A DNA stretch of 64,000 nucleotides from Chloroflexota bacterium. Lineage in GTDB: Bacteria; Chloroflexota; Dehalococcoidia; Lucifugimonadales; Lucifugimonadaceae. How positions within the stretch are numbered: the first letter of the stretch is position 1; the number at the start of each line of letters is the position of its first letter. Position numbers and translations under genes: made by a program. The notes beneath the pieces are model-generated. The model was not told the DNA's origin. It did no database searches and saw nothing but the letters and a program-made list of their open reading frames with translations. The stretch covers positions 1-64,000 of the forward strand of contig VXSB01000011.1 in NCBI GenBank assembly GCA_009838175.1, read 5' to 3'. Shown here one piece after another: positions 1 to 64,000 of the stretch.

Positions 1-45
1 GAAGGGGGCGCGAGCAAGCGAAGCGAGCTCGCGGGGGATGCCCGT
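1..45. repeat. Intergenic G-rich repeat, copy 1 (cut by window edge)
   Basis: The motif is a G run, then GCGAGCAAGCGAAGCGAG, then a G run and an ATGCCCG tail. Similar strings occur near 306-352 and 395-437. The left end may continue outside the window. Confidence 0.55.
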
Positions 46-286
46 TCAAGGTTCGAGCGAACGGCCTTCTACCCGGCACACGTCTTTCCGCTTCGCTGGA
101 CGGAAGAGGCTACAGCACCAGCGAGAGGGGTGAATCGAGCGATGACGAGGAGCAGTCTTTCAGAATGCTCCCCGGAGGGCCGACGGTCTGGCGACGTCGG
201 CGGTGCTGGAATATTGACTGACTTTCACAACCGACTTATCGACGCGATCCCGAAAAGACGCGGCGATGCTTCGAAAAAACGATCAG

Positions 287-309
287 CCCCTTTCGCCCTG
301 CGAAAGGGG
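287..309. repeat. Perfect 10-bp hairpin
   Basis: CCCCTTTCGC and GCGAAAGGGG flank a CCT loop and abut repeat copy 2. No T-tract follows on either strand, so it looks like a palindromic repeat unit and not a terminator. Confidence 0.6.
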
Positions 310-352
310 CGCGAGCAAACGAAGTGAAGCGAGCGGGGCATGCCCGCTCAAT
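306..352. repeat. Intergenic G-rich repeat, copy 2
   Basis: GGGGCGCGAGCAAACGAAG is followed by a G run and GCATGCCCG. It parallels copy 1 closely, with small indels. Confidence 0.55.
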
Positions 353-394
353 TAAACGCGCCTGCGAACCTCCCTTTCCCCCAAAACGGGACAC

Positions 395-437
395 AAAGAG
401 GGGACGCGGCAAGCGAAACGAGCCGCAGGGGGTGCTC
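395..437. repeat. Intergenic G-rich repeat, copy 3 (diverged)
   Basis: GGGGACGCGGCAAGCGAAAC is followed by a G run and TGCTCA. The order of sub-motifs matches copies 1 and 2 but identity is lower. Confidence 0.45.
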
Positions 438-599
438 ATCCTTGAAATCCTTCCACATCCTTCGCATCCTAGTTCAAAACCTCACACCATCACCTGCCCA
501 CCACACTTTAGTCATCACCTCGTTGTCCTACACTTTTCGGGTTATGGTTGATAGTTGCGATCTGATCACACGCGAAACCAAGATATGGAGCAAAACTAG

Positions 600-1664
600 A
601 TGTCCCTCAAAGTTGTGGTTGCTTGCGAGACCTTCGTCGATGTCAAGGGCATCATCGAGTCGGCAGGCGATATCGAAGTCGAGATTGTGGAGCCGTTCGA
701 GGAGACTGAGCCATACATCGAGGCGATGAAGGATGCCGACGGCGCGCTCGTCGCCACTTGGCCCCTGACCGGTCGAGATGTCTTGGAGGCCTGCTCCAAG
801 TTGAAGGTCGTCAGCCGCATGGGCGTCGGAGTCGACTCGATCGATCTCGATGCCGCCACCGAGCTCGGCGTACTCGCATGCAACGTCCCCGGTGTAAACA
901 CCGTCGAAGTTGCCGATCACGCCATGGCGATGTTGCTATCAATACTTCGCCGTATCCCGGAAACCGTTGCCGCGACCCGTGAGGGCAAGTGGTCCGACGA
1001 TCCGGCATTGATGCGCGAATTCCAAGAGACGGTCGACCGCGTCGGTGGAAAGACGGTCGGAATCCTAGGTTTCGGGAATATTGGACACGCCTTCGCACAA
1101 CGGGTTTCAGGCTTTGGACCACGACGCATCATCGCGTTCGATCCGTATGCATATCAATCTACTGCCGACCTGTACGGAGTCGAACTCGTCGATCTCGACG
1201 AGTTGCTGTCCGAATCGGACATCATCACAATCCACGCTCCGCACACCGATGCGACCAACCACATCATCAACTCCGAAACTCTGGCCAAGATGAAATCGAC
1301 CGCGATCCTCATCAACTGCGCACGCGGCAAGCTGGTCGACCAAGTAGCACTCCACGCCGCCCTTCGCGACGGACAGATCGCCTTCGCCGGCATCGACGTC
1401 ACCGAGATCGAGCCAGTGGCATCAGAAGATCCGATTCTTACCCTACCCAACTGCTATGTGACACCGCACTTGGCCGGTTACTCGCCCACCTTCCTAGAAG
1501 AATGCGGTCAGAAACAGGCCGAAAATGTGAGCTTCGCGCTCACCGGCCGCGCACCACACGGCCTCGCCAACCCCGACGTTATCAAGACCATTGCCGTCCA
1601 ACGCTCCGGCGACGGAGGCCGCTGGACAGGCATCCCCGACTTCTCAACAGGACTGCCTTTCTAA
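600..1664 (+). CDS. D-2-hydroxyacid dehydrogenase (phosphoglycerate dehydrogenase-like)
   Basis: This 354-residue protein should be an NAD-dependent D-2-hydroxyacid dehydrogenase, reversibly oxidising a 2-hydroxyacid in the cytoplasm. The Rossmann motif GFGNIG follows GKTVGIL near residue 155. The three catalytic positions of the family are visible: Arg in INCARGKLVD, Glu in the DVTEIEP stretch, and His in VTPHLAGYS. There is no C-terminal ACT domain, so a role as classical SerA is less likely than a role in sugar-acid or glyoxylate metabolism. A GGAG about 9 bases upstream supports this start. It converges on the methyltransferase gene, 25 bases away. Confidence 0.88.
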   Translation: MSLKVVVACETFVDVKGIIESAGDIEVEIVEPFEETEPYIEAMKDADGALVATWPLTGRDVLEACSKLKVVSRMGVGVDSIDLDAATELGVLACNVPGVNTVEVADHAMAMLLSILRRIPETVAATREGKWSDDPALMREFQETVDRVGGKTVGILGFGNIGHAFAQRVSGFGPRRIIAFDPYAYQSTADLYGVELVDLDELLSESDIITIHAPHTDATNHIINSETLAKMKSTAILINCARGKLVDQVALHAALRDGQIAFAGIDVTEIEPVASEDPILTLPNCYVTPHLAGYSPTFLEECGQKQAENVSFALTGRAPHGLANPDVIKTIAVQRSGDGGRWTGIPDFSTGLPF

Positions 1665-1689
1665 GCGAACCAGACCCCACCCGATTCGG

Positions 1690-2925
1690 TCATTCCAAAA
1701 CCGTCATCATCACCACGCGGTTGGTGTTCGTACCGCGTCGATTGTTGGTCACGCCCCAAGTGTTTGAGGTCTTGGTGAAGTCTTGTTGGTTCACAAGCAC
1801 ACCGATCACCTCGACCGGGAGTTGAGCATTACGGATGGCACCTAAAACTACGTCTTCGAGCTTGATGGTTGCATTACGGACCTCACCGACCTCATAGCAA
1901 ATAGTGCCACCCGGTTTGACGACCCGGCAAAGCTCTTCCAGCGTTTCGGCCGTGAACCGTTGCCAGTCCTTGATGTCTTGCAGGATCGCAATCGGTAGCG
2001 CGTCAATGTCGATGCCCGCGAACCACGCTCGCACGTGATTGTCAGTCCGGTAGTCCACGGTATCCAAGAAAGGCGGAGATGTGACTATCAATTCGACCGA
2101 ATCTGTTGGGATTTCCGGCGTACTCCTAGAGTCACCGCAACATAAGTGGAATTGGCTGTAATTCAAACCACCGTGCCGCAGCAAAGACCGACTCTTTCTC
2201 AATATCAGTGATTTGACATCACGTTCCGGTGGCGTCTGCTCGCGCCTCTCGTTGATCCGCGACTGGCTCTCGATTGATGCCGCTTGATTGGGCGGCAACG
2301 TGTAGACGGAAAAGAAACCGGGAGAGTGTCCCGTCAATCGGCTCATCGCCACCAATCGGATCCAATCGTCCACATAATCGAACTTCCCTGCCTCCTCACG
2401 TTCGCTCAACCAAGAGCGCAGCCCGACGATCTGTCTCAGTGTCGCCGAGTGAAAGAACACGCCGAATCTTTTATCACCCGGGGTTGGTTCGCCATCGTCC
2501 CACGACACCTCCTTCAAACGGTATTCGATATCGCACAATTCGGGCGTGTTAAGACGCGGCCGCGTCATCATGATCGACATCGGGTTTGCGTCGTTTCCGA
2601 ACACTCGCCTATCCATCAGAGCAGCTTGTATCGGAGTAGTGCCTCGCCCCATGAACGGGTCGTATACCGCACTTTCCGATCCAGTCAGTCGGTCGATGAA
2701 AAACTCAGGAAGTTGCGGCTTGAAGCATGCTCGATAGCTGATTTCATGCAGAGCATGACCGGCCCGTTGCGCGTTCGTCCAGAACTCGTTGACGAAATAA
2801 CGCAGAGGCGGCGCGTCGGCAGATGAAGAAACTTCGACGACTTCGGTTTTAGTGCCGAAGTCGTCGAAGTTGGACAACCCATCGACAAAGCTGTCGATAC
2901 GGCTTCGTTGTTGCACGCTGATCAC
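1690..2925 (-). CDS. Site-specific DNA methyltransferase (SPPF type)
   Basis: A 411-residue AdoMet-dependent DNA amino-methyltransferase. The AdoMet motif DPFMGRGTT is at residues 89-97, and the catalytic motif is VTSPPF at 281-286, the S-P-P-F/Y form common in N4-cytosine and some N6-adenine enzymes. The order is AdoMet motif first, catalytic motif about 190 residues later, with a possible target-recognition segment between. VKPGGTICYEVGE is a typical late strand of the fold. No restriction endonuclease lies next to it, so it is probably an orphan regulator-type or housekeeping methylase, or the remnant of a restriction-modification pair. Target sequence and base cannot be read from the gene. 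Confidence 0.82.
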   Translation of the reverse strand: MISVQQRSRIDSFVDGLSNFDDFGTKTEVVEVSSSADAPPLRYFVNEFWTNAQRAGHALHEISYRACFKPQLPEFFIDRLTGSESAVYDPFMGRGTTPIQAALMDRRVFGNDANPMSIMMTRPRLNTPELCDIEYRLKEVSWDDGEPTPGDKRFGVFFHSATLRQIVGLRSWLSEREEAGKFDYVDDWIRLVAMSRLTGHSPGFFSVYTLPPNQAASIESQSRINERREQTPPERDVKSLILRKSRSLLRHGGLNYSQFHLCCGDSRSTPEIPTDSVELIVTSPPFLDTVDYRTDNHVRAWFAGIDIDALPIAILQDIKDWQRFTAETLEELCRVVKPGGTICYEVGEVRNATIKLEDVVLGAIRNAQLPVEVIGVLVNQQDFTKTSNTWGVTNNRRGTNTNRVVMMTVLE

Positions 2926-2980
2926 TCCGCGAGATTGTAAGCAAATCCCGAGCGATCAGCGCGTCAAACAAGGCTAGCTC

Positions 2981-4912
2981 CTACCTGCTGTAGCCGGTGC
3001 TGGGAGCAGGCTGGACATTGTCGACCAACGAATTCAACACGAATTCGAAGTCGTGGTACGCCGTCGTCCCGGCCATCGGCGAACCCACTCCTCGCAACAT
3101 GTTGGCGAGGTCAGACAAATCTCGATGTATAGAACCAGGATGTCCGCCACTGTATTCATGCAAACCGCTGTACCGGTCAGCAGCCAAAGCGACGATGGCG
3201 CCAAAGTCAGTAGTTGCCTCGGGCACCGCAAGCACCGAGTCGATCTCCTGATGCTGGCGATTTCCTTCACCAGTACTTGGGGTAACCCAGCGCACCTCGA
3301 CTTCGCCGAGCGGTTGGTTTGAGTTCCCGAGCACGTACTGGTCGACGAGTTCGAGTTCAAAGAAGACAGTGGTCGCTGAACCGGCGGGCAGTTCCGCAAA
3401 CTTCTTCTCCGCACGGGTGAACGACTCGTCAGAAGTAACGCGGTTCTCGTACCCGATCATTCTCCAGCTTCGCACCAGATTCTCATCCCAGACAACCTGC
3501 GCCCGCGTCTGGTCCGCGAACGGAACTGACAAAGCAAGCCAGTTATCGCGGTTGAACAACCTGCGACCTTCTTCCGGCTCACTGAGGTAACGGTACCAAC
3601 CGTTGCCGTATTGGGCGAGTTGCTCCAAAAGCACGTCATTGTAGTTGTTGATGCCGACACCGATCGTGATCAACCGCAGCGGGTTGTCGGGATTGTTGTC
3701 AGACGCCGATTCGAGGATCGCGAACGGGTTCGTAGCATCAACGTTTGCAACACCGTCGGACATCAGGATGACGTAGTTGTAAGCGTGAGGTCGATTTCGG
3801 CGCATCTCGTCAGCCAACTGGACGCCAAGATCCAACCCAGCTTGGACATTGGTCCCACCGTCCGGCCTCAGATCGCGAATCGAGTCGCGGAGCGCCCTGC
3901 TACCGGGGTTGTCGTCTCTAACCGTCAAGTGGTGTTTCACGTTGTTGTCAAAGTGAACGATCGACATACGATCATCTCGACCTAGACTCGTCCGGATGGT
4001 CTCGGCTGCGTCGCGAGCAATCGCGACACGATTTCCGTCCGCCATCGAGCCAGAGCCATCAAGGACCAACGTGACGTTCAATGGTAGGTCCACCACAACA
4101 TCCGGCGCCTGGAACGCGACCCGTGCCAAGTGCAAACCGCTGTCGAGCGGATGGGGAATGATGTCGGTCTGGATATTGAACGAGTCATCGTGCCGAGGGA
4201 ATTCGTAGCCGTAGTTGAAGGCATTGATCCACTCCTCAGCACGCACCGATGCAGGATCCACCTCGTAACCCGCTCGCGTCCAGTTCAGCGCGAGTTGGAA
4301 CGATGTGCGATCGGTGTCTAGACTGAACGTTGAAGTATCGTCCTGCGAAGTCAGCGCGAAGTTCGAGCGCGTCGTGTTCTGGAAGGTCGTCGCACCGGGT
4401 TGCGAAGGTTGAACTGGTGGTGATGTCTTAACGACAGGAGTGGGGTGGCCTACTGAGGCTGCCTCCGCAACGGGCCTCGAAGTTGCCGCAACCGCGACCT
4501 CCGCTTCCACAACCTTCTCCACTTCCACCTCGCGAATCACTTCCCTCTCAACTTCAACTACTACCTCTTTTTCAACGATTACCGTCTGCACCACCGTCTC
4601 ACCCATCACTTCCACTTCCCTATCAACGACGACGGTTTGGATTACCGGTTCGCTCTGGACTTCCATCTCTTTTTCGATGACCACCGTCCGAACCACCGTT
4701 TCTCCCGGCACTGCCACTTCCCGCTCAACAATTACCGTCTGTAACACCTGTTCGCCGGGCACCGATTTTTCAACAACTACCGTCTGCACGACGGTTTCGC
4801 TCTCGCTGCACGCGATCGTCGCTACGACCACTGCTGTGGCGATTACCAGCGCGAAGGCTGTCATCGGTTTCGTTATCAGACTTTTGAGTTGTTCTGTTTT
4901 GTTGTTCGTCAT
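2981..4912 (-). CDS. VWA-domain lipoprotein, YfbK-like, with Val/Glu stalk repeats
   Basis: Surface or periplasmic-face lipoprotein of 643 residues. The N-terminus has a hydrophobic segment and lipobox ending VVATIAC, with the lipidated Cys at 35. Residues about 39-142 are a low-complexity stalk of repeated T-V-V-V-E-K-E-V-like units. An N-terminal von Willebrand-associated domain (about 200-240) leads into the VWA domain, whose metal-ion site DGSGS is at 285-289. A C-terminal region like that of YfbK proteins follows. Start 4912 is chosen over 4960 because GGAG lies about 9 bases upstream and the signal peptide then begins normally. Ligand unknown. A terminator separates it from the upstream lipoprotein gene. 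Confidence 0.85.
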   Translation of the reverse strand: MTNNKTEQLKSLITKPMTAFALVIATAVVVATIACSESETVVQTVVVEKSVPGEQVLQTVIVEREVAVPGETVVRTVVIEKEMEVQSEPVIQTVVVDREVEVMGETVVQTVIVEKEVVVEVEREVIREVEVEKVVEAEVAVAATSRPVAEAASVGHPTPVVKTSPPVQPSQPGATTFQNTTRSNFALTSQDDTSTFSLDTDRTSFQLALNWTRAGYEVDPASVRAEEWINAFNYGYEFPRHDDSFNIQTDIIPHPLDSGLHLARVAFQAPDVVVDLPLNVTLVLDGSGSMADGNRVAIARDAAETIRTSLGRDDRMSIVHFDNNVKHHLTVRDDNPGSRALRDSIRDLRPDGGTNVQAGLDLGVQLADEMRRNRPHAYNYVILMSDGVANVDATNPFAILESASDNNPDNPLRLITIGVGINNYNDVLLEQLAQYGNGWYRYLSEPEEGRRLFNRDNWLALSVPFADQTRAQVVWDENLVRSWRMIGYENRVTSDESFTRAEKKFAELPAGSATTVFFELELVDQYVLGNSNQPLGEVEVRWVTPSTGEGNRQHQEIDSVLAVPEATTDFGAIVALAADRYSGLHEYSGGHPGSIHRDLSDLANMLRGVGSPMAGTTAYHDFEFVLNSLVDNVQPAPSTGYSR

Positions 4913-5002
4913 TTCATGTTCTCCGTGATGTTGTCTTTGATCACTGGAGAACAGACGCACTCGCTTACAGATTTGTTCCCTGAGTTTTCAAAATCGCCGA
5001 AA

Positions 5003-5039
5003 TAAAAAGAGCTCGGAACCAGAATTTGGTTCCGAGCTC
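5003..5039 (-). terminator. Rho-independent terminator of the DUF4349 lipoprotein gene
   Basis: A perfect 13-bp stem (GAGCTCGGAACCA and its complement) around a 5-base loop at 5009-5039 is followed on the minus strand by TTTTTATTT. It sits 22 bases past the stop codon at 5062, between the two lipoprotein genes. Confidence 0.9.
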
Positions 5040-5061
5040 CTACAGTTTCTGGGCTGGTGGA

Positions 5062-6771
5062 TTAAGCAGACGCCGTCGACTCAGTCCGCTCGTCGCCCTC
5101 TTGGTCATCGTCTGGCTGCGTTGGAACGTAAACCACCCGTTGCACGTTGCGCTGACGACGGATGATGAAGCGGACGATGAAGAAGACGATTGCACCCAGG
5201 ATCAACCAAATGGGAGAAGTGATAGCCAGCCAGATGCCCGCATTTCCGGCGAAGGATGCGACGCCTATGAGCGCGTTAACCGCGTTTGTGGCTGTGCCAC
5301 CGGGGTTGAAGTCGGAAGATTCGATCTCTGGACCGGGGTAGACGTAAACGTGGGCGTAATGCGTCTCTTCAACCTCGCCCGCATCGCTGTCTCCTCGAAT
5401 CTCGAAGACAATCTGGTACGACTCTGGTCGATGCCGATCGAATATGTGCTCAATCTCGACACCGGTGTCACCGGAAGCGACAGTGCCTTCGACAACGGTA
5501 GATCCATCGCGGAAGTCCCACGAGTACCGAACATTGCGAAGCAAGTCGGGGTGGTTGAATGATGCGGTTAGCGTGACGGGTTGGCCCTCTTCAACGTCCC
5601 ACTGCGACGCTGTTACGAACGCGTCGATGCGTGGGAGTTCGGAGACGTTCGCCCAGAGTTGGTCTTCGCCCTCGGCCAGGCCGCGGTCGGAGTAGGCTCT
5701 GATACTGACGGTTACGACGTGAGGCGCAAATTCGTCTGAATGATAGGTATGAGGAACCGGGACGCTCAGGAGGCCATCTTCGCCTTCTGTGCGAAGACCT
5801 GTATAGACGGTTTGCGGTGCAGATCCATCACCGAAATCCCAAGTAATCTCGAAGTTGTCGTAATCTTCCGGCGGGAAGAAGCGCGCGGTGTACTTCCGAC
5901 CTAACCCGATACCGACATGAACATCTTCGCCGACATCCACTCGCATCGGGATAGGTGATCGGTTGACGTTGACGGAGAGGCGAGAGTAGGCGGCAGATTC
6001 GCTGATGAAAGCCAATCGTCCGTCGATGCGTTCGAGCTCTGCTTGCCAGTTAGTTATCTCGCGCTGGACTTCCAGGAGCTCTTGGACGCTGTCGTAGTTT
6101 TCGTTTCGGAGCAGTTCGGTGAGCGCGTCAACGGTTTCTTGGATGGTGGACCGCCGTGCACCGAGGTCGATGTATTCCTCCGTGAAGTCGGTACTGTCGG
6201 AGTTTACGGAGATGACCTTGGCGACATTGACGGTGATCTGTTCGATAACGTCATCCAACGTGTCTGCCGGGATTCGGATGGTGATGTTGTAGAAGCCGTG
6301 GTCGCTGGTGTTGCTGTTGACCACCCAGCCGCCGCGGGAGATCGCAAGGTCGCCGATATCGTCGATGGTTGCAATGGGGTCGTTGGATTCGACGCTCATG
6401 TCAGCGTTGCGGACGATGATGCGGTTTTGCGGTTGAAAGGAGATGTCGACGTTCTGCGCCGATTGGTCATCTGACATCTTCATCGCCATTGGAGCAGCTG
6501 TGGGAGCGGCAGCAGCGGCAGGTGCCATCATCATGGCTTCCTGAGCCTCGACTTCGACGACTTTTTCGACCATTACCGCCTTTTCGACAACCACTGTTGC
6601 GATAATCGGTGCGCCAGGTTGTCCAGGTGCACCAGCGCGACCCGGCGCGCCAAGGTCTCCAGGCGCCCCTGAGTAGTCGTAGTACCCGGATTCGCCTGAT
6701 CCGCCGCATGCGAAGACGAATGCCAGAGCGGTAGCTAGCACGATGATGATTGCTATGCGTAGCGAGGACAT
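5062..6771 (-). CDS. DUF4349 lipoprotein with collagen-like linker, PKD-like domains and C-terminal membrane anchor
   Basis: A 569-residue envelope protein of unknown function. A signal segment ends in the lipobox FVFAC with Cys22. Seven Gly-X-Y triplets (about 35-55) and a short Val/Glu stretch form a linker. The next region matches DUF4349: it contains NRIIVRNADMSV, DTLDDVIEQ, the LLEVQREI coiled segment and a run like YSRLSVNVNRSP. Two PKD-like beta domains follow, each with a W-D-F-R/G-D-G-S core. The protein ends in a strong transmembrane helix, an Arg-rich turn and an acidic tail. AAAGGA upstream supports start 6771. DUF4349 is widespread and uncharacterised; a structural surface role is inferred. 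Confidence 0.83.
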   Translation of the reverse strand: MSSLRIAIIIVLATALAFVFACGGSGESGYYDYSGAPGDLGAPGRAGAPGQPGAPIIATVVVEKAVMVEKVVEVEAQEAMMMAPAAAAAPTAAPMAMKMSDDQSAQNVDISFQPQNRIIVRNADMSVESNDPIATIDDIGDLAISRGGWVVNSNTSDHGFYNITIRIPADTLDDVIEQITVNVAKVISVNSDSTDFTEEYIDLGARRSTIQETVDALTELLRNENYDSVQELLEVQREITNWQAELERIDGRLAFISESAAYSRLSVNVNRSPIPMRVDVGEDVHVGIGLGRKYTARFFPPEDYDNFEITWDFGDGSAPQTVYTGLRTEGEDGLLSVPVPHTYHSDEFAPHVVTVSIRAYSDRGLAEGEDQLWANVSELPRIDAFVTASQWDVEEGQPVTLTASFNHPDLLRNVRYSWDFRDGSTVVEGTVASGDTGVEIEHIFDRHRPESYQIVFEIRGDSDAGEVEETHYAHVYVYPGPEIESSDFNPGGTATNAVNALIGVASFAGNAGIWLAITSPIWLILGAIVFFIVRFIIRRQRNVQRVVYVPTQPDDDQEGDERTESTASA

Positions 6772-6906
6772 GATTGTTCCTTTGGCTTGTTGCTCACTAT
6801 TATCTAGACGCTCAATGACCGAGATAAGTTCCATGCAACGGATTTATCCTTCTTATAAGTTGCGGCGCCGGCACCGCTCACGATTAGGATTCGGAAGGCG
6901 AAACTG

Positions 6907-7713
6907 ATGGCTGAAAGTAACGGCAAGAAAAAGGTTCTCATCACTGGCGGCGCTGGTTTGATCGGCGGCATCCTCGTCGATCACCTCGGCGATCGCTACG
7001 ACCTTTCATCTCTGGATCTGAAAGAAGCGCAAGGTGTTCCATCGCACGTAGCATCACTCGATGACCTCGATGCGATGCAACCCGCTTTTGCCGGAGTCGA
7101 TACCGTGGTGCACTTGGCAGCGGATCGGGCGGCCTACGCGGAGTGGGGATCGGTGTTGCCAAACAACCTAGTTGGCACCTACAACGTCTTCGAAGCGAGT
7201 CGACGCGAAGGCGTCAAGCGCGTCATCTTCGCCTCCTCAAACCACGCCACTGGTGGCAACTATCTCGACGAGCCGTGGAGCCTCGTAGGCACCGGCAAGT
7301 TCGACAAACTCGAAGCTGGCAAATACCCACTTGTAGATGAAGACACCATGATCCGTCCCGACGGCTTCTACGGCGTTTCAAAAGCATTCGGCGAAGCCAT
7401 CGGCAGCTACTACAACGACTACCACGACGTAGGCTCGATCCATCTCCGCATTGGATGGGTAATCTCGACCGACGATCCGACATTCTCGCCCTTCGCTTTA
7501 TCGCTATGGCTGAGCCACCGCGATACCGCTCAGATAGTGCGCCTCTGCATCGATGCTCCTGACGACCTTCGCTACGGCATCTACTACGCGACTTCGGACA
7601 ACAAGTGGAAGATCTTCGATATAAGCCGGGCCAAAGCGGAGTTGGGTTATGCCCCTGAAGACGGCTCGGGAAGCGAGTTTACTGAAGGCCCGCCACCGGT
7701 CCGGGATCAGTAA
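6907..7713 (+). CDS. NAD-dependent epimerase/dehydratase, uronate dehydrogenase-like
   Basis: Extended short-chain dehydrogenase of 268 residues. GGAGLIGG near residue 15 binds the dinucleotide, VVHLAAD follows, and the catalytic YGVSK is near residue 157 after an upstream SSNHATGG that supplies the Ser. The overall pattern (SSNHATG, short length) resembles uronate dehydrogenase, which oxidises hexuronates to aldaric lactones. That fits the neighbouring sugar-acid dehydratases. Substrate is inferred, not shown. GGAAGG 8-9 bases upstream supports the start. It converges on the channel gene. Confidence 0.82.
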   Translation: MAESNGKKKVLITGGAGLIGGILVDHLGDRYDLSSLDLKEAQGVPSHVASLDDLDAMQPAFAGVDTVVHLAADRAAYAEWGSVLPNNLVGTYNVFEASRREGVKRVIFASSNHATGGNYLDEPWSLVGTGKFDKLEAGKYPLVDEDTMIRPDGFYGVSKAFGEAIGSYYNDYHDVGSIHLRIGWVISTDDPTFSPFALSLWLSHRDTAQIVRLCIDAPDDLRYGIYYATSDNKWKIFDISRAKAELGYAPEDGSGSEFTEGPPPVRDQ

Positions 7714-7727
7714 CTCGTCGAACTCGA

Positions 7728-8603
7728 TTAGCGTTTTTGGTCGCCTACTTCTTGACCAATATCTGATATCCGCGTCTCCAAACGCCGCAAGCTGTCCTGA
7801 GTCGCACGCAATTCTTGCAACAACTCTTCGCGCGACACCGGAGGCTGCAACTCTTTGAGTGCATCTTCCTTAGCGCGATCGAGGTTGTTGATCACCACAG
7901 CGATGAATAGGTTGACAACTACGAACGTGCCGACAACAACAAAGCTGACGAAGTAAACCCAGGCGAACGGACTCAACTCCATAGCCTTAGCGTTTACGTC
8001 CACCCAGCCTTCCAAAGTGATGATCTCGAACAGAGTCAGAATCGAGATACCGATGTTCCGCCAGTGTTCCGGATCGTGTTCGTGGAACAGTTGGAAACCA
8101 ACGATGGCGTAGATGTAAACGATGATGCTCATCAACATCAGAATGTGACCGACGTTAGGTATCGACTTCACCAGCGCGGCAACGATCAGGCGCAGATCTT
8201 CGATCGTCGAGATCAGTCGCAATACACGTAGCAACCGACCTAGTCGAGCGATCATCGCGAACGCCCCGGTTGCCGGAACTAGCGAAAAGACGATGATGGC
8301 GAAATCGAATATGTTCCAGCCGTCGCGAAAATACCGCTGCGGTCGCGGTGCCAAAGCGACCATTTTAATGATCGCCTCGACAATGAAGACCCCTAGAATC
8401 ACCTGGTTGCCAAACGTCAGCAAATCGCCATAATCGTCAGAGATTTCCGGCACCGTACCCAAGCCTAGGAAAGCGCCGCTCAACAAGATCAGGGCGATGA
8501 TGAAGTAGTCGAAAAACGGGTTCGACACGATACGGTTGGCTATCCGTGGCAAACCGCGATTTGTTGGTTCGTCTGGGAGGTGTTCAGTCTCTTGCATATC
8601 CAT
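7728..8603 (-). CDS. Voltage-gated cation channel (NaChBac/BacCav family)
   Basis: A 291-residue single-domain, six-helix voltage-gated channel that should assemble as a tetramer in the membrane. S1 to S3 lie at about 31-50, 62-84 and 95-112. S4 carries four arginines at three-residue spacing (R120, R123, R126, R129). S5 is about 148-170, the pore loop holds the selectivity filter TLEGWVD at 196-202, and S6 is about 213-240. The C-terminus is a predicted coiled coil (about 255-285), as in the family. The filter differs from the sodium-type TLESWSM; glycine at the fourth position and aspartate at the seventh are the features reported for the Ca-selective channel of Meiothermus ruber (from memory). 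It lies 34 bases downstream of the sulfatase gene on the same strand. Confidence 0.9.
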   Translation of the reverse strand: MDMQETEHLPDEPTNRGLPRIANRIVSNPFFDYFIIALILLSGAFLGLGTVPEISDDYGDLLTFGNQVILGVFIVEAIIKMVALAPRPQRYFRDGWNIFDFAIIVFSLVPATGAFAMIARLGRLLRVLRLISTIEDLRLIVAALVKSIPNVGHILMLMSIIVYIYAIVGFQLFHEHDPEHWRNIGISILTLFEIITLEGWVDVNAKAMELSPFAWVYFVSFVVVGTFVVVNLFIAVVINNLDRAKEDALKELQPPVSREELLQELRATQDSLRRLETRISDIGQEVGDQKR

Positions 8604-8637
8604 CGAAACTTGTGGTTGGCGGAATTGGAATTATCGC

Positions 8638-10329
8638 TTACTCTCTAGCGTTTGCTGCCGTTCGCGTGAAGCCGCGCGGGATGATGTGTCCGTGCCCTCG
8701 CATTTGGAAGGTGCCATTGACGTTCAAACCCGGGAATTGCCAACTACCCCCCGCGCCTGGCGGCCAATCGACCGCCCCAGCGCGCTGCATCCACTCTGCA
8801 TACAGCGATGCCAACTCTGAGACGCGGTCAGTGTCACCTTCCGCGAGATTGTTCAGTTCCGTTCGGTCTTGCTCCAAGTTGTAGAGCTCCCAAGGCTTGC
8901 CATGCTCCCGCATCAGCTTCCAATCGCCCACGCGGATCGCTTGATTACCCTCATGTTCCCATGCCAAGGGCCGTTGCTTCGACCAGTTGTCGTTGCCTTC
9001 CAAGACTTCGCGGAAACTCTCGCCCTCGTGCGGCGTAATCTCATGACCGCGGAACTCCGTCGGATACTCACCATCACCAAGGTCGATGCAGAGTGCGTTC
9101 AGATCCATGAGTTGGACCGGCGTATGCGAGATTTTTCCTGCGCGTCCCTTATCTGATATCCCCGCAGGCCAGTTGACGATCAGCGGCGTTGCAATACCGC
9201 CCTCATGCGTCCATCGCTTGAACCGCTTGAACGGTGTATTGCTCACATTCGCCCACTGCGTGTCGTAGCTCATGTAAGTGTCGTCACCGCCGGGCGTGAT
9301 GTCCGGTGAGTTGCCGACTTTAACTTGACGACCGTCGCGTGTCAGAGGCACAACCCGAGAATCATCGACATTAGAGTTATCTCGATCTTCACAGAGGAAC
9401 TCGGCACATCCCCCGTTGTCCGAAAGGAAAATCACTACCGTATCGCGTTCAACATCATTAGCCCTTAAGGCGTCGCAGATCTTACCGATACCCTGATCCA
9501 TCCGATCGACCTGCGCCGAGTAGACGGCCATTCGCATGTCTTCCCACTCCTTGTGGGAGGCATCTTCCCACGCCTCTACAGTGTCGTCGCGCGGTGAAAT
9601 CTCCCACTTTTCGTCTAGCACGCCCGAAGCCTTCAAACGCTCGTGACGCACCGTGCGGGTAACATCCCATCCATCCGAGTACTTGCCGCGGTAGTTCTCG
9701 ATGTTCTCCTCTAGAGCCTGCAATGGCCAGTGCGGTGCCGTGTACGCGACGTGTAAGAAGAAAGGTCGATCATCGTTTTTGACATCATCGACCATCCTGA
9801 CTGCGTGGTCCGTGATCATGTCCGTCAAGTAATCCGTGCCGGAAGCTTCGACAGCCGTGCGGTCGATGAAGAAACGGGTGTGATTGAAGTAACCGTTGCC
9901 GCCCTCAAACCAAAACATCTGCTCAAAACCGCGTTGCAACTGCGGATGTCCTTCGTCCGCGCGTTCAGGGTCAGATCCGCAATGCCACTTGCCCGAAATG
10001 CCAGTGCGATAACCCGCATCACGGAGCACCTCAGCAATGGTCACACATCGATTGTTGAGGTATCCCTGGTACGACGGCTCGCCCTCGATGTTGTTGCCCA
10101 TATGACCGACGCCCGTCTGGTGCGGGTTCAATCCGGTAAGCAGCGACGCCCGCGACGGGCAGCACCTTGCGGTGTTGTACATCTGCGAGAAGCGCATCCC
10201 TTCTTCCGCCAACCGATCAAGATTCGGTGTCGATATCTCACCTCCATAGCAACAGAGGTCAGAGTAACCCATATCGTCGGCGAGGATGAGGATGATGTTT
10301 GGGCGTTTCGGAGCATTGTCGTCGGGCAT
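8638..10329 (-). CDS. Arylsulfatase (formylglycine type)
   Basis: A 563-residue type I sulfatase that hydrolyses sulfate esters. NIILILADDMGYSDL supplies the first metal-binding aspartates. The activation motif is C56-C-P-S-R60, in which Cys56 would be converted to formylglycine. SGKWHCG and a late FLSDNGG metal-site motif are present. No signal peptide is obvious, which suggests a cytoplasmic location or unusual export. No sulfatase-modifying enzyme is seen in the window. AGGA 7 bases upstream supports the start. The gene is divergent from the UxuA-like gene. Confidence 0.9.
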   Translation of the reverse strand: MPDDNAPKRPNIILILADDMGYSDLCCYGGEISTPNLDRLAEEGMRFSQMYNTARCCPSRASLLTGLNPHQTGVGHMGNNIEGEPSYQGYLNNRCVTIAEVLRDAGYRTGISGKWHCGSDPERADEGHPQLQRGFEQMFWFEGGNGYFNHTRFFIDRTAVEASGTDYLTDMITDHAVRMVDDVKNDDRPFFLHVAYTAPHWPLQALEENIENYRGKYSDGWDVTRTVRHERLKASGVLDEKWEISPRDDTVEAWEDASHKEWEDMRMAVYSAQVDRMDQGIGKICDALRANDVERDTVVIFLSDNGGCAEFLCEDRDNSNVDDSRVVPLTRDGRQVKVGNSPDITPGGDDTYMSYDTQWANVSNTPFKRFKRWTHEGGIATPLIVNWPAGISDKGRAGKISHTPVQLMDLNALCIDLGDGEYPTEFRGHEITPHEGESFREVLEGNDNWSKQRPLAWEHEGNQAIRVGDWKLMREHGKPWELYNLEQDRTELNNLAEGDTDRVSELASLYAEWMQRAGAVDWPPGAGGSWQFPGLNVNGTFQMRGHGHIIPRGFTRTAANARE

Positions 10330-10405
10330 GATTTGTCCTGCGATTGTCTAGGGATTCGCGGTCGCGTTCAGCATCAAACAGAATAAATCGATTCCGGCTT
10401 TAGCG

Positions 10406-10419
10406 GTAACCGCGGTTAC
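10406..10419. promoter_or_regulatory. Candidate operator, perfect 14-bp palindrome
   Basis: GTAACCGCGGTTAC lies midway between the divergent sulfatase and UxuA-like genes. The CG-centred, GTAAC-flanked form resembles LacI-family operators. No regulator of that family is encoded in the window, so the binding protein is unknown. Confidence 0.5.
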
Positions 10420-10473
10420 ACGTTCGAACCTGTGGTATCAATATCTGCACACCTGCTCAAGGAGGCAACTACG

Positions 10474-11478
10474 ATGATGAGGATCGGCACGCGCATTAGC
10501 CCGGATTGGCTGGATCGACCCGAAGATTTGAGGTTCTTGACCCAGATCGGCGTCGACGCAGTAGACATCACCATGGACATGGTCCCCGGTTACTTGGAAT
10601 CCGGCGGAGCGGCTAGTCGCGACGGTATGGCGATGGTGGTTGACAAGTTAGGCGAAGCAGGGCAGGTAATCGAACGCGCCAACTGCTTGTCGGGACAGTT
10701 TCACGATGTCTATCTGGGTGGCCCCAACGCCGAGCAGGAAACGCGGAACGCGTGCATCAATGCTGAGTTATGCGCCGAGTTCGACATCCCAGTTCTCGGT
10801 GTTCAGCCATACACGAACAGCCTTGTCAAACGTGACCTACCGCCGTTGGTCAAATACGTCGAGGGACGCGGCGGATACAAACACGCTAAGTTCGACCTGC
10901 GAGAAGCTTTGGCAGCACCCCGTGCGACGGACGCGTCCGACGATGAAGTCCTTTGGCAACGACACATCAAGCACTACACCGCGATTTGCGAGGTGGCAGA
11001 ACCCGCTGGCGTAAAAGTTGCCACGCACGGAAACGATCCACCCGTTCCAATGCTGCACGGCTACCCACAAATCATCAACAGCTTCGAGTCGTTCGATCGT
11101 CTCTTCAGTGAAGTGCCATCACCCGCCAACGGCGTCACATTCTGCGTCGGAACGCGCTACGAGTCCGGTCAAAACGTTTTCGAGGGCATCAAACACTTCG
11201 GCGAGCAGAATCGACTTTTCCACGTGCACTTCCGCAACGTAGTTGGAACAATCCCTGAAAACAAGGGCTACATGGAAGTGATCCCGGATGCTGGGGATCT
11301 GAACATGTACGAAGTGGCGAAAGCGCTGTACGACATCAACTACGAAGGATGCATCGACTACGACCACATCATGCGCTTAACAACCGACGGACCTGAGGGA
11401 CGTGAGTACATCGCGTATTGCGTCGGACACATGCGCGGCATCATTCAGTCGCTAGAAGCGGTCCACAAGTCGAACTGA
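10474..11478 (+). CDS. Mannonate dehydratase-like protein (UxuA family)
   Basis: TIM-barrel enzyme of 334 residues resembling UxuA, which dehydrates D-mannonate to 2-keto-3-deoxygluconate. Metal and substrate residues expected for the family are seen in VATHGNDPP, TFCVGTRYE, FHVHFRNV and the terminal CIDYDHI. It is slightly shorter than the E. coli enzyme, so the exact sugar acid may differ. AAGGAGG with 8-base spacing fixes the start at 10474 instead of the in-frame 10432. A 14-bp palindrome 54 bases upstream may be its operator. The neighbouring enolase-type dehydratase fits the same pathway. Confidence 0.82.
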   Translation: MMRIGTRISPDWLDRPEDLRFLTQIGVDAVDITMDMVPGYLESGGAASRDGMAMVVDKLGEAGQVIERANCLSGQFHDVYLGGPNAEQETRNACINAELCAEFDIPVLGVQPYTNSLVKRDLPPLVKYVEGRGGYKHAKFDLREALAAPRATDASDDEVLWQRHIKHYTAICEVAEPAGVKVATHGNDPPVPMLHGYPQIINSFESFDRLFSEVPSPANGVTFCVGTRYESGQNVFEGIKHFGEQNRLFHVHFRNVVGTIPENKGYMEVIPDAGDLNMYEVAKALYDINYEGCIDYDHIMRLTTDGPEGREYIAYCVGHMRGIIQSLEAVHKSN

Positions 11479-11486
11479 ACCCGTGC

Positions 11487-12665
11487 CTAGTCGAAGAACG
11501 GCGGGAACCACTCGCGCTTCAAATTAAGTCCGAACCCCGGCTCATCACTAGGCCTCAGTTTGCCCTCAAACGGCGCTACCGTCCCCGGCAACCGATCCTT
11601 TTCGTGCAGCGGCACACCGGGTTCAGTCATCACTGGTCCACTGCACTCGATCATCGGTACAGCCGCCAGGCCATAACAGGCGTGCTGACCGTACGCCGTG
11701 CCACCGCTGCCGTGCGGTATGACAGATAATCCAGCGGATTCAGCGACGTGACATATCTTTATCAACGGCGTCAACCCACCGCACCAGATGATGTCTGGCT
11801 GCAGGATATCGACTAGACCTTCTTTAGCAGCATGGAAGAACGGATAGATGCCATACCAGTGCTCACCTGTAGCCAGCGTCTGCCAAAGCACGCGCGTCCG
11901 GAAGCGTTCGTACTCGTCTAATGTGTCAGGCAGGAACGCGTCTTCAAGCCACTTGAGGTTGTACGGGCGCAATCTCTCCGCTGTCCTGACAGCCGTTTCG
12001 ACATCCAACCCCATCCAGAAATCGAGCATCAACTCGGCATCTGGGCCAACCAGTTCGCGAGCCTCTGCGATCTCCTCCTCCAACCGGTTTATACCTTCGA
12101 TGCCATCCGGCGGGCCGTAGGGACTGAATCTTTTGAAGTTTTCGAACCCGAGTTCCTTCTGCCACCAAGTATCGTTGCCGGTGGAGTAGAGCGGCTTGAG
12201 GATGTCGGTACTTCCACCTAGAAGGTTGTAAACGGGTTTTTCGAGTAGCTTGCCCTTGGCGTCCCAAATCGCGAGATCAACAGCGGCGATCGCATACGCT
12301 ACGAGCGCGTTGGTGCCGAAACCGGAAGTGACACGAATCATCAAATCGTAGAGGGTCTCGGTAGACATCACATCGCGCCCCTCAATCGCAGGTGCGAGGT
12401 AGTCTTCGATGAGCGACGCGGTGGTGCGGCCGTGGTCGGTGAAACCGAATCCCCACGTGCCGTCCTCAAGCGTAACGACGCAACCAACGTCGCGATCTCC
12501 TCCTGGAACCTTGCGACTGAACCCGAAGTTGGGATCTTTCATGTAACGCCGGAGCGGAGTAGCCTGCGCGTTCAGATCACTCCGTGATGGCCCCGGACGC
12601 GGCACCGTCATCGGCTTCAATCGCGGGTAGTTTACCTTGGTCGCTTCTACGGAGACTATCTTCAT
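11487..12665 (-). CDS. Enolase-superfamily dehydratase, rhamnonate dehydratase-like
   Basis: A 392-residue mandelate racemase/muconate lactonizing-type enzyme. Metal ligands are D215 (LMLDFW), E241 (WLEDA) and E268 (TGEHW), and the likely catalytic base is H318 (VIPHGSG). The spacing and the FSPYGPPDG segment before the barrel strands resemble L-rhamnonate dehydratase. It would dehydrate an acid sugar to a 2-keto-3-deoxy product. GAGGT upstream supports start 12665 over 12707. It converges on the UxuA-like gene with an 8-base gap. Substrate assignment is tentative. Confidence 0.85.
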   Translation of the reverse strand: MKIVSVEATKVNYPRLKPMTVPRPGPSRSDLNAQATPLRRYMKDPNFGFSRKVPGGDRDVGCVVTLEDGTWGFGFTDHGRTTASLIEDYLAPAIEGRDVMSTETLYDLMIRVTSGFGTNALVAYAIAAVDLAIWDAKGKLLEKPVYNLLGGSTDILKPLYSTGNDTWWQKELGFENFKRFSPYGPPDGIEGINRLEEEIAEARELVGPDAELMLDFWMGLDVETAVRTAERLRPYNLKWLEDAFLPDTLDEYERFRTRVLWQTLATGEHWYGIYPFFHAAKEGLVDILQPDIIWCGGLTPLIKICHVAESAGLSVIPHGSGGTAYGQHACYGLAAVPMIECSGPVMTEPGVPLHEKDRLPGTVAPFEGKLRPSDEPGFGLNLKREWFPPFFD

Positions 12666-12701
12666 GCTTTCACCTCGTCGCACATATGCTACTAAGCAAA
12701 C

Positions 12702-12770
12702 CGTCATTCCAGCGCAGGCTGGAATCCAAAGGGGAGGTATCAGGGACCTCGGAGACCGGAATGACGCTAA
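12702..12770. repeat. Palindromic repeat, family A, copy 1
   Basis: CCGTCATTCCAGCGCAGGCT followed by GGAATCC forms a hairpin, and a second half-site GACCGGAATGACG lies at about 12754-12766. It is a diverged copy of the element at 44426 and 50852. It lies between the enolase gene and nth and overlaps neither core domain. Confidence 0.75.
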
Positions 12771-12771
12771 C

Positions 12772-13416
12772 TCACACCGTGCTCGACGGACAATCCGCCG
12801 ACAGCGGACATTCGCCGCACAGTGGCCTCCGAGCTTTGCAGATCTGTCTACCGTGCGTAATCATCTGCATGTGAAGCTGGAAACGGAGTTCCGGTCGAAC
12901 TTGACGCTCCATGATCTCATGCGCCGCGTCCGCGGTCGTCTTCTCTTCGATCAAACCCAAGCGCTTCGACACGCGGTGGATATGTGTATCAACCGGAAAA
13001 GCGGGCATTCCTAACGCGAAAGCCATCACCACAGCCGCTGTTTTGGGACCAACTCCGGGCAATTCCACCAACCACTTTCTAGCATCCTCAAGTTCGTAAT
13101 TTCTGAGGAATTCAATCTCTAACTCTCCGTGTCGTTCAAGAATCGTTGCGAGGATGTCTTTAATTCTTTTCGATTTCTGGTTTGACATACCACCGTGGAA
13201 AATGGCGTCGGCGATCAACTGCTGATCTGCGACCATCACCTCCTCCCACGTTGGAATCTTTTCGCGCAGTTGAACGAACGCGCGCTCCGCGTTCAGATCC
13301 GACGTGTGTTGCGTCAGGACGGTAAATATCAACTCGTCGAGCGCATCGTAGCGTGGCGTCTGCTCGAATTCGCCGTAGATCGCGGACAGTTTCTCAATGA
13401 TCGTGTCGGGCGACAT
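12772..13416 (-). CDS. nth: Endonuclease III
   Basis: Base-excision repair DNA glycosylase/AP lyase of 214 residues, normal for the family. The helix-hairpin-helix is LPGVGPKTAAVV, with the catalytic Lys within it. The catalytic Asp is in FPVDTHIHRVSKRLGL. The C-terminal 4Fe-4S cluster motif C-X6-C-X2-C-X5-C is complete (CKARRPLCGECPLSADC). It is the last gene of a minus-strand run, 28 bases after the polyprenyl synthase. Confidence 0.95.
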   Translation of the reverse strand: MSPDTIIEKLSAIYGEFEQTPRYDALDELIFTVLTQHTSDLNAERAFVQLREKIPTWEEVMVADQQLIADAIFHGGMSNQKSKRIKDILATILERHGELEIEFLRNYELEDARKWLVELPGVGPKTAAVVMAFALGMPAFPVDTHIHRVSKRLGLIEEKTTADAAHEIMERQVRPELRFQLHMQMITHGRQICKARRPLCGECPLSADCPSSTV

Positions 13417-13444
13417 CCTGTTGGCGAACGTTGAGAGGGCCGAT

Positions 13445-14461
13445 CTACATCGAGTTGACTCGGGAAGCGATGGACGCCAAGGAATCTCTGCTGACCGATG
13501 GTGGCGCCACCTCGAGACGTTTCAACGCCGTATCGATGAATTCCGACGTGGTAGCCTCGGCGCGCTCCACGCCACCGTTGTGGCGGATCGTGTCCAACAG
13601 CTCTCCGAGCGCCGCTTCACGCTCATTTTCAGACAGGTTGAAAAATCCCTCGATCGCCGCCGCACAATCCGGATTCTCGGAGGCGTAGATCGCTGGCAAT
13701 GTGAGTTTGCCGCTCAAGATGTCTTGGTTGGCGGGTTTGCCCAGCTCATCGGTGGTCGACTCGTAGTCGAGAACGTCGTCTTTGACTTGGTATGCCATTC
13801 CCAAGTAGTAGCCATATTCCCTTAGAGCGTTGACCGCATCCTCGTCAGCACTACCGAGCACCGCACCGCTCTCGGCGGACGTTGAAAAGAGAGATGCCGT
13901 CTTGTCGTAGATTCTTGCGAAATATTCATCGACAGTGACCGGCAAGTTCCAGTTGCTGACCATCTCGTGCAATTCGCCGCGAGCGAGTTCGGCAATAGTT
14001 TCGGCGAAGCGGCTGATTAGTCTGACCGATCCAGTCGCACAAACGAATTTCGCCGAGGTTGCGAACACGTAATCACCAAGCAGCACGGCAAAGTTGTTGC
14101 CCCATAAAAAGCCCGCGGTGGCCTTGCCGCGTCGAACATCCGCGTCGTCGACCGTGTCGTCGTGTATCAGCGCTGCGATGTGTAGCAACTCGACTGCGAC
14201 CGCCATGCTTATCATCTTTTCGTCTGGCACCGCTCCCCACAACTTCGATGCGAGCAAGGTCATGGCAGGCCGCATCTTCTTGCCGGGTGTCGACATCACA
14301 TGCGTAAGACGCTCGTCGAGCGTTTCGAGGGCATCTATACCCGCGGGGCAACGCTCGATTTCTTCGATGCTCAGTTGAGTTATGACTTCAACCACTCGGT
14401 CAAGGTCTTGCTCGATAGGAGCGAAAATATCCTGAGCGGGCGTCGTTTGAATGGTTGTCAT
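13445..14461 (-). CDS. Polyprenyl diphosphate synthase
   Basis: Trans-isoprenyl diphosphate synthase of 338 residues that elongates allylic diphosphates, probably for quinone side chains or the lipid carrier. The first aspartate-rich motif is D101-D-T-V-D105 followed by DADVRRG. The second is D228-D-V-L-D232. Length and motif context fit octaprenyl/heptaprenyl enzymes better than short-chain farnesyl synthases, but chain length cannot be fixed. AGGA upstream supports the start. It is 55 bases downstream of metG. Confidence 0.92.
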   Translation of the reverse strand: MTTIQTTPAQDIFAPIEQDLDRVVEVITQLSIEEIERCPAGIDALETLDERLTHVMSTPGKKMRPAMTLLASKLWGAVPDEKMISMAVAVELLHIAALIHDDTVDDADVRRGKATAGFLWGNNFAVLLGDYVFATSAKFVCATGSVRLISRFAETIAELARGELHEMVSNWNLPVTVDEYFARIYDKTASLFSTSAESGAVLGSADEDAVNALREYGYYLGMAYQVKDDVLDYESTTDELGKPANQDILSGKLTLPAIYASENPDCAAAIEGFFNLSENEREAALGELLDTIRHNGGVERAEATTSEFIDTALKRLEVAPPSVSRDSLASIASRVNSM

Positions 14462-14516
14462 GGCGTCCTAATCATCCCATTCGAGCAGTCTGAATTCAAG
14501 CAGTTTCTCAACTGAT

Positions 14517-16208
14517 TCATGGATTACCGGTCTGTTGCGCGAGAAGTCGTTCTCTCTCTTGTTCGACAATCTCTGGTTCCAATTTGCGGAAAAGCGGTCG
14601 CGGCTTTGGCAAGGGTGCCCCTGGCTCGACTGCGCGTGTTCTCCATCCGTCGCTGGCGGTTTCCCCGTCGAAGCCTAGCAGATTATGAATCTTGTCGCTT
14701 GAGAACGGGATAAATGGGTAGAAGACCGTGCGCAGGGTTGATATTACGTTTAGAGCCGTCCACAAGGTGGTCGCTGCCTTATCAGGGTTGCTCTTTACCG
14801 TCTGCCAAGGCTCTTCCGCGTCGAGGTAGCGATTACCTAGGCGAGCTAATTCCATCGCTTGGTACAGTGCGCGCCGGAATCTACGAGTTTCGATCGATGT
14901 CGCCACATCATCCAATGTCTGCGAACAAGCGTCCAAAACCTCTTGATCCTGCACTCCCAGATCGCCCGGGGCAGGTACTTTCCCGTCAAAGTTGCGAGTC
15001 GTTATCGTCAACGTCCGATGTATGAAGTTCCCAAGCGTCGCAACCAACACATTGTTGTTCGCCGCGAGGAACCCTTCCCACGTGAAGTCTGAATCCGACG
15101 TTTCGGGCATGATCGATGCCAAGTAGTAACGCAACGGATCGACTTCATATCGTTCAAGATAGTCGGGCAACCACACCGCCCAATTTCTGCTACTCGAGAA
15201 TCCTTGGCCATCCAGATTCAGGTACTCGTTTGCGACCACGTCGGTTGGCAGGTTCAATCCCCCGTAACCCATCAACATCGCCGGCCACAACACGGTGTGG
15301 AACGGGATGTTGTCTTTGCCTTGGAAGTAATACGACTCGGCGTCTGGTTTGTGCCAGAACTCCTGCCAGTCATCCTCGTCGGCAGAGTTGATAGCCCATG
15401 CTTTGGTCGCCGAGAAGTAACCGATTACAGCTTCGAACCAAACGTAGATGCGTTTCTTGTCGTAGCCCTCAAAACGATGCTTAGGAACCGGCACACCCCA
15501 TTCGATGTCGCGGGTCATCGCGCGGTCGTGGAGGCCTTCGTTAAGGAAACCAATGGTTTGGTTGCGGACGTTCGGCCGCCATTCGTTCTTGTCAGCTACC
15601 CACTTTTCGAGCAGCTCTTGGAAGGCGCTCAACTTGATCATCAAGTGTGTAGTCTCTTTGAAGACTGGCGTCGAGCCGTCGCGGATGCTGCGGATTTCGA
15701 TCAAATCGGTCGGGTCGAGGGTACGGCCGCAGTCATCGCACTGATCACCACGTGCGCCGTCATATCCACACGCAGGACAAATGCCCTCAACGAATCTATC
15801 CGATAGGAATCGCTGCTCCGACTCGGAATACGGCATCAACTGGGTATCTTCGTAGATGTAGCCATGCTTGTCGAGAGTCAGGAGTACATCCTGTGCGACA
15901 TCTTCGTGAATCTTCGTGTGCGTATGCGTGTAGAGGTCGTACGAGAATCCCATCTGCTCCATACAATCCGCCCAGATCTCGTGATACCTGAACGCGATGT
16001 CCTCAGGTCGTACGCCCTCATCAACCGCCCGCAAAGCAGTCGGAGTGCCATGCATGTCACTGCCGGACACCATCGCGACGCGGTTGCCAACCATACGGTG
16101 ATATCGAGCAAAGATGTCAGCAGGCACGTTCATCCCGGCGATATGCCCGAGATGCGGTTCACTGTTGACGTAGGGCCAGGCTACGCAGACGAGGATGTTT
16201 TTGGACAA
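14517..16208 (-). CDS. metG: Methionyl-tRNA synthetase
   Basis: Class I synthetase charging tRNA-Met, 563 residues. The HIGH box is PHLGHIAG near residue 18. A zinc-knuckle insert has CPACG and CDDCG. The KMSKS box is degenerate (GFSSSRNW), as in some non-E. coli lineages. There is no C-terminal tRNA-binding domain. The only start after an in-frame TAA 15 bases upstream is TTG at 16208, which gives the expected N-terminus; no clear Shine-Dalgarno sequence is seen. It lies between rsmI and the polyprenyl synthase on the same strand. Confidence 0.95.
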   Translation of the reverse strand: MSKNILVCVAWPYVNSEPHLGHIAGMNVPADIFARYHRMVGNRVAMVSGSDMHGTPTALRAVDEGVRPEDIAFRYHEIWADCMEQMGFSYDLYTHTHTKIHEDVAQDVLLTLDKHGYIYEDTQLMPYSESEQRFLSDRFVEGICPACGYDGARGDQCDDCGRTLDPTDLIEIRSIRDGSTPVFKETTHLMIKLSAFQELLEKWVADKNEWRPNVRNQTIGFLNEGLHDRAMTRDIEWGVPVPKHRFEGYDKKRIYVWFEAVIGYFSATKAWAINSADEDDWQEFWHKPDAESYYFQGKDNIPFHTVLWPAMLMGYGGLNLPTDVVANEYLNLDGQGFSSSRNWAVWLPDYLERYEVDPLRYYLASIMPETSDSDFTWEGFLAANNNVLVATLGNFIHRTLTITTRNFDGKVPAPGDLGVQDQEVLDACSQTLDDVATSIETRRFRRALYQAMELARLGNRYLDAEEPWQTVKSNPDKAATTLWTALNVISTLRTVFYPFIPFSSDKIHNLLGFDGETASDGWRTRAVEPGAPLPKPRPLFRKLEPEIVEQERERLLAQQTGNP

Positions 16209-16327
16209 GTAGAGGCTCGCTTAACGCCGCTCTTGATCGCTAATCGGCTTTAGACAATCGGAGATGCAGCACGACGCTACCTCTCGATTCTACTTGCGAA
16301 ATGCCGCCGCCATTCCATTCATCTTGC

Positions 16328-17164
16328 TCAACGCTGTCGGTGCAACACTTGGTAGACCTGTCGTCGCGGATAACCGATCTCAGCGGCGACGGCATCGACG
16401 AGATCCCGACGAGACTCGTATTCATCGTCCAACTCGGCAGCGATGTTGAGTATTTCGCGCTCGGCATCCTCTGCTGACATTGCTTGTGAGCCCACACCCG
16501 ACCGCTCGAGCGGCGCCACAACGACCACGAACTCTCCCCTAGGCTTCTCGAAATGCAAGAGCGCTTCATCAGCAGTTCCGCGCCAAATCTCTTCGTGCAT
16601 CTTCGTCATCTCACGACATATGACAAGATGCCGGTCTCCAAGAATCTCGGCTGTGTCCGCAAGTGCGTCGCGCAATCGATGGGGTGTTTCGAACATAACG
16701 GCGGCCATCGATTGCCCCGCGATCTGCCGCAACACTCTTCTGCGTCTACTCCCGTTCGCCGGCAAGAAACCGTACGAAGCGAACTGGTCGGCATAAAAGC
16801 CGCATACTGAAAGCGCAGCCATAACAGACGACGCGCCGGGAATCGGTACGACATCGTGGCCCCGATGAATTGCGGCCGCGACAATCGCCTGCCCAGGATC
16901 GTTAACGCCAGGGGTTCCTGCGTCAGAAACCAACGCCACATCACCGTCATCTAACAGCCGCACAATCGTCTCAGCGCCTTTCTCACCGGACCTTCGGTGA
17001 AAGCTGATTAGTCTTGCTGTCGATTCAACGCGATCCAGTAACTTGCGCGTCACTCGCGTGTCCTCAGCTACAACCACCGACACCGACCGAAGCAATTCAA
17101 TCGCCCGCAGAGATAGATCATCAAGGTTGCCGATAGGAGTAGCGACAATGTACAGCGTCGGCAT
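16328..17164 (-). CDS. rsmI: 16S rRNA (cytidine-2'-O)-methyltransferase RsmI
   Basis: A 278-residue tetrapyrrole-methylase-fold enzyme that methylates the ribose of C1402 in 16S rRNA. The N-terminus LYIVATPIGNLDDLSLRA is diagnostic, followed by VVAEDTRVTRKLL and SDAGTPGVNDPG for AdoMet binding. Full length. No Shine-Dalgarno sequence is visible before the ATG. It heads the metG/polyprenyl synthase/nth run. Confidence 0.95.
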   Translation of the reverse strand: MPTLYIVATPIGNLDDLSLRAIELLRSVSVVVAEDTRVTRKLLDRVESTARLISFHRRSGEKGAETIVRLLDDGDVALVSDAGTPGVNDPGQAIVAAAIHRGHDVVPIPGASSVMAALSVCGFYADQFASYGFLPANGSRRRRVLRQIAGQSMAAVMFETPHRLRDALADTAEILGDRHLVICREMTKMHEEIWRGTADEALLHFEKPRGEFVVVVAPLERSGVGSQAMSAEDAEREILNIAAELDDEYESRRDLVDAVAAEIGYPRRQVYQVLHRQR

Positions 17165-17319
17165 TCTGGGTTTAGATTACTATGACGCAACCTTATGCAC
17201 GACCTCCACACCCCGGTCCTGATGCGCGAACACTACATCAGTCGTATCAGCACCTGCGACACCGACTTCGACCGCTTCCCCATTCCTAACCGTCATCGAT
17301 CCGTTGCAGTAATGATCAG

Positions 17320-19137
17320 CTATCCACCAGTTGGCGAATAGTAAACCCAAACGCCGTCTCCGATCGTCATGTTCGTGCTAGGCAGTAATCGCTCGAAGCG
17401 TCGGTTGATCGGATCCCATACGAAGGCAACGTCGTAATCGCCTAGATAGTCGTGGGCATTGACTGGGTTCCCCGCTGAGTCTTTAAGTGTCTCGCCAAAG
17501 TGATCTTCGATCTGATCTGAGTCTTGATCGGCGACACCAAAGAAGTTCCAACCCCCAGGCTGGAATACGGGCACGATGGGCTTGCCAATAAGGCTAGGGT
17601 CGTAAGAACGCAGTGGCACAGGTTGGCGGATGAAGCCGGAAGACTTTACCCAGTAGCCGGATCCCATACGCACTACGTCAAGAGTTTCGTATTGCGGATT
17701 TGATTCCCAGGTGCCGTCCCGTTGTGTCGCCAAGCTCCATCCATTGCCATCCCACCCTATAACCGCCTCAATCGATGGTTCAGTAAAGACAGCATCGATT
17801 GTCGCGTTTACAGGTGTTGATGGAAACGAGATCGCGTTCCATCCCGGATGCAGCTCCAACACAAAATCACCGCGTTGAACAGTCTTGAACTCAAAGTCGA
17901 ACTTGATCGAGTTACCGGCCGCATCTGATGCATCGACCACGACCTCATGTTCACCTTGGTTTATGCTCAACGGCCAATACACGAACTCGTTGAAACCTAC
18001 TTTTTGGAATTCGTTCGCGATTTCGACACCATCAAACAGGACCGAACTCAACCGCACGGATGTCGCATCCGGAATCTCGATAATCACAAACGGCCGTTTT
18101 TCCCTGACGGTTGCCCCGTCTGCAGGGTGTACACGGACTCCTTGCAGGAAATTTCGCGAATTGAACTGAGTATCCAAACCAAATCCTCCCGTCGCAACAG
18201 CCCAGTTGGAAACATCTTCCCCGTAACGGTCATATCTCGACTTATCCCGTCCATATGCGACCACCACCAACTCTCCGTCGCGCAGACCCGGTGTAGAACC
18301 TGCCGGGTTGCGCCATGTGTATTCCCAAACTTCGCCCGGACGAGAATTCGCTATGTCTTCCGTCAATTGAAAAGGATCATCCATGCCATCGCCATCCGCG
18401 TCATAACCGCATGTGTAGTCGGTACCTCTCGGTTCTTGCGGCTTACTTGGAAAGGCACCTTTACGATTCGCTATGAAATCCTCAACATCACGCCCAACAT
18501 CTTGACCATCAACACTCTCGGTCCACTTCAAGCTTTCGCAAACCACGACTACTCGCGGCGCCCCTTGTAAAGGCTCCTCGGATGTGATTCGGACATCAAT
18601 GATGTCTCTCGTCAAACGATCGGGACCTTCATTGCCCGTACCTCTCCCTGAACCTCCGCTTAAAGCAACTGTCAAGCGCGGTGCGATGCCGTCCTTGATC
18701 TGCAAGAAACCCAACTTCCGCTTGTTGGTCGAGTTGCCAGCCAAGTCCTGCACTTCTTCACCATCGGCGATCCCCACGATCGGAGTCGCGTCGGAAGCCA
18801 ACTCGTCTTCAAGCTTCAGAAACACATAGGCGCCATCGACCTGGGTTTCGACGATTTCGGCGAATGAACCATCGTTTAGCGATACTTCGAATGTGTCGAC
18901 AGACACTGTCTCGGGCGCAATCTCGCCATCGAAAACCAGCATGATGCCGTGGCGATCAACGATCGGAAGTCCATCGTCGTCTAACCCGAAATAGCCGGTT
19001 ACCGAACTGTGGCTATCGTTCTCGGCGGAGACTGAAGGCATCAAGGTGGTGATACCCATGACGACAAGCAGCAGGAATACGGCGAATGCAATTCCTGCAA
19101 CTAAGGATTTATTGCGCTTTGAAATCATCTCCCGCAT
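17320..19137 (-). CDS. Secreted protein with Ig-like/big-type domains, unknown function
   Basis: A 605-residue exported protein. It has a positively charged start, one hydrophobic segment (about 14-34) and a probable signal-peptidase site near VSA-END. The middle has bacterial Ig-like segments, including one with a VVVDASDAAGNSIKFDFEF end. Two C-terminal modules begin with LHPGWNAISFP and PGGWNFFGVAD, a G-W-N-type repeat seen in Chloroflexota surface proteins. Two starts are possible (19137, or 19128 with a better-spaced GGAG). The 155 bases upstream to rsmI hold no gene. Function unknown; a cell-surface role is inferred. Confidence 0.72.
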   Translation of the reverse strand: MREMISKRNKSLVAGIAFAVFLLLVVMGITTLMPSVSAENDSHSSVTGYFGLDDDGLPIVDRHGIMLVFDGEIAPETVSVDTFEVSLNDGSFAEIVETQVDGAYVFLKLEDELASDATPIVGIADGEEVQDLAGNSTNKRKLGFLQIKDGIAPRLTVALSGGSGRGTGNEGPDRLTRDIIDVRITSEEPLQGAPRVVVVCESLKWTESVDGQDVGRDVEDFIANRKGAFPSKPQEPRGTDYTCGYDADGDGMDDPFQLTEDIANSRPGEVWEYTWRNPAGSTPGLRDGELVVVAYGRDKSRYDRYGEDVSNWAVATGGFGLDTQFNSRNFLQGVRVHPADGATVREKRPFVIIEIPDATSVRLSSVLFDGVEIANEFQKVGFNEFVYWPLSINQGEHEVVVDASDAAGNSIKFDFEFKTVQRGDFVLELHPGWNAISFPSTPVNATIDAVFTEPSIEAVIGWDGNGWSLATQRDGTWESNPQYETLDVVRMGSGYWVKSSGFIRQPVPLRSYDPSLIGKPIVPVFQPGGWNFFGVADQDSDQIEDHFGETLKDSAGNPVNAHDYLGDYDVAFVWDPINRRFERLLPSTNMTIGDGVWVYYSPTGG

Positions 19138-19170
19138 GTCTCCAGGAAATGAAATACGCCGAATGACTGC

Positions 19171-20163
19171 CTACCGTTTCGCCAGCAAAGCGTCGATTGC
19201 TGATTCGTGTTGCTCGTCGGCATGATACGACGACCTTACTAACGGCCCAGATGCGACGTGCTTGAAACCTATATCCATCCCGACGCGTGCAAATTCGCCA
19301 AATTCGCTGGGATGGTAGAAACGGATCAACGGATGATGTCGCTCAGATGGGCGCAGATACTGCCCAATCGTCAATAGGTCACAATCGACATCGCGCAAAT
19401 CGCGCATCGTCTGGTAGACCTCGTCCTTGGTTTCGCCCAGACCGACCATAATGCCCGACTTGGTCGGCATTTGAGGATCGATCTCTTTCACCCGGCGTAT
19501 CAGTTCCAACGACAGATCGTAGTCACCTTTTGGGCGCACCTTGCTGAAGATTCTGCGCGGGGCTTCAATGTTGTGGTTCAAGACCTCCGGACCCGCATCT
19601 ACAACCCTCTTCAAAGCAGTACGCTCGCCGCCAAAATCGGGTATCAAAACCTCTACCTTGCACTCCGGCGACAACCGGTGGATCTGGGTGATCGCCATTG
19701 AAAATACCGTCGAGCCGTAATCAGGCAGATCGTCGCGGTCGACTGAGGTCACGACGGTGTACTTCAAGTCCATTGCTTGAACCGTCTGTGCCAACCGGAA
19801 TGGCTCCGCCCAATCTACGTTCTGTTCACCCGGCCATCCGGTCTTGACGTTGCAATACGAGCAAGCACGCGTGCACGTGTCGCCGAGAATCATGAACGTG
19901 GCGGTACGACGCTCCCAGCAGTCACCGATGTTGGGGCAGGCTGCCTCTTCGCACACCGTGTGCAACGCCGAACTGCGGAACCGCTTCCTAAGATCGGTGT
20001 AGTTCTCGCCGCCCGGTGCCCGAACTTTGAACCATTCCGGCAATCTCCGCTTCGCGCGCCTTGGGGCCCCGTTGCGCGAAATCTTCCACGGCTTGACGGT
20101 CGGTTCTGGTAGTGTCTGGGTCAATTGGAAGTTCGCAACGACTGTGTCAGACGCGCCATCCAA
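19171..20163 (-). CDS. lipA: Lipoyl synthase
   Basis: Radical-SAM enzyme of 330 residues that inserts two sulfurs into octanoyl chains on lipoyl domains. The auxiliary cluster motif CEEAACPNIGDC and the radical-SAM motif CTRACSYC are both complete, followed by VTSVDRDDLPDYG. The first in-frame start after a TGA stop is TTG at 20163, giving an N-terminal extension of about 60 residues before the conserved part; a later start is possible. lipB is not in the window. Confidence 0.93.
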   Translation of the reverse strand: MDGASDTVVANFQLTQTLPEPTVKPWKISRNGAPRRAKRRLPEWFKVRAPGGENYTDLRKRFRSSALHTVCEEAACPNIGDCWERRTATFMILGDTCTRACSYCNVKTGWPGEQNVDWAEPFRLAQTVQAMDLKYTVVTSVDRDDLPDYGSTVFSMAITQIHRLSPECKVEVLIPDFGGERTALKRVVDAGPEVLNHNIEAPRRIFSKVRPKGDYDLSLELIRRVKEIDPQMPTKSGIMVGLGETKDEVYQTMRDLRDVDCDLLTIGQYLRPSERHHPLIRFYHPSEFGEFARVGMDIGFKHVASGPLVRSSYHADEQHESAIDALLAKR

Positions 20164-20296
20164 AGCCGCCGATCACATAGTTTCAGGGTATCAAAACGCT
20201 CAGTTGTATATTGGGATTCAACCCTTTGGCTCATTCGGGTGCAAAGGATAATGGGCGGAGAACGAAGCGCGGAATGCGGCGGTCCTCGAATCTGAA

Positions 20297-21577
20297 ATGG
20301 CGAAACGAAAGCATAGGAACCGATACCGCGGACCAGACCTCACCTCTCATCTAGCGGTCGAGATCGGAGACACGCTGGAATTGCAGGCAGGTGATTTCGA
20401 TGAACGCGGGTTCGCCACCACCGAATACGAAACTGCTCCTGTGACCATCTCAGGTGCCATCCCTGGCGAAAAAGTCGCCGCAAAAGTCGTCAAGATTTAC
20501 CCGGATCGCATCGCCACTCTTGCCAAAAACGTCGAATGCGCATCTGAACATCGAGTCCAGCCGAAGTGTATCTATTTTGGCGAATGTTCCGGTTGCCAAT
20601 GGCAGCACGTCGACTACGATCGCCAGCTTGAGATCAAACGAGATATCGTCGTTCGCGCGCTGTCCCAATACGGAGATTTACGTGACGCTCCGGTAACCGA
20701 AACGTTGCCATCGCCAAAGCGCTTCCACTACCGCAATCACGCTCGTTTCTCCGTCGGGCGAGGTGACGAGAACGGCATCGCTGGCTACAAGAATGCGGAC
20801 AGCCGGCGTTTCGTGCGGATCGACGAATGCGCCATCATGGACGAGCGCATCAATGAAACCTTGTCGCAACTCCAAGGCCGCCTCGACCGGATGACGCAGT
20901 TCTCCATTCGCATGGGGAGCAACACTGGCGACACCATCATCCAACCGTTGTTGCCGGCAGAGATCCAAGACGTCCCATCTGGTCGTCAAAAATACATTGA
21001 AGAGGTAAAAGGTGCCAGATTCCAAGTCGCTGCTTCATCCTTCTTCCAGGTCAACACCGCGCAACTGTCTGCGATCGTGGACGAGATCGTCTCGGTCCTC
21101 GAGTTGGACGGCAACGATACTCTCGTCGACCTCTATTGCGGCGTAGGAACATTTACTCGCCTCCTATCGCCTTATGTCGAGTCGGTGGTCGGCATTGAGG
21201 AATCGGCTTCGGCGATCGAAGACGCCAAGACCAACTGTATCGATGTCGACAACGTCACGTTCATCCAAGCCAAGGCCGAATTTGCGGCCGTTGAGCTCTC
21301 ACAATCGGGGCAAACCGTTGATGTCGCTATCATTGATCCACCCCGGATCGGTTGCCATCCACAGGCGTTGGAGGCCCTCAAAACGCTATTTCCACGCCGG
21401 ATAATGATGGTTTCGTGCAACCCGACAACCATGGCACGCGACTTGAACGCCCTTTGCGAGAGCGGATTTAGACTGGTATCAGTCCGGCCCGTCGACATGT
21501 TCCCGCAGACTAAGCACGTCGAATCTCTCGCCCTATTGGAGAAATGCGGGTCGAAACAATCATCAACCGCATCGTAG
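20297..21577 (+). CDS. 23S rRNA (uracil-5)-methyltransferase, RlmD/RlmCD-like
   Basis: TrmA-family RNA m5U methyltransferase of 426 residues. An N-terminal TRAM domain (about 20-80) is followed by the cluster cysteines in CIYFGECSGCQWQHVDYDRQ. The AdoMet motif is VDLYCGVGTFTRLL, then IDPPRIGCHPQ, and the catalytic Cys is in MVSCNPTTMARDL. RNA target (U1939 or U747 of 23S rRNA) cannot be told apart from sequence alone. First gene of a compact plus-strand run into maf, tatB and tatC. Confidence 0.9.
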   Translation: MAKRKHRNRYRGPDLTSHLAVEIGDTLELQAGDFDERGFATTEYETAPVTISGAIPGEKVAAKVVKIYPDRIATLAKNVECASEHRVQPKCIYFGECSGCQWQHVDYDRQLEIKRDIVVRALSQYGDLRDAPVTETLPSPKRFHYRNHARFSVGRGDENGIAGYKNADSRRFVRIDECAIMDERINETLSQLQGRLDRMTQFSIRMGSNTGDTIIQPLLPAEIQDVPSGRQKYIEEVKGARFQVAASSFFQVNTAQLSAIVDEIVSVLELDGNDTLVDLYCGVGTFTRLLSPYVESVVGIEESASAIEDAKTNCIDVDNVTFIQAKAEFAAVELSQSGQTVDVAIIDPPRIGCHPQALEALKTLFPRRIMMVSCNPTTMARDLNALCESGFRLVSVRPVDMFPQTKHVESLALLEKCGSKQSSTAS

Positions 21578-22308
21578 CCGCCATGTCAGATTCTGACACC
21601 GCAATAGCGTCCCCCAATAGCGAATTTGGAGAAGAAACGCGCGGCGGCAATGTTCGCTTCATCCTCGCATCCGGATCGAAGCGCCGAAGAGACATCATGG
21701 CACTCGCAGGACTCACCTTTGTGGTCCAGGACGGTTCAGGCGGCGATTCGGAAATCACCTCCGATATCGAGCCTGACGCCTACAAACTCACCCGCCAAAA
21801 CGCTGAGACAAAACTCCACGCGGTCGTGGCTGCCAATCGGAATCGCGTGCCTTGGGACGCTGTAGTTATCGCGGCTGACACCGTCGTTGCTCTTGACGGA
21901 GACGCACTCGGCAAACCCGGCGACCGCGACGAGGCAGTCGACATGCTTCGAAAGTTGCGAGGCAGGCAGCATCAGGTCGTCACAACGGTCGCGATGACAT
22001 GCGCACCTCATCGTCAACGCGGCGAAATGATTTCGCACAACGTCGTCACAAAGGTGAACATGCGAGAGTACTATGACTCCGAGATTCGCCACTACGTCGC
22101 GACAGGGTTGCCTTACGACCGCGCTGGAGCCTATGGTGTCCAAGACGGTGATTTCGATCCAGCTGAAGCGGTAATCGGTTGTTACCTTAACGTCGTCGGA
22201 TTGCCGCTGTGTGCAGTGCGGGCAATGCTTCCGCCCGGCGCGTGTTCCTTCGCCAACGCTCACATCTACGCCACCTGCGCCGCGCACGAGGAGATGGTCA
22301 CGGGGTGA
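21544..22308 (+). CDS. maf: Maf-like nucleoside triphosphate pyrophosphatase
   Basis: Maf/HAM1-fold house-cleaning pyrophosphatase, 254 residues. FILASGSKRRRDIM is the N-terminal signature, IAADTVVALDGDALGKPGD follows, and YDRAGAYGVQD is the third motif. The ATG at 21544 overlaps the previous gene by 34 bases; an in-frame ATG at 21583 just after that gene's stop is an alternative. In both cases about 30-40 residues precede the conserved domain. It shares its stop with the start of tatB. Confidence 0.9.
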   Translation: MRVETIINRIVAAMSDSDTAIASPNSEFGEETRGGNVRFILASGSKRRRDIMALAGLTFVVQDGSGGDSEITSDIEPDAYKLTRQNAETKLHAVVAANRNRVPWDAVVIAADTVVALDGDALGKPGDRDEAVDMLRKLRGRQHQVVTTVAMTCAPHRQRGEMISHNVVTKVNMREYYDSEIRHYVATGLPYDRAGAYGVQDGDFDPAEAVIGCYLNVVGLPLCAVRAMLPPGACSFANAHIYATCAAHEEMVTG

Positions 22309-22754
22309 ATTTCCTTGGCATAGGCGGGCTCGAACTAATCGTCGTGTTCATCATCGCATTGCTAGTCGTCGGCCCAGTGCGGTTGGTTGAAGGTGTCCGT
22401 ACCGCGCGCAAATACATGACGGAGTTACGACGGCAACGCGAAGAGTTGACGCAGATGGTCGAAGAAGCGGTCGATGTTGAGGGAATCCGGGAGCGTCTCG
22501 ATCAAGACGGTTTGCTGGACGACGTACGAGACCTAGCTTCGGAGCTCAACGACATACGCGAAGATGCGCAAAGCATCACCACCGATGCCACTGAACTCAA
22601 ATCGCTAGCGCGTTCGGTAGTTAGACCTAGTGGTTACTCCAGAACCGCTCCAGGCCCGCAAAGTCCAAAGCGGTCGACCGATGCTTCACCGGAACCCTCG
22701 CCTGGAGAACCGAAACCCGAAACTCGACCCGAAGGTTCGGGAGCTTCATCTTGA
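22305..22754 (+). CDS. tatB: Sec-independent translocase protein TatB
   Basis: TatA/B-family component of twin-arginine export, 149 residues. One N-terminal membrane helix begins NFLGIGGLELIVVFIIALLVVGP. An amphipathic helix and a long coiled region follow, ending in a Pro/Ser-rich tail. A GTG start at 22305 is chosen because it overlaps the maf stop (GTGA), has GAGGAG upstream and puts the membrane helix at the N-terminus. Length and the acidic coiled region favour TatB over TatA. Confidence 0.85.
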   Translation: MNFLGIGGLELIVVFIIALLVVGPVRLVEGVRTARKYMTELRRQREELTQMVEEAVDVEGIRERLDQDGLLDDVRDLASELNDIREDAQSITTDATELKSLARSVVRPSGYSRTAPGPQSPKRSTDASPEPSPGEPKPETRPEGSGASS

Positions 22755-23533
22755 AGGACCGGCCGACCCAACTGATGTCTCACTTCGCGGAGCTGAAGAA
22801 ACGGCTCTACATCTCGGTTGCGGCCATCTTGATCGCGACGATTGTGGCGTTCGCTTTCTATCGACCGATACAGGATTTCGTCCAACGTCCCGCGATCGAT
22901 GCACTTGAGAGCGTCCGTCCTGATGATCCGGCAAGGCTGGTCCAACTCGACATCACCGAAGGCTGGACAGTTACCGCAAAGGTATCGGTGCTCGTCGGAT
23001 TCGCCGCGGCATTCCCAGTGGTTCTCTACCAGATAGTCATGTTCGTCCGACCTGGATTGAAGGGCAGCGAACGGCGCACGCTATATCTCCTGCTCCCTGG
23101 CGGCACATTGCTATTCGTCGCTGGTGCGGCGTTCGCGTATTACGTGGCTATTCCGCCTGCGATCCATTTCCTGCTGCAGTTCGGCGGCGAGATAGCTCTG
23201 GTTACGCCGCGACTATCGTCCTACGTGACTCTCGTCTCGACACTGATGATCTGGCTTGGCTTGATCTTCGAAATCCCGATCGCGATGTTTTTGTTGGCGA
23301 AGCTCGGAATCCTGAGACCTCAAAGCCTGTCGAAACAACGACGTTGGGTCATCTTATTCGCCTTTGTTCTCGCGGCGGTTGTGACGCCTACCGTCGATCC
23401 AGTGACGCAATCACTAGTAGCTGGTCCGATAATTGTTTTATTCGAACTTGGTCTGCTGCTGACCAGACTCGCAACGGGGAAGACCGAAGCAGAGAATCCA
23501 ACTGACCGAAAAGTCGCGGATACTGGCGGCTAG
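22751..23533 (+). CDS. tatC: Sec-independent translocase protein TatC
   Basis: Six-helix core of the twin-arginine translocase, 260 residues, which binds signal peptides. MSHFAELKKRLYISVAA is the conserved N-terminus, FAAAFPVVLYQ and a FVRPGLKGSERR loop follow, and a late helix ends in PTVDPVTQ. A TTG start at 22751 overlaps the tatB stop (TTGA) with GGGAG upstream; ATG at 22775 is an alternative without a spaced Shine-Dalgarno. The overlaps suggest translational coupling of maf, tatB and tatC. It meets tatA tail to tail. Confidence 0.94.
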   Translation: MKDRPTQLMSHFAELKKRLYISVAAILIATIVAFAFYRPIQDFVQRPAIDALESVRPDDPARLVQLDITEGWTVTAKVSVLVGFAAAFPVVLYQIVMFVRPGLKGSERRTLYLLLPGGTLLFVAGAAFAYYVAIPPAIHFLLQFGGEIALVTPRLSSYVTLVSTLMIWLGLIFEIPIAMFLLAKLGILRPQSLSKQRRWVILFAFVLAAVVTPTVDPVTQSLVAGPIIVLFELGLLLTRLATGKTEAENPTDRKVADTGG

Positions 23534-23736
23534 TCGGACTTCTCGACGTCGGTCACGTCTGTCTTCTTTTCATCCGCGTTTTCGGCGTTGTCCTTGTTGC
23601 CGATACTGCCGCGGAACTCTTTGATGGCGGTACCGATCCCTCGTCCGACTTCCGGCAATCGCCCGGCGCCGAAGATGATAAGCACCACGACGACGATCAG
23701 GAAAATCTCAAGTGGGCCTATGCCTCTGCCAAACAT
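23530..23736 (-). CDS. tatA: Sec-independent translocase protein TatA
   Basis: Pore-forming TatA/E component, 68 residues. The N-terminal helix IFLIVVVVLIIFGAGRLPEVGRGIG has the conserved F-G-x-x-R-L-P hinge and is followed by an amphipathic helix and a charged tail. It is encoded opposite to tatB and tatC and overlaps the end of tatC by 4 bases, an unusual arrangement for a tat locus. Confidence 0.93.
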   Translation of the reverse strand: MFGRGIGPLEIFLIVVVVLIIFGAGRLPEVGRGIGTAIKEFRGSIGNKDNAENADEKKTDVTDVEKSD

Positions 23737-23868
23737 GTCGTGCTTAACCTTGCCGTGCGGCGATTTCGGGTAGGGTGGTTAATTTCGATGACTAAACGTC
23801 AAAATTGATTGTAACTGACCCGCGAATTTCCACGATTTCAGTCTCAGTTGCGACCATGCGCTCCGGGT

Positions 23869-23899
23869 ATTGACCGGACGAACTAAGCGTCCGGTCAAT
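23869..23899. terminator. Hairpin downstream of lexA, possible terminator
   Basis: A 12-bp perfect stem (ATTGACCGGACG and its complement) closes a 7-base loop, 21 bases past the lexA stop. Only a short T run (TTT) follows on the plus side and none on the minus side, so termination is uncertain. Confidence 0.45.
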
Positions 23900-23919
23900 T
23901 TCGCAAGGAGTTCAGGTTA

Positions 23920-24546
23920 TCAGTAACGTCTCACCACGCCGATGACTTTGCCTTCGATACTGACATCTTTGGAGTCTTCGATCAACGGATCGTAGTTCTT
24001 GTTGTCAGGCTGGAGCGTGACGGTCGGCCCGTTCGGATAGTAGCGCTTGACCGTGTGCTCTTCACGGCTGGAGACATACGCGATGACCATGTCTCCCCGT
24101 TTGGCACGATTGGTCTTCTCCATGATGATGATGTCATCTTCCATGATGCCGGCATCGATCATCGAATCGCCTGTCACTTCAAGCGCGAAGGGGTCGCGCG
24201 CGTTCCCGACAAGCCAGTCCGGAAAATCGATGGTGTCGAATTCGCTTACTTGGTCCCACTCGACGGCTTTGGGATCAGGCAACACTACAGTCGGGCCAGC
24301 GCCGACCATGCCGACAATCGGGATGCCTGACTGGACATTTAACGACCGCGCGTTGCTGTTTCCCGACAAAAGACCTTGTTCGATCATCGGTTTGACGTGA
24401 TAGTTGACGTTGGATGCGGAGCTAATGCCGACCGCTTCGGCTATCTCGCGCAGGTTGGGGCCGTAGAGGTTTTCGCGCCGGTAGTCGCGAATGAACTCCC
24501 AGATACGGCGTCGAACTTCTCTGGTCTTGGCTCTCGGTTTGGGCAT
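23920..24546 (-). CDS. lexA: LexA repressor
   Basis: SOS-response repressor and self-cleaving protease, 208 residues. The N-terminal winged helix contains PNLREIAEAVGISSASNVNYH. The Ala-Gly cleavage bond is at A83-G84 (GMVGAGPT). The catalytic dyad is S128 in GDSMIDAGI and K167 in EEHTVKRYY. GGAGGAG about 10 bases upstream supports the start. A palindrome over its predicted -10 box suggests autoregulation. Confidence 0.95.
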   Translation of the reverse strand: MPKPRAKTREVRRRIWEFIRDYRRENLYGPNLREIAEAVGISSASNVNYHVKPMIEQGLLSGNSNARSLNVQSGIPIVGMVGAGPTVVLPDPKAVEWDQVSEFDTIDFPDWLVGNARDPFALEVTGDSMIDAGIMEDDIIIMEKTNRAKRGDMVIAYVSSREEHTVKRYYPNGPTVTLQPDNKNYDPLIEDSKDVSIEGKVIGVVRRY

Positions 24547-24591
24547 GGTTAATGCGCTCCTCCGTAAGTTGATCGATTTGATTGATACTAT

Positions 24592-24625
24592 TGTAGTATA
24601 TTCTACATATGTGTGATTATGTCAA
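24592..24625 (-). promoter_or_regulatory. lexA promoter with overlapping palindromic operator (candidate SOS box)
   Basis: On the minus strand a consensus -35 TTGACA (24620-24625) and a -10 TATACT (24595-24600) are 19 bases apart. The inverted repeat TGTAG-N6-CTACA (24592-24607) covers the -10 box, about 46 bases upstream of the lexA start. That placement is typical of an autoregulated SOS operator. The motif differs from the E. coli CTGT-N8-ACAG and the Bacillus GAAC-N4-GTTC forms. Confidence 0.6.
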
Positions 24626-24820
24626 GCAGATTTCATAGTTTTTCTCCAGATTCTCCAAATTCATCAGAATCTGACCTTATTCGCGAGATATTTAGACTCG
24701 CTTCATTAAGGGAACCCAAGCCTGACAGACACTTGGACTAACCAGCGGTTGCATTAGAATCGATAACATTCGAAACTCTTCAAGACCGACTCGGCCTTCG
24801 CCTGGTTCGGAGAATCGTCG

Positions 24821-27307
24821 ATGGCTCTAGCGTCCGACATCCCACCTGATACTTCCCATCACCTCGGCGATCGCTACGATCACGGCGAGATCGAGCCTCG
24901 CATCAGGGAACTCTGGGACGGTGCCGATATCTACCGGTGGAATCCCGACGATACCACCCGCCCGAAGTGGTTCGTACAGTCGATGTTCCCGTACCCATCT
25001 GGCGATCTCCACATTGGTCACTGGTTCGCTTTCAGCGGCGGCGATGCAGCAGCCCGATTCAAGCGGATGGAAGGGTACAACGTCCTGCACCCACAAGGCT
25101 TCGACGCCTTTGGTCTGCCGGCCGAAAACGCCGCTATCCGCGGCAATGTCCACCCAAGTGTCTGGACTTACGACAACATTGCCAACATGCGTAACCAGTT
25201 CGATTTGATGGGCAACTCGTACGACTGGTCCCGCCAGATCATCACTTGCGATCCTGAGTACTACAAGTGGAATCAGCACTTCTTCCTGAAGTTTCTGGAG
25301 AACGGGCTGGCTTATCGCTCCGACGGCGCGGTCAACTGGTGTCCCGAAGACCAAACTACTCTTGCCAACGAACAGGTCAAAGACGGCAAGTGTGAACGTT
25401 GCGAGACCACCGTAATCAAACGTAACATGCCGCAGTGGTACTTCGCCATCACCAAATACGCCGATGAAATGCTGGATATGTCTGGCATCGACTGGCCCGA
25501 GAAGGTTCTGGTCAGTCAGGAAAACTGGATCGGCCGATCCGAAGGTGTAGACATCCGCTTCGACATCTCCGAGTACGACCTCGAAACAACGTCGATTCCG
25601 ACGTTTACAACCCGTATCGATACCATCTTTGGCGTCACTTTCGTGGTGCTGGCTCCCGAGCACCCCTTGGTTGACGAGTTGACCCAACCCGAATACCAAG
25701 CAACGGTCGAAAAATACGTCGCCGCGGCCGCCCGAGAGACCGAGATCGAGCGAACCTCAGCCGTGCGCGAGAAGACCGGCGTACCCACCGGTTCTTTCTG
25801 TTTAAACCCGCTAAATGGCGAACGCGTTCCCATACTCGTCGGCGACTATGTCTTAGCTACCTACGGCACCGGTGCGGTCATGGGCGTCCCGGCGCACGAC
25901 GAACGCGACTTTGAGTTCGCCAAAAAGTACAACCTCCCGATCCGAGTAGTTGTGGCTCCCAAGGGTTGGGACGGTCACGATCTCGACGCGGCTTATATCG
26001 CCCCCGGCGTCCAAGTCAACTCCGGCGAGTTCGACGGACTTCCCAGCGAACAGGGCAAAGAATCCATCTCCGACGCTATCGAGGCCAACGGATGGGGCGA
26101 ACGGGTGGTCACCTACCATCTCCGTGATTGGCTCATCTCACGTCAACGCTACTGGGGAACCCCGATCCCGATCATCTACTGCGACGACTGCGGAGCAGTT
26201 CCCGTCCCGTACGAAGATCTACCCGTGGAGCTGCCATCAGACGCTAAGTTCCAACCATCGGGCCGATCACCGCTGATCGAGCACGAGGAGTTCCTGAACG
26301 CGCCTTGCCCCAACTGCGACAGATCGGGCAAGCGCGAGACAGACACTATGGACACGTTCATGGACTCGTCCTGGTACCACATGCGCTACCTCAGCCCCGA
26401 GGACGCTACTCATCCATTCGACAGGAAAGTCGCCAACGGCTGGGCGCCGGTCGATCAGTATACCGGCGGCATGGAACACGCCGTTATGCATCTCCTCTAT
26501 GCCCGGTTCTTCAACCGCGCCATGCGCGACATGGGGTATGTCGATTTCTCCGAACCGTACGTCCATCTCTTCAGTCACGGCACCTTGACGACCGAGACAG
26601 GCAAGATTTCTAAGCGCTCCAATCCTCTAGCACCGGATCCCCTCGTAAGGGAGTACGGTGCCGACACTCTCCGCTGCTATCTCATGTTCTTAGGCCCGTG
26701 GGACCGAGGCGGAGCCTGGACTGAGTCGGGCATCAACGGCATCCGGAGATGGTTGCACCGTGTTTGGGACATCGGTACACGTGACGCTAGCGAACTGAAT
26801 GGTGGGGACCAAGCTGACGAGCGCGAACTTGACGTGGCATCCCACACACTGACCAAGCGCGTAATCGAAGACATGCGCGCCTACAAGTACAACACTTCCA
26901 TCGCCGCGTTAATGACCTATGTCAATCAGATGAACGACGCTTGGGAAAACGGAGGAGTCACCCCTGAACTCTGGCGCTCCAGCGTGCAACGGTTGCTGCT
27001 ACATCTAGCACCACTCGCACCACACATCGCCGAAGAATTGTGGCTGCGCAACGGCTGGGCATTCTCCATCCATGAGCAGACGCTACCAGAATGGGATGAG
27101 GCGAAACTAACTGTCGATACCATCAAGATCGTAGTGCAGGTGAATGGACGCGTTCGTGACACCATTACGGTTCCGACGGATGCTGGTGACAAAGAGATCG
27201 CCGCTGCCGCACTCTCGTCACCGGGCGCGGTTCGCCACACACAAGACAAACAAATCCATCGCGAAATCTACGTCCCGGGGCGACTCTTCAACATCGTCGT
27301 CGGCTGA
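24821..27307 (+). CDS. leuS: Leucyl-tRNA synthetase
   Basis: Class I synthetase charging tRNA-Leu, 828 residues, full length. The HIGH box is SGDLHIGHWFAF, the zinc motif CPEDQ...CERCE follows, the editing domain lies at about 225-420 and includes GTGAVMGVPAHDERD, and the KMSKS box is degenerate (GKISKRSNP). GGAG 8 bases upstream supports the start. The 274-base gap shared with lexA contains no T-box motif. Confidence 0.96.
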   Translation: MALASDIPPDTSHHLGDRYDHGEIEPRIRELWDGADIYRWNPDDTTRPKWFVQSMFPYPSGDLHIGHWFAFSGGDAAARFKRMEGYNVLHPQGFDAFGLPAENAAIRGNVHPSVWTYDNIANMRNQFDLMGNSYDWSRQIITCDPEYYKWNQHFFLKFLENGLAYRSDGAVNWCPEDQTTLANEQVKDGKCERCETTVIKRNMPQWYFAITKYADEMLDMSGIDWPEKVLVSQENWIGRSEGVDIRFDISEYDLETTSIPTFTTRIDTIFGVTFVVLAPEHPLVDELTQPEYQATVEKYVAAAARETEIERTSAVREKTGVPTGSFCLNPLNGERVPILVGDYVLATYGTGAVMGVPAHDERDFEFAKKYNLPIRVVVAPKGWDGHDLDAAYIAPGVQVNSGEFDGLPSEQGKESISDAIEANGWGERVVTYHLRDWLISRQRYWGTPIPIIYCDDCGAVPVPYEDLPVELPSDAKFQPSGRSPLIEHEEFLNAPCPNCDRSGKRETDTMDTFMDSSWYHMRYLSPEDATHPFDRKVANGWAPVDQYTGGMEHAVMHLLYARFFNRAMRDMGYVDFSEPYVHLFSHGTLTTETGKISKRSNPLAPDPLVREYGADTLRCYLMFLGPWDRGGAWTESGINGIRRWLHRVWDIGTRDASELNGGDQADERELDVASHTLTKRVIEDMRAYKYNTSIAALMTYVNQMNDAWENGGVTPELWRSSVQRLLLHLAPLAPHIAEELWLRNGWAFSIHEQTLPEWDEAKLTVDTIKIVVQVNGRVRDTITVPTDAGDKEIAAAALSSPGAVRHTQDKQIHREIYVPGRLFNIVVG

Positions 27308-27331
27308 CAACGACTAGGTCAAGTAGCCTAT

Positions 27332-27655
27332 TCAGTTGTTCGAGTGACCGTTACCGTTGCGGCGTTCATTCAAGTCATCGTTGTGGAAAATCCCACGCTC
27401 TTCGCCTTGATACGCATGCACCGCGACCTCAATCCCATCGACGCCTACTAACTGGTTCATCTCCTGGATGAACCGGTTGACGATCTCGCGAAGATCTTCT
27501 TCAGTCAGATTTTCTCGGACGATTAATGTCGCGTGCACCATTCCGTGGGGAAAGTGCACGTCCAGCCTTCCGACATCGCGGTCTTCGCTATCGACAACGA
27601 AAAATGATTCGGAATTTGGGGTCCGCAGTTCTCTGTGCAGCGTGTAGTTCGTCAT
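27332..27655 (-). CDS. Small conserved protein of unknown function
   Basis: A 107-residue cytoplasmic protein with no domain I recognise. It has a two-layer look: beta segments such as SFFVVDSEDRDVGRLDVHF and HATLIVRENL precede a helix LTEEDLREIVNRFIQEMNQ and a strand VDGIEVAVHAYQG. The tail is polar and Asn/Arg-rich. An ATG at 27655 is preferred over a GTG at 27661, with AGGG upstream. It lies 99 bases after proA and converges on leuS. Coding is supported by the amphipathic pattern and the lack of a better frame. Confidence 0.65.
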   Translation of the reverse strand: MTNYTLHRELRTPNSESFFVVDSEDRDVGRLDVHFPHGMVHATLIVRENLTEEDLREIVNRFIQEMNQLVGVDGIEVAVHAYQGEERGIFHNDDLNERRNGNGHSNN

Positions 27656-27670
27656 TTGCACTAGCCCTGA

Positions 27671-27695
27671 CCCCTCCTCTTAGAAAAGGGCTCAC
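27671..27695. repeat. Possible degenerate family-B palindrome
   Basis: CCCCTCCTCTTAGAAAAGGG resembles the intergenic repeats at 42167 and 43074 but is short and imperfect. It lies directly upstream of the small conserved protein gene. Confidence 0.35.
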
Positions 27696-27754
27696 AGTTA
27701 TTTGCGCTCTTGAACCTCGCGAGATTTCAATCCAAAGTCGCCATGTAACGTGGC

Positions 27755-29056
27755 CTATGTGCGCACATGACCATCGCCGATGACCACCCATTTGTAGGAC
27801 ATGATCTCGCGGATCCCCATTGGCCCGCGCGCGTGCAACTTGTTGGTGGATATCGCGACCTCTGCGCCCAGACCGAACTCACCACCGTCGTTAAAGCGAG
27901 TCGAAGCATTCGCGAATACGGCCGAAGCGTCAACCTCGTTCAAGAAGCGCTCAACTACCGTCGTGTCGTCAGCGATCACCGCCTCGGAGTGACCCGAACC
28001 GTAATATCTGATGTGCTCTAGAGCTTCATCGAGGTTTCGCACAACTTTCACCGACAATATCAACGCCAAAAACTCGGTGCCAAAGTCGTTCTCGCCTGCC
28101 CGTTTGACCCGCAACGTCCGTCGTTTCGGGCCGAGTAAAGCCCAAGCGCGATTATCGGCACGCACCTCGACACCTGCATCCGAGAGCCGATCAGACAAAC
28201 GATTCAAAAACGGACCCGCAACGTTCTCGTGAACTAGCAACGTATCCAACGCGTTACACACCGTATGCCGTTGCGCCTTCGCGTTGAAGACCACATCGAC
28301 CGCTTTGTCAATATCCGCCGATGCGTCAACATATGCATGGCACACACCTATCCCACCCGTAACTGCCGGCATCTTCGCCTTTTCCGCCACCATGTGAACC
28401 AATTCCGAGCTACCGCGAGGAACCAACATATCGATGCAGTCGTCCATCTCCAACATCTCTCCGACCAGGGCACGATCGGTGGTTTCCACGAATTGGACGG
28501 AGTCCGCTGGCAAGCCGGCCCCCACTACCAACTCTCGTGCCAGGGATGCCAACGCTGAGTTCGTCCGGATTGCTTCCTTGCCACCGCGCAGTATTACAGC
28601 GTTTCCGGCCTTCAAACACAAAGCGGCGATATCGATCGTCACGTTCGGGCGACTCTCGTAGATGACGCCGATCACACCCAAAGGAACGCGAACCCGGCGT
28701 ATCAGCATCCCGTTATAAGCCTGACGTTCTTCCAAAACCTCGCCGACCGGATCGTCAAGATCCGCGATATTGATCACCGCACTCGCCATATCAGCGATTC
28801 GATCTGCGTTCAGCATCATTCGCTCGGCAACGTGCTCATCCAGACCATCGACTCTGGCCGCCTCCAAGTCCGCATCATTCGCTGCCAATATCCGATCACT
28901 CTCGACATTTAGTGCCGTCGCCAAAGTTCGCAACGCCGCGTCGCGCTGGTCAGCGGTGCAACGGCCCAACTCTTCCGCCGCCACCCGCGCCGCTGATCCC
29001 ATGGCGCGAATGTCCACCGTCGCCACCGTTGATGCCGGTTTTTCTACTGTAACCAT
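27755..29056 (-). CDS. proA: Glutamate-5-semialdehyde dehydrogenase (gamma-glutamyl phosphate reductase)
   Basis: Second enzyme of proline synthesis, 433 residues, aldehyde-dehydrogenase superfamily. VPLGVIGVIYESRPNVTIDIA is a signature stretch, NAVILRGGKEA binds cofactor, and the catalytic Cys is in RHTVCNALDTLLVH. It is 57 bases downstream of proB and likely co-transcribed. proC is not in the window. Confidence 0.96.
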   Translation of the reverse strand: MVTVEKPASTVATVDIRAMGSAARVAAEELGRCTADQRDAALRTLATALNVESDRILAANDADLEAARVDGLDEHVAERMMLNADRIADMASAVINIADLDDPVGEVLEERQAYNGMLIRRVRVPLGVIGVIYESRPNVTIDIAALCLKAGNAVILRGGKEAIRTNSALASLARELVVGAGLPADSVQFVETTDRALVGEMLEMDDCIDMLVPRGSSELVHMVAEKAKMPAVTGGIGVCHAYVDASADIDKAVDVVFNAKAQRHTVCNALDTLLVHENVAGPFLNRLSDRLSDAGVEVRADNRAWALLGPKRRTLRVKRAGENDFGTEFLALILSVKVVRNLDEALEHIRYYGSGHSEAVIADDTTVVERFLNEVDASAVFANASTRFNDGGEFGLGAEVAISTNKLHARGPMGIREIMSYKWVVIGDGHVRT

Positions 29057-29113
29057 CTCTTAGCTGTCACCCTGATCTGTTGCCGACACAGAGAATTTTC
29101 CGTTGCCTGACTC

Positions 29114-30337
29114 TCAATCCGATGAAGGTATCGGCCGTTCTGATGTCGATTCCATCGCCCCGATTGCCCCGATCACGAGATTGTTGCGATGCACGATCTC
29201 ACGACCGAAATAGTTCTCCAAAATATTGGGCATTTCGCCCGATCTCTTACCCATTACGAGCCTTGTCTGGGCTGCTGAGTAGTTGCTGAGTCCCCAAGCG
29301 ACATCTTTGCCGGATAGCGACTTCACTCCAATGATATCGCCACGCTCGAAATCTCCATCGACCGCGGTGACCCCGACTGGAAGCAAACTCACTCCCTTCT
29401 CAGTCAACGCGCGAACCGCACCGTCATCGATCGTGACTGCGCCGGTAGCTTCGGTTCCACCAGTGAGCAACCACCGCTTCCGACTCTCCGTCGGCGGGAC
29501 TAGCGAGTGAAACCTCGTCCCGATCTTCTCTCCGTCCAGCAGTCTGCCAACGATATTCTCTACGTGCCCATCTGCGATGACCATATCTACACCCGACAAA
29601 GTGGTCACCTCAGCAGCCGCGAGCTTGCTTCGCATACCCCCACTACCGCGGTTATCACTCGGACCACCAGCGAATGCTCGGATCTCTTCAGTTATCTCGT
29701 ACACGTCGTGTATCAGAACCGCGTCTGGGGCCTGGTGCGGGTCCGCCGTGTGCAGGCCATCCATCTCTCCTAACAACACCAGCAAGTCAGCGTCCAAAAC
29801 ATTCGCCAGCATCGCAGACAACCGATCGTTATCCCCGTAGGTCACACCGACGATCTCCTCAACCGCAACTACGTCGTTTTCGTTCACGATCGGCACGATC
29901 CCCGCCTCCAGCAACATCTCCATCGTGCCACGCACATTTAGGTATCCGTCTCGTTGGTTCAGCACGCTGCGAGAGAGCAGAGTTTGCGCCACATCGATCC
30001 CGTACCGCCCGAACTCGCTCTTGTACAAGGCGATGACGTCCACCTGTCCGATCGCCGCCGCTGCCTGCCGTGCCGTTACATTCCGCCGTCGAAGTCTTCC
30101 TCGACTCTTGGGGCTGCGGGTAATAAGTGTATCCATACCAGCACCCACTGCTCCCGAAGATACGATCACCAACTCCAGTCCGGATCGATGTGCACCTGCG
30201 ATCTGCCCAACGAGGTCGGAAATCGTCTCGATGTCAAGCTCACCCGAATCCCGAGTAACGATATTCGTGCCCAGCTTGAAAACGGCACGCCTGATCGCGC
30301 GCTTATCTGGGTTTGTCTTAGCAGAGAGGCGCGCCAT
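29114..30337 (-). CDS. proB: Glutamate 5-kinase
   Basis: First enzyme of proline synthesis, 407 residues. The amino-acid-kinase domain starts FKLGTNIVTRDSG, contains VSSGAVGAGM and NENDVVAVEEI, and is followed by a C-terminal PUA domain (about 300-400), as in E. coli ProB. Start 30337 gives the normal N-terminus; the longer in-frame extension to 30526 reads through the promoter region. A TATAAT only 7 bases upstream and no Shine-Dalgarno sequence suggest a leaderless mRNA. Confidence 0.95.
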   Translation of the reverse strand: MARLSAKTNPDKRAIRRAVFKLGTNIVTRDSGELDIETISDLVGQIAGAHRSGLELVIVSSGAVGAGMDTLITRSPKSRGRLRRRNVTARQAAAAIGQVDVIALYKSEFGRYGIDVAQTLLSRSVLNQRDGYLNVRGTMEMLLEAGIVPIVNENDVVAVEEIVGVTYGDNDRLSAMLANVLDADLLVLLGEMDGLHTADPHQAPDAVLIHDVYEITEEIRAFAGGPSDNRGSGGMRSKLAAAEVTTLSGVDMVIADGHVENIVGRLLDGEKIGTRFHSLVPPTESRKRWLLTGGTEATGAVTIDDGAVRALTEKGVSLLPVGVTAVDGDFERGDIIGVKSLSGKDVAWGLSNYSAAQTRLVMGKRSGEMPNILENYFGREIVHRNNLVIGAIGAMESTSERPIPSSD

Positions 30338-30344
30338 AGGTGAG

Positions 30345-30350
30345 ATTATA
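30345..30350 (-). promoter_or_regulatory. Candidate -10 box of proBA (leaderless transcript)
   Basis: A perfect TATAAT on the minus strand lies 7 bases before the proB ATG. A transcript initiated from it would begin at or near the start codon. No good -35 was found. Confidence 0.45.
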
Positions 30351-30431
30351 AGGTTGCAAACCTTACGTAATTTCGCGGGTTCTCGACATCTACGTTGCGC
30401 AGACGAACGATAGAATCGAACCCTAAGAACC

Positions 30432-30451
30432 GCCCGCAAGAGTTTGCGGGC
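30432..30451. other. Perfect 8-bp hairpin before mfd
   Basis: GCCCGCAA and TTGCGGGC flank GAGT, 20 bases before the mfd ATG in the proB-mfd divergent region. It could be an operator or a 5' UTR structure. No T-tract follows. Confidence 0.4.
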
Positions 30452-30470
30452 TATTAGCGCGCGTAACCGC

Positions 30471-33400
30471 ATGCCACCAAAAACGCAACCATTCCTTGCG
30501 ACCCTAGCTGACCGATTGGCCGGCACGACTCAGTTCGACGCAATTGGCAGTTTGCTAAACCAACCGCGCTCCACCGTCCCCACTGTTTGCCCGGAGCCGG
30601 CTAATCCTTTTCTGATCGCCGCGCTTTGGCGTAATCTCAGATTACCTACTCTGGTCATCACTCCGAATCCCGACTCGGCTCAGCGTATCGTGGATCAACT
30701 GCCTACGTGGACCGGCACCCTAGATATCGACGAAGACGACTCGCCGATCCACCACTTCATCGAAACTGGCAGCATCCCTTTCGAACGCTATGAGCCAGAT
30801 CGCGGTACCGCGCAACGGCGCCTGATGACGCTCGATGCGCTCCGCCGTCATTCGGTCGAGGAGCCTAATCCGCCGTTGGTCGTAGCTTCCGTTCACGCAA
30901 TCGCGGAAAAAACTGTCCAAAAATCCGTCTTTGATGGCATCATCCGACTACTGCGCGTTGGCGACCGCATCGATTTGACTGAGACGATGCGACATCTCAC
31001 CGCCTCTGGCTACGAGGTGCAACCCACCGTCGAGCAACCCGGCACCGTGTCCCGACGTGGTGGCATCATCGACATCTTCCCCGTTGGTACTGTCCATCCG
31101 ATCCGCATTGAACTGTTCGACGACGAAATCGATAGCATGAGGCTGTTCGACGTCGAGACTCAACGCTCTTTCGAAGATGTTGACGAACTGCAAATTGTGC
31201 CGGCGAGAGAAGAGTTGCCAGCGTTCGTCGATCCGCAAGCGATTCGCGACTCGATCGGCTCGCTCAACACCGACAACATCGATTTCACGCGGCTTTCCAC
31301 TCGTCGGTTAACCGACGAGCTAAACCTCGTCGCCGAAGGCATTATCGACAGTGAACTTGCTTTCTACGCCGGATTCTTCAACCGCGGTTCTCTGTTCGAC
31401 TACTTGCCGCCGGAAACGATCGTCATCGCCGTGCGCCCCCGAATAATCTCGGAATCCGCATCTGGCATCGACCGACGTTTGGAAGAAATAAGGCGCGTGA
31501 AAGAACGCCGTGGGGAAGTCCCCATCGATTTTCCGATTCAACATATGCTCTGGCCCGAAGTCGCACAATGCATCGAAACCGTCGGTCAGAGGCTAGAGAT
31601 CGATCCATTTGGGATCGACACACGCGATCTCGGCAAGAAACTACCACTGCCAATCAACCGCCAACTAACTGCCAGCAACGTAGATCCGAGCGCTTTCGAT
31701 TTCGAAGAAGAAGAGCCTGTTAGCGCAATCCTAGACGATCCCACCATCGTGCTGCAACGCGCTATAGAGGACGGTTCAACCCAAATCGTCGCCATAACCA
31801 GCCACGCCGTGAGACTATACGAACTAGCCAAAGAAGCTGGCATCCAAACCCGCTATCAACCCGCCGTTCCCCTCCCTTTGGTGGGAGAGGACCAAGGTGA
31901 GGGTGGAAACAGTCCGAAGGCTTCGGTCGTCATCGCAGAAGGCTATGCAACTTCCGGTTTCGACCTCCAGCTAGACGACAGCGACAACATACGGATCCTC
32001 ACCGACGCCGAAATCTTCGGCATCCGTCGCCAACGACGCCGTACGCACCGCCGGGCGATGCGACGCGGGCCGCAGCTAGAGCAGCTCCAACCCGGCGTCT
32101 ATGTCGTTCATGTCGATCACGGCATCGCTAAATTCCTCGGCACCGAGACCAAGGAACCCGACGGGCGTGAGCACCTCGTACTCCAATACGCAAGAGACGA
32201 CCGGGTGTACGTTCCCACGGAACACATCGATCGCATCCAGATCTATCAAGGTGGCGGTGAAACTGCGCCAAAGCTCTCCAAACTGGGCACTCAGGAATGG
32301 CGGTCCGCACGCAGACGCGCGAAACGAGCAACCGAGATCGTTGCTAACGAACTCCTCAGCATCTACGCCGCCCGCATGTTAGCGAAAGGTATCCAAGCCG
32401 ATCCGGATACTCCGTGGCAACAAGTGTTAGAGGCGAGTTTCCCATTCGAAGAGACACCCGACCAGTTGACCGCCCTCCAAGCCGTCAAACAAGACATGGA
32501 GGACGAGAAGTCGATGGATCGCATCATCTGTGGCGATGTCGGCTTCGGAAAAACCGAGATCGCCTTGCGGAGCGCCTTCAAGGCCGTTCAAAACGGTCGC
32601 CAAGCCGCCGTTTTGGTGCCAACAACCCTCCTCGCTCAGCAGCACTATGACACCTTCAGGGAACGCCTCGCGCCGTTCCCTGTCGCAGTTGATGTCATTT
32701 CTCGTTTCCGGTCTCGCGATGACCAGCAAGACATTCTCGAACGGTTAGCGGCAGGCAGGATCGACATCATCATCGGCACACATCGGTTGATCCAGCGTGA
32801 CATCGTCTTCAACGACCTTGGACTGGTCGTAATCGACGAAGAGCAGAAGTTCGGTGTCAGACACAAAGAGCACATGAAAAGACTGCGTGCCGCTGTCGAC
32901 GTCCTCACCCTCTCCGCCACTCCGATCCCGCGCACGCTTTACATGTCGATCGCCGGCATCCGCGACATGAGCAATATGGAGACCGCGCCTGAAGAGCGGC
33001 TACCTGTCCGCACCTTCGTCTCCGAATCTAGCGATGACCTGATCCGAGAAGCTATACTTCGCGAACTCGATCGCGGAGGACAGATCTTCTTCTTGCACAA
33101 CCGCGTCAAAGGGATCGAACGCGTCTCACGCCGGCTCCGAGAACTCGTCCCCGAAGCCTCGTTCACTATCGGTCACGGACAGATGCCTGAGGGACAGCTA
33201 GAGGAGGTCGTCACCGCCTTCGAACGCGGAGAGTACGACGTCCTCGTATGCACCACCATCATCGAAGCTGGCATCGACATGCCTAACGTCAATACACTCA
33301 TCGTTGACGATGCCGACCGCTTCGGATTGGCTCAGCTCCACCACATTAGAGGTCGAGTCGGACGTGGAGCCAAGCAAGGTTTCGCCTACCTGCTAGTTCA

Positions 33401-34259
33401 ACCCAACAAATCTTTGACCGAAGAAGCCGACGCTCGACTGAACACCATCCTCGCGGCCACCGAACTCGGATCCGGCTTCAAGATAGCTATGCGTGACCTC
33501 GAAATCCGTGGCATGGGCAACGTCATCGGCGCCGAACAAAGCGGACATGTCGCCGCTATCGGCTTGCACCTCTATACTCAGTTGCTCTCCCAATCGGTCG
33601 AAGAACTCAAGAAGCGCATCAAGCAATCACCTGACGGTGAGATACCCGCTCCTGCGCCCGCAATTGGCAACGGCGAGATCTCTTCCCCTTCCTACTCTGG
33701 GGGAAGTGCCGAAGGCGATGGGGGCCCGACCAACGGCCATAAACCAAAGCTGAATGGGGGGTCCGACGACGATGAATGGCAGCCACCGAGCATGATTCGT
33801 GCAGACATCCGTCTCGGTATCGATGACAACGTGCCTATCGAGTACGTTGAAGACCTCGCTCAACGTCTCTCCTTCCACCAACGGCTTTCTTGGGCCAGAA
33901 GCGAGCAGGAGATCGCAGAACTACGCGACGAACTACGCGACCGGTACGGCCCAATCCCCGATAGCGTAGAAGGCTTGCTAGAAACCGCGCGTATCCGATT
34001 GCTTGCAGAACAGGCAGATTGCGCCTCCGTCCGTGCAAGCAGCGAACGCGCCCGTATCATTATGAACTCACCCGTCGGCGGAGCGAAAACGCAGTTGCAA
34101 AGGCTGCTTGGTCCTCAAGCTCGCGTCGGCAACACCCAGATCGTCATCGAAGCCGACAAAGGCATGGATGCCCACGAGTTCGTCGAAGAGATCGCGGCCG
34201 TCCTCGAAACCATCCGCAACTTCAAACAGCGCGTCATGGCGCTGCTAAACGCTTCTTAG
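30471..34259 (+). CDS. mfd: Transcription-repair coupling factor
   Basis: DNA translocase that releases stalled RNA polymerase and recruits UvrA, 1262 residues. The N-terminal UvrB-homology module includes QPGTVSRRGGIIDIFP. The RNA-polymerase-interacting domain (VDHGIAKFLG, about 540) precedes the motor: Walker A GDVGFGKTE near 687-695 and the DEEQ box near 789, then HIRGRVGRG. The C-terminal TRCF domain is present. Two unusual segments (about 465-479 and 1070-1085) are encoded by palindromic repeats in frame, where normal Mfd has no such sequence. ATG 30471 is chosen; TTG at 30444 lies inside a hairpin. Confidence 0.95.
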   Translation: MPPKTQPFLATLADRLAGTTQFDAIGSLLNQPRSTVPTVCPEPANPFLIAALWRNLRLPTLVITPNPDSAQRIVDQLPTWTGTLDIDEDDSPIHHFIETGSIPFERYEPDRGTAQRRLMTLDALRRHSVEEPNPPLVVASVHAIAEKTVQKSVFDGIIRLLRVGDRIDLTETMRHLTASGYEVQPTVEQPGTVSRRGGIIDIFPVGTVHPIRIELFDDEIDSMRLFDVETQRSFEDVDELQIVPAREELPAFVDPQAIRDSIGSLNTDNIDFTRLSTRRLTDELNLVAEGIIDSELAFYAGFFNRGSLFDYLPPETIVIAVRPRIISESASGIDRRLEEIRRVKERRGEVPIDFPIQHMLWPEVAQCIETVGQRLEIDPFGIDTRDLGKKLPLPINRQLTASNVDPSAFDFEEEEPVSAILDDPTIVLQRAIEDGSTQIVAITSHAVRLYELAKEAGIQTRYQPAVPLPLVGEDQGEGGNSPKASVVIAEGYATSGFDLQLDDSDNIRILTDAEIFGIRRQRRRTHRRAMRRGPQLEQLQPGVYVVHVDHGIAKFLGTETKEPDGREHLVLQYARDDRVYVPTEHIDRIQIYQGGGETAPKLSKLGTQEWRSARRRAKRATEIVANELLSIYAARMLAKGIQADPDTPWQQVLEASFPFEETPDQLTALQAVKQDMEDEKSMDRIICGDVGFGKTEIALRSAFKAVQNGRQAAVLVPTTLLAQQHYDTFRERLAPFPVAVDVISRFRSRDDQQDILERLAAGRIDIIIGTHRLIQRDIVFNDLGLVVIDEEQKFGVRHKEHMKRLRAAVDVLTLSATPIPRTLYMSIAGIRDMSNMETAPEERLPVRTFVSESSDDLIREAILRELDRGGQIFFLHNRVKGIERVSRRLRELVPEASFTIGHGQMPEGQLEEVVTAFERGEYDVLVCTTIIEAGIDMPNVNTLIVDDADRFGLAQLHHIRGRVGRGAKQGFAYLLVQPNKSLTEEADARLNTILAATELGSGFKIAMRDLEIRGMGNVIGAEQSGHVAAIGLHLYTQLLSQSVEELKKRIKQSPDGEIPAPAPAIGNGEISSPSYSGGSAEGDGGPTNGHKPKLNGGSDDDEWQPPSMIRADIRLGIDDNVPIEYVEDLAQRLSFHQRLSWARSEQEIAELRDELRDRYGPIPDSVEGLLETARIRLLAEQADCASVRASSERARIIMNSPVGGAKTQLQRLLGPQARVGNTQIVIEADKGMDAHEFVEEIAAVLETIRNFKQRVMALLNAS
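31867..31906. repeat. Family-B palindromic repeat inside mfd, first
   Basis: CCCCTCCCTTTGGTGGGAGAGG followed by an AGGTGAGGGTGG tail matches the intergenic units at 42167 and 44356 in order and arm sequence. It is read in frame as PLPLVGEDQGEGG. Confidence 0.8.
33682..33724. repeat. Family-B-like palindromic repeat inside mfd, second
   Basis: CTTCCCCTTCCTACTCTGGG continues into GGGAAGTGCCGAAGGCGATG and a G run. The arms TTCCCC and GGGGAA pair around a short loop. It is read in frame as SSPSYSGGSAEGDGG in a linker before the C-terminal domain. Confidence 0.65.
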
Positions 34260-34358
34260 CCATCCTTCAACCGAACTCTCGGGCTCGTGTAAAGTGGTGA
34301 TGCCGCGCGATCTTCAACTAGCGCGCTTCGACGAATCCGCCTACTCGGAGCTAAACAA

Positions 34359-35753
34359 ATGAACGTCATCTGGATCACTGCCGACACTTTCCGACGTGAC
34401 CAGCTCGGGGCATACGGAAACGACATCATCCACACTCCCGTCCTTGACGCGCTGGCTGCAAAGGGCACCAGATTCGACAATCACTATGCCTGCGGCTTCC
34501 CCACGATGCCTACACGCGCCGATCATCACACCGGGCAGTGGACGATGTCCTTCATGGGTTGGGAGGCGTTGCCCGACCACGCCGTCACACTTTCGCAGAT
34601 CCTCGGCGATCAGGGCGTCCACACTGCCGCAGTGATCGATACTCCGTTCTACACCCGAGGCGGGATGAACTACGACCGCGGTTTTCAGTCTTATTACACC
34701 GTGCTCGGACAGGAAGGATCGGGCACACGCGCGGCACAGATCGGTCACCATGAGTCGCGAGATGTCGTTGCAGATTGGCGTAAAGAGGCAGACCGCTGTG
34801 CTGCTCGGACCATGACCCAAGCCGGAGACTGGCTGGAAAAACACTACAAAGAGGAATTTTTCCTCTACATCGACACCTGGGACCCGCACGAGCCGTGGGA
34901 TCCGCCCGCGTACTATGCAGAACTCTACCAACCCGACTACGACGGCAGCATCATCCAACCCCCATACGCCTACTGGCACGAGACTGACCACCTGACCGAA
35001 CGCGACCTCGAAACCGCGTTCGCGTGCTACCGCGGCGAGATCACCATGGTCGACACTTGGATCGGCTACTTGCTACGTAAAGTCGAAAACATGGGGATCG
35101 CGGATGATACTGCGATCATCTTCACCACCGACCACGGCTTCTACTTCGGCGAACATGGCGGGTACCTAGGCAAGATGCATTTCGGACGCCGACCAAACGG
35201 ACAACGATACTTCCACGGCGATCCCGACTCCATTTGGGACTTCTCACCGCTCTACGAAGAGCTAGTGCACATTCCGCTGCTTATCCACGTCCCCGGCGTT
35301 GCTCCTGGTTCGTACGACGGATTCTCGGCCGCTCTAGATGTCATGCCGACGGTCCTCGAAATCATGGGGCGTGACGTACCGTCGCATGTGCAAGGTAAGT
35401 CCTTGCTACCGGCGATGCGTGATGCCGGAACCCCGCAGTCGCGCGCTTTCGCGGTATCCACGATCCCCTTCGCCAATGCGGACGACACGATCCGCTCCGT
35501 CGACAACGTCGAACGCAGCATGTCAGCATCGCAAGTGACTACTGTGACCAGCGGCGGATACTCTTTCCTCTACTCCATGGATCCCGGCCGATCCCAACTC
35601 TTCCACCTGCCTACGGACCCCGGCCAGCAGTCCAACATTATCAGCGCCAACATGGACACCGCAAAAGAACTCCACCAACTCCTCTTGAAATTCATGCGAG
35701 ACACAAACGTGCCTCAACGCCTCATCGACACTCGGCTCGAGTTGAGGATGTAA
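34359..35753 (+). CDS. Sulfatase-fold hydrolase with Thr in place of the formylglycine Cys
   Basis: Alkaline-phosphatase superfamily protein of 464 residues, sulfatase branch. NVIWITADTFRRDQLGAYG gives the N-terminal metal site, DTWDPHEPWDPP and IIFTTDHGFYFGEHG the later ones. The position of the nucleophile motif C-X-P-S/T-R reads T49-M-P-T-R53. A Thr cannot become formylglycine; a Thr nucleophile is known in related phosphodiesterases. It may therefore be a phosphoesterase or an unusual sulfatase. GGAG 8 bases upstream supports the start. Confidence 0.82.
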   Translation: MNVIWITADTFRRDQLGAYGNDIIHTPVLDALAAKGTRFDNHYACGFPTMPTRADHHTGQWTMSFMGWEALPDHAVTLSQILGDQGVHTAAVIDTPFYTRGGMNYDRGFQSYYTVLGQEGSGTRAAQIGHHESRDVVADWRKEADRCAARTMTQAGDWLEKHYKEEFFLYIDTWDPHEPWDPPAYYAELYQPDYDGSIIQPPYAYWHETDHLTERDLETAFACYRGEITMVDTWIGYLLRKVENMGIADDTAIIFTTDHGFYFGEHGGYLGKMHFGRRPNGQRYFHGDPDSIWDFSPLYEELVHIPLLIHVPGVAPGSYDGFSAALDVMPTVLEIMGRDVPSHVQGKSLLPAMRDAGTPQSRAFAVSTIPFANADDTIRSVDNVERSMSASQVTTVTSGGYSFLYSMDPGRSQLFHLPTDPGQQSNIISANMDTAKELHQLLLKFMRDTNVPQRLIDTRLELRM

Positions 35754-35807
35754 TACACCAAAATCGCCCTTCTAGCGACTGTTTTGCTTTCGTAAAATCC
35801 TTTATCT

Positions 35808-36308
35808 ATGTCGAGCGAACCCGCGAAAATTGACGCTTCGCTTCCGCCCATTCTCGCCACCTCATGGGCCGATCACATCGAAGGCATCAACGCGATCGGG
35901 GAATCGATCCTAACCGGCGGTTGGACACCGACAGCCATCCTCGCTATCACAAGAGGCGGGCTGATCCCCGGAGCCATCCTCGCATACATGCTCGACGTTC
36001 GACGCATCCACACCGTGCGAATCCAACACTACGACAACAAAAACAGCCGCCTCGAATCCGGTCCTCAATTCGTTGAAGAAACCCGCCCGTTCGACGCTCT
36101 GAACATCTACACCGAACGCCTTTTGATCGTCGATGACATCATCGACACCGGCGAAACGCTGAAGCTTGTTCGCCGCACCGCCCATGACTACGCCGAAGAG
36201 ATCAAAGTCGCCGCTCTATACGTCCGATCCGACCAGAAACACTCCGCCGACTGGTACTGGAAGATCGAAGACGAATGGGTCGTATTTCCGTGGGCACCGG
36301 AAAGTTGA
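35808..36308 (+). CDS. Phosphoribosyltransferase, Gpt/xanthine-type
   Basis: Type I phosphoribosyltransferase of 166 residues that attaches a purine or related base to PRPP. The PRPP-binding motif is LLIVDDIIDTGETL, with the upstream AITRGGLIPGAILAYML loop. Length and the final W-V-V-F-P-W resemble bacterial xanthine-guanine enzymes, but the base is inferred. No Shine-Dalgarno sequence is seen; TAAAAT lies 9 bases before the ATG, so the mRNA may be leaderless. Confidence 0.85.
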   Translation: MSSEPAKIDASLPPILATSWADHIEGINAIGESILTGGWTPTAILAITRGGLIPGAILAYMLDVRRIHTVRIQHYDNKNSRLESGPQFVEETRPFDALNIYTERLLIVDDIIDTGETLKLVRRTAHDYAEEIKVAALYVRSDQKHSADWYWKIEDEWVVFPWAPES

Positions 36309-36370
36309 TCGCGTTTTCTACACTTATCCGTTGGCAAGTCAACAGCCGCCGCACATAGTTTGGAAACGCC

Positions 36371-37570
36371 ATGGAGATAACCAACATCCGCCTGCGCCAC
36401 CTCATCGGTCACATGGAAGTCGACGGCCCGTTCTTCGAAGACCGCTTGCTCCAACCAACCGATATATACGAAGAGTTCCGCACCGATCGCAACCAGATTG
36501 GAAACCGCGGCACACAAGTTGATACCGGAACCTTCAAAGTCGAGCAGACGTTCGTCCAAATCGACACAGACGAGGGCGTAAGCGGCATCTGCGGCGGCAT
36601 GTTCGCGGGTGTCCCCTGGCACATCTGGCAGATGAAAGATCTGCTCATTGGACGCGATCCGCTCGCGACCGAGTTCCTATGGGACATCATGCATCGCACC
36701 GCCGTCCACGGCCGCCAAGGCGAACCGATGATGGCGATATCACTCCTCGATAACGCATTGTGGGACCTCAAAGGCAAATGGCTAGGTAAGCCCGTCTACA
36801 TGCTCATCGGCGGCCCCTGCCGGAAAACCATGCCCGCATACGCCTCCATGCTTGGACACAACGTAACCGACATGGGACTTGTCCGGGAGCGAGCGACTAT
36901 GGCAAAAGAGCGCGGCTTCACCGCCCAGAAATGGTTCTTCCGACACGGTCCGATGTCCGGACACGAAGGAATGATGAAAAACGTCGAGATGGTCAAAACC
37001 CTCCGCGAAACCATCGGACCTGAGATCGACATCATGCTCGACTGCTGGCAGTCGATGGACGTCAACTACGTCGTCAAACTCGCATCCGCGATCGAAGAGT
37101 ACCAACCCCGATGGATCGAAGAAGTCGCTATGCCCGACCGCATCGACTCCTACCGCAAGATCCGAGAAAAGGTCAACATCCCCGTCTCGGGTGCCGAGCA
37201 CGAATACACCCGATGGGGATTCAAACGCTTCATGGACGCCGAAGCCCTCGACATCATCCAGCCCGATCTGAACTGGGCTGGCGGACTTTCAGAGGTGCTC
37301 AAGATCTCCGCAATGGCCACCGCATACGACCTCATCACCATCGCCCACCAAGGCGTAACTCCCGTCGGCATGGCTTGGTCCGCAGCACAGTCGCCGATCC
37401 ACACCCCGTACGTCGAGATGCTTCTTAAACACGCCGCACTCGCCTACCACTTCGACAAAAACAACGGACCCATCCTCAACAACGGAAACCTAACTGTCTC
37501 CGACGAACCTGGCTTCGGCTACGAAATCGACGACGACAAAGTGGAAGAAGAGACAGAGGTCACGTTCTAA
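36371..37570 (+). CDS. Enolase-superfamily dehydratase, rhamnonate dehydratase-like
   Basis: A 399-residue MR/MLE-type enzyme. Metal ligands D224 (IMLDCW), E250 (RWIEE) and E276 (SGAEHE), catalytic His H326 (TIAHQG). The segment QKWFFRHGP near 186-194 is like the K-W-F-x-x-G-P stretch of L-rhamnonate dehydratases. It would act on a sugar acid; substrate unproven. It is distinct from the other four paralogues in the window. It is followed by a palindromic repeat and converges on the cobalamin-binding-like gene. Confidence 0.85.
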   Translation: MEITNIRLRHLIGHMEVDGPFFEDRLLQPTDIYEEFRTDRNQIGNRGTQVDTGTFKVEQTFVQIDTDEGVSGICGGMFAGVPWHIWQMKDLLIGRDPLATEFLWDIMHRTAVHGRQGEPMMAISLLDNALWDLKGKWLGKPVYMLIGGPCRKTMPAYASMLGHNVTDMGLVRERATMAKERGFTAQKWFFRHGPMSGHEGMMKNVEMVKTLRETIGPEIDIMLDCWQSMDVNYVVKLASAIEEYQPRWIEEVAMPDRIDSYRKIREKVNIPVSGAEHEYTRWGFKRFMDAEALDIIQPDLNWAGGLSEVLKISAMATAYDLITIAHQGVTPVGMAWSAAQSPIHTPYVEMLLKHAALAYHFDKNNGPILNNGNLTVSDEPGFGYEIDDDKVEEETEVTF

Positions 37571-37580
37571 TTCGGATCGC

Positions 37581-37618
37581 ATTCCCCTCCTTCAGGAGGG
37601 GATTAAGGGGAGGCGCTG
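37581..37618. repeat. Family-B palindromic repeat overlapping a gene 3' end
   Basis: CCCCTCCTTCAGGAGGGG forms a 7-bp stem with a TTCA loop, then ATTAAGGGGAGG. The TTA is the stop codon of the minus-strand gene that ends at 37603, so the element supplies that gene's last codons. Confidence 0.75.
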
Positions 37619-38562
37619 TAGGCCGCATCCCAAGCCAAACCCTTGTGACCAAAATCAAACCTCCCCGGATACAGCGTCTCCGCCAATATCTCTAACGTCT
37701 CCGCCAACCTAGGTCCCGGCCGGTTGAAGTACTGGTTGCCGTCCGCCACGTACACTCTGCCCGCCTTCACCGCTCTCAGATCACTCCAACCCGACTTCGA
37801 TTCGAGTATCTGCACATCGTCTCTCGTCCGATCAATGTCAAAGCCGCAAGGAGCGATCAAAATCACGTCTGGATCAGCGATTCGCAACTCCTCGAATGTC
37901 ATCCAAGGTGAATGTGCACCCGCACTCCCGAACAGATTCCGACCACCAGCCATCTTGATCAGCGTCGGCATCCAATTGCCAGCTGCCATCATTGGATCGA
38001 CCCACTCTATCGCCGCGACCGACGGCTGATCCTTTAATTCTGCCGTCGCTTCGTTGATCGCTGTCATTCGCTCTTGCAGTTCCGCAACCAGCTCGTAACC
38101 TCTCTCCTGCGCCCCGAATGAATTCGCAACCCGCATCAAATCGCCCCAAACATCTTCAAGCGAGTTCGGCTGCAACGACACGATTTTCGGCTCGACATCA
38201 GCGACCTTGGAAACGGCGGCTTCGACATCACGCAAACTGACCGCGCATACCTCGCACTGCGTTTGCGTAACGATGTGCGTAGGGTTTAGGTCACGCAAAA
38301 CATCGACGCGGACGCCGTACACCCCCAGCGCGTCGATGGGATCGGCGTCGCGCAACACTGACTTGATCTGATCGTCGATCTCTCGGCTTGACGCACCGAC
38401 ATCGATCTTCGGCACAGTCGTCGAGGGTAATTTTTCGATGCCTTTCGGGTAGTCGCACTCGTGCGATCGACCAACTAACTGATCGCGGAACCCCAAAGCG
38501 CATACAATCTCCGTCGCGCTGGCGAGCAGGGAGAGAATTCGGAGCTCAGGGTTGTTTGCCAT
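37603..38562 (-). CDS. Cobalamin-binding (BtuF-like) protein without signal peptide
   Basis: A 319-residue helical-backbone ABC-binding-protein fold of the vitamin B12/iron siderophore group. [17 protein letters not shown] starts the first domain, [15 protein letters not shown] links, and [16 protein letters not shown] is in the second domain. It begins directly with the fold and has no signal peptide or lipobox, so it should stay in the cytoplasm or be exported another way. No permease or ATPase is nearby. TAGAAT lies 6 bases before the ATG with no Shine-Dalgarno. Its last codons come from a palindromic repeat. Confidence 0.78.
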
Positions 38563-38654
38563 ACGCCTATTCTAGAGTGAGACGAACGGTTCAAACACGC
38601 CCAAAATATACTTGCAAGCAGACCGGTTGCGACCACGACTCCAACGAGTTCCCA

Positions 38655-39869
38655 ATGACCCTAACTCCGCCAATCCAACGCGATGTCCCCGACGCACTTG
38701 GGAGATTCGGCAGGTACGGCGGCCAGTTCGTCCCTGAAACACTAATGGCCGCTCTCGGCGAACTCGAAGATGCCTACCGAGCAGCACGCGAAGACGAATC
38801 GTTCTGGCAAGAACTCTCCAACCTGTTGACCGACTACGTCGGTCGCCCGACGCCTCTATACCACGCCGCAAACCTGAGCCTAAAACTCGGCGGCGCGCAG
38901 ATCTGGCTCAAACGCGAAGATCTCGCCCACACCGGCGCCCACAAAATCAACAACGCCATGGGGCAAATTCTCTTGGCGAAGCGCCTCGGCAAGAAGCGCA
39001 TCATCGCCGAGACCGGTGCCGGTCAACACGGTGTCGCAACCGCCACCGCCTGTGCCATGATGGGCCTCGAGTGCATCGTGTACATGGGCGAAGAAGACAT
39101 CCATCGCCAAGCACCAAACGTCTATCGGATGAAGCTCCTCGGTGCATCCGTCGAACCTGTCCTCTCAGGTAGTCGAACCCTCAAAGACGCCATCAACGAG
39201 GCAATCCGAGACTGGGTAACGAATGTCCAGACTACACACTACTTAATCGGCAGCGCAGTCGGACCACACCCATACCCCATGCTCGTCCGCGACTTCCAAA
39301 ACGTCATCGGCAAAGAAGCTCGCGCCCAGTGCCTTGAACAGATCGGGAGATTACCTGATTACGCGGTCGCATGTGTAGGTGGCGGTTCTAACGCCATCGG
39401 ACTCTTCAGCGGATTCGTCGACGATGAATCCGTCGGCCTCATTGGTGTAGAAGCAGGAGGCGACGGTGTAGACACCGATCGCCACTCCGCAACTATCACC
39501 AAAGGCCGACCCGGCGTCCTGCATGGCGCGATGTCCTACCTCCTACAAGACGAGTGGGGTCAAGTAACCGAAGCCCACTCCGTATCCGCCGGACTCGACT
39601 ACCCTGGAGTAGGGCCTGAACACTCGTATTTCCACGACATCGAACGCGCGAAGTACGCCGCGGTTGACGATGATGCCGCCCTCGATGGCTTCGACCTCCT
39701 CTGCTTGACCGAAGGAATCATCCCCGCGCTGGAACCCTCACACGCCATCGCTTACATCAAAGATTGGGCACCGAGCCTCGACCCGTCTAACGTCATCCTG
39801 ATGCTCCTCAGCGGCCGTGGCGACAAAGACCTCGAAACCGTAGCCACTCGCCGCGGCATCGAGATCTAG
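38655..39869 (+). CDS. trpB: Tryptophan synthase beta chain
   Basis: PLP enzyme joining indole and serine, 404 residues. The PLP Lys is in [13 protein letters not shown], the glycine loop is [12 protein letters not shown], and [10 protein letters not shown] binds phosphate. GPEHSYFHD is also typical. The in-frame extension to 38388 runs into the opposite gene and is not conserved-looking, so ATG 38655 is used; no Shine-Dalgarno sequence is seen. trpA and other trp genes are not adjacent. It diverges from the BtuF-like gene. Confidence 0.96.
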
Positions 39870-39874
39870 CTACC

Positions 39875-39900
39875 AATTACTCAGGTCCGCCCGAGTAATT
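39875..39900. terminator. Possible bidirectional hairpin between trpB and RDD genes
   Basis: AATTACTC and GAGTAATT form an 8-bp stem around a 10-base loop in the 29-base gap between convergent genes. It overlaps the stop of the RDD gene, and no T-tract is present. Confidence 0.35.
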
Positions 39901-40399
39901 ATCGGACCCGTATCACCTTCGTGTCGGCAATCTTGTCGTGCCATCCTCGGTTCTCTTTGTCGAACAACACCCACAAGAATCCGAGCGGCACGATCAACGG
40001 CAATGCCGCAATCAACTTGCCGATTGTTTCACGAAGCAGGCCGGTTCCGAAACCCATATCCATTCCGTTTGAGCGGACTACCTTGATCCCGGCAAGAACC
40101 TTGCCGGGCGATTGACCGCTGAACGCGCTCAACAGGATGACGGCAACGGCGTACACCGGTGCGAACACGATCAACACCGGAACTAATACTCGCGTGTCGA
40201 AATAACTCACCACCAACACTAAGACCGCGACCAGGAACCAAGCCAATCCTGCGACAAACACATCCGTTATCAGTGCTCCCAACCTCGTCCAAAACGACAC
40301 TTCCCTATCCTCACCACTGATCGGGTTGCGTCGGAACTTTCTAGGCCGAACGTGGTGTCGTGGCTCTAGGTGACCTACCCGATTCGGATTAAGCATCAC
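39899..40399 (-). CDS. RDD-family membrane protein (second of a tandem pair)
   Basis: A 166-residue protein with three to four membrane helices (about 45-65, 70-90 and 130-148). The RDD signature is seen as the first-helix Arg/Asp, FSGQSPGKVLAGIKVV and the ending GWHDKIADTKVI. Function of the family is poorly known; some members are Na+/H+ antiporters. It overlaps the upstream paralogue by 4 bases, so the two are translationally coupled. Confidence 0.82.
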   Translation of the reverse strand: MMLNPNRVGHLEPRHHVRPRKFRRNPISGEDREVSFWTRLGALITDVFVAGLAWFLVAVLVLVVSYFDTRVLVPVLIVFAPVYAVAVILLSAFSGQSPGKVLAGIKVVRSNGMDMGFGTGLLRETIGKLIAALPLIVPLGFLWVLFDKENRGWHDKIADTKVIRVR

Positions 40400-40836
40400 A
40401 CCTTCACCACGTAAGTGCTGGCGATCTTGTCGTGCCAGCCCTGACGCTGACCGTCGAACAGGATCCAGATGTAACCCAACAGGATGATTATCGAAGAGAT
40501 GATTTTCCCGATGACCTCGCGAAGCAGGGTCGTTCCGAACCCGATGGGCCTGCCATCCGTCTTGACGATTTTTATGCCGATGGCAATTTTGCCAGGCGAT
40601 TGACCCCGGGTTGCCACCATGACAAGCACAACGATCCAGTAACCGATCGACACTAAGAAGTTGACGACGTTGACATCTCCACCTATCGCGGAAGCGGCAA
40701 TTAAACCTACTACGCCAACCAAAACAGAAATCACGAAATCCACCAGGAATGCCCCGAACCGCTGGCCCACCGACGCGATCTCCAGGGCCGACATACCTTC
40801 CGGAACGTCATCCGTAACTACGTTGTAATCCATCAT
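40396..40836 (-). CDS. RDD-family membrane protein (first of a tandem pair)
   Basis: A 146-residue RDD protein paralogous to the next gene. GQRFGAFLVDFVISVLVG begins helix 1 with the family Arg and Asp, TRGQSPGKIAIGIKIV is the loop signature, and GWHDKIASTYVVKV the end. AGGAGG precedes two adjacent ATGs; the second (40833) has the better spacing. Confidence 0.84.
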   Translation of the reverse strand: MMDYNVVTDDVPEGMSALEIASVGQRFGAFLVDFVISVLVGVVGLIAASAIGGDVNVVNFLVSIGYWIVVLVMVATRGQSPGKIAIGIKIVKTDGRPIGFGTTLLREVIGKIISSIIILLGYIWILFDGQRQGWHDKIASTYVVKV

Positions 40837-40876
40837 GTCCTCCTAATAACAGACCAACACTGCTTCAACCGTACCA

Positions 40877-42145
40877 TCACTCCTTGCGCGGAGCCCGCGT
40901 CAAAACGATCAGCAACGCCGCACCGCTCATCAACCCCACTCCGACCCACCACGCCGGGTCATACGATCCTGTCCAATCCCGCACGTAACCTGCTGCCGGA
41001 GCGCCGATACCACCCACAACCAGATTGATCGGGTTGGCTAATCCTCGTATACCGCCGACGCTCCCACGTCCAAAATAGTCCGCCCAGATGAAGTTATTCA
41101 AAAACATCATCCCACCGATCCCCATGCCGAAGATCCACATCGACACGAACATAATAGGCAGATTCGTGGCGTAGATCGTCAGCACGCTTGCGCCAGCCAA
41201 CATAGAAAACCCGAACCCTCCCAAGAACCGCGCCGGGATCCATCTCACCAGCATTCCGAACAGGAACGTCGAACCTCCAGCCGCTACCGCATCGAACGCC
41301 GTCGCGAACGATATCAACGTCGGATCCATCCCTCGGTCCATAAACGCCGCGATCCGATGTAACGCCACCGTTCCCGTCGCCAACTGAACCATCGAAAACA
41401 CGATCACCAGCCGCCACAACGTAGTCGTTCGAACCGCTTCTCGCACCGTCCAAGAGACCTCTTCGACTAAGCGTCTTGAACCTTCACCATCGGCTGAATC
41501 CTCAGGCAAATCACCATCCGGCACCAATCCGACATCCTCGGGTTGTCGCCGTACGAAGATCGCCGCCAACGGCACGATCACGACGATCCCAATGATCGCC
41601 AGCACTATCCACGCGCCGCGCCAACCGATCTCATTGATCAGCACCTGCGTCAACGGTATGAAAAGCAACGCCCCAATGGGTATCCCCAAACCCACAAACG
41701 CCACGGCCTTACCCCGGTTCCTTACAAACCACTTCAACACCGGCACCGTCGTCACCAAAGCCCCCGGACCACTCATCCCGACCAAACCCATGACCACAAA
41801 CAACACCACCAAATGCCACGCCGATGTCACATACGCCAACCCGATCAACGCACAGCCCGTCGCCAGCGCCGCCACCGGCAGCATCACCCGCGAGCCATAC
41901 CGATCCAGCAACCACCCGATCAACGGACTCGTCGCCGAACTCGCACCCTGCCGCGCCGTTTGCGCCCAACCGAACGCCGCGCGGCCAATCCCCAACTCGT
42001 CACCCATCGGCTTGATGAATAACCCGAAATTCAACGATCCCATCCCCATACTCACCGCTCCCGTCGCAGCCATCACCGCGACGATCACCCACCCGTAAAA
42101 GTATGGTTCGCGCCCATTTCCCGCTCTCTTCATCAACTGCATCAT
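40877..42145 (-). CDS. Major facilitator superfamily transporter
   Basis: A 422-residue carrier with twelve predicted helices. YFYGWVIVAVMAATGAVSMG starts helix 1, and GWLLDRYGSRVMLP is the conserved loop between helices 2 and 3. The pattern resembles the oxalate/formate or monocarboxylate-like (OFA/MCT) branch, which would suit import of an organic or sugar acid; this is inferred. It is minus-strand, about 40 bases before the RDD pair. Confidence 0.85.
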   Translation of the reverse strand: MMQLMKRAGNGREPYFYGWVIVAVMAATGAVSMGMGSLNFGLFIKPMGDELGIGRAAFGWAQTARQGASSATSPLIGWLLDRYGSRVMLPVAALATGCALIGLAYVTSAWHLVVLFVVMGLVGMSGPGALVTTVPVLKWFVRNRGKAVAFVGLGIPIGALLFIPLTQVLINEIGWRGAWIVLAIIGIVVIVPLAAIFVRRQPEDVGLVPDGDLPEDSADGEGSRRLVEEVSWTVREAVRTTTLWRLVIVFSMVQLATGTVALHRIAAFMDRGMDPTLISFATAFDAVAAGGSTFLFGMLVRWIPARFLGGFGFSMLAGASVLTIYATNLPIMFVSMWIFGMGIGGMMFLNNFIWADYFGRGSVGGIRGLANPINLVVGGIGAPAAGYVRDWTGSYDPAWWVGVGLMSGAALLIVLTRAPRKE

Positions 42146-42166
42146 GCCAAACTACCACAACCGACT

Positions 42167-42210
42167 TTCCCCCTCCCTCGATGGGAGAGGGCTAGGATGA
42201 GGGTGAAGGA
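42167..42210. repeat. Family-B palindromic repeat, intergenic
   Basis: CCCCCTCCCTCGATGGGAGAG is followed by GGCTAGGATGAGGGTGAAGG. This is close to the fullest form of the unit and sits in the 212-base divergent gap before the lipoprotein gene. Confidence 0.85.
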
Positions 42211-42357
42211 GAAGCAGGGCAAATCATAGCCCATCACTCAAAATCATGGCAATCATAGTTCGAACAACCTTCAAACATGCCATCCACACTCTGCATCAGA
42301 CCTTCGAGTCAGCGTAAACTGACTCCACCGACTTACTAGGCTAGGGCCGCTTGCACA

Positions 42358-43020
42358 ATGCACCAAATGTTGATACACGAGGTAAACGCTATCCTCCAGA
42401 GAGGAACAGCACTCGCGGTCATCTTGACACTGTCACTTGTATTGATTGCCTGCGGCGATGAAGCTTCCGAAACACCCACTCCCACACAGGTGGTTCCTCA
42501 ACCAGAACCCACATCCACGGCAACACCACAAATCGAGCCCACACCCACACTGGCACCCGCTCCTACCGCAACACCCGCCCCCACAGCGACACCCAAAATC
42601 GAGCCCACGCCTACTCAGACAGCTCCTGATACCCCTCAGCCAGAGCCCACACCCACCGAGAACGCATCCGGGGAAGCCGACTCCGAAGCCGCCGAACCGT
42701 TGGACATCGCGGAAAATCTCCTTGAAAAGACAAGCCAATTCTGGGAGGTATACAACAAGTACGACATTGACACGCTCAAGACCTTCTACGAGGAAAACTA
42801 CTGGAACGAGCAGGAGGCAGAAGTCCAGTCAAACATGCAACCCTTCAAGAACTTTAATCTGAGCGTCACGCCGGGTGACCCCTCTACACCCACCGAAATC
42901 GCCCCGGGGAAATGGGAGATCAGGCAAACCGCACGATTCTCTTTCGGTTCAGTGAATATGATCTTTATCTACGAAGAATTCGACGGAGACTGGCTACTCA
43001 CCCACGCAGAAGCTCAGTAG
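42358..43020 (+). CDS. Lipoprotein with Pro/Thr-rich linker and small C-terminal domain
   Basis: A 220-residue probable lipoprotein. A hydrophobic N-terminus ends in the lipobox LVLIAC. About 75 residues of T-P-T and P-A-P-T repeats form an extended linker. The C-terminal 100 residues (from about 115) contain FWEVYNKYDIDTLKTFYEE and FIYEEFDGDWLLTHAEAQ, a pattern like SnoaL/NTF2-fold domains. The ligand is unknown. Later in-frame ATGs could be the true start. It lies upstream of two palindromic repeats. Confidence 0.75.
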   Translation: MHQMLIHEVNAILQRGTALAVILTLSLVLIACGDEASETPTPTQVVPQPEPTSTATPQIEPTPTLAPAPTATPAPTATPKIEPTPTQTAPDTPQPEPTPTENASGEADSEAAEPLDIAENLLEKTSQFWEVYNKYDIDTLKTFYEENYWNEQEAEVQSNMQPFKNFNLSVTPGDPSTPTEIAPGKWEIRQTARFSFGSVNMIFIYEEFDGDWLLTHAEAQ

Positions 43021-43049
43021 ACCGTAACAACGGCCAAACACAAATCCGA

Positions 43050-43064
43050 CCTCCTTCGGGAGGA
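43050..43064. repeat. Short hairpin repeat before the enolase gene
   Basis: CCTCC and GGAGG around TTCGG form a small stem-loop, probably a degenerate member of the adjacent family-B unit. Confidence 0.5.
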
Positions 43065-43073
43065 CACACATTC

Positions 43074-43105
43074 TCCCCCTCCTCTAGGAGGGGGCTAGGG
43101 GGAGG
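43074..43105. repeat. Family-B palindromic repeat, intergenic
   Basis: CCCCCTCCTCTAGGAGGGGG is a near-perfect palindrome followed by CTAGGGGGAGG. Its terminal GGAGG lies 13 bases before the next ATG. Confidence 0.8.
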
Positions 43106-43118
43106 CCCCAAAACAAAA

Positions 43119-44324
43119 ATGCCCAACAGAACCAAAATTGCAAAAGTCGAATCTATGCTCATCGGCGGCTCTGACGGCTCACCCGGCGGACACCACATAG
43201 TCCGTATCTGGACTGAAGACGGTACCTACGGCGTCGGACAATCCTCATGCTGGGCATACATGGAAGCCGCCGATGCCATCGCCAAGAAATGTGGCGACTA
43301 CCTCGTCGGCAAAGATCCATCTCGCATCGAGCACCACTGGCAATACATGTACCGCATGGGACCGTTCCGCGGATCCGCACTCTCCGGCGCCATCTCCGCC
43401 GTCGACATCGCACTCTGGGACATCAAGGGCAAACGTCTCGACGCTCCCGTCTGGGACCTCCTCGGCGGCAACACCCGCGACAAGATCCGCCTCCACCTGC
43501 TAATGGGACCGAAGCAAAAGACCGAACTCCCGTTCCCGCACGACCGCGGAAAAGAGGCACACGGCCTTTACGAAGCTGCCAAAGAGTCCGCCGAGGCTGG
43601 TTGGACCGCTATCAAGACCGACCCTTTGCCCAACGGCTTCGAGAGCATGACGCTCGAACGACTCATCGCCGATACCGTCGACAACGTCGCGGCCATGCGT
43701 GAAGGCGCCGGAAAAGACGTCGATCTCATCCTCGAGATCCATCGAAAACTCACGCCGATGAACGCCGTCGCGCTCGCCCAAGAACTGGAAAAATTCCACC
43801 CGCTCTTCTACGAAGACCCGATACAAATCGACAGCATGGTCCTCCAAGGCGGGATCGCACAACGCACCGCGCTACCCGTCGCCAACGGCGAACGCATCCA
43901 TAACATCTGGGAGTTCCGCGACCTATTGGAAGGCGGCGGACCCCAATACGTCCGACCCGACATGGGCCTCGGCGGCGGCATCACCCACGTCAAAAAGATC
44001 GCCGCACTCGCCGAGTCATACCACTCCGCACTCGCCACCCACAACTTCCTCGGACCCATAACCACCTGCGCCGCCATCCAAGTCGACGCCTCCATACCCA
44101 ACTTCGTAACCCAAGAGTACTCGCTGCGAGACGAACATCCCGCTAACGCCGTCTTCATCAACCACCACAAGCGCGAAGGCGGTTACATGAACCTACCCGA
44201 CGCGCCCGGCATCGGAATTGAAATTGACGAGGGTTTGCTCGAAGTCGCGAAAACCACCTACGAGACCCGCGACCTAAACATGATCCCCATGCGCACCGAC
44301 GGCTCCGTAGGCTACTCCGTATAA
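43119..44324 (+). CDS. Enolase-superfamily sugar-acid dehydratase
   Basis: A 401-residue MR/MLE-type enzyme. Ligands E206 (LILEIH), E232 (FYEDP) and E258 (NGER), with H208 two residues after the first ligand and H308 (ATHNFLGP) as the second catalytic His. The E/D-x-H pair is the pattern of galactonate/gluconate-type dehydratases; K166 in IKTD is a possible base. Start 43119 is the first Met before the conserved N-terminus; the in-frame extension crosses the repeat. The only upstream GGAGG comes from the repeat. Confidence 0.84.
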   Translation: MPNRTKIAKVESMLIGGSDGSPGGHHIVRIWTEDGTYGVGQSSCWAYMEAADAIAKKCGDYLVGKDPSRIEHHWQYMYRMGPFRGSALSGAISAVDIALWDIKGKRLDAPVWDLLGGNTRDKIRLHLLMGPKQKTELPFPHDRGKEAHGLYEAAKESAEAGWTAIKTDPLPNGFESMTLERLIADTVDNVAAMREGAGKDVDLILEIHRKLTPMNAVALAQELEKFHPLFYEDPIQIDSMVLQGGIAQRTALPVANGERIHNIWEFRDLLEGGGPQYVRPDMGLGGGITHVKKIAALAESYHSALATHNFLGPITTCAAIQVDASIPNFVTQEYSLRDEHPANAVFINHHKREGGYMNLPDAPGIGIEIDEGLLEVAKTTYETRDLNMIPMRTDGSVGYSV

Positions 44325-44355
44325 CCCACGTCATCACCACGCACGGATAACCCGC

Positions 44356-44397
44356 ATTCCCCTCTCTCTCGATGGGAGAGGGTTAGGGTGAAGGTGA
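44356..44397. repeat. Family-B palindromic repeat, intergenic
   Basis: CCCCTCTCTCTCGATGGGAG is followed by AGGGTTAGGGTGAAGGTG. It sits between two convergent enolase-type genes, next to a family-A unit. Confidence 0.85.
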
Positions 44398-44425
44398 ATT
44401 GGGCGGAAGGGCGGCCCAACTCTCA

Positions 44426-44457
44426 CGTCATTCCGGCGAAAGCCGGAATCCAGAGGG
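44426..44457. repeat. Palindromic repeat, family A, copy 2
   Basis: CGTCATTCCGGCGAAAGCCG continues into GAATCCAGAGG; ATTCCGGC and GCCGGAAT pair around GAAA. The copy in ileS has the same core. Confidence 0.85.
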
Positions 44458-44481
44458 GGCGGGAGAACGCGCCCGCTATCT

Positions 44482-45633
44482 TCAAATCCAATGATTTTGC
44501 TGCCGTGAGGGGAACTGCGCATTGTGCAGATACCCCTCGGTATGCGGACTCGGCCGCGGCGGATTCTTGATCAACGCCTCCTCATCCAACTCGATGCCCA
44601 AACCGACACCCGTCGGCAAGTCGAAATAACCGTCCTTCTGGAACGGAAAATCCCCCTTCACCACATGCCGGTACCAATCTGCATGACCTCCCTCTTGCAC
44701 CAAAAAATTCGGTGATGCCGCATCGACGTGCAACGCGGCCAACGTGTTGATCGGACCATAAGGGTTGTGCGGGCAAAATCCCAAGTAGTACGTCTCCGCC
44801 ATCGCCGCCAACTTCTTCAACTCCAGTATCCCGCCGGCGTGGCAAATGTCGGGCTGCACAAACTCCACCACCTGCTTCTCGAAAAGCTCGCGGAAACCCC
44901 ACTTCGTGTAGATCCGCTCTCCCGTTGCCAGAGGTATGTTCACCGCATCTCGCACTTTGAGCATCGCATCGACATTCTCCGGCGGCACCGGCTCCTCGAA
45001 CCAGAACGGGCGATACTGCTCCAGCGCACGCCCCATGCTGATCGCACCCTCGGTCGACAACCTCCCGTGGACCTCAATCATAAGCTCCACATCATCGCCC
45101 ACGGCATCCCGCACGGCCTCCACCTTCGCTAGCGCATCACGCTGCGACTCCGCAGTCGGGAAAAGTCCCTTGTGTGAATGCGGATCGCCCTTCAATGCCG
45201 TTAACCCCTGCTCAACCCACGACATCGCGTTCTCGACCGCCAGCTCCGGCGTCTGACCATCGAATCGACCATACGCCCAGAACTTATCGCGCATCGCGCC
45301 GCCCAGCAACTCGTAAACCGGCACGTTCAGCGCCTTCCCCTTGATGTCCCACAATGCGATGTCGATCCCGCTGATCGCTGCCATGTGTAGCACACCGCCC
45401 CGCAGATTGTGACTGAAGTTGTAGAGCATCTGCCACGCCTCTTCGATCCGGAACGGATCACGCCCCCCAAGCATCTCCCCCAACTCCTCGATCACACCTG
45501 TAACCGAGACCGCACCCATCGTCGCCTCTCCCCACCCTTCGATACCCTCATCCGTCTCTACCTTCACAAACACATAGTTGCGATTGACCTCAGGCGGCGC
45601 AGTCGCGAATGCGCGGACGTTTGTGATCTTCAT
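44482..45633 (-). CDS. Enolase-superfamily dehydratase, galactonate dehydratase-like
   Basis: A 383-residue enzyme resembling D-galactonate dehydratase. Ligands E187 (LMIEVH), E213 (WFEEP) and E239 (TGER); H189 and H289 (CPHNPYGP) match the two catalytic histidines of that family, with K148 as an extra base candidate. It should dehydrate an aldonate to a 2-keto-3-deoxy acid. AAAGGAG upstream supports the start. An inverted repeat ATCGTA-N15-TACGAT (45657-45683) lies in the gap shared with the Rieske gene and could be an operator. Confidence 0.87.
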   Translation of the reverse strand: MKITNVRAFATAPPEVNRNYVFVKVETDEGIEGWGEATMGAVSVTGVIEELGEMLGGRDPFRIEEAWQMLYNFSHNLRGGVLHMAAISGIDIALWDIKGKALNVPVYELLGGAMRDKFWAYGRFDGQTPELAVENAMSWVEQGLTALKGDPHSHKGLFPTAESQRDALAKVEAVRDAVGDDVELMIEVHGRLSTEGAISMGRALEQYRPFWFEEPVPPENVDAMLKVRDAVNIPLATGERIYTKWGFRELFEKQVVEFVQPDICHAGGILELKKLAAMAETYYLGFCPHNPYGPINTLAALHVDAASPNFLVQEGGHADWYRHVVKGDFPFQKDGYFDLPTGVGLGIELDEEALIKNPPRPSPHTEGYLHNAQFPSRQQNHWI

Positions 45634-45740
45634 AGCTGTGCTCCTTTGCTGCGTAAATCGTATCGGATTGAACGGTGTACGATGTTGGATATCGGGAAGG
45701 GGCGATTGGAAGATTTTTAAGCATCATAAGGAGGGGCGGA

Positions 45741-47486
45741 ATGACCGAGGACACTAACGGTCTTTTGAGCGCAGGAACTGTTGACGAACTCCGCGAACGC
45801 GGTTGCACAGTGATCACAGGCGGCGGGCACACAATCGCTGTCTTCGCCAAAGACGAGACCTTCGCCGCCGTCGACAACCGCTGTCCTCACATGGGCTTCC
45901 CGCTCGACCGCGGAACCGTCAAAAACGGCATCCTTACCTGCCACTGGCACCACGCCCGCTTCGACCTCGCGAGCGGCGGCACCTTTGATCCCTTCGCCGA
46001 CGATGTCCGATCATTCCCCGTAACCGTCATCGACAACACCGTTTACGTCGACCCGAATCCACCCGAACGAGACCCCGTCGAACGCTGGTCCAAACGCCTA
46101 AACGAGGGCATGGAAGACAATATCCGACTCGTCATCGCCAAATCCGTTCTCGGCCTCAACTCGTCACCGGCCGACTACCGCACGCCTCTCACCATCGGAG
46201 CCATATTCGGTACGACGTATTCCAACGACGGCTGGGGCCCCGCCCTCAGCATGCTCACCAGCACCGCAAACTTTCTACATCTCTTGCAACCCGATGATCG
46301 ACCTCTTGCCCTCTACCAAGGTCTGCGGCAAGTAGCCACAGAGTGCGCCGGACAACCCCCGCGCTTCATCGTCGAACCCTTACCTACCGGCGAAACTCGG
46401 CCCGAGGTCTTCAAGCAATGGTTCCGAGACTTCATCGAGGTCCGAGACACTGACGGTGCCGAGCGCGTTCTTCGAACCACCATCGACCTAGATCTACCCC
46501 AACGCGAAATACACGACATCATCTTCGCCGCCGCGACGGACCGAATCTACATCGACGCGGGGCACGTTGTCGACTTCTGCAACAAAGCATTCGAACTGCT
46601 CGACCACATCGGCTGGGAGCACGCGGCGCAAGTCCTAACCTCCCTCGTCAGAGGCATGGCCACTGCACGCCGCAGCGAAGAACTGAACTCATGGCGAAAC
46701 CCAATCGACCTTGTTTCATTAGTCTGGGAAGCCCGAAACGCGCTACCGAAACTATGGGAACAAAGCGCGAGCGTCCGAGGCACCTGGACCGACCACGACA
46801 ACCTCCCAGAAACCATCCTCGGCGACGATCCCTACATAACAATCGCGTCAATCAACGAAGCCATCCGTAACGGAGCAACCGCCGAGCAACTTGGTGGCAA
46901 GGTCGCATACGCCGCCTTCCTCCGCATGGCACGCTTCCACACTTCGAACGAATTCGGCGACTGGGACACCGTCCACAACACGCTCACCGCGGCCAACGCA
47001 CTCCACCAAGCTCTCGATCGTGCACCTTCGATAGAGCTTCTACGCGCTGTCTACGACACCGCCATGAGCATCTACCTCGATCGATTCCTCAACATGCCGC
47101 CGCAACGCATTCCGGGGCCCTCATCCAATGGAACGACCGATAGCCTACCACGAGAGCTCCTCAATGCGATGAACTCTCAACAACAAGTCGAGCAATCCGC
47201 AAAGCTCGTCACCGACTTCGTAGCGAACGCTTCGGAACCAGATGACATTATGCCCACACTTGCACACGCAATGCTCCGCGAAGACTCCTCGTTCCACCAT
47301 TTCCAGATCGTTGACGCAGCCATCAAACAATACCAACACCGAAAACCGAACCCCTCGGCCCGCCACTCGCTCGTCGCCATGGCACGTTTCCTAGCTGCCC
47401 ACTATCCGACACCCAGATCCGTCAACCAGACATACAACATCGCCGTGCGCCTCCAACGAGGCGACGAGATCTTCAGCGAGGCTTAA
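45741..47486 (+). CDS. Rieske [2Fe-2S] protein with long uncharacterised C-terminal domain
   Basis: A 581-residue fusion. The N-terminal Rieske ferredoxin domain (about 1-110) has C48-P-H50 and C67-H-W-H70, the complete cluster ligand set. The remaining 470 residues are mostly helical and match no family I can name. They carry His-bearing helices such as IYIDAGHVVDFCNKAFELLD and IGWEHA that could bind metal. The Rieske domain would pass electrons to this domain or act as a docking module. AAGGAGG gives start 45741. No ferredoxin reductase is nearby. It overlaps the glycosidase-like gene tail to tail by 4 bases. Confidence 0.78.
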   Translation: MTEDTNGLLSAGTVDELRERGCTVITGGGHTIAVFAKDETFAAVDNRCPHMGFPLDRGTVKNGILTCHWHHARFDLASGGTFDPFADDVRSFPVTVIDNTVYVDPNPPERDPVERWSKRLNEGMEDNIRLVIAKSVLGLNSSPADYRTPLTIGAIFGTTYSNDGWGPALSMLTSTANFLHLLQPDDRPLALYQGLRQVATECAGQPPRFIVEPLPTGETRPEVFKQWFRDFIEVRDTDGAERVLRTTIDLDLPQREIHDIIFAAATDRIYIDAGHVVDFCNKAFELLDHIGWEHAAQVLTSLVRGMATARRSEELNSWRNPIDLVSLVWEARNALPKLWEQSASVRGTWTDHDNLPETILGDDPYITIASINEAIRNGATAEQLGGKVAYAAFLRMARFHTSNEFGDWDTVHNTLTAANALHQALDRAPSIELLRAVYDTAMSIYLDRFLNMPPQRIPGPSSNGTTDSLPRELLNAMNSQQQVEQSAKLVTDFVANASEPDDIMPTLAHAMLREDSSFHHFQIVDAAIKQYQHRKPNPSARHSLVAMARFLAAHYPTPRSVNQTYNIAVRLQRGDEIFSEA

Positions 47487-48619
47487 GGAGCTTCGCCGGT
47501 AATCTCGCTCAATAGATCGAAGAACCCCTGCTTCCGCGGCGTATTGATGCCCCAGTTGACGGGCACGTTCTGGTACCCGTCGCGGTAATCGCCGAACTCT
47601 GATTTACCACCCGCGGCATCACCCGGATCGAAGTAGCCCCATGATGCATACGCTGACAGCGCTGAGAGGAAATTGTTTTCGGGCTTGTCAAAGTCGAAAT
47701 GATCGTCCTCAGTAAACAGGATCGGCTTCTCCGTATAGCTCGGTAACGCCCGAGTATCTGCGACCATCCCCGCGATCCGAGCCGGCTCTGTTACCCCATT
47801 GCCGTGAACCATGATGTAATCGGATACCGCGGCTACATCGTCATCAGGCACTCTTCCCCCGCCATACGAAGTCCCGACCAGCAAGCGCCTCCCGCCAACT
47901 TGTATAGCCTGCGCCCGTTCAATCAGCTCCGCAACCCGATGCGGCTGCAGAATCTCATGCTCGTATCGCCGAATATTCGCCTCGTTGTTGATCTCGATTA
48001 ACACATTTCCATAACCCGATTCCAGTACCCATCGAGTCGCATCATCAACCGCACGACAAACCGCGCGCTCATCCACTAATCGCTCATCTTGCCCAAAGTA
48101 GAAATATCCAAGTATTACAGCCATCCCCAATCGATCACAAGCCGCAATCAACCGCTCTGTCCGATCCTGAAATGCCGATTTCAACGAACCATCCGGATTG
48201 AACGCGGAGTTGTACCAAGGCTGGGAATCCGTACCCGGCAACCCTGCCCAAACCACATCATCGTCGACCTCAATCCCCCTCTCCGCCATATTCTCACGAA
48301 ACATCGGCTCCCTGTAGTACCCAGTCGGACTTCCGCCCTGCAAGTTCACCGTAACTGCCAGCAACCCATGCGACCGATACACCGGCAACATCGCAATGAA
48401 CTCGTCCGTATTCCGATCCGCGTCCCACTCGCCATTATCCGGATACGCAAACAACTCTCGCGTCACTGGATTCTCATCGTCGAACACCGCATTCGTCATG
48501 CGGCTGTTCATCAGGAGGCCTTCAACATTCCAACCTTGGTACCTCCGTCCCTCGTAGGTCGACCGACCGTTTATCAGCCACCGTTCGCCTTCAATGCTTA
48601 AATGAGTTTTCGAAGCCAT
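47483..48619 (-). CDS. Glycoside hydrolase-like TIM-barrel protein
   Basis: A 378-residue putative glycosidase of clan-A type. LIEINNEANI at 207-216 carries the Asn-Glu pair (N212-E213) that serves as acid/base in such enzymes, and ILFTEDD at 300-306 (E304) is the candidate nucleophile. LAVTVNLQGGSPTGYY and the final WGYFDPGDAAGG also fit. No signal peptide is present. AGGTG upstream supports the start at 48619 over 48661. Substrate is unknown. Confidence 0.68.
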   Translation of the reverse strand: MASKTHLSIEGERWLINGRSTYEGRRYQGWNVEGLLMNSRMTNAVFDDENPVTRELFAYPDNGEWDADRNTDEFIAMLPVYRSHGLLAVTVNLQGGSPTGYYREPMFRENMAERGIEVDDDVVWAGLPGTDSQPWYNSAFNPDGSLKSAFQDRTERLIAACDRLGMAVILGYFYFGQDERLVDERAVCRAVDDATRWVLESGYGNVLIEINNEANIRRYEHEILQPHRVAELIERAQAIQVGGRRLLVGTSYGGGRVPDDDVAAVSDYIMVHGNGVTEPARIAGMVADTRALPSYTEKPILFTEDDHFDFDKPENNFLSALSAYASWGYFDPGDAAGGKSEFGDYRDGYQNVPVNWGINTPRKQGFFDLLSEITGEAP

Positions 48620-48746
48620 AACACCTAGCGCCTTTTTCGGCGGACTGTCGCAACGATTCAACCCGACTTGTCATATGCGCAGACAGGTCAAGGAAAGAGG
48701 TTAACTTACACTTTTGTTAGTGCCTGCCATAACCGAAAAATCAAGA

Positions 48747-51700
48747 ATGACGCAGACAACCGAACTACCCGACACTGCCCAATCCAGCTCCTTCGACCCC
48801 GTGCTACCCGAAGCCGAAGTCGACTTCGTCGAGATCGAAACCCAATGGCTCGAGCGGTGGAACACGCCCAACGCAGACGGTCAAACCATCATTGACCGCT
48901 ACCTCACCCGCAACAACGAAGCCGAGAAGAACTACTCCTTCATCGACGGACCAATCACAGCCAACAACCCCATGGGCGTCCACCACGCGTGGGGACGAAC
49001 CTACAAAGACCTATTCCTCCGATTCCGGAACATGCAGGGGTATCGCCAGCGCTTCCAGAACGGATACGACGGACAAGGACTCTGGATCGAAGTCGAGGTC
49101 GAAAAAGAAAAAGGCTTCAAATCCAAGCACGAAATCGAAACATACGGTGTCGACAAATTCGTCACCGAGTGTAAAGCCCGCGTCGATCACTTTTCCGACA
49201 TCATTACGCGTCAATCGAAACGCCTCGGCTACTTCATGCAGTGGGACGACTCGTACCACACCAAATCTGACGAAAACAACTACACGATCTGGGCCTTCCT
49301 CAAGCGATGCCACGACAACGGTTGGCTTTACAAAGGCAAAGACGTGATGCCATGGTGCCCGCGCTGCGGTACCGGCATGTCGCAACACGAAATCGCCACC
49401 GAGGGTTATGCCGAGATCGTTCACCCCGGGTTCTTCATCCGACTACCCCTACTTGACCGCGACGGCGAAGCTCTTCTGGTCTGGACCACAACTCCGTGGA
49501 CCCTGGCCGCCAACGTCGCCGCGGCGGTCAATCCTGAGAACGACTACGTCAAGGTACGCAACACCGTCGGGGATGTCTCTCTGACTCTATGGTTAAGCGC
49601 TAACCGACTGCACGTCTTGGACGGCAAACACGAAGTCCTTGAACACGCCAAGGGCACCCATCTCGTCGGATGGCGATACCGCGGTCCATTCGACGATCTC
49701 GAAGCCCAATCCGAAGCCCGCGAACAACACCGCGTCATCGAATGGGAAGACGTTGGCGACGAGGAAGGCACGGGCATCGTGCACATCGCGCCCGGCGCCG
49801 GTTCCGAAGACTTCCAACTCGGCAAAGAAAACGATCTGCCCGTCATCGCTCCGCTCGACGAGAGCGGCGTCTACGTCGACGGCTTCGGCGTCCTAAGTGG
49901 CAAATCGGTAGACGAAGTAAACCCCATCATCTTCGACCTGCTGCGCGACAGCGGCGTCTACTACAAGCTCGAAGACTACGAACACCGCTACCCGGTATGC
50001 TGGCGATGCAGCTCCGAGCTCGTGTTCCGATTGGTCGACGAGTGGTTCATCTCGATGGATGAGTTGCGCCATACGATGATGGACGCAACGCGCACCATCA
50101 AATGGGTGCCTGCTTTCGGCGAAGCCAGGGAACTCGATTGGCTCCGCAACATGCAGGACTGGATGATCTCGAAGAAGAGGTACTACGGTCTCGCCCTTCC
50201 AATCTACGAATGTACCGATTGCCCCAACTTCGATGTCATCGGATCTCGCGATGAACTGCGAGCCCGGGCCGTCGAAGGGTGGGACGAATACGACGGTCAT
50301 TCGCCCCATCGTCCATGGATCGACGCCATCAAAATCAAATGCTCGAAGTGCGACGACCCGATCGAGCGGATCGCAGACGTAGGTAACGCGTGGTTAGACG
50401 CCGGCATCGTCAGCTTCTCCACCCTGGCCTACAACAACGACCGCGACTATTGGCGAGACTGGTTCCCTGCCGATTGGATATCAGAATCGTTCCCGGGGCA
50501 ATTCCGGAACTGGTTCTACTCCCTGATCTGTATGTCCGCCGCCCTCGAAGGCGTCGCGCCTACCAGAGCCGTCTTCTCGTATGGCTTGATGCGAGACGAA
50601 AACGGCGAAGAGATGCACAAGTCAAAGGGCAACGCGATCCCCTTCGAAGAGGCTGCTGACAAGATGGGCGCCGATGTCATGCGATGGATCTTCGCGCGCC
50701 ACATTCCGCAGAACAACCTCAACTTCGGATATGGAGTTGGCGACGCGGCCCGCAGGCGATTCGTATTGCCACTGTGGAACATCTACTACTTCTTCACCAC
50801 CTACGCGCGTCTTGACGGCTGGATGCCCGCACCTCATTCCGACACAACCAACCGTCATTCCGGCGAAAGCCGGAATCCAGAGGAGCGGGGCAACCGGGCC
50901 CTCGTCGAACTAGACCGCTGGGCAATCTCCGAACTCAACGCACTCGTCCGATCAGTCACCGAAGATCTCGAAAACTGGCGCATCGAGCGCGCATCCGAAG
51001 CCATCGAGACGTACGTTGAACGCCTCTCCAACTGGTACGTGCGCCGCTCCCGACGCCGCTTCTGGAAATCAGAAGACGACAACGACAAACAGGACGCGTA
51101 CAACACCCTCTACACCTGCTTGACGACACTTAGCCGCCTCATCGCGCCGATCATGCCATTCATCTCCGAAGAGATCTACACCAACCTCGTAAGCCGGAGA
51201 TGCGACTACGCGCCACAATCCGTGCACCTTGCAGATTGGCCGACGGCAGATGAGAGGGTTATCGACAATGCTTTGGCCCTTCGAACTAACTTGGCGATGC
51301 GCCTCGCGTCGCTGGGTCGCTCAGCCCGATCTGCGGCCCGGATCAAGGTTCGGCAGCCGTTGAATGCCCTAATCGTGGAACTTAACTCACCTCAGGAACG
51401 TGAAGCATTGCCGATGATCGCCGATCAGCTCAAAGAGGAGCTGAATGTCAGGGATGTGCGCGACACTTCGGAGTCCGACAGCCTCATGGCATATCGATTG
51501 CGACCGAACTTGCCAGCGCTGGGTCCGAAGTATGGGCGGCAAGTGAACGAGATCAGAAACTTGCTTAACGAAGCCGATGCGGCCGTCGTGGCAGCCACGG
51601 TCCGCTCCAACGGGATCGTCAACCTCGGCGAATTCGAACTCAATCCCGACGAAATTCTCGTCGACAACGTCGCAGCCGAAGGCTACGCCGTCGAATCCGA

Positions 51701-52016
51701 CGGCACATACACAGTGGGAATAGCGACCGAGGTGTCTCCCGAACTCCGCGCCGAAGGCTACGTCCGGGACATCGCCCACATCGTCCAAAACATGCGCAAA
51801 AACGCCGGACTGGAAATCTCCGACCGCATCCATCTGACCATCAACGCGCCCGAGGGTAGCGACGTGGCAACCGCCATAGCCAACCACACCGACTACATCG
51901 CAAACGAGACGCTCGCCATTGGCATCAATGGCGAGATTGCAGACGAAGTTGCGCGCGACCGCCATAGCGTGGATGGGGTAGAGGTTGAGATCGCGCTCGC
52001 CAAATCCACTGTTTAA
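48747..52016 (+). CDS. ileS: Isoleucyl-tRNA synthetase
   Basis: Class I synthetase charging tRNA-Ile, 1089 residues, of the longer, eukaryote-like type. The HIGH box is NPMGVHHAWGR, the editing domain includes LVWTTTPWTLAANVAAAVNP, and the KMSKS box is EMHKSKGNAIPF. HIAPGAGSEDF is in the editing region. A stretch at about 702-713 reads NRHSGESRNPEE and is encoded by a palindromic repeat in frame, between the catalytic core and the anticodon-binding helices. ATG 48747 is used; a TTG at 48714 is possible. Confidence 0.95.
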   Translation: MTQTTELPDTAQSSSFDPVLPEAEVDFVEIETQWLERWNTPNADGQTIIDRYLTRNNEAEKNYSFIDGPITANNPMGVHHAWGRTYKDLFLRFRNMQGYRQRFQNGYDGQGLWIEVEVEKEKGFKSKHEIETYGVDKFVTECKARVDHFSDIITRQSKRLGYFMQWDDSYHTKSDENNYTIWAFLKRCHDNGWLYKGKDVMPWCPRCGTGMSQHEIATEGYAEIVHPGFFIRLPLLDRDGEALLVWTTTPWTLAANVAAAVNPENDYVKVRNTVGDVSLTLWLSANRLHVLDGKHEVLEHAKGTHLVGWRYRGPFDDLEAQSEAREQHRVIEWEDVGDEEGTGIVHIAPGAGSEDFQLGKENDLPVIAPLDESGVYVDGFGVLSGKSVDEVNPIIFDLLRDSGVYYKLEDYEHRYPVCWRCSSELVFRLVDEWFISMDELRHTMMDATRTIKWVPAFGEARELDWLRNMQDWMISKKRYYGLALPIYECTDCPNFDVIGSRDELRARAVEGWDEYDGHSPHRPWIDAIKIKCSKCDDPIERIADVGNAWLDAGIVSFSTLAYNNDRDYWRDWFPADWISESFPGQFRNWFYSLICMSAALEGVAPTRAVFSYGLMRDENGEEMHKSKGNAIPFEEAADKMGADVMRWIFARHIPQNNLNFGYGVGDAARRRFVLPLWNIYYFFTTYARLDGWMPAPHSDTTNRHSGESRNPEERGNRALVELDRWAISELNALVRSVTEDLENWRIERASEAIETYVERLSNWYVRRSRRRFWKSEDDNDKQDAYNTLYTCLTTLSRLIAPIMPFISEEIYTNLVSRRCDYAPQSVHLADWPTADERVIDNALALRTNLAMRLASLGRSARSAARIKVRQPLNALIVELNSPQEREALPMIADQLKEELNVRDVRDTSESDSLMAYRLRPNLPALGPKYGRQVNEIRNLLNEADAAVVAATVRSNGIVNLGEFELNPDEILVDNVAAEGYAVESDGTYTVGIATEVSPELRAEGYVRDIAHIVQNMRKNAGLEISDRIHLTINAPEGSDVATAIANHTDYIANETLAIGINGEIADEVARDRHSVDGVEVEIALAKSTV
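50852..50884. repeat. Palindromic repeat, family A, copy 3, inside ileS
   Basis: CCGTCATTCCGGCGAAAGCC continues into GGAATCCAGAGG. The 8-bp stem with a GAAA loop equals copy 2 (44426). Reading is in frame and gives RHSGESRNP. Confidence 0.92.
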
Positions 52017-52030
52017 CGTTCAGCGCCCAA

Positions 52031-52552
52031 CTACTCGAATTTCGGCAACACCTGATACCAGCCGGAGCCGAAGATCAGTCCATCGCGTTTGATGACCCAA
52101 GAGTGTTTGTACTCTTGATTGCCGGTTGCTGGATTCTCATACAAGTAGTCCACCCATTTTCCCCGGGCTGTTGCTTCTGATATCAAATCGCCGTAGCGAT
52201 AACCATCCGCGCCGACGAAAAGTTCACCTTTGAGGTTTACTCCCAACAAATCCGGGTTGGGGTGCGCAATGAGGTCGTCGGACTCGTCGGCTATGAAGAC
52301 GTACCACTCACCATCAGTGCTTTCCGGCGTGTTGTAATAGCGGACCGCCTCGTCTCTGCCTTCGTTCTCGTATAACTCCAAAGCTTCCATGACCATTTCG
52401 ACGGCGAATTCGCCACGATCCACGATGTAACTTTGGCTTTCCTGCCCCTCGTCTTCATCCGAGACAATCGTGATCAGGGCAATCGCCGATAGAACGACAG
52501 CGACGACTGACACAACCGCAGCGAACCCACTTAATACCCACAAACTGCGCAT
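52031..52552 (-). CDS. Membrane-anchored single Cache-domain protein
   Basis: A 173-residue protein with one N-terminal membrane helix (about 5-30) and an extracytoplasmic Cache-type domain: EWYVFIADESDDLIAHPNPDLLGVNL is the hallmark segment and GKWVDYLYENPATGNQEYKHSWVIKRDG the following strands. Such domains bind small ligands. No kinase or methyl-accepting part follows, so it may act as a stand-alone sensor or binding protein. It converges on ileS. Confidence 0.78.
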   Translation of the reverse strand: MRSLWVLSGFAAVVSVVAVVLSAIALITIVSDEDEGQESQSYIVDRGEFAVEMVMEALELYENEGRDEAVRYYNTPESTDGEWYVFIADESDDLIAHPNPDLLGVNLKGELFVGADGYRYGDLISEATARGKWVDYLYENPATGNQEYKHSWVIKRDGLIFGSGWYQVLPKFE

Positions 52553-52729
52553 GTAATCCCTTTACAAATCCCTTCTTATGGTCTGTACGTGTTAATTCGA
52601 TTTTACATTTCGAGCCTGGTCGCTATTCCAAGCAGTTTGCTCGGATATCGAAGCATCAGCGCAAAACGTGCTCGATCCCATCGCGGATAATGGCAACCGC
52701 GAGCCCCACCCCCGCATGGTTGTTCGTCC

Positions 52730-54376
52730 CTACGCCCCCGGCGGCTCAATCCGGACCGTGATGATGTCGGTGCCGTGGTACTGCTGATGCTGTACTGATG
52801 AGGCGTAGTTGCGCAGCAGTTGGAGAGAAAGTTCTTGTTCAACGATGTTTTCATCGTCGAAGTCTTGAAGTTGCCTGACCCTATCTTCGATATTCTGCCC
52901 ACCTTCGCCCCCGATGAACTCTAGTTCCGCAACATCGCCATCACTCGACGCGACCACGACCAGCGTGCGTTCAACATCATCGATCTCGTCGTCATCAGCG
53001 TTCAAATCCAAGTTAAAGTCCATTGGCGCCAAGGTCAGCAACGTCTCCTCTCCCACCGCCATCAAACGATCCCGCATTGCCTCGCCCCACCGCCTACTAT
53101 TCGCAAATTTGGTGATGAAGTCATTCAATTCCGGCAGCGAATCGATGTCGAGTTTGGATCGGAAACGCATACGCCGCGGGTTAGTCAACTCAAGGTAAAG
53201 AATCATTGCGATCGCCGCGAAACCACCCGTCGTGATGCCGCTCTTCATCAACCCGTTCAATATCGGATTCAGATCCGGTACGTCGAAGAGGCGGAACTGG
53301 AAGGCGGCGCCGATCCAGAAGCACATTCCCGCAACGATGAGTTTCTGGGGGTTCGGTTCGGACTGTATTACTGTTCGGGCACCGTCGGCGAAAAGAGTCC
53401 CAGTGACCAAAACCAAGTAGCCGGTCATGACTGGCCCAGGGATTGTGCTGAGCAAACCCGAAGCTTTGGGCACGAACGCGAGGAGAATGAAGATCAATCC
53501 GATGGCGTACCCGATATGTCGGGAGGCGACGCCAGTCGTTTGCATGAATGCGGCACCGGCTGGGTTGATCGCGGTTGGAACTGTGCCCCCAATGCCCGCA
53601 AGCATGTTGGAAACACCAGACCCGGCAATCGCTCCTTGTACACCGCGGAAATCGATCGAACGATCTCCTCGGAAAGAAGCGTTTTGTGCCGTGACCGCCG
53701 CACCATTGGTTTGGATCGCGATGATGATGCCTAGAAACACGTACGACGGCAACAACGTCCAAAACGCGACCCCGAATTCGAATTCGAGTCCCGGCCATTC
53801 TTGCGGCAGGCCGATCCATGGTGCCTCAACCACACGGGATACATCGTAGATTCCTAGGATTGCTGCTGCAATACATCCGCCGACGATCCCGATCGGCGGT
53901 CCCCATAACCTCAGCAATGCGGAACCGCGCAGAGCCAGAGCGGCGACGATGACCAAAGCCACAAATGCCGTGACTGTTCCACCGACCGGCTCTTCGGCCG
54001 TCGTGTCGTCCAGCAATTTGAAGACAACCGAAGCCAAAGTGATCGACAAGATCATCATTACCGTGCCGCTGACTATCGGTGTGACGACACGTCGGAATAT
54101 AAACAGCCACCTCGAAACGACGAGTTGTACGACCGCCGAAACGACAACCAGCGAAGTCAATGTCGCAGGCCCACCTTCAACTACCGCGGAGATGCAGAAC
54201 GGGATCGCAAACGCGGCGGTGAACATCGGTAACACGATGCCAGCGCCAACCGGACCCACACGGCGCGTTTGAATAAGGGTTGAAATCCCGACGACGATGA
54301 GCGACGCGAACACCATCCAGATGACGTAGCCTTCACCCAGATCTGATGCCTCTGCAACGATGACTGGCGTCACCAA
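52730..54376 (-). CDS. NCS2-type nucleobase permease with C-terminal extension
   Basis: Xanthine/uracil-family permease of at least 548 residues. IIIAIQTNGAAVTAQNASFRG and GGTVPTAINPAGAAFMQTTGVASR are the conserved core helices. About 150 residues after the last helix form a cytoplasmic domain ending LSLQLLRNYASSVQHQQYHG and DIITVRIEP, of unknown function. The first ordinary start (TTG 54376) falls inside helix 1: the same frame upstream encodes sequence like SIGLGWQFSLIASATLL that belongs to the family, but an in-frame TAA lies at 54506-54508. See findings. Confidence 0.82.
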   Translation of the reverse strand: MVTPVIVAEASDLGEGYVIWMVFASLIVVGISTLIQTRRVGPVGAGIVLPMFTAAFAIPFCISAVVEGGPATLTSLVVVSAVVQLVVSRWLFIFRRVVTPIVSGTVMMILSITLASVVFKLLDDTTAEEPVGGTVTAFVALVIVAALALRGSALLRLWGPPIGIVGGCIAAAILGIYDVSRVVEAPWIGLPQEWPGLEFEFGVAFWTLLPSYVFLGIIIAIQTNGAAVTAQNASFRGDRSIDFRGVQGAIAGSGVSNMLAGIGGTVPTAINPAGAAFMQTTGVASRHIGYAIGLIFILLAFVPKASGLLSTIPGPVMTGYLVLVTGTLFADGARTVIQSEPNPQKLIVAGMCFWIGAAFQFRLFDVPDLNPILNGLMKSGITTGGFAAIAMILYLELTNPRRMRFRSKLDIDSLPELNDFITKFANSRRWGEAMRDRLMAVGEETLLTLAPMDFNLDLNADDDEIDDVERTLVVVASSDGDVAELEFIGGEGGQNIEDRVRQLQDFDDENIVEQELSLQLLRNYASSVQHQQYHGTDIITVRIEPPGA

Positions 54377-54627
54377 AAGCGTTGCCGAAGCGATCAGACT
54401 GAATTGCCACCCTAGCCCGATAGACGTGCGAATCGACGGGTGGTCGTTAGCCTCGTATCGAGGGTTCTGAGCCGCTGTAGCCGTTGGGATTTTCTCCGAT
54501 GATGGTTATTTCGCCGAATTAATGGGCATGGTACACGATGCAAATGGCGCTCAAAATGGGTTCACCAGCATTTAGTTGCCTTATGGATAATATGACGATT
54601 CATACGACACATCTAAAAGGAATTCCG

Positions 54628-55845
54628 ATGAAGATTACTCGCGTAACGCCGATCCTCGGACAAGGAAACATTTGCGCTAGCTGGGTCTTCGCCAAAGTCG
54701 AGACCGACGACGGATTAGTCGGATACGGAGAAGGCACCCGACATGCTGGCCCCGTAATCGCCGAAGCCATCCGCTGGCTCGAACCGCACGTCGTCGGGAA
54801 GAATCCATTCGACGTCGAAGCTTTGTACACCACGATGTTCAAAGCCACTCACTACACGTGGGGCGCCGTCTTCAGCTGCGCGATCACCGCCATCGAGACC
54901 GCGCTGTGGGACATCATGGGGAAGGCTGTCGGAAAACCCGTCTACGAACTGCTCGGCGGCAAAGTGTGGGACCGCGTCCGTCTCTACTCCCACATCGGAG
55001 GCGGCAGCCAAATCATCGGCATGGGCGTCGACGACGGCGCGATCGCTTCCGACGATTTCGGCGCCATAAAAGAGCGTGCGCAAGACCTCGTGGCGCGCGG
55101 TTTCACCTGCGTCAAGACGTTCCAAGCCGGCAGATACGACATCACCGACGGCAACTCCGCCGGGCTCGCCGATTTTTGGCCCAACATGCACATGGATCGC
55201 CGAGACATCCAAGCGACCGCACGCAAGGTCGAGTTCATCCGCGAGCAGGTTGGCGACGATGTTGAAATCACATTTGACGCCCACGGACTTAACGCCGTCT
55301 CGGCGCTCCGGCTTGCCAAAGCACTCGAGCCTTTCGACCTGCTGTGGTACGAGGAACCTGTCCACCCGTTCAACCTGTCCGCGCTCAAACAGTTGCGCGC
55401 CGAAACCTCGATACCCATCGCAATGAGCGAAAGACTCCACGCATCAACTGAGTTCGCCGAAGTTATCGACACCGATGCAGTCGACGTTTTGATGGTCGAT
55501 GTTCAATGGTGTGGAGGGGTGTCACAAGCCAAGAAAATCGCCGCCATCGCAGAGTCACGATATCTGCCCGTAACGTTGCACAACTGCAACAGTCCATTGG
55601 CATCGGTCATCAACGCACATATTGCTATGACACTACCCAACTTTCTGAACATGGAGTTCATGGATCCGGACGTGCCCTGGCGCGATGAGATCATCTCCGA
55701 ACCATTGCAGGTATTAGACGGACACCTAATAGTCAATGACAAGCCGGGGTGGGGCGTTGATATCAACGAGGATGCGCTAGCCAGATATCCCTACGATCGC
55801 GAAGTTAGCGCATACGAAGAGCGGGATCAACGATTGCGGCGTTGA
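54628..55845 (+). CDS. Enolase-superfamily dehydratase, galactonate/mannonate type
   Basis: A 405-residue MR/MLE-type enzyme. Ligands D217 (ITFDAHG), E242 (WYEEP) and E268 (MSER), with H219 two residues after the first ligand and H318 (TLHNCN) as second catalytic His; this D-x-H/H pair matches galactonate-type dehydratases. A long insertion (about 125-150) with GGGSQ is specific to this copy. AAAGGA upstream fixes start 54628 over 54538. It is divergent from the permease. Confidence 0.85.
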   Translation: MKITRVTPILGQGNICASWVFAKVETDDGLVGYGEGTRHAGPVIAEAIRWLEPHVVGKNPFDVEALYTTMFKATHYTWGAVFSCAITAIETALWDIMGKAVGKPVYELLGGKVWDRVRLYSHIGGGSQIIGMGVDDGAIASDDFGAIKERAQDLVARGFTCVKTFQAGRYDITDGNSAGLADFWPNMHMDRRDIQATARKVEFIREQVGDDVEITFDAHGLNAVSALRLAKALEPFDLLWYEEPVHPFNLSALKQLRAETSIPIAMSERLHASTEFAEVIDTDAVDVLMVDVQWCGGVSQAKKIAAIAESRYLPVTLHNCNSPLASVINAHIAMTLPNFLNMEFMDPDVPWRDEIISEPLQVLDGHLIVNDKPGWGVDINEDALARYPYDREVSAYEERDQRLRR

Positions 55846-55954
55846 TCATCACGCCAGAGCTAGAATTCGCCAACGCGAAAACGCTCGGTTAAAGTCCGAT
55901 GTTGTTATACTGCAACCAAACTGAAATGTCGCGACGAAATTCGGTAGGTAAGCG

Positions 55955-57382
55955 ATGAGCACGAACGAATTGCAATTAATGGCACACCTGATGCGGCGGG
56001 CTAGCTTCGGTGCATCCAGAGAAGAACTCGAAGCACTTGTCGAACAGGGCTACGACGAGACCGTCGAGCAACTTCTGGAAACCGATAACCCGAGCTCCAT
56101 GGACATCGACCTGATCCGGCGATACCACCCGGACCACATGGGCATGATGGGCAACAACATCGGTTCCCATTGGATGTACCGCATGATCTCGACCGATTCT
56201 CCGTTACGAGAAAAGGTCGCACTGTTCTGGCACGGCATCTTCGCAACCGGGTATGCCAAACTCGCCAACGGCAAGGTGCTCCACGACCAGATCCGGATGT
56301 TCGCACGCGTCGGAATGGGCAAATTCGACAACGTCCTGCTTGAGTTGTCAAAAGACCCCGCGATGATCGTTTGGCTCGACAACTGCGAGAACCACAACGG
56401 CGCGATCAACGAAAACTATGGCCGAGAACTCCTCGAACTGTTTTCGATGGGCGTCGGGCACTACTCCGAGGACGACATCAAGGAAGCGTCAAGGGCCTTC
56501 ACCGGTTGGACGATCGGCAACACCGACTACATGACTCTGAAGTCCATGCGCGACTCCATCTGGCCATACGGACGTTTGTCCTTCCATTTCGAGTTCAAAC
56601 CTGAAGACCACGATACTGGTGAGAAAGAGTTCCTCGGCCGCAAAGGTAACTTCGACGGTGGCGACATCATCGACATCATCTGCGAACAAGATGCCACCGC
56701 CCGCTTCATCGCAAGGCACATGTACAGCTTCTTCGTAGCCGACGAACCGCCGGTGCCGGAATGGCCATACAAACCGCCTCGCGACCCTGAAGCGATCGAC
56801 ACCTTAGCCAAAGCGTACTTCGACAGCGGTTACAGCATCAAAGAGATGCTCCGAACGCTCTTCCATTCAGACTTCTTCAAATCCGAGGATGTTTGGTACC
56901 AGCGCGTCAAAAGCCCCGCAGAGCTGATGGTCGGCGTGCTCAAGCTGACCGGTGAATTCCCGCGACCGCGCGAAGAGATGATCACCACTCACCTGCACAC
57001 CATCTTCATGGGGCAACACCTGATGAACCCGCCCTCAGTCGAGGGATGGCACTGGGGCACCGAGTGGATCGACTCCGGCGCACTCGTCGAACGCGTCAAC
57101 TTCGCTTCGGAACGCCTCGGAAATCTCGATAGCCCGGGCGTCCAGAGCATGATCGAAAACGTGATCGGCGAGGACGAGAACGTAGATCCCGCGGAACTCG
57201 TCGACCGGGCGCTCGAACAGCTCTCACTGACGCATGTGACGGACGTAACGCGCGAATCCTTGATCGAATTCGTCGAACAAAACGACGAGATGTCAGGCAA
57301 CAACGGCGGGCAGACCCCGCGCGAGCGCGCAGCCAACGCGATCAAGATCGTCGCAGCCACGCCCGAGTTCCAAAGGGCGTGA
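55955..57382 (+). CDS. DUF1800 family protein
   Basis: A 475-residue protein of the DUF1800 family. LMRRASFGASREELEALVEQGY is the N-terminal signature, VALFWHGIFATGY and ENYGRELLELFSMGVGHYSEDDI the core, and the C-terminus has PPSVEGWHWGTEWID. It has no signal peptide, unlike many members. These proteins occur next to DUF1501 proteins, as here; their biochemical role is unknown. AGGT precedes the start. First gene of a three-gene plus-strand unit. Confidence 0.88.
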   Translation: MSTNELQLMAHLMRRASFGASREELEALVEQGYDETVEQLLETDNPSSMDIDLIRRYHPDHMGMMGNNIGSHWMYRMISTDSPLREKVALFWHGIFATGYAKLANGKVLHDQIRMFARVGMGKFDNVLLELSKDPAMIVWLDNCENHNGAINENYGRELLELFSMGVGHYSEDDIKEASRAFTGWTIGNTDYMTLKSMRDSIWPYGRLSFHFEFKPEDHDTGEKEFLGRKGNFDGGDIIDIICEQDATARFIARHMYSFFVADEPPVPEWPYKPPRDPEAIDTLAKAYFDSGYSIKEMLRTLFHSDFFKSEDVWYQRVKSPAELMVGVLKLTGEFPRPREEMITTHLHTIFMGQHLMNPPSVEGWHWGTEWIDSGALVERVNFASERLGNLDSPGVQSMIENVIGEDENVDPAELVDRALEQLSLTHVTDVTRESLIEFVEQNDEMSGNNGGQTPRERAANAIKIVAATPEFQRA

Positions 57383-57453
57383 TCAGTTCGTTGTAACTCG
57401 TCTAGAACCGCATCTCTACGTCAAAATCACCGACGAAAAACCGAGACAGAACG

Positions 57454-58470
57454 ATGGCCGAAACGCAAGACAAAAACCAGCGGCTTGAGTACAACCGCAC
57501 CATCGGAGTCACTGCCATGTTCGGCCGTGGCTTCTACTACCCCGTCGACATTGTCGCAGGCGAGGACGACCGCCTTTATGTGCTCAACCGTTCGTCTGAT
57601 GGCGACAAACGAGGTGTCCGCGTCACGATAATGAACCTCGATGAAGATTATTTCGGAATCTTCGGTGCTTGGGGAGCCGAGAACGGCCAGTTCACTTGGC
57701 CCAACTCGATCACCATGGACAGCGAACAGAGAGTCATCATCAGCGACGATTACCTCAACCGAATCACCGTGATGTCCACCGATGGCGATTTCATCGAAAA
57801 GTGGGGCGAACTCGGTTCCGAAGAAGGAAAACTCGACGGGCCCACCGGGCTCACGATGAACGACGACGACGTTCTAGTCTCCGACCATCGGAACTTCCGA
57901 ATTCAGCGGTTTTCGTCCGACGGCGAATTCAAGGGGTCTTTCGGTAAAGCTGGTTCAGATGAAGGCGCATTTAACATGCCTTGGGGGATTTCATCGTCTC
58001 CTGATGGCAATGTGATGGTCGCCGATTGGGGCAACGATCGAATCCAAAAGGTGACTCCCGAAGGTGAATTCATCGCATCTTTGGGTAGCCCCGGTGAAGG
58101 TGAAGGCGAACTTCACCGACCGTCAAGCGCCTGCGAGGACGAACACGGATACGTTTACGTCGCCGACTGGGGCAACCATCGGATCCAGGTCTTCGATCCC
58201 GACGGCGAATTTGTCCAAGCGAACCGCGGCCAGGCCACGATCTCAAAGTGGTCACAAGCCTTCCTCGACACAAACAAAGAAGAGGCCGCAGCGCGAGCAG
58301 AGGCGAATCTTGACTTAGACCCGGACCTGTTCGAGAGAGATGCCAACGAAGAGTCTTCTCACATCGAGAAATACTTCTGGGGACCATCGTCGATAAGACT
58401 GATCGGCGACCACGTCTATGTAGTCGACACTGTCCGACACCGAATCCAAGTTTTCGACGTAATCGCTTAA
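57454..58470 (+). CDS. NHL-repeat beta-propeller protein
   Basis: A 338-residue protein built from about six NHL repeats, each with patterns like WPNSITMD, GPTGLTMN, MPWGISSSPDGNVMVADWGNDRIQ and VYVADWGNHRIQVFD. It should fold as a propeller for protein or ligand binding. No signal peptide or membrane segment. It lies between DUF1800 and DUF1501 genes, 71 bases after the former, so a joint function is likely. Confidence 0.85.
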   Translation: MAETQDKNQRLEYNRTIGVTAMFGRGFYYPVDIVAGEDDRLYVLNRSSDGDKRGVRVTIMNLDEDYFGIFGAWGAENGQFTWPNSITMDSEQRVIISDDYLNRITVMSTDGDFIEKWGELGSEEGKLDGPTGLTMNDDDVLVSDHRNFRIQRFSSDGEFKGSFGKAGSDEGAFNMPWGISSSPDGNVMVADWGNDRIQKVTPEGEFIASLGSPGEGEGELHRPSSACEDEHGYVYVADWGNHRIQVFDPDGEFVQANRGQATISKWSQAFLDTNKEEAAARAEANLDLDPDLFERDANEESSHIEKYFWGPSSIRLIGDHVYVVDTVRHRIQVFDVIA

Positions 58471-58512
58471 ACCAACAAGGGGATTGCCAAAACCGCAACG
58501 CCACATTATCGC

Positions 58513-58540
58513 CTTTCCCTCGATGGGAGAGGGCAGGAGG
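58513..58540. repeat. Family-B palindromic repeat before the DUF1501 gene
   Basis: TTTCCCTCGATGGGAGAGGG followed by CAGGAGG; the AGGAGG is placed 7 bases before the ATG at 58548 and acts as its Shine-Dalgarno sequence. Confidence 0.75.
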
Positions 58541-58547
58541 AAATCTA

Positions 58548-59678
58548 ATGACATCGAAACGTGATCCCGCCTTGGTGGTCGTCCAACTGTCTGGCGGTAA
58601 CGACGCCTTGAACACCGTAGTGCCATACACCAACGGCATCTACCAAGACTCCCGAACGGCGATCCGTCTCGAGGAGCACGAAGTTCTCGACCTGAACGGC
58701 AAACTCGGTCTGCACCCCAGCATGGGGCCGATCAAGAACCTCTGGGATCAAGGCAACGTCGCCGTCGTCAACGGTATCGGATACCCCAAACCCAACCGAT
58801 CGCACTTCCGATCCATGGACATCTGGCACACTGCTGAATCAGTAGATGTCGCCCCTGACGGCTGGCTCGGACGAACCATACGCGAGATCGACCCTGAACA
58901 CCAGAACGTAGTCGCCGGCGTTAACTTCGGACGCGGCCTGCCACGAGCTCTGCACTGCAAAGGCGTACCGGTCGCCTCCGTCGGTAACCTCGCCACATAC
59001 GGATTGATGCCCGACATCGAAGACATGGAGACACGCGACCTCGCGCTTAACATCTTCACTCGAATGTACGGCCCGCGCGAAGGCAGGGACCATATTCTGG
59101 AAGCGATCGGCGACACCGGCATGAGCGCCTACCTAGGCGCCGATATCCTTCGGGAGGCACCGGCGCAGTATCGATCCTCGGTCGAGTACGGCGACAACAT
59201 GATCGCGCAGCAGATGAAAGACATCGCACAGGTTCTTTGCGCCGACGTCGGCACCCGCATCTTCTACACCCAGCATGGGTCATACGACACTCACTCCGGC
59301 GAGCTGCTCAACCACGCCACGCTGTGGGAGGAACTTGCCAATGCCGTCGGAGATTTCTACGCCGACCTAGAAGAGCACGGCCTTGGAGACGACGCTGTAG
59401 TCATGGTCTTCAGCGAGTTTGGACGTCGAATCGACGACAACGGCTCCGGCACCGATCACGGCTCTGGCGGCGTCGCGTTCGTAATGGGCAACCCTGTCAA
59501 AGGCGGCCTCTACGGCGAATACCCGTCACTCGAACCTCGAGACCAAGTCGAAGGCGACATGGGCTACAACAACGACTTCCGAGGCCTTTACGCAACCCTG
59601 CTAGACGACTGGATGGGCGTCGACCCCAACCCCATCCTGGGCGGCAACTACGAACAGTTCGATCTGATCGCGCGGTAG
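58548..59678 (+). CDS. DUF1501 family protein
   Basis: A 376-residue member of the DUF1501 (alkaline-phosphatase-like) family. VVVQLSGGNDALNTVVPY is the N-terminal metal-binding motif, FYTQHGSYDTHSGELLNHATL the middle, and VMVFSEFGRRIDDNGSGTDHGSGGVAFVMG the end. Most relatives carry a Tat signal; this one starts directly with the fold and should be cytoplasmic. The Shine-Dalgarno sequence comes from a palindromic repeat. Last gene of the unit, followed by a strong terminator. Confidence 0.88.
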   Translation: MTSKRDPALVVVQLSGGNDALNTVVPYTNGIYQDSRTAIRLEEHEVLDLNGKLGLHPSMGPIKNLWDQGNVAVVNGIGYPKPNRSHFRSMDIWHTAESVDVAPDGWLGRTIREIDPEHQNVVAGVNFGRGLPRALHCKGVPVASVGNLATYGLMPDIEDMETRDLALNIFTRMYGPREGRDHILEAIGDTGMSAYLGADILREAPAQYRSSVEYGDNMIAQQMKDIAQVLCADVGTRIFYTQHGSYDTHSGELLNHATLWEELANAVGDFYADLEEHGLGDDAVVMVFSEFGRRIDDNGSGTDHGSGGVAFVMGNPVKGGLYGEYPSLEPRDQVEGDMGYNNDFRGLYATLLDDWMGVDPNPILGGNYEQFDLIAR

Positions 59679-59706
59679 GACGACCGTAACGGTTTCTGCG
59701 CATTCG

Positions 59707-59746
59707 ACGGCGGTGCGACGATCTTCCTTGTCGCACCGCCGTTTTT
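59707..59746 (+). terminator. Rho-independent terminator of the DUF1800-NHL-DUF1501 unit
   Basis: A perfect 13-bp stem (ACGGCGGTGCGAC and its complement) with a 10-base loop is followed by TTTTT. It begins 29 bases after the DUF1501 stop. Confidence 0.93.
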
Positions 59747-59837
59747 CATTCACCAAAGCCATGGTATGCCGTACGGTTTTGACACCGCAAGAATGCTTCT
59801 CGGGTTTTCGATCAAGTTTGGGTTTCCGAAACCTGCG

Positions 59838-60464
59838 TTAAGACTCCGAATCAAAGTAAGGAACTGGAAAATCTCCACGAGCAAGTTGAAAGGCTAACGG
59901 GACACGGCGCAAATGTCCGGGCGATAGATCTGGCAGATCATCCTCCAGGAAAAAGCCTATTCCGGTTGTTTCCGGTCCTGCCACAGGAGTCTGCCCATCG
60001 GATACATTTACGAGCCATACGCCGCTGTAGAACTGGTTCTTGGATCGGCTCCCCCACAGTCGGGAGTCGAATATCCCCAGAAGCTTGGTAGCTTTTCCGC
60101 ACACCCCAGCCTCTTCGCGGAGCTCCCGTTCTGCCGACTCTGCCCATGTCTCGCCCACATCGGTGATTCCGCCAGGCATCGCCCACAGCCCGTTGTCCTC
60201 TCGCCTAATCAGGAGGATACGTTCGTTACGGAAAACGGCGGCATCGGCACCTACGAAGGGTGTGATATGAGATAAGTTTCCTTCATATTCCTCAATCACA
60301 TCGTCCGGGGACCTCTCTTCTATAGCGGCGACGAGCCGCGCGCTCAACGACAGGACGCGACGGTACCTTTCGAGATTGTAGGGGTCTTCGGCGTATCGCG
60401 AGCCCATGTGCGCGACACTGCGCAGTTCGTCCGCGATCTGATAAATCTCGCCGACTGTGTCCAT
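59838..60464 (-). CDS. Nudix hydrolase with N-terminal Nudix-associated domain
   Basis: A 208-residue pyrophosphohydrolase. The N-terminal 60 residues (DELRSVAHMGSRYAEDPYNLERYRRV) resemble the helical domain found before ADP-ribose-type Nudix enzymes. The full Nudix box GX5EX7REUXEEXGU is present as GGITDVGETWAESAERELRE-EAGV. Substrate is unknown; ADP-ribose or another nucleoside diphosphate derivative is likely. It lies 12 bases downstream of nhaA on the same strand. Confidence 0.9.
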   Translation of the reverse strand: MDTVGEIYQIADELRSVAHMGSRYAEDPYNLERYRRVLSLSARLVAAIEERSPDDVIEEYEGNLSHITPFVGADAAVFRNERILLIRREDNGLWAMPGGITDVGETWAESAERELREEAGVCGKATKLLGIFDSRLWGSRSKNQFYSGVWLVNVSDGQTPVAGPETTGIGFFLEDDLPDLSPGHLRRVPLAFQLARGDFPVPYFDSES

Positions 60465-60476
60465 GCTGCTAGTCCC

Positions 60477-61841
60477 CTATAGTTCGGGATCCAAATCCGG
60501 GTTCCGGCTCCCTACTGTCCGCAACAACAGGTATCCAACAGCACCGGCCAGTAAAGACGCTCCGAATATCCCTATCTTGGCCTGATCTCCCAAGCTAGGA
60601 TCCTTGAAGGCGATGCCCGCGATAAAGATCGCCACCGTGAAGCCGATCCCCGCGAGGAAGCCCACGCCCAAAATGTGCCTCCAACCGACACCCGTGGGCA
60701 GTTCAGCTAGGCCAAGCTTGACGGCCAGCCAGGTCAAACCCAAGATACCTACTGGATTTCCGATTAGGAGCCCTAACGCGATACCAAAGGTGACTTGACT
60801 CTCGAGTGCCGCTGACAAGATATCGGCATCAAAGACGATCGCCGCATTGGCGAGAGCGAAGAGAGGCAGGACGACGAAGCTGACCCACGGGTGAATTGTT
60901 GCCTCCAAGCGTTCCAAAGGTTCTTCGGTTTCTCGGCTGAGCTTCTCGATCTGGGCTACGATGGTCTGGGCTTTCTCCTCGTTCTTGTTTGCCATTGCCA
61001 ACCTGAAGTCGTGAAGCAGGTCCTTCACTGCGGCGGCGTAATCTTTGCGAAGCAAGTCTGGTTTTGATGGCACGATAGCGGCGATCAAAACCCCAGCCAA
61101 TGTGGCGTGAATTCCAGACTCCAAGAAAAACTGCCACATCACGACACACATGACGAGATAGAAGCCTATAGACCTGATTCCGAACCTCACACATAGCGCT
61201 ATCGCTACGAAAAATCCGACGCCGAGTCCGAGGTTTGTCCAGTTGATGGCCTCGGTGTAGAAGGCGGCGATAACCCCGATCGCTCCCAAGTCGTCGACGA
61301 TCGCCAGCCCTAGTAGGAACACTCTGAGTTCCGTCGGTACTCTCCTGCCAAGCAAGGCGAGGATACCGACTGCGAAGGCGATGTCGGTCGCCATCGGTAT
61401 CCCCCAACCAACGAGGTAGTCTCCCGAATAGTTGAATAGGACATAAATCACCGCTGGCGCCGACATCCCCCCGACCGCCGCGACAACTGGCAGGATTGCC
61501 TTTCTGAATGTAGAAAGTTCTCCGTGTACAAGTTCTCGCTTGATCTCAAGACCGACGACGAAGAAGAAGATGGCCATGAGACCTTCGTTTACGAGATGGC
61601 GAAGGTCTTCCGAGATGGCGAAGATATGGATATCGAATGAGATCTTAATGTGCCAGAAGTCGACATACGACGCTGACCATGGCGAGTTTATCCACACGAG
61701 TGCGACAGCTGCCGCAACCAGCAAGAAGAGCGCGCCCACCTCCTCCGTGTGAATGAAGGACTGTATCGGCCCGCGAACCGCCCTGACGATATAGGCCGGT
61801 TGCCGGATAGCCTCGGTGATATTTTCTGCTCTATCTTTCAC
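60477..61841 (-). CDS. nhaA: Na+/H+ antiporter NhaA
   Basis: Electrogenic sodium/proton exchanger of 454 residues. MATDIAFAVGILALLG (D153) and the paired aspartates D183-D184 in AIVDDLGAIGVIAAFYT are the transport residues. VVGLEIKRELVHGEL and PLFALANA are conserved. A soluble loop of about 60 charged residues lies before the second half, longer than in E. coli. Start GTG 61841 is inferred because the in-frame extension to 62258 shows no family features; the true start is not certain. Confidence 0.9.
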   Translation of the reverse strand: MKDRAENITEAIRQPAYIVRAVRGPIQSFIHTEEVGALFLLVAAAVALVWINSPWSASYVDFWHIKISFDIHIFAISEDLRHLVNEGLMAIFFFVVGLEIKRELVHGELSTFRKAILPVVAAVGGMSAPAVIYVLFNYSGDYLVGWGIPMATDIAFAVGILALLGRRVPTELRVFLLGLAIVDDLGAIGVIAAFYTEAINWTNLGLGVGFFVAIALCVRFGIRSIGFYLVMCVVMWQFFLESGIHATLAGVLIAAIVPSKPDLLRKDYAAAVKDLLHDFRLAMANKNEEKAQTIVAQIEKLSRETEEPLERLEATIHPWVSFVVLPLFALANAAIVFDADILSAALESQVTFGIALGLLIGNPVGILGLTWLAVKLGLAELPTGVGWRHILGVGFLAGIGFTVAIFIAGIAFKDPSLGDQAKIGIFGASLLAGAVGYLLLRTVGSRNPDLDPEL

Positions 61842-62132
61842 GCAAGATATTTCGAAGTGTTGGAGCCGTGCGAGAAGCGGGGTTGCAAAATGCAGAGGCT
61901 GCCTCGCGTTTGAGGTTAAGGATAATGGTGGGCCGTGTAAGACTGAATTGCGAACTTTTCGCTGGCAGTTCGTTATATGAGTAAGCTGCCTATCAGCCCC
62001 GGATAGCCACTCACGAGCCTCGGCCCACCAGATTTGAGGCCTTCCAATTCTCCAACTCAGCTGGTTCCAAGTCTTCACCCAATCCTGCAAATGGCAGGGG
62101 ATCTGGTTCCTGCCAGCCTGAGGAATCGCCCA
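61842..62132. other. Intergenic stretch between nhaA and the arsR-type gene
   Basis: No gene is supported. The minus frame is open through it but encodes nothing recognisable. Its right end runs into the ArsR-type promoter. A promoter for nhaA should be here but was not identified. Confidence 0.5.
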
Positions 62133-62162
62133 TTGACATGCAACCCTGTGGTTGCGTATCAT
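62133..62162 (+). promoter_or_regulatory. Promoter and operator of the arsR-type/glyoxalase pair
   Basis: -35 TTGACA at 62133-62138 and -10 TATCAT at 62157-62162 are 18 bases apart. The spacer holds an inverted repeat GCAACC-CTGT-GGTTGC (62140-62155). An operator between -35 and -10 is the usual arrangement for ArsR-family autorepression. The predicted leader is only about 14 bases. Confidence 0.65.
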
Positions 62163-62181
62163 TGGGGTATGGTATGCGTGT

Positions 62182-62454
62182 ATGGACAACGACTTGGTCT
62201 TCAAGGCACTCGCGGACCCAACCCGTAGGTTGATGCTGGACGAGCTCTCTGAGCGCAATGAGCAGACGCTTTACGAGCTGACGGCGCGCTTGATCATGCG
62301 ATACGAAGTCTCCATCTCCCGCCAGGCTTTAGCCAAGCACATTGATGTCTTAGAAAAAGCGGGGCTCGTAAGCTCAGAGAAGCGCGGCAAGTATCGGATG
62401 CTTGTCTTCAACGATGAACCTATCAGGACTGCCATGAACCGATGGCTCAAGTGA
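62182..62454 (+). CDS. ArsR-family transcriptional regulator
   Basis: A 90-residue winged-helix repressor. LVFKALADPTRRLMLDELSERNEQ starts it, ISRQALAKHIDVLEKAGLV is the recognition helix region, and KRGKYRMLVF the wing. No metal-binding Cys pair is present (no CxC), so it is unlikely to sense arsenic or zinc in the ArsR manner. It resembles regulators found with glyoxalase/START-type genes. ATG 62182 is preferred to TTG 62152. It precedes the glyoxalase gene by 27 bases. Confidence 0.88.
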   Translation: MDNDLVFKALADPTRRLMLDELSERNEQTLYELTARLIMRYEVSISRQALAKHIDVLEKAGLVSSEKRGKYRMLVFNDEPIRTAMNRWLK

Positions 62455-62481
62455 CACTAGAAAAAGAAAAGGATGCCAGAT

Positions 62482-62865
62482 ATGCGCATAATACTCACCG
62501 GCGTTTTTGTTGATGACCAGGACAAAGCCCTGAAGTTCTATACGGAGACGCTTGGCTTTGTGCTAAAGCATGACGTGCCTGCAGGGGAGTACAGGTGGAT
62601 TACCGTGGTCTCGCCGGATGACTCGGATGGGACGGAGCTTCTGCTTGAACCGAATGAAAACCCGGTAGCCCAGGCATATCAGAAAGGGTTATTTGACCAG
62701 GGCATTCCGGCGAATTCTTTCGGCGTTACGGACATCCATACAGAGCATGAGAGACTGAAGGCACTGGGTGTGTCTTTCACGATGGAGCCGACAGAAATGG
62801 GCCCTGTTACTATTGCCGTCTTTGACGATACGTGCGGCAATCTGATACAGATGATGCAGACGTAA
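62482..62865 (+). CDS. Glyoxalase/VOC-superfamily protein
   Basis: A 127-residue vicinal-oxygen-chelate protein with two beta-alpha-beta-beta-beta modules. FVDDQDKALKFYTETLGFVLKHD begins it, TELLLEPNENPVAQ and FDDTCGNLIQMMQ end the modules. Such proteins act in lyase, dioxygenase or antibiotic-binding roles; substrate unknown. AAAAGG with about 9-base spacing favours ATG 62482 over 62473. Likely co-transcribed with the ArsR gene. Confidence 0.88.
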   Translation: MRIILTGVFVDDQDKALKFYTETLGFVLKHDVPAGEYRWITVVSPDDSDGTELLLEPNENPVAQAYQKGLFDQGIPANSFGVTDIHTEHERLKALGVSFTMEPTEMGPVTIAVFDDTCGNLIQMMQT

Positions 62866-62916
62866 CGACGACCGACCAGACTATCCCAGATGTCGAAGCC
62901 GTACGCTGCGGGCACT

Positions 62917-63849
62917 TCATTGGCGCAAGCGCCTCAGCGCGCGGAGTGCGCGGAGCGTGATCCATCGGTTCGGTTCTCCGGGAGCACCGGCGATCTCCTC
63001 GTAGAGGGTGTCCTTGTGCCGCACGTCTAGGCGCCAGCGTCCATCGGGAAGCTGACGGTTTTCAACTGTCTCGATGGCTTCTGCCAGGCGCGGATCGTCA
63101 TTAAGACCTGCGGTCGCCGCGTATTCAAGGCCCCGCAGGACATCGTAGTGCCACAACGGAGGAAAGGCGAGGCGTCTCCAACCTTCGTCGATGACACCAC
63201 CCGTGGAGAGCCGTCGGAGGAGGTGCCGCGCTAGCAGATACTCTTCACCACGCTCGCGGGCTTCCGTGATGGCCGGGTCCTCCCCGAACGACCGCTCGTG
63301 TGCGAGCAAGCCCTCCAAGACGCAAATCGTCGTATGAAACGAGGAGCGCACGGAGCCGTTTAGCGCCTCACAGTTCCACCCACCATCCCCGAGCTGCTCG
63401 CTCAGCAGAAGGTCCACCAATCGGGGGCTCGGCTTCCCAAAGTAGGCGCCGAGCGCCACGACGCGCCCGTTGATGCAGGGCTCTTCCTCCCCCTCGAAGA
63501 ACGGAGAGTCTCCGTGCCACGGGCCCCAGTTCACGTTCGCGTGCACCAGCTCGATCGCATGTCGAGTGCGATCGTTTTCAGGATCCACACCGAGATCACG
63601 CAGGTAGAGGAGGGTGTACAGATTCGTCCACCAGAATGGGTGCGCTTCTCCATCGCCCCACTGCCCGTCCGGGCGCTGTTCATCGAGCAGTCGTCGGCCC
63701 CATCCCTCATCTGCCACGCGGGCACGCTCGGCGGCGACGTTATCGCCGTCGTCTAGATCTTGGAGGACTTGCCAGCGGATGGAGGGGTCTGAGTCAAGAA
63801 GCCAATCCAGCACTGAGGCGGAGGAGGAGTTGGTAAACCGGTAAGTCAT
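62917..63849 (-). CDS. Terpene-cyclase-fold (prenyltransferase/squalene oxidase repeat) protein
   Basis: A 310-residue alpha-barrel protein with QW-like repeats: QRPDGQWGDG, QLGDGGWNCE and QLPDGRWRLD. These are repeats of the prenyltransferase/squalene cyclase fold; there is no DxDD motif, so cyclase activity is not supported. The start ATG (63849) shares one base with the CCA end of the tRNA-Val gene; the in-frame 16-residue extension is encoded by the tRNA and is rejected. No separate Shine-Dalgarno sequence is possible. Confidence 0.78.
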   Translation of the reverse strand: MTYRFTNSSSASVLDWLLDSDPSIRWQVLQDLDDGDNVAAERARVADEGWGRRLLDEQRPDGQWGDGEAHPFWWTNLYTLLYLRDLGVDPENDRTRHAIELVHANVNWGPWHGDSPFFEGEEEPCINGRVVALGAYFGKPSPRLVDLLLSEQLGDGGWNCEALNGSVRSSFHTTICVLEGLLAHERSFGEDPAITEARERGEEYLLARHLLRRLSTGGVIDEGWRRLAFPPLWHYDVLRGLEYAATAGLNDDPRLAEAIETVENRQLPDGRWRLDVRHKDTLYEEIAGAPGEPNRWITLRALRALRRLRQ

Positions 63850-63925
63850 GGTGGGCGATGGAGGACTCGAACCTCCGACCTCATGCGTGTGAAGCATGCG
63901 CTCTAACCAACTGAGCTAACCGCCC
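63849..63925 (-). tRNA. tRNA-Val (anticodon CAC), CCA encoded
   Basis: A complete 77-base cloverleaf on the minus strand. The acceptor GGGCGGT pairs with ATCGCCC (one G-T). The D arm is GCTC/GAGC, the anticodon arm CATGC-TTCACAC-GCATG with anticodon CAC, and the T arm GGAGG-TTCGAGT-CCTCC. Discriminator A is followed by an encoded CCA. Confidence 0.97.
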
Positions 63926-64000
63926 TTCGCTAGACATCCGGCGTCGTTTCGAGTTGCGATACCCGTTCGTCCACTGTCGAAAAGATATGGTGGCGATGAC

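Follow-up and report, generated by a model that had tools for sequence, protein, structure and literature searches.

An in-frame CGTC-1-type REP palindrome in the isoleucyl-tRNA synthetase gene of a Chloroflexota bacterium

CGTC repeats are described from five phyla (Proteobacteria, Chlorobi, Bacteroidetes, Spirochaetes and Thermotogae), and the portions of the survey drawn on here name the Chloroflexi for GTAG repeats only (Di Nocera, De Gregorio and Rocco 2013, PMC3733652). The same portions of PMC3733652 state that the intragenic repeats RPE-4 and RPE-6 of R. conorii are themselves CGTC repeats, that the Neisseria repeats are counted within CGTC-1, that tRNA synthetase genes are among those interrupted in other species, and that tolerance is possibly explained by flexible linkers. 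A 2025 survey that used another tool counted REPs in three Chloroflexota species, with CGTC present in its reference list alone (PMC12306157). Nothing specific to REPs of SAR202 turned up in the literature searched. The Neisseria dRS3 repeat, which is abundant and mosaic, has the core ATTCCC-N8-GGGAAT.

In the window (the whole 64,000-nucleotide stretch of DNA that was analysed), ileS occupies positions 48753 to 52016 of the forward strand and, as judged from the ORF and Pfam, encodes an isoleucyl-tRNA synthetase (IleRS) of 1087 aa in an intact frame; a second ileS was looked for in the genome and was not found. At 50853-50879 on the same strand, the gene contains CGTC-ATTCCGGC-GAAA-GCCGGAAT-CCA, in full the 27 bases CGTCATTCCGGCGAAAGCCGGAATCCA, which fold into a GAAA loop on an 8-bp stem. 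The codons CGT CAT TCC GGC GAA AGC CGG AAT CCA are in frame and are read as RHSGESRNP, residues 701-709, and thus the stem/GAAA-loop palindrome of the original prediction was confirmed together with its translation. On the evidence of sequence, copy search and fold, with the stem ATTCCGGC/GCCGGAAT, the loop GAAA and the tail CCA, the element is a CGTC-1-type REP, that is, a known kind of repeat in a newly documented phylum. The repeat-like DNA in ileS also includes a left half-unit, CTCATTCCG, located at 50833-50841 (+), 21 nt before the full element, and a 3′ tail, GAGGAGCGGGGC, at 50880-50891 (+). The family consensus of this tail is GAGGGGCGGGGC; AGAGGGG in the tail is conserved over 78 copies, and there is a 46-bp match to C8:72407.

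The ileS element was identical at 27 of 27 bases to the intergenic copy claimed at 44426, which spans 44426-44452 (+) and is flanked by two enolase-superfamily-like genes. There were two exact 27-base matches in the window, compared to an expectation of 0 from shuffles, and a loose pattern matched the whole genome 91 times, compared to once for the reversed control. A structured search, which supplied the genome count proposed earlier, put the number of copies in the genome (2.64 Mb) at about 78, with 18 of 78 inside ORFs of at least 150 aa; this is a depletion, as 80% of random positions fall in such ORFs. One of the copies found in the genome, at 12702-12728 (+) in the window, is a variant with the compensated stem GTCATTCCAGCGCAGGCTGGAATCC. 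Compensated stem variants among the approximately 78 copies were GG/CC, CG/CG, TG/CA and AG/CT, with stem position 8/17 covarying as G-C, C-G, T-A and A-T, and the loops were GAAA, GCAG, GAAG and GTAG. The tag GTC was found in nearly all of the 78 copies, preceded by C in 67, and in the tail, an A followed CC in 72. We refer to the genome under study as G000 and to its six congeners as G001 to G006, some of these seven genomes being incomplete; across the seven, the CGTC copy number ranged from 4 to 128, with 0 for the reversed-pattern control. Inverted pairs less than 150 bp apart numbered only two in G000, and several were present within clusters in G003.

The linker of IleRS is polar and variable in all relatives, and a peptide such as RHSGESRNP could for that reason be regarded as ordinary linker sequence that resembles the repeat by chance. 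We give this view almost no credence, because 27 of 27 bases equal a 78-copy repeat that is accompanied by its half-unit and tail, shuffles yield an expectation of 0, and the linkers of 27 other species are without such a likeness; copy number and shuffles together rule it out.

The original prediction placed the element at the junction between the catalytic core and the anticodon-binding helices of an essential enzyme that tolerates it, and this position was borne out by the Pfam domains tRNA-synt_1 (residues 49-649) and Anticodon_1 (residues 721-872), between which the insert is found. AlphaFold2, with 39 sequences as input, modelled residues 695-714 as the only internal segment with a pLDDT below 50, located between helices 660-688 and 719-740, and solved IleRS structures have a gap at the insert position. 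The insert therefore sits in a loop, predicted to be disordered, that separates the catalytic core from the anticodon-binding helices. The CGTC element is open in five of its six frames, which means that in a permissive loop most insertions would be readable.

The nearest named ileS records were those of SAR202/Dehalococcoidia MAGs, several of which we take to have come from sponges or corals. The length of the loop between GW and ELDRW was 28 aa in G000, 19 in G001, 20 in G003 and G004, and 15 in G002, G005 and G006. Genome G001 represents the closest species (90% DNA identity in ileS), and its ileS is without the element. The clean insertion of 10-15 residues that had been expected was not what we found: the flanks of the element also differ, and the loop is 28 aa compared to 15-20 aa in the congeners. 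The expected pattern of presence and absence held in part, in that an intact copy was absent from G001, G002, G005 and G006, but G003 and G004 contained a decayed relic in the same place, orientation and frame (HSSEPGNP and HSGEPGNR, respectively), in which the palindrome is lost. When the element consensus was locally aligned with the ileS loops, the scores were 74 for G000, 39 for G003 and 36 for G004, whereas those of 27 other relatives were 19 or less. The likeness of the G003/G004 relic had a p of ~0.0005 relative to codon or base shuffles; the likeness of the G001 loop to a relic of the element was not significant. We also looked at this place for homologous residues encoded by DNA that does not match the element, which the original prediction had regarded as contrary evidence, and it was found that the 27 relatives outside G003/G004 had no related loop DNA, and that G003/G004 had related residues together with decayed element DNA.

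The relic in G003/G004, having the same orientation and frame, could mean that the insertion is old and shared, not recent. An old insertion in the ancestor of G000, G001, G003 and G004, subsequently decayed in G003/G004, lost from G001 and either preserved or renewed in G000, whether through gene conversion with one of the many intact copies as donor or through selection acting on the hairpin, is a history that we regard as possible but doubtful. The shared place, orientation and frame and the p value speak for it, as does the grouping of G003 and G004 as one clade. However, the G000 copy agrees with the consensus at all 27 positions, despite an identity of just 55% between the ileS genes of G000 and G003 at third codon positions, the nearest species G001 shows no trace, and another loop, described below, has clearly been hit independently in different frames. 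The G000 ileS copy was either inserted recently, as a second event, or has been refreshed.

We conclude that, very probably, a CGTC-1-type REP, a short non-autonomous repeat, entered ileS in the G000 lineage, or alternatively was renewed there by gene conversion from another copy, and was tolerated in the loop. Its survival would be explained by an element that is open in the ileS frame and by a disordered loop where the IleRS of the genus already varies in length and sequence. The element most likely does nothing for IleRS, with selection purging harmful copies only, and we judge the ileS copy to be a tolerated passenger. The identity, copy number, frame and loop position of the element, its presence or absence in relatives, and the absence of two transposase classes were observed directly. 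The element presumably moved as DNA, is probably neutral, and may have been spread by some enzyme or by a replication or recombination process.

Among the G001 copies with comparable flanks in G000, 5 were shared and at least 2 were absent in G000. Such presence and absence between close species, together with the differences in copy number and independent hits in other frames, indicates that the repeats move or are copied. Neither a Y1/RAYT transposase (Y1_Tnp) nor an IS110 transposase (DEDD_Tnp_IS110) was detected in the seven congeneric genomes, some of which are incomplete, which makes it unlikely that either class, though both are frequently cited in connection with REPs, moves the repeats at present. 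Two candidates were accordingly rejected, namely a RAYT and, by analogy with the phage integration at dRS3 in Neisseria, an IS110/Piv enzyme. For ileS, we did not obtain an exact empty site showing a target duplication, and because the loop around the element differs too, the insertion joints in ileS are not proven.

A different interpretation is that the hairpin acts in ileS at the RNA or DNA level, for example, by pausing translation between domains or by binding gyrase or a nucleoid protein. The stem does lie at a domain boundary, but it is absent from the ileS of other congeners, and the G003/G004 relic has kept the frame and lost the palindrome, which implies that the hairpin is not needed there. 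The regional fold energy was just 1.5 sd below that of shuffles, and Rfam gave no match to a known RNA family. We consider a function of this kind improbable.

Copies in other genes were consistent with a passenger that is tolerated in loops. The credible mid-gene copies in recognisable genes were all in variable loops, in secA, a DAO-type oxidoreductase and an MFS transporter. The secA copy is read as SFPRRRES, with Pfam SecA domains on either side, and the copies in the oxidoreductase and the transporter are read in frame as MDSRLRGND and LDSRLRGND, respectively. Further copies were located near gene ends, among others those of a methylguanine methyltransferase, signal peptidase II and a LigT-like 2′-5′ RNA ligase. 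It was found that in three genes, a congener has a different palindrome, or a copy in another frame, in the same loop. Specifically, the secA loop has a CGTC copy in G000 and a different palindrome, GGGACCCCTCCCCCTCCAGAGGGGGAGAATCAAAGAGGGGGTCCC, at the same place in G002, and where the oxidoreductase of G000 has a CGTC copy, that of G001 contains one of the CCCTCTCCC...GGGAGAGGG repeats. The third gene is the ORF that adjoins ileS, at 47483-48661 (-) in the window; its orthologues in G003 and G004 share one decayed CGTC copy in a loop, whereas the G005 orthologue has an independent copy in another frame, consisting of a half-unit array plus the full unit SRHTSKDSSHSGEHSRHSGQHSRHSGEGRNP.

That the same protein loops are hit repeatedly is suggestive, four genes being involved. 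We tentatively raise the possibility, which we would not yet favour, that within the genus the same loops (SecA, the DAO-type oxidoreductase, the neighbouring ORF and IleRS) are colonised, repeatedly and independently, by palindromic repeats of unrelated families, which displace each other and then decay there, in part growing by 21-bp (7-codon) half-unit steps, such that repeats for which no transposase is known might keep supplying essential proteins with fresh loop sequence.

The half-units were an unexpected extra, in that left half-units in 21-bp steps precede a quarter to a third of the copies. With at most one mismatch allowed, 19 of 78 copies in G000 and 20 of 55 in G003 were preceded by the left half GTCATTCC at a distance of 17-25 nt, with a mode of 21, and there were additional steps near 42 and 61-67 nt. 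The exact core CATTCC was found upstream of 12 of the 78 copies and downstream of 3, compared to 2 of 234 background windows. Upstream of the ileS copy there is one half-unit, and as the half-unit period is 21, the reading frame is kept. Beyond the genus, half-units were scarcer (4/21 in G147 and G049; 0/20 in G099 and G171), and other flanking sequences are conserved. A longer outer stem formed by the upstream flank and the purine-rich tail was also considered and rejected, because the pairing was no better than that with permuted partners.

In another Chloroflexota family (G147, G099, G049 and G171), the CGTC unit is often found within a longer conserved arrangement, GGAGACCTTTGCGTAACCCCTCC-element-AGTCCGGTCGAACCTGGAGG, possibly a small mobile unit whose ends could be defined. 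A dense array of CGTC units was seen at G003:C4:382155-383992, with inverted pairs about 107 bp apart, 130/259-bp tandem repeats and half-unit runs of 20-23 bp.

Two other repeats were noted near CGTC copies. A second, unrelated palindrome, CCCTCTCCC-N5-GGGAGAGGG, is located at 44360-44382, shortly upstream of the intergenic CGTC copy, and in the form CCCTCTCCC-TCGAT-GGGAGAGGG followed by CTAGGGTGAGGGTGA, it occurs at 42169, 44360 and 58511 of the window. Exact-core copies of this repeat numbered 80 in G000, 35 in G001 and 7 or fewer in the other congeners, a lineage-specific expansion. A third, GCGAACGCAGGGGATGCCC-like repeat is often just upstream of CGTC copies in G000 (C8:102863, C23:26651, C59:103254, C54:13044 and C57:26841), and these neighbours form mosaic intergenic regions.

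When 400 Chloroflexota genomes were drawn evenly, exact CGTC-1 units were present in 37, representing 20 of 225 genera, with zero for the reversed control. Their distribution is patchy, with the highest number, up to 229 copies, found in genus g72 of family f52.

These results add the Chloroflexota to the known range of CGTC REPs and of their in-frame insertions in essential genes, two of which are hit within this one genome. The related genomes offer 4 to 128 copies, orthologous sites that are filled, empty or decayed, and neither of the usual suspect transposases. A comparison of strains can therefore test by what agent CGTC repeats are moved and whether the evolution of protein loops draws on them.

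As regards known systems, the element and the CGTC-1 REPs, as portrayed in the portions of PMC3733652 drawn on here, have in common the CGTC tag, an 8-bp stem starting with AT, a 4-nt loop and a CCA tail, and they are also alike in having tens of copies, mostly intergenic and some intragenic, with no linked transposase, as judged here for the Y1 and IS110 classes. They may differ in that HH dimers predominate there (a tendency, not a criterion), as most copies in this genome appear to be single. A further difference is the 21-bp left half-unit steps found upstream of many copies here, of which those portions make no mention. The GTAG REPs, associated with RAYTs (Y1 tyrosine transposases), are short tagged palindromes of similar size with known intragenic cases, but the tag here is CGTC, and the seven congeneric genomes yielded no Y1 transposase. 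When the element is set beside dRS3 of Neisseria by description, a difference is that this genus has no IS110-type enzyme. The original prediction had likened the element to the Rickettsia RPEs and had known of no description for Chloroflexota; the likeness is closer than thought, given what RPE-4 and RPE-6 are, and the five phyla listed for CGTC repeats in those portions do not include the Chloroflexi (PMC3733652). The Rickettsia elements belong to a different phylum, and the likeness, again by description, is that of in-frame CGTC palindromes in many unrelated proteins, here those of ileS, secA, the DAO-type oxidoreductase and the MFS transporter (PMC3733652). Intragenic CGTC and GTAG REPs, including those in tRNA synthetase genes, and tolerance by flexible linkers are thus already published, and what is new is the phylum.
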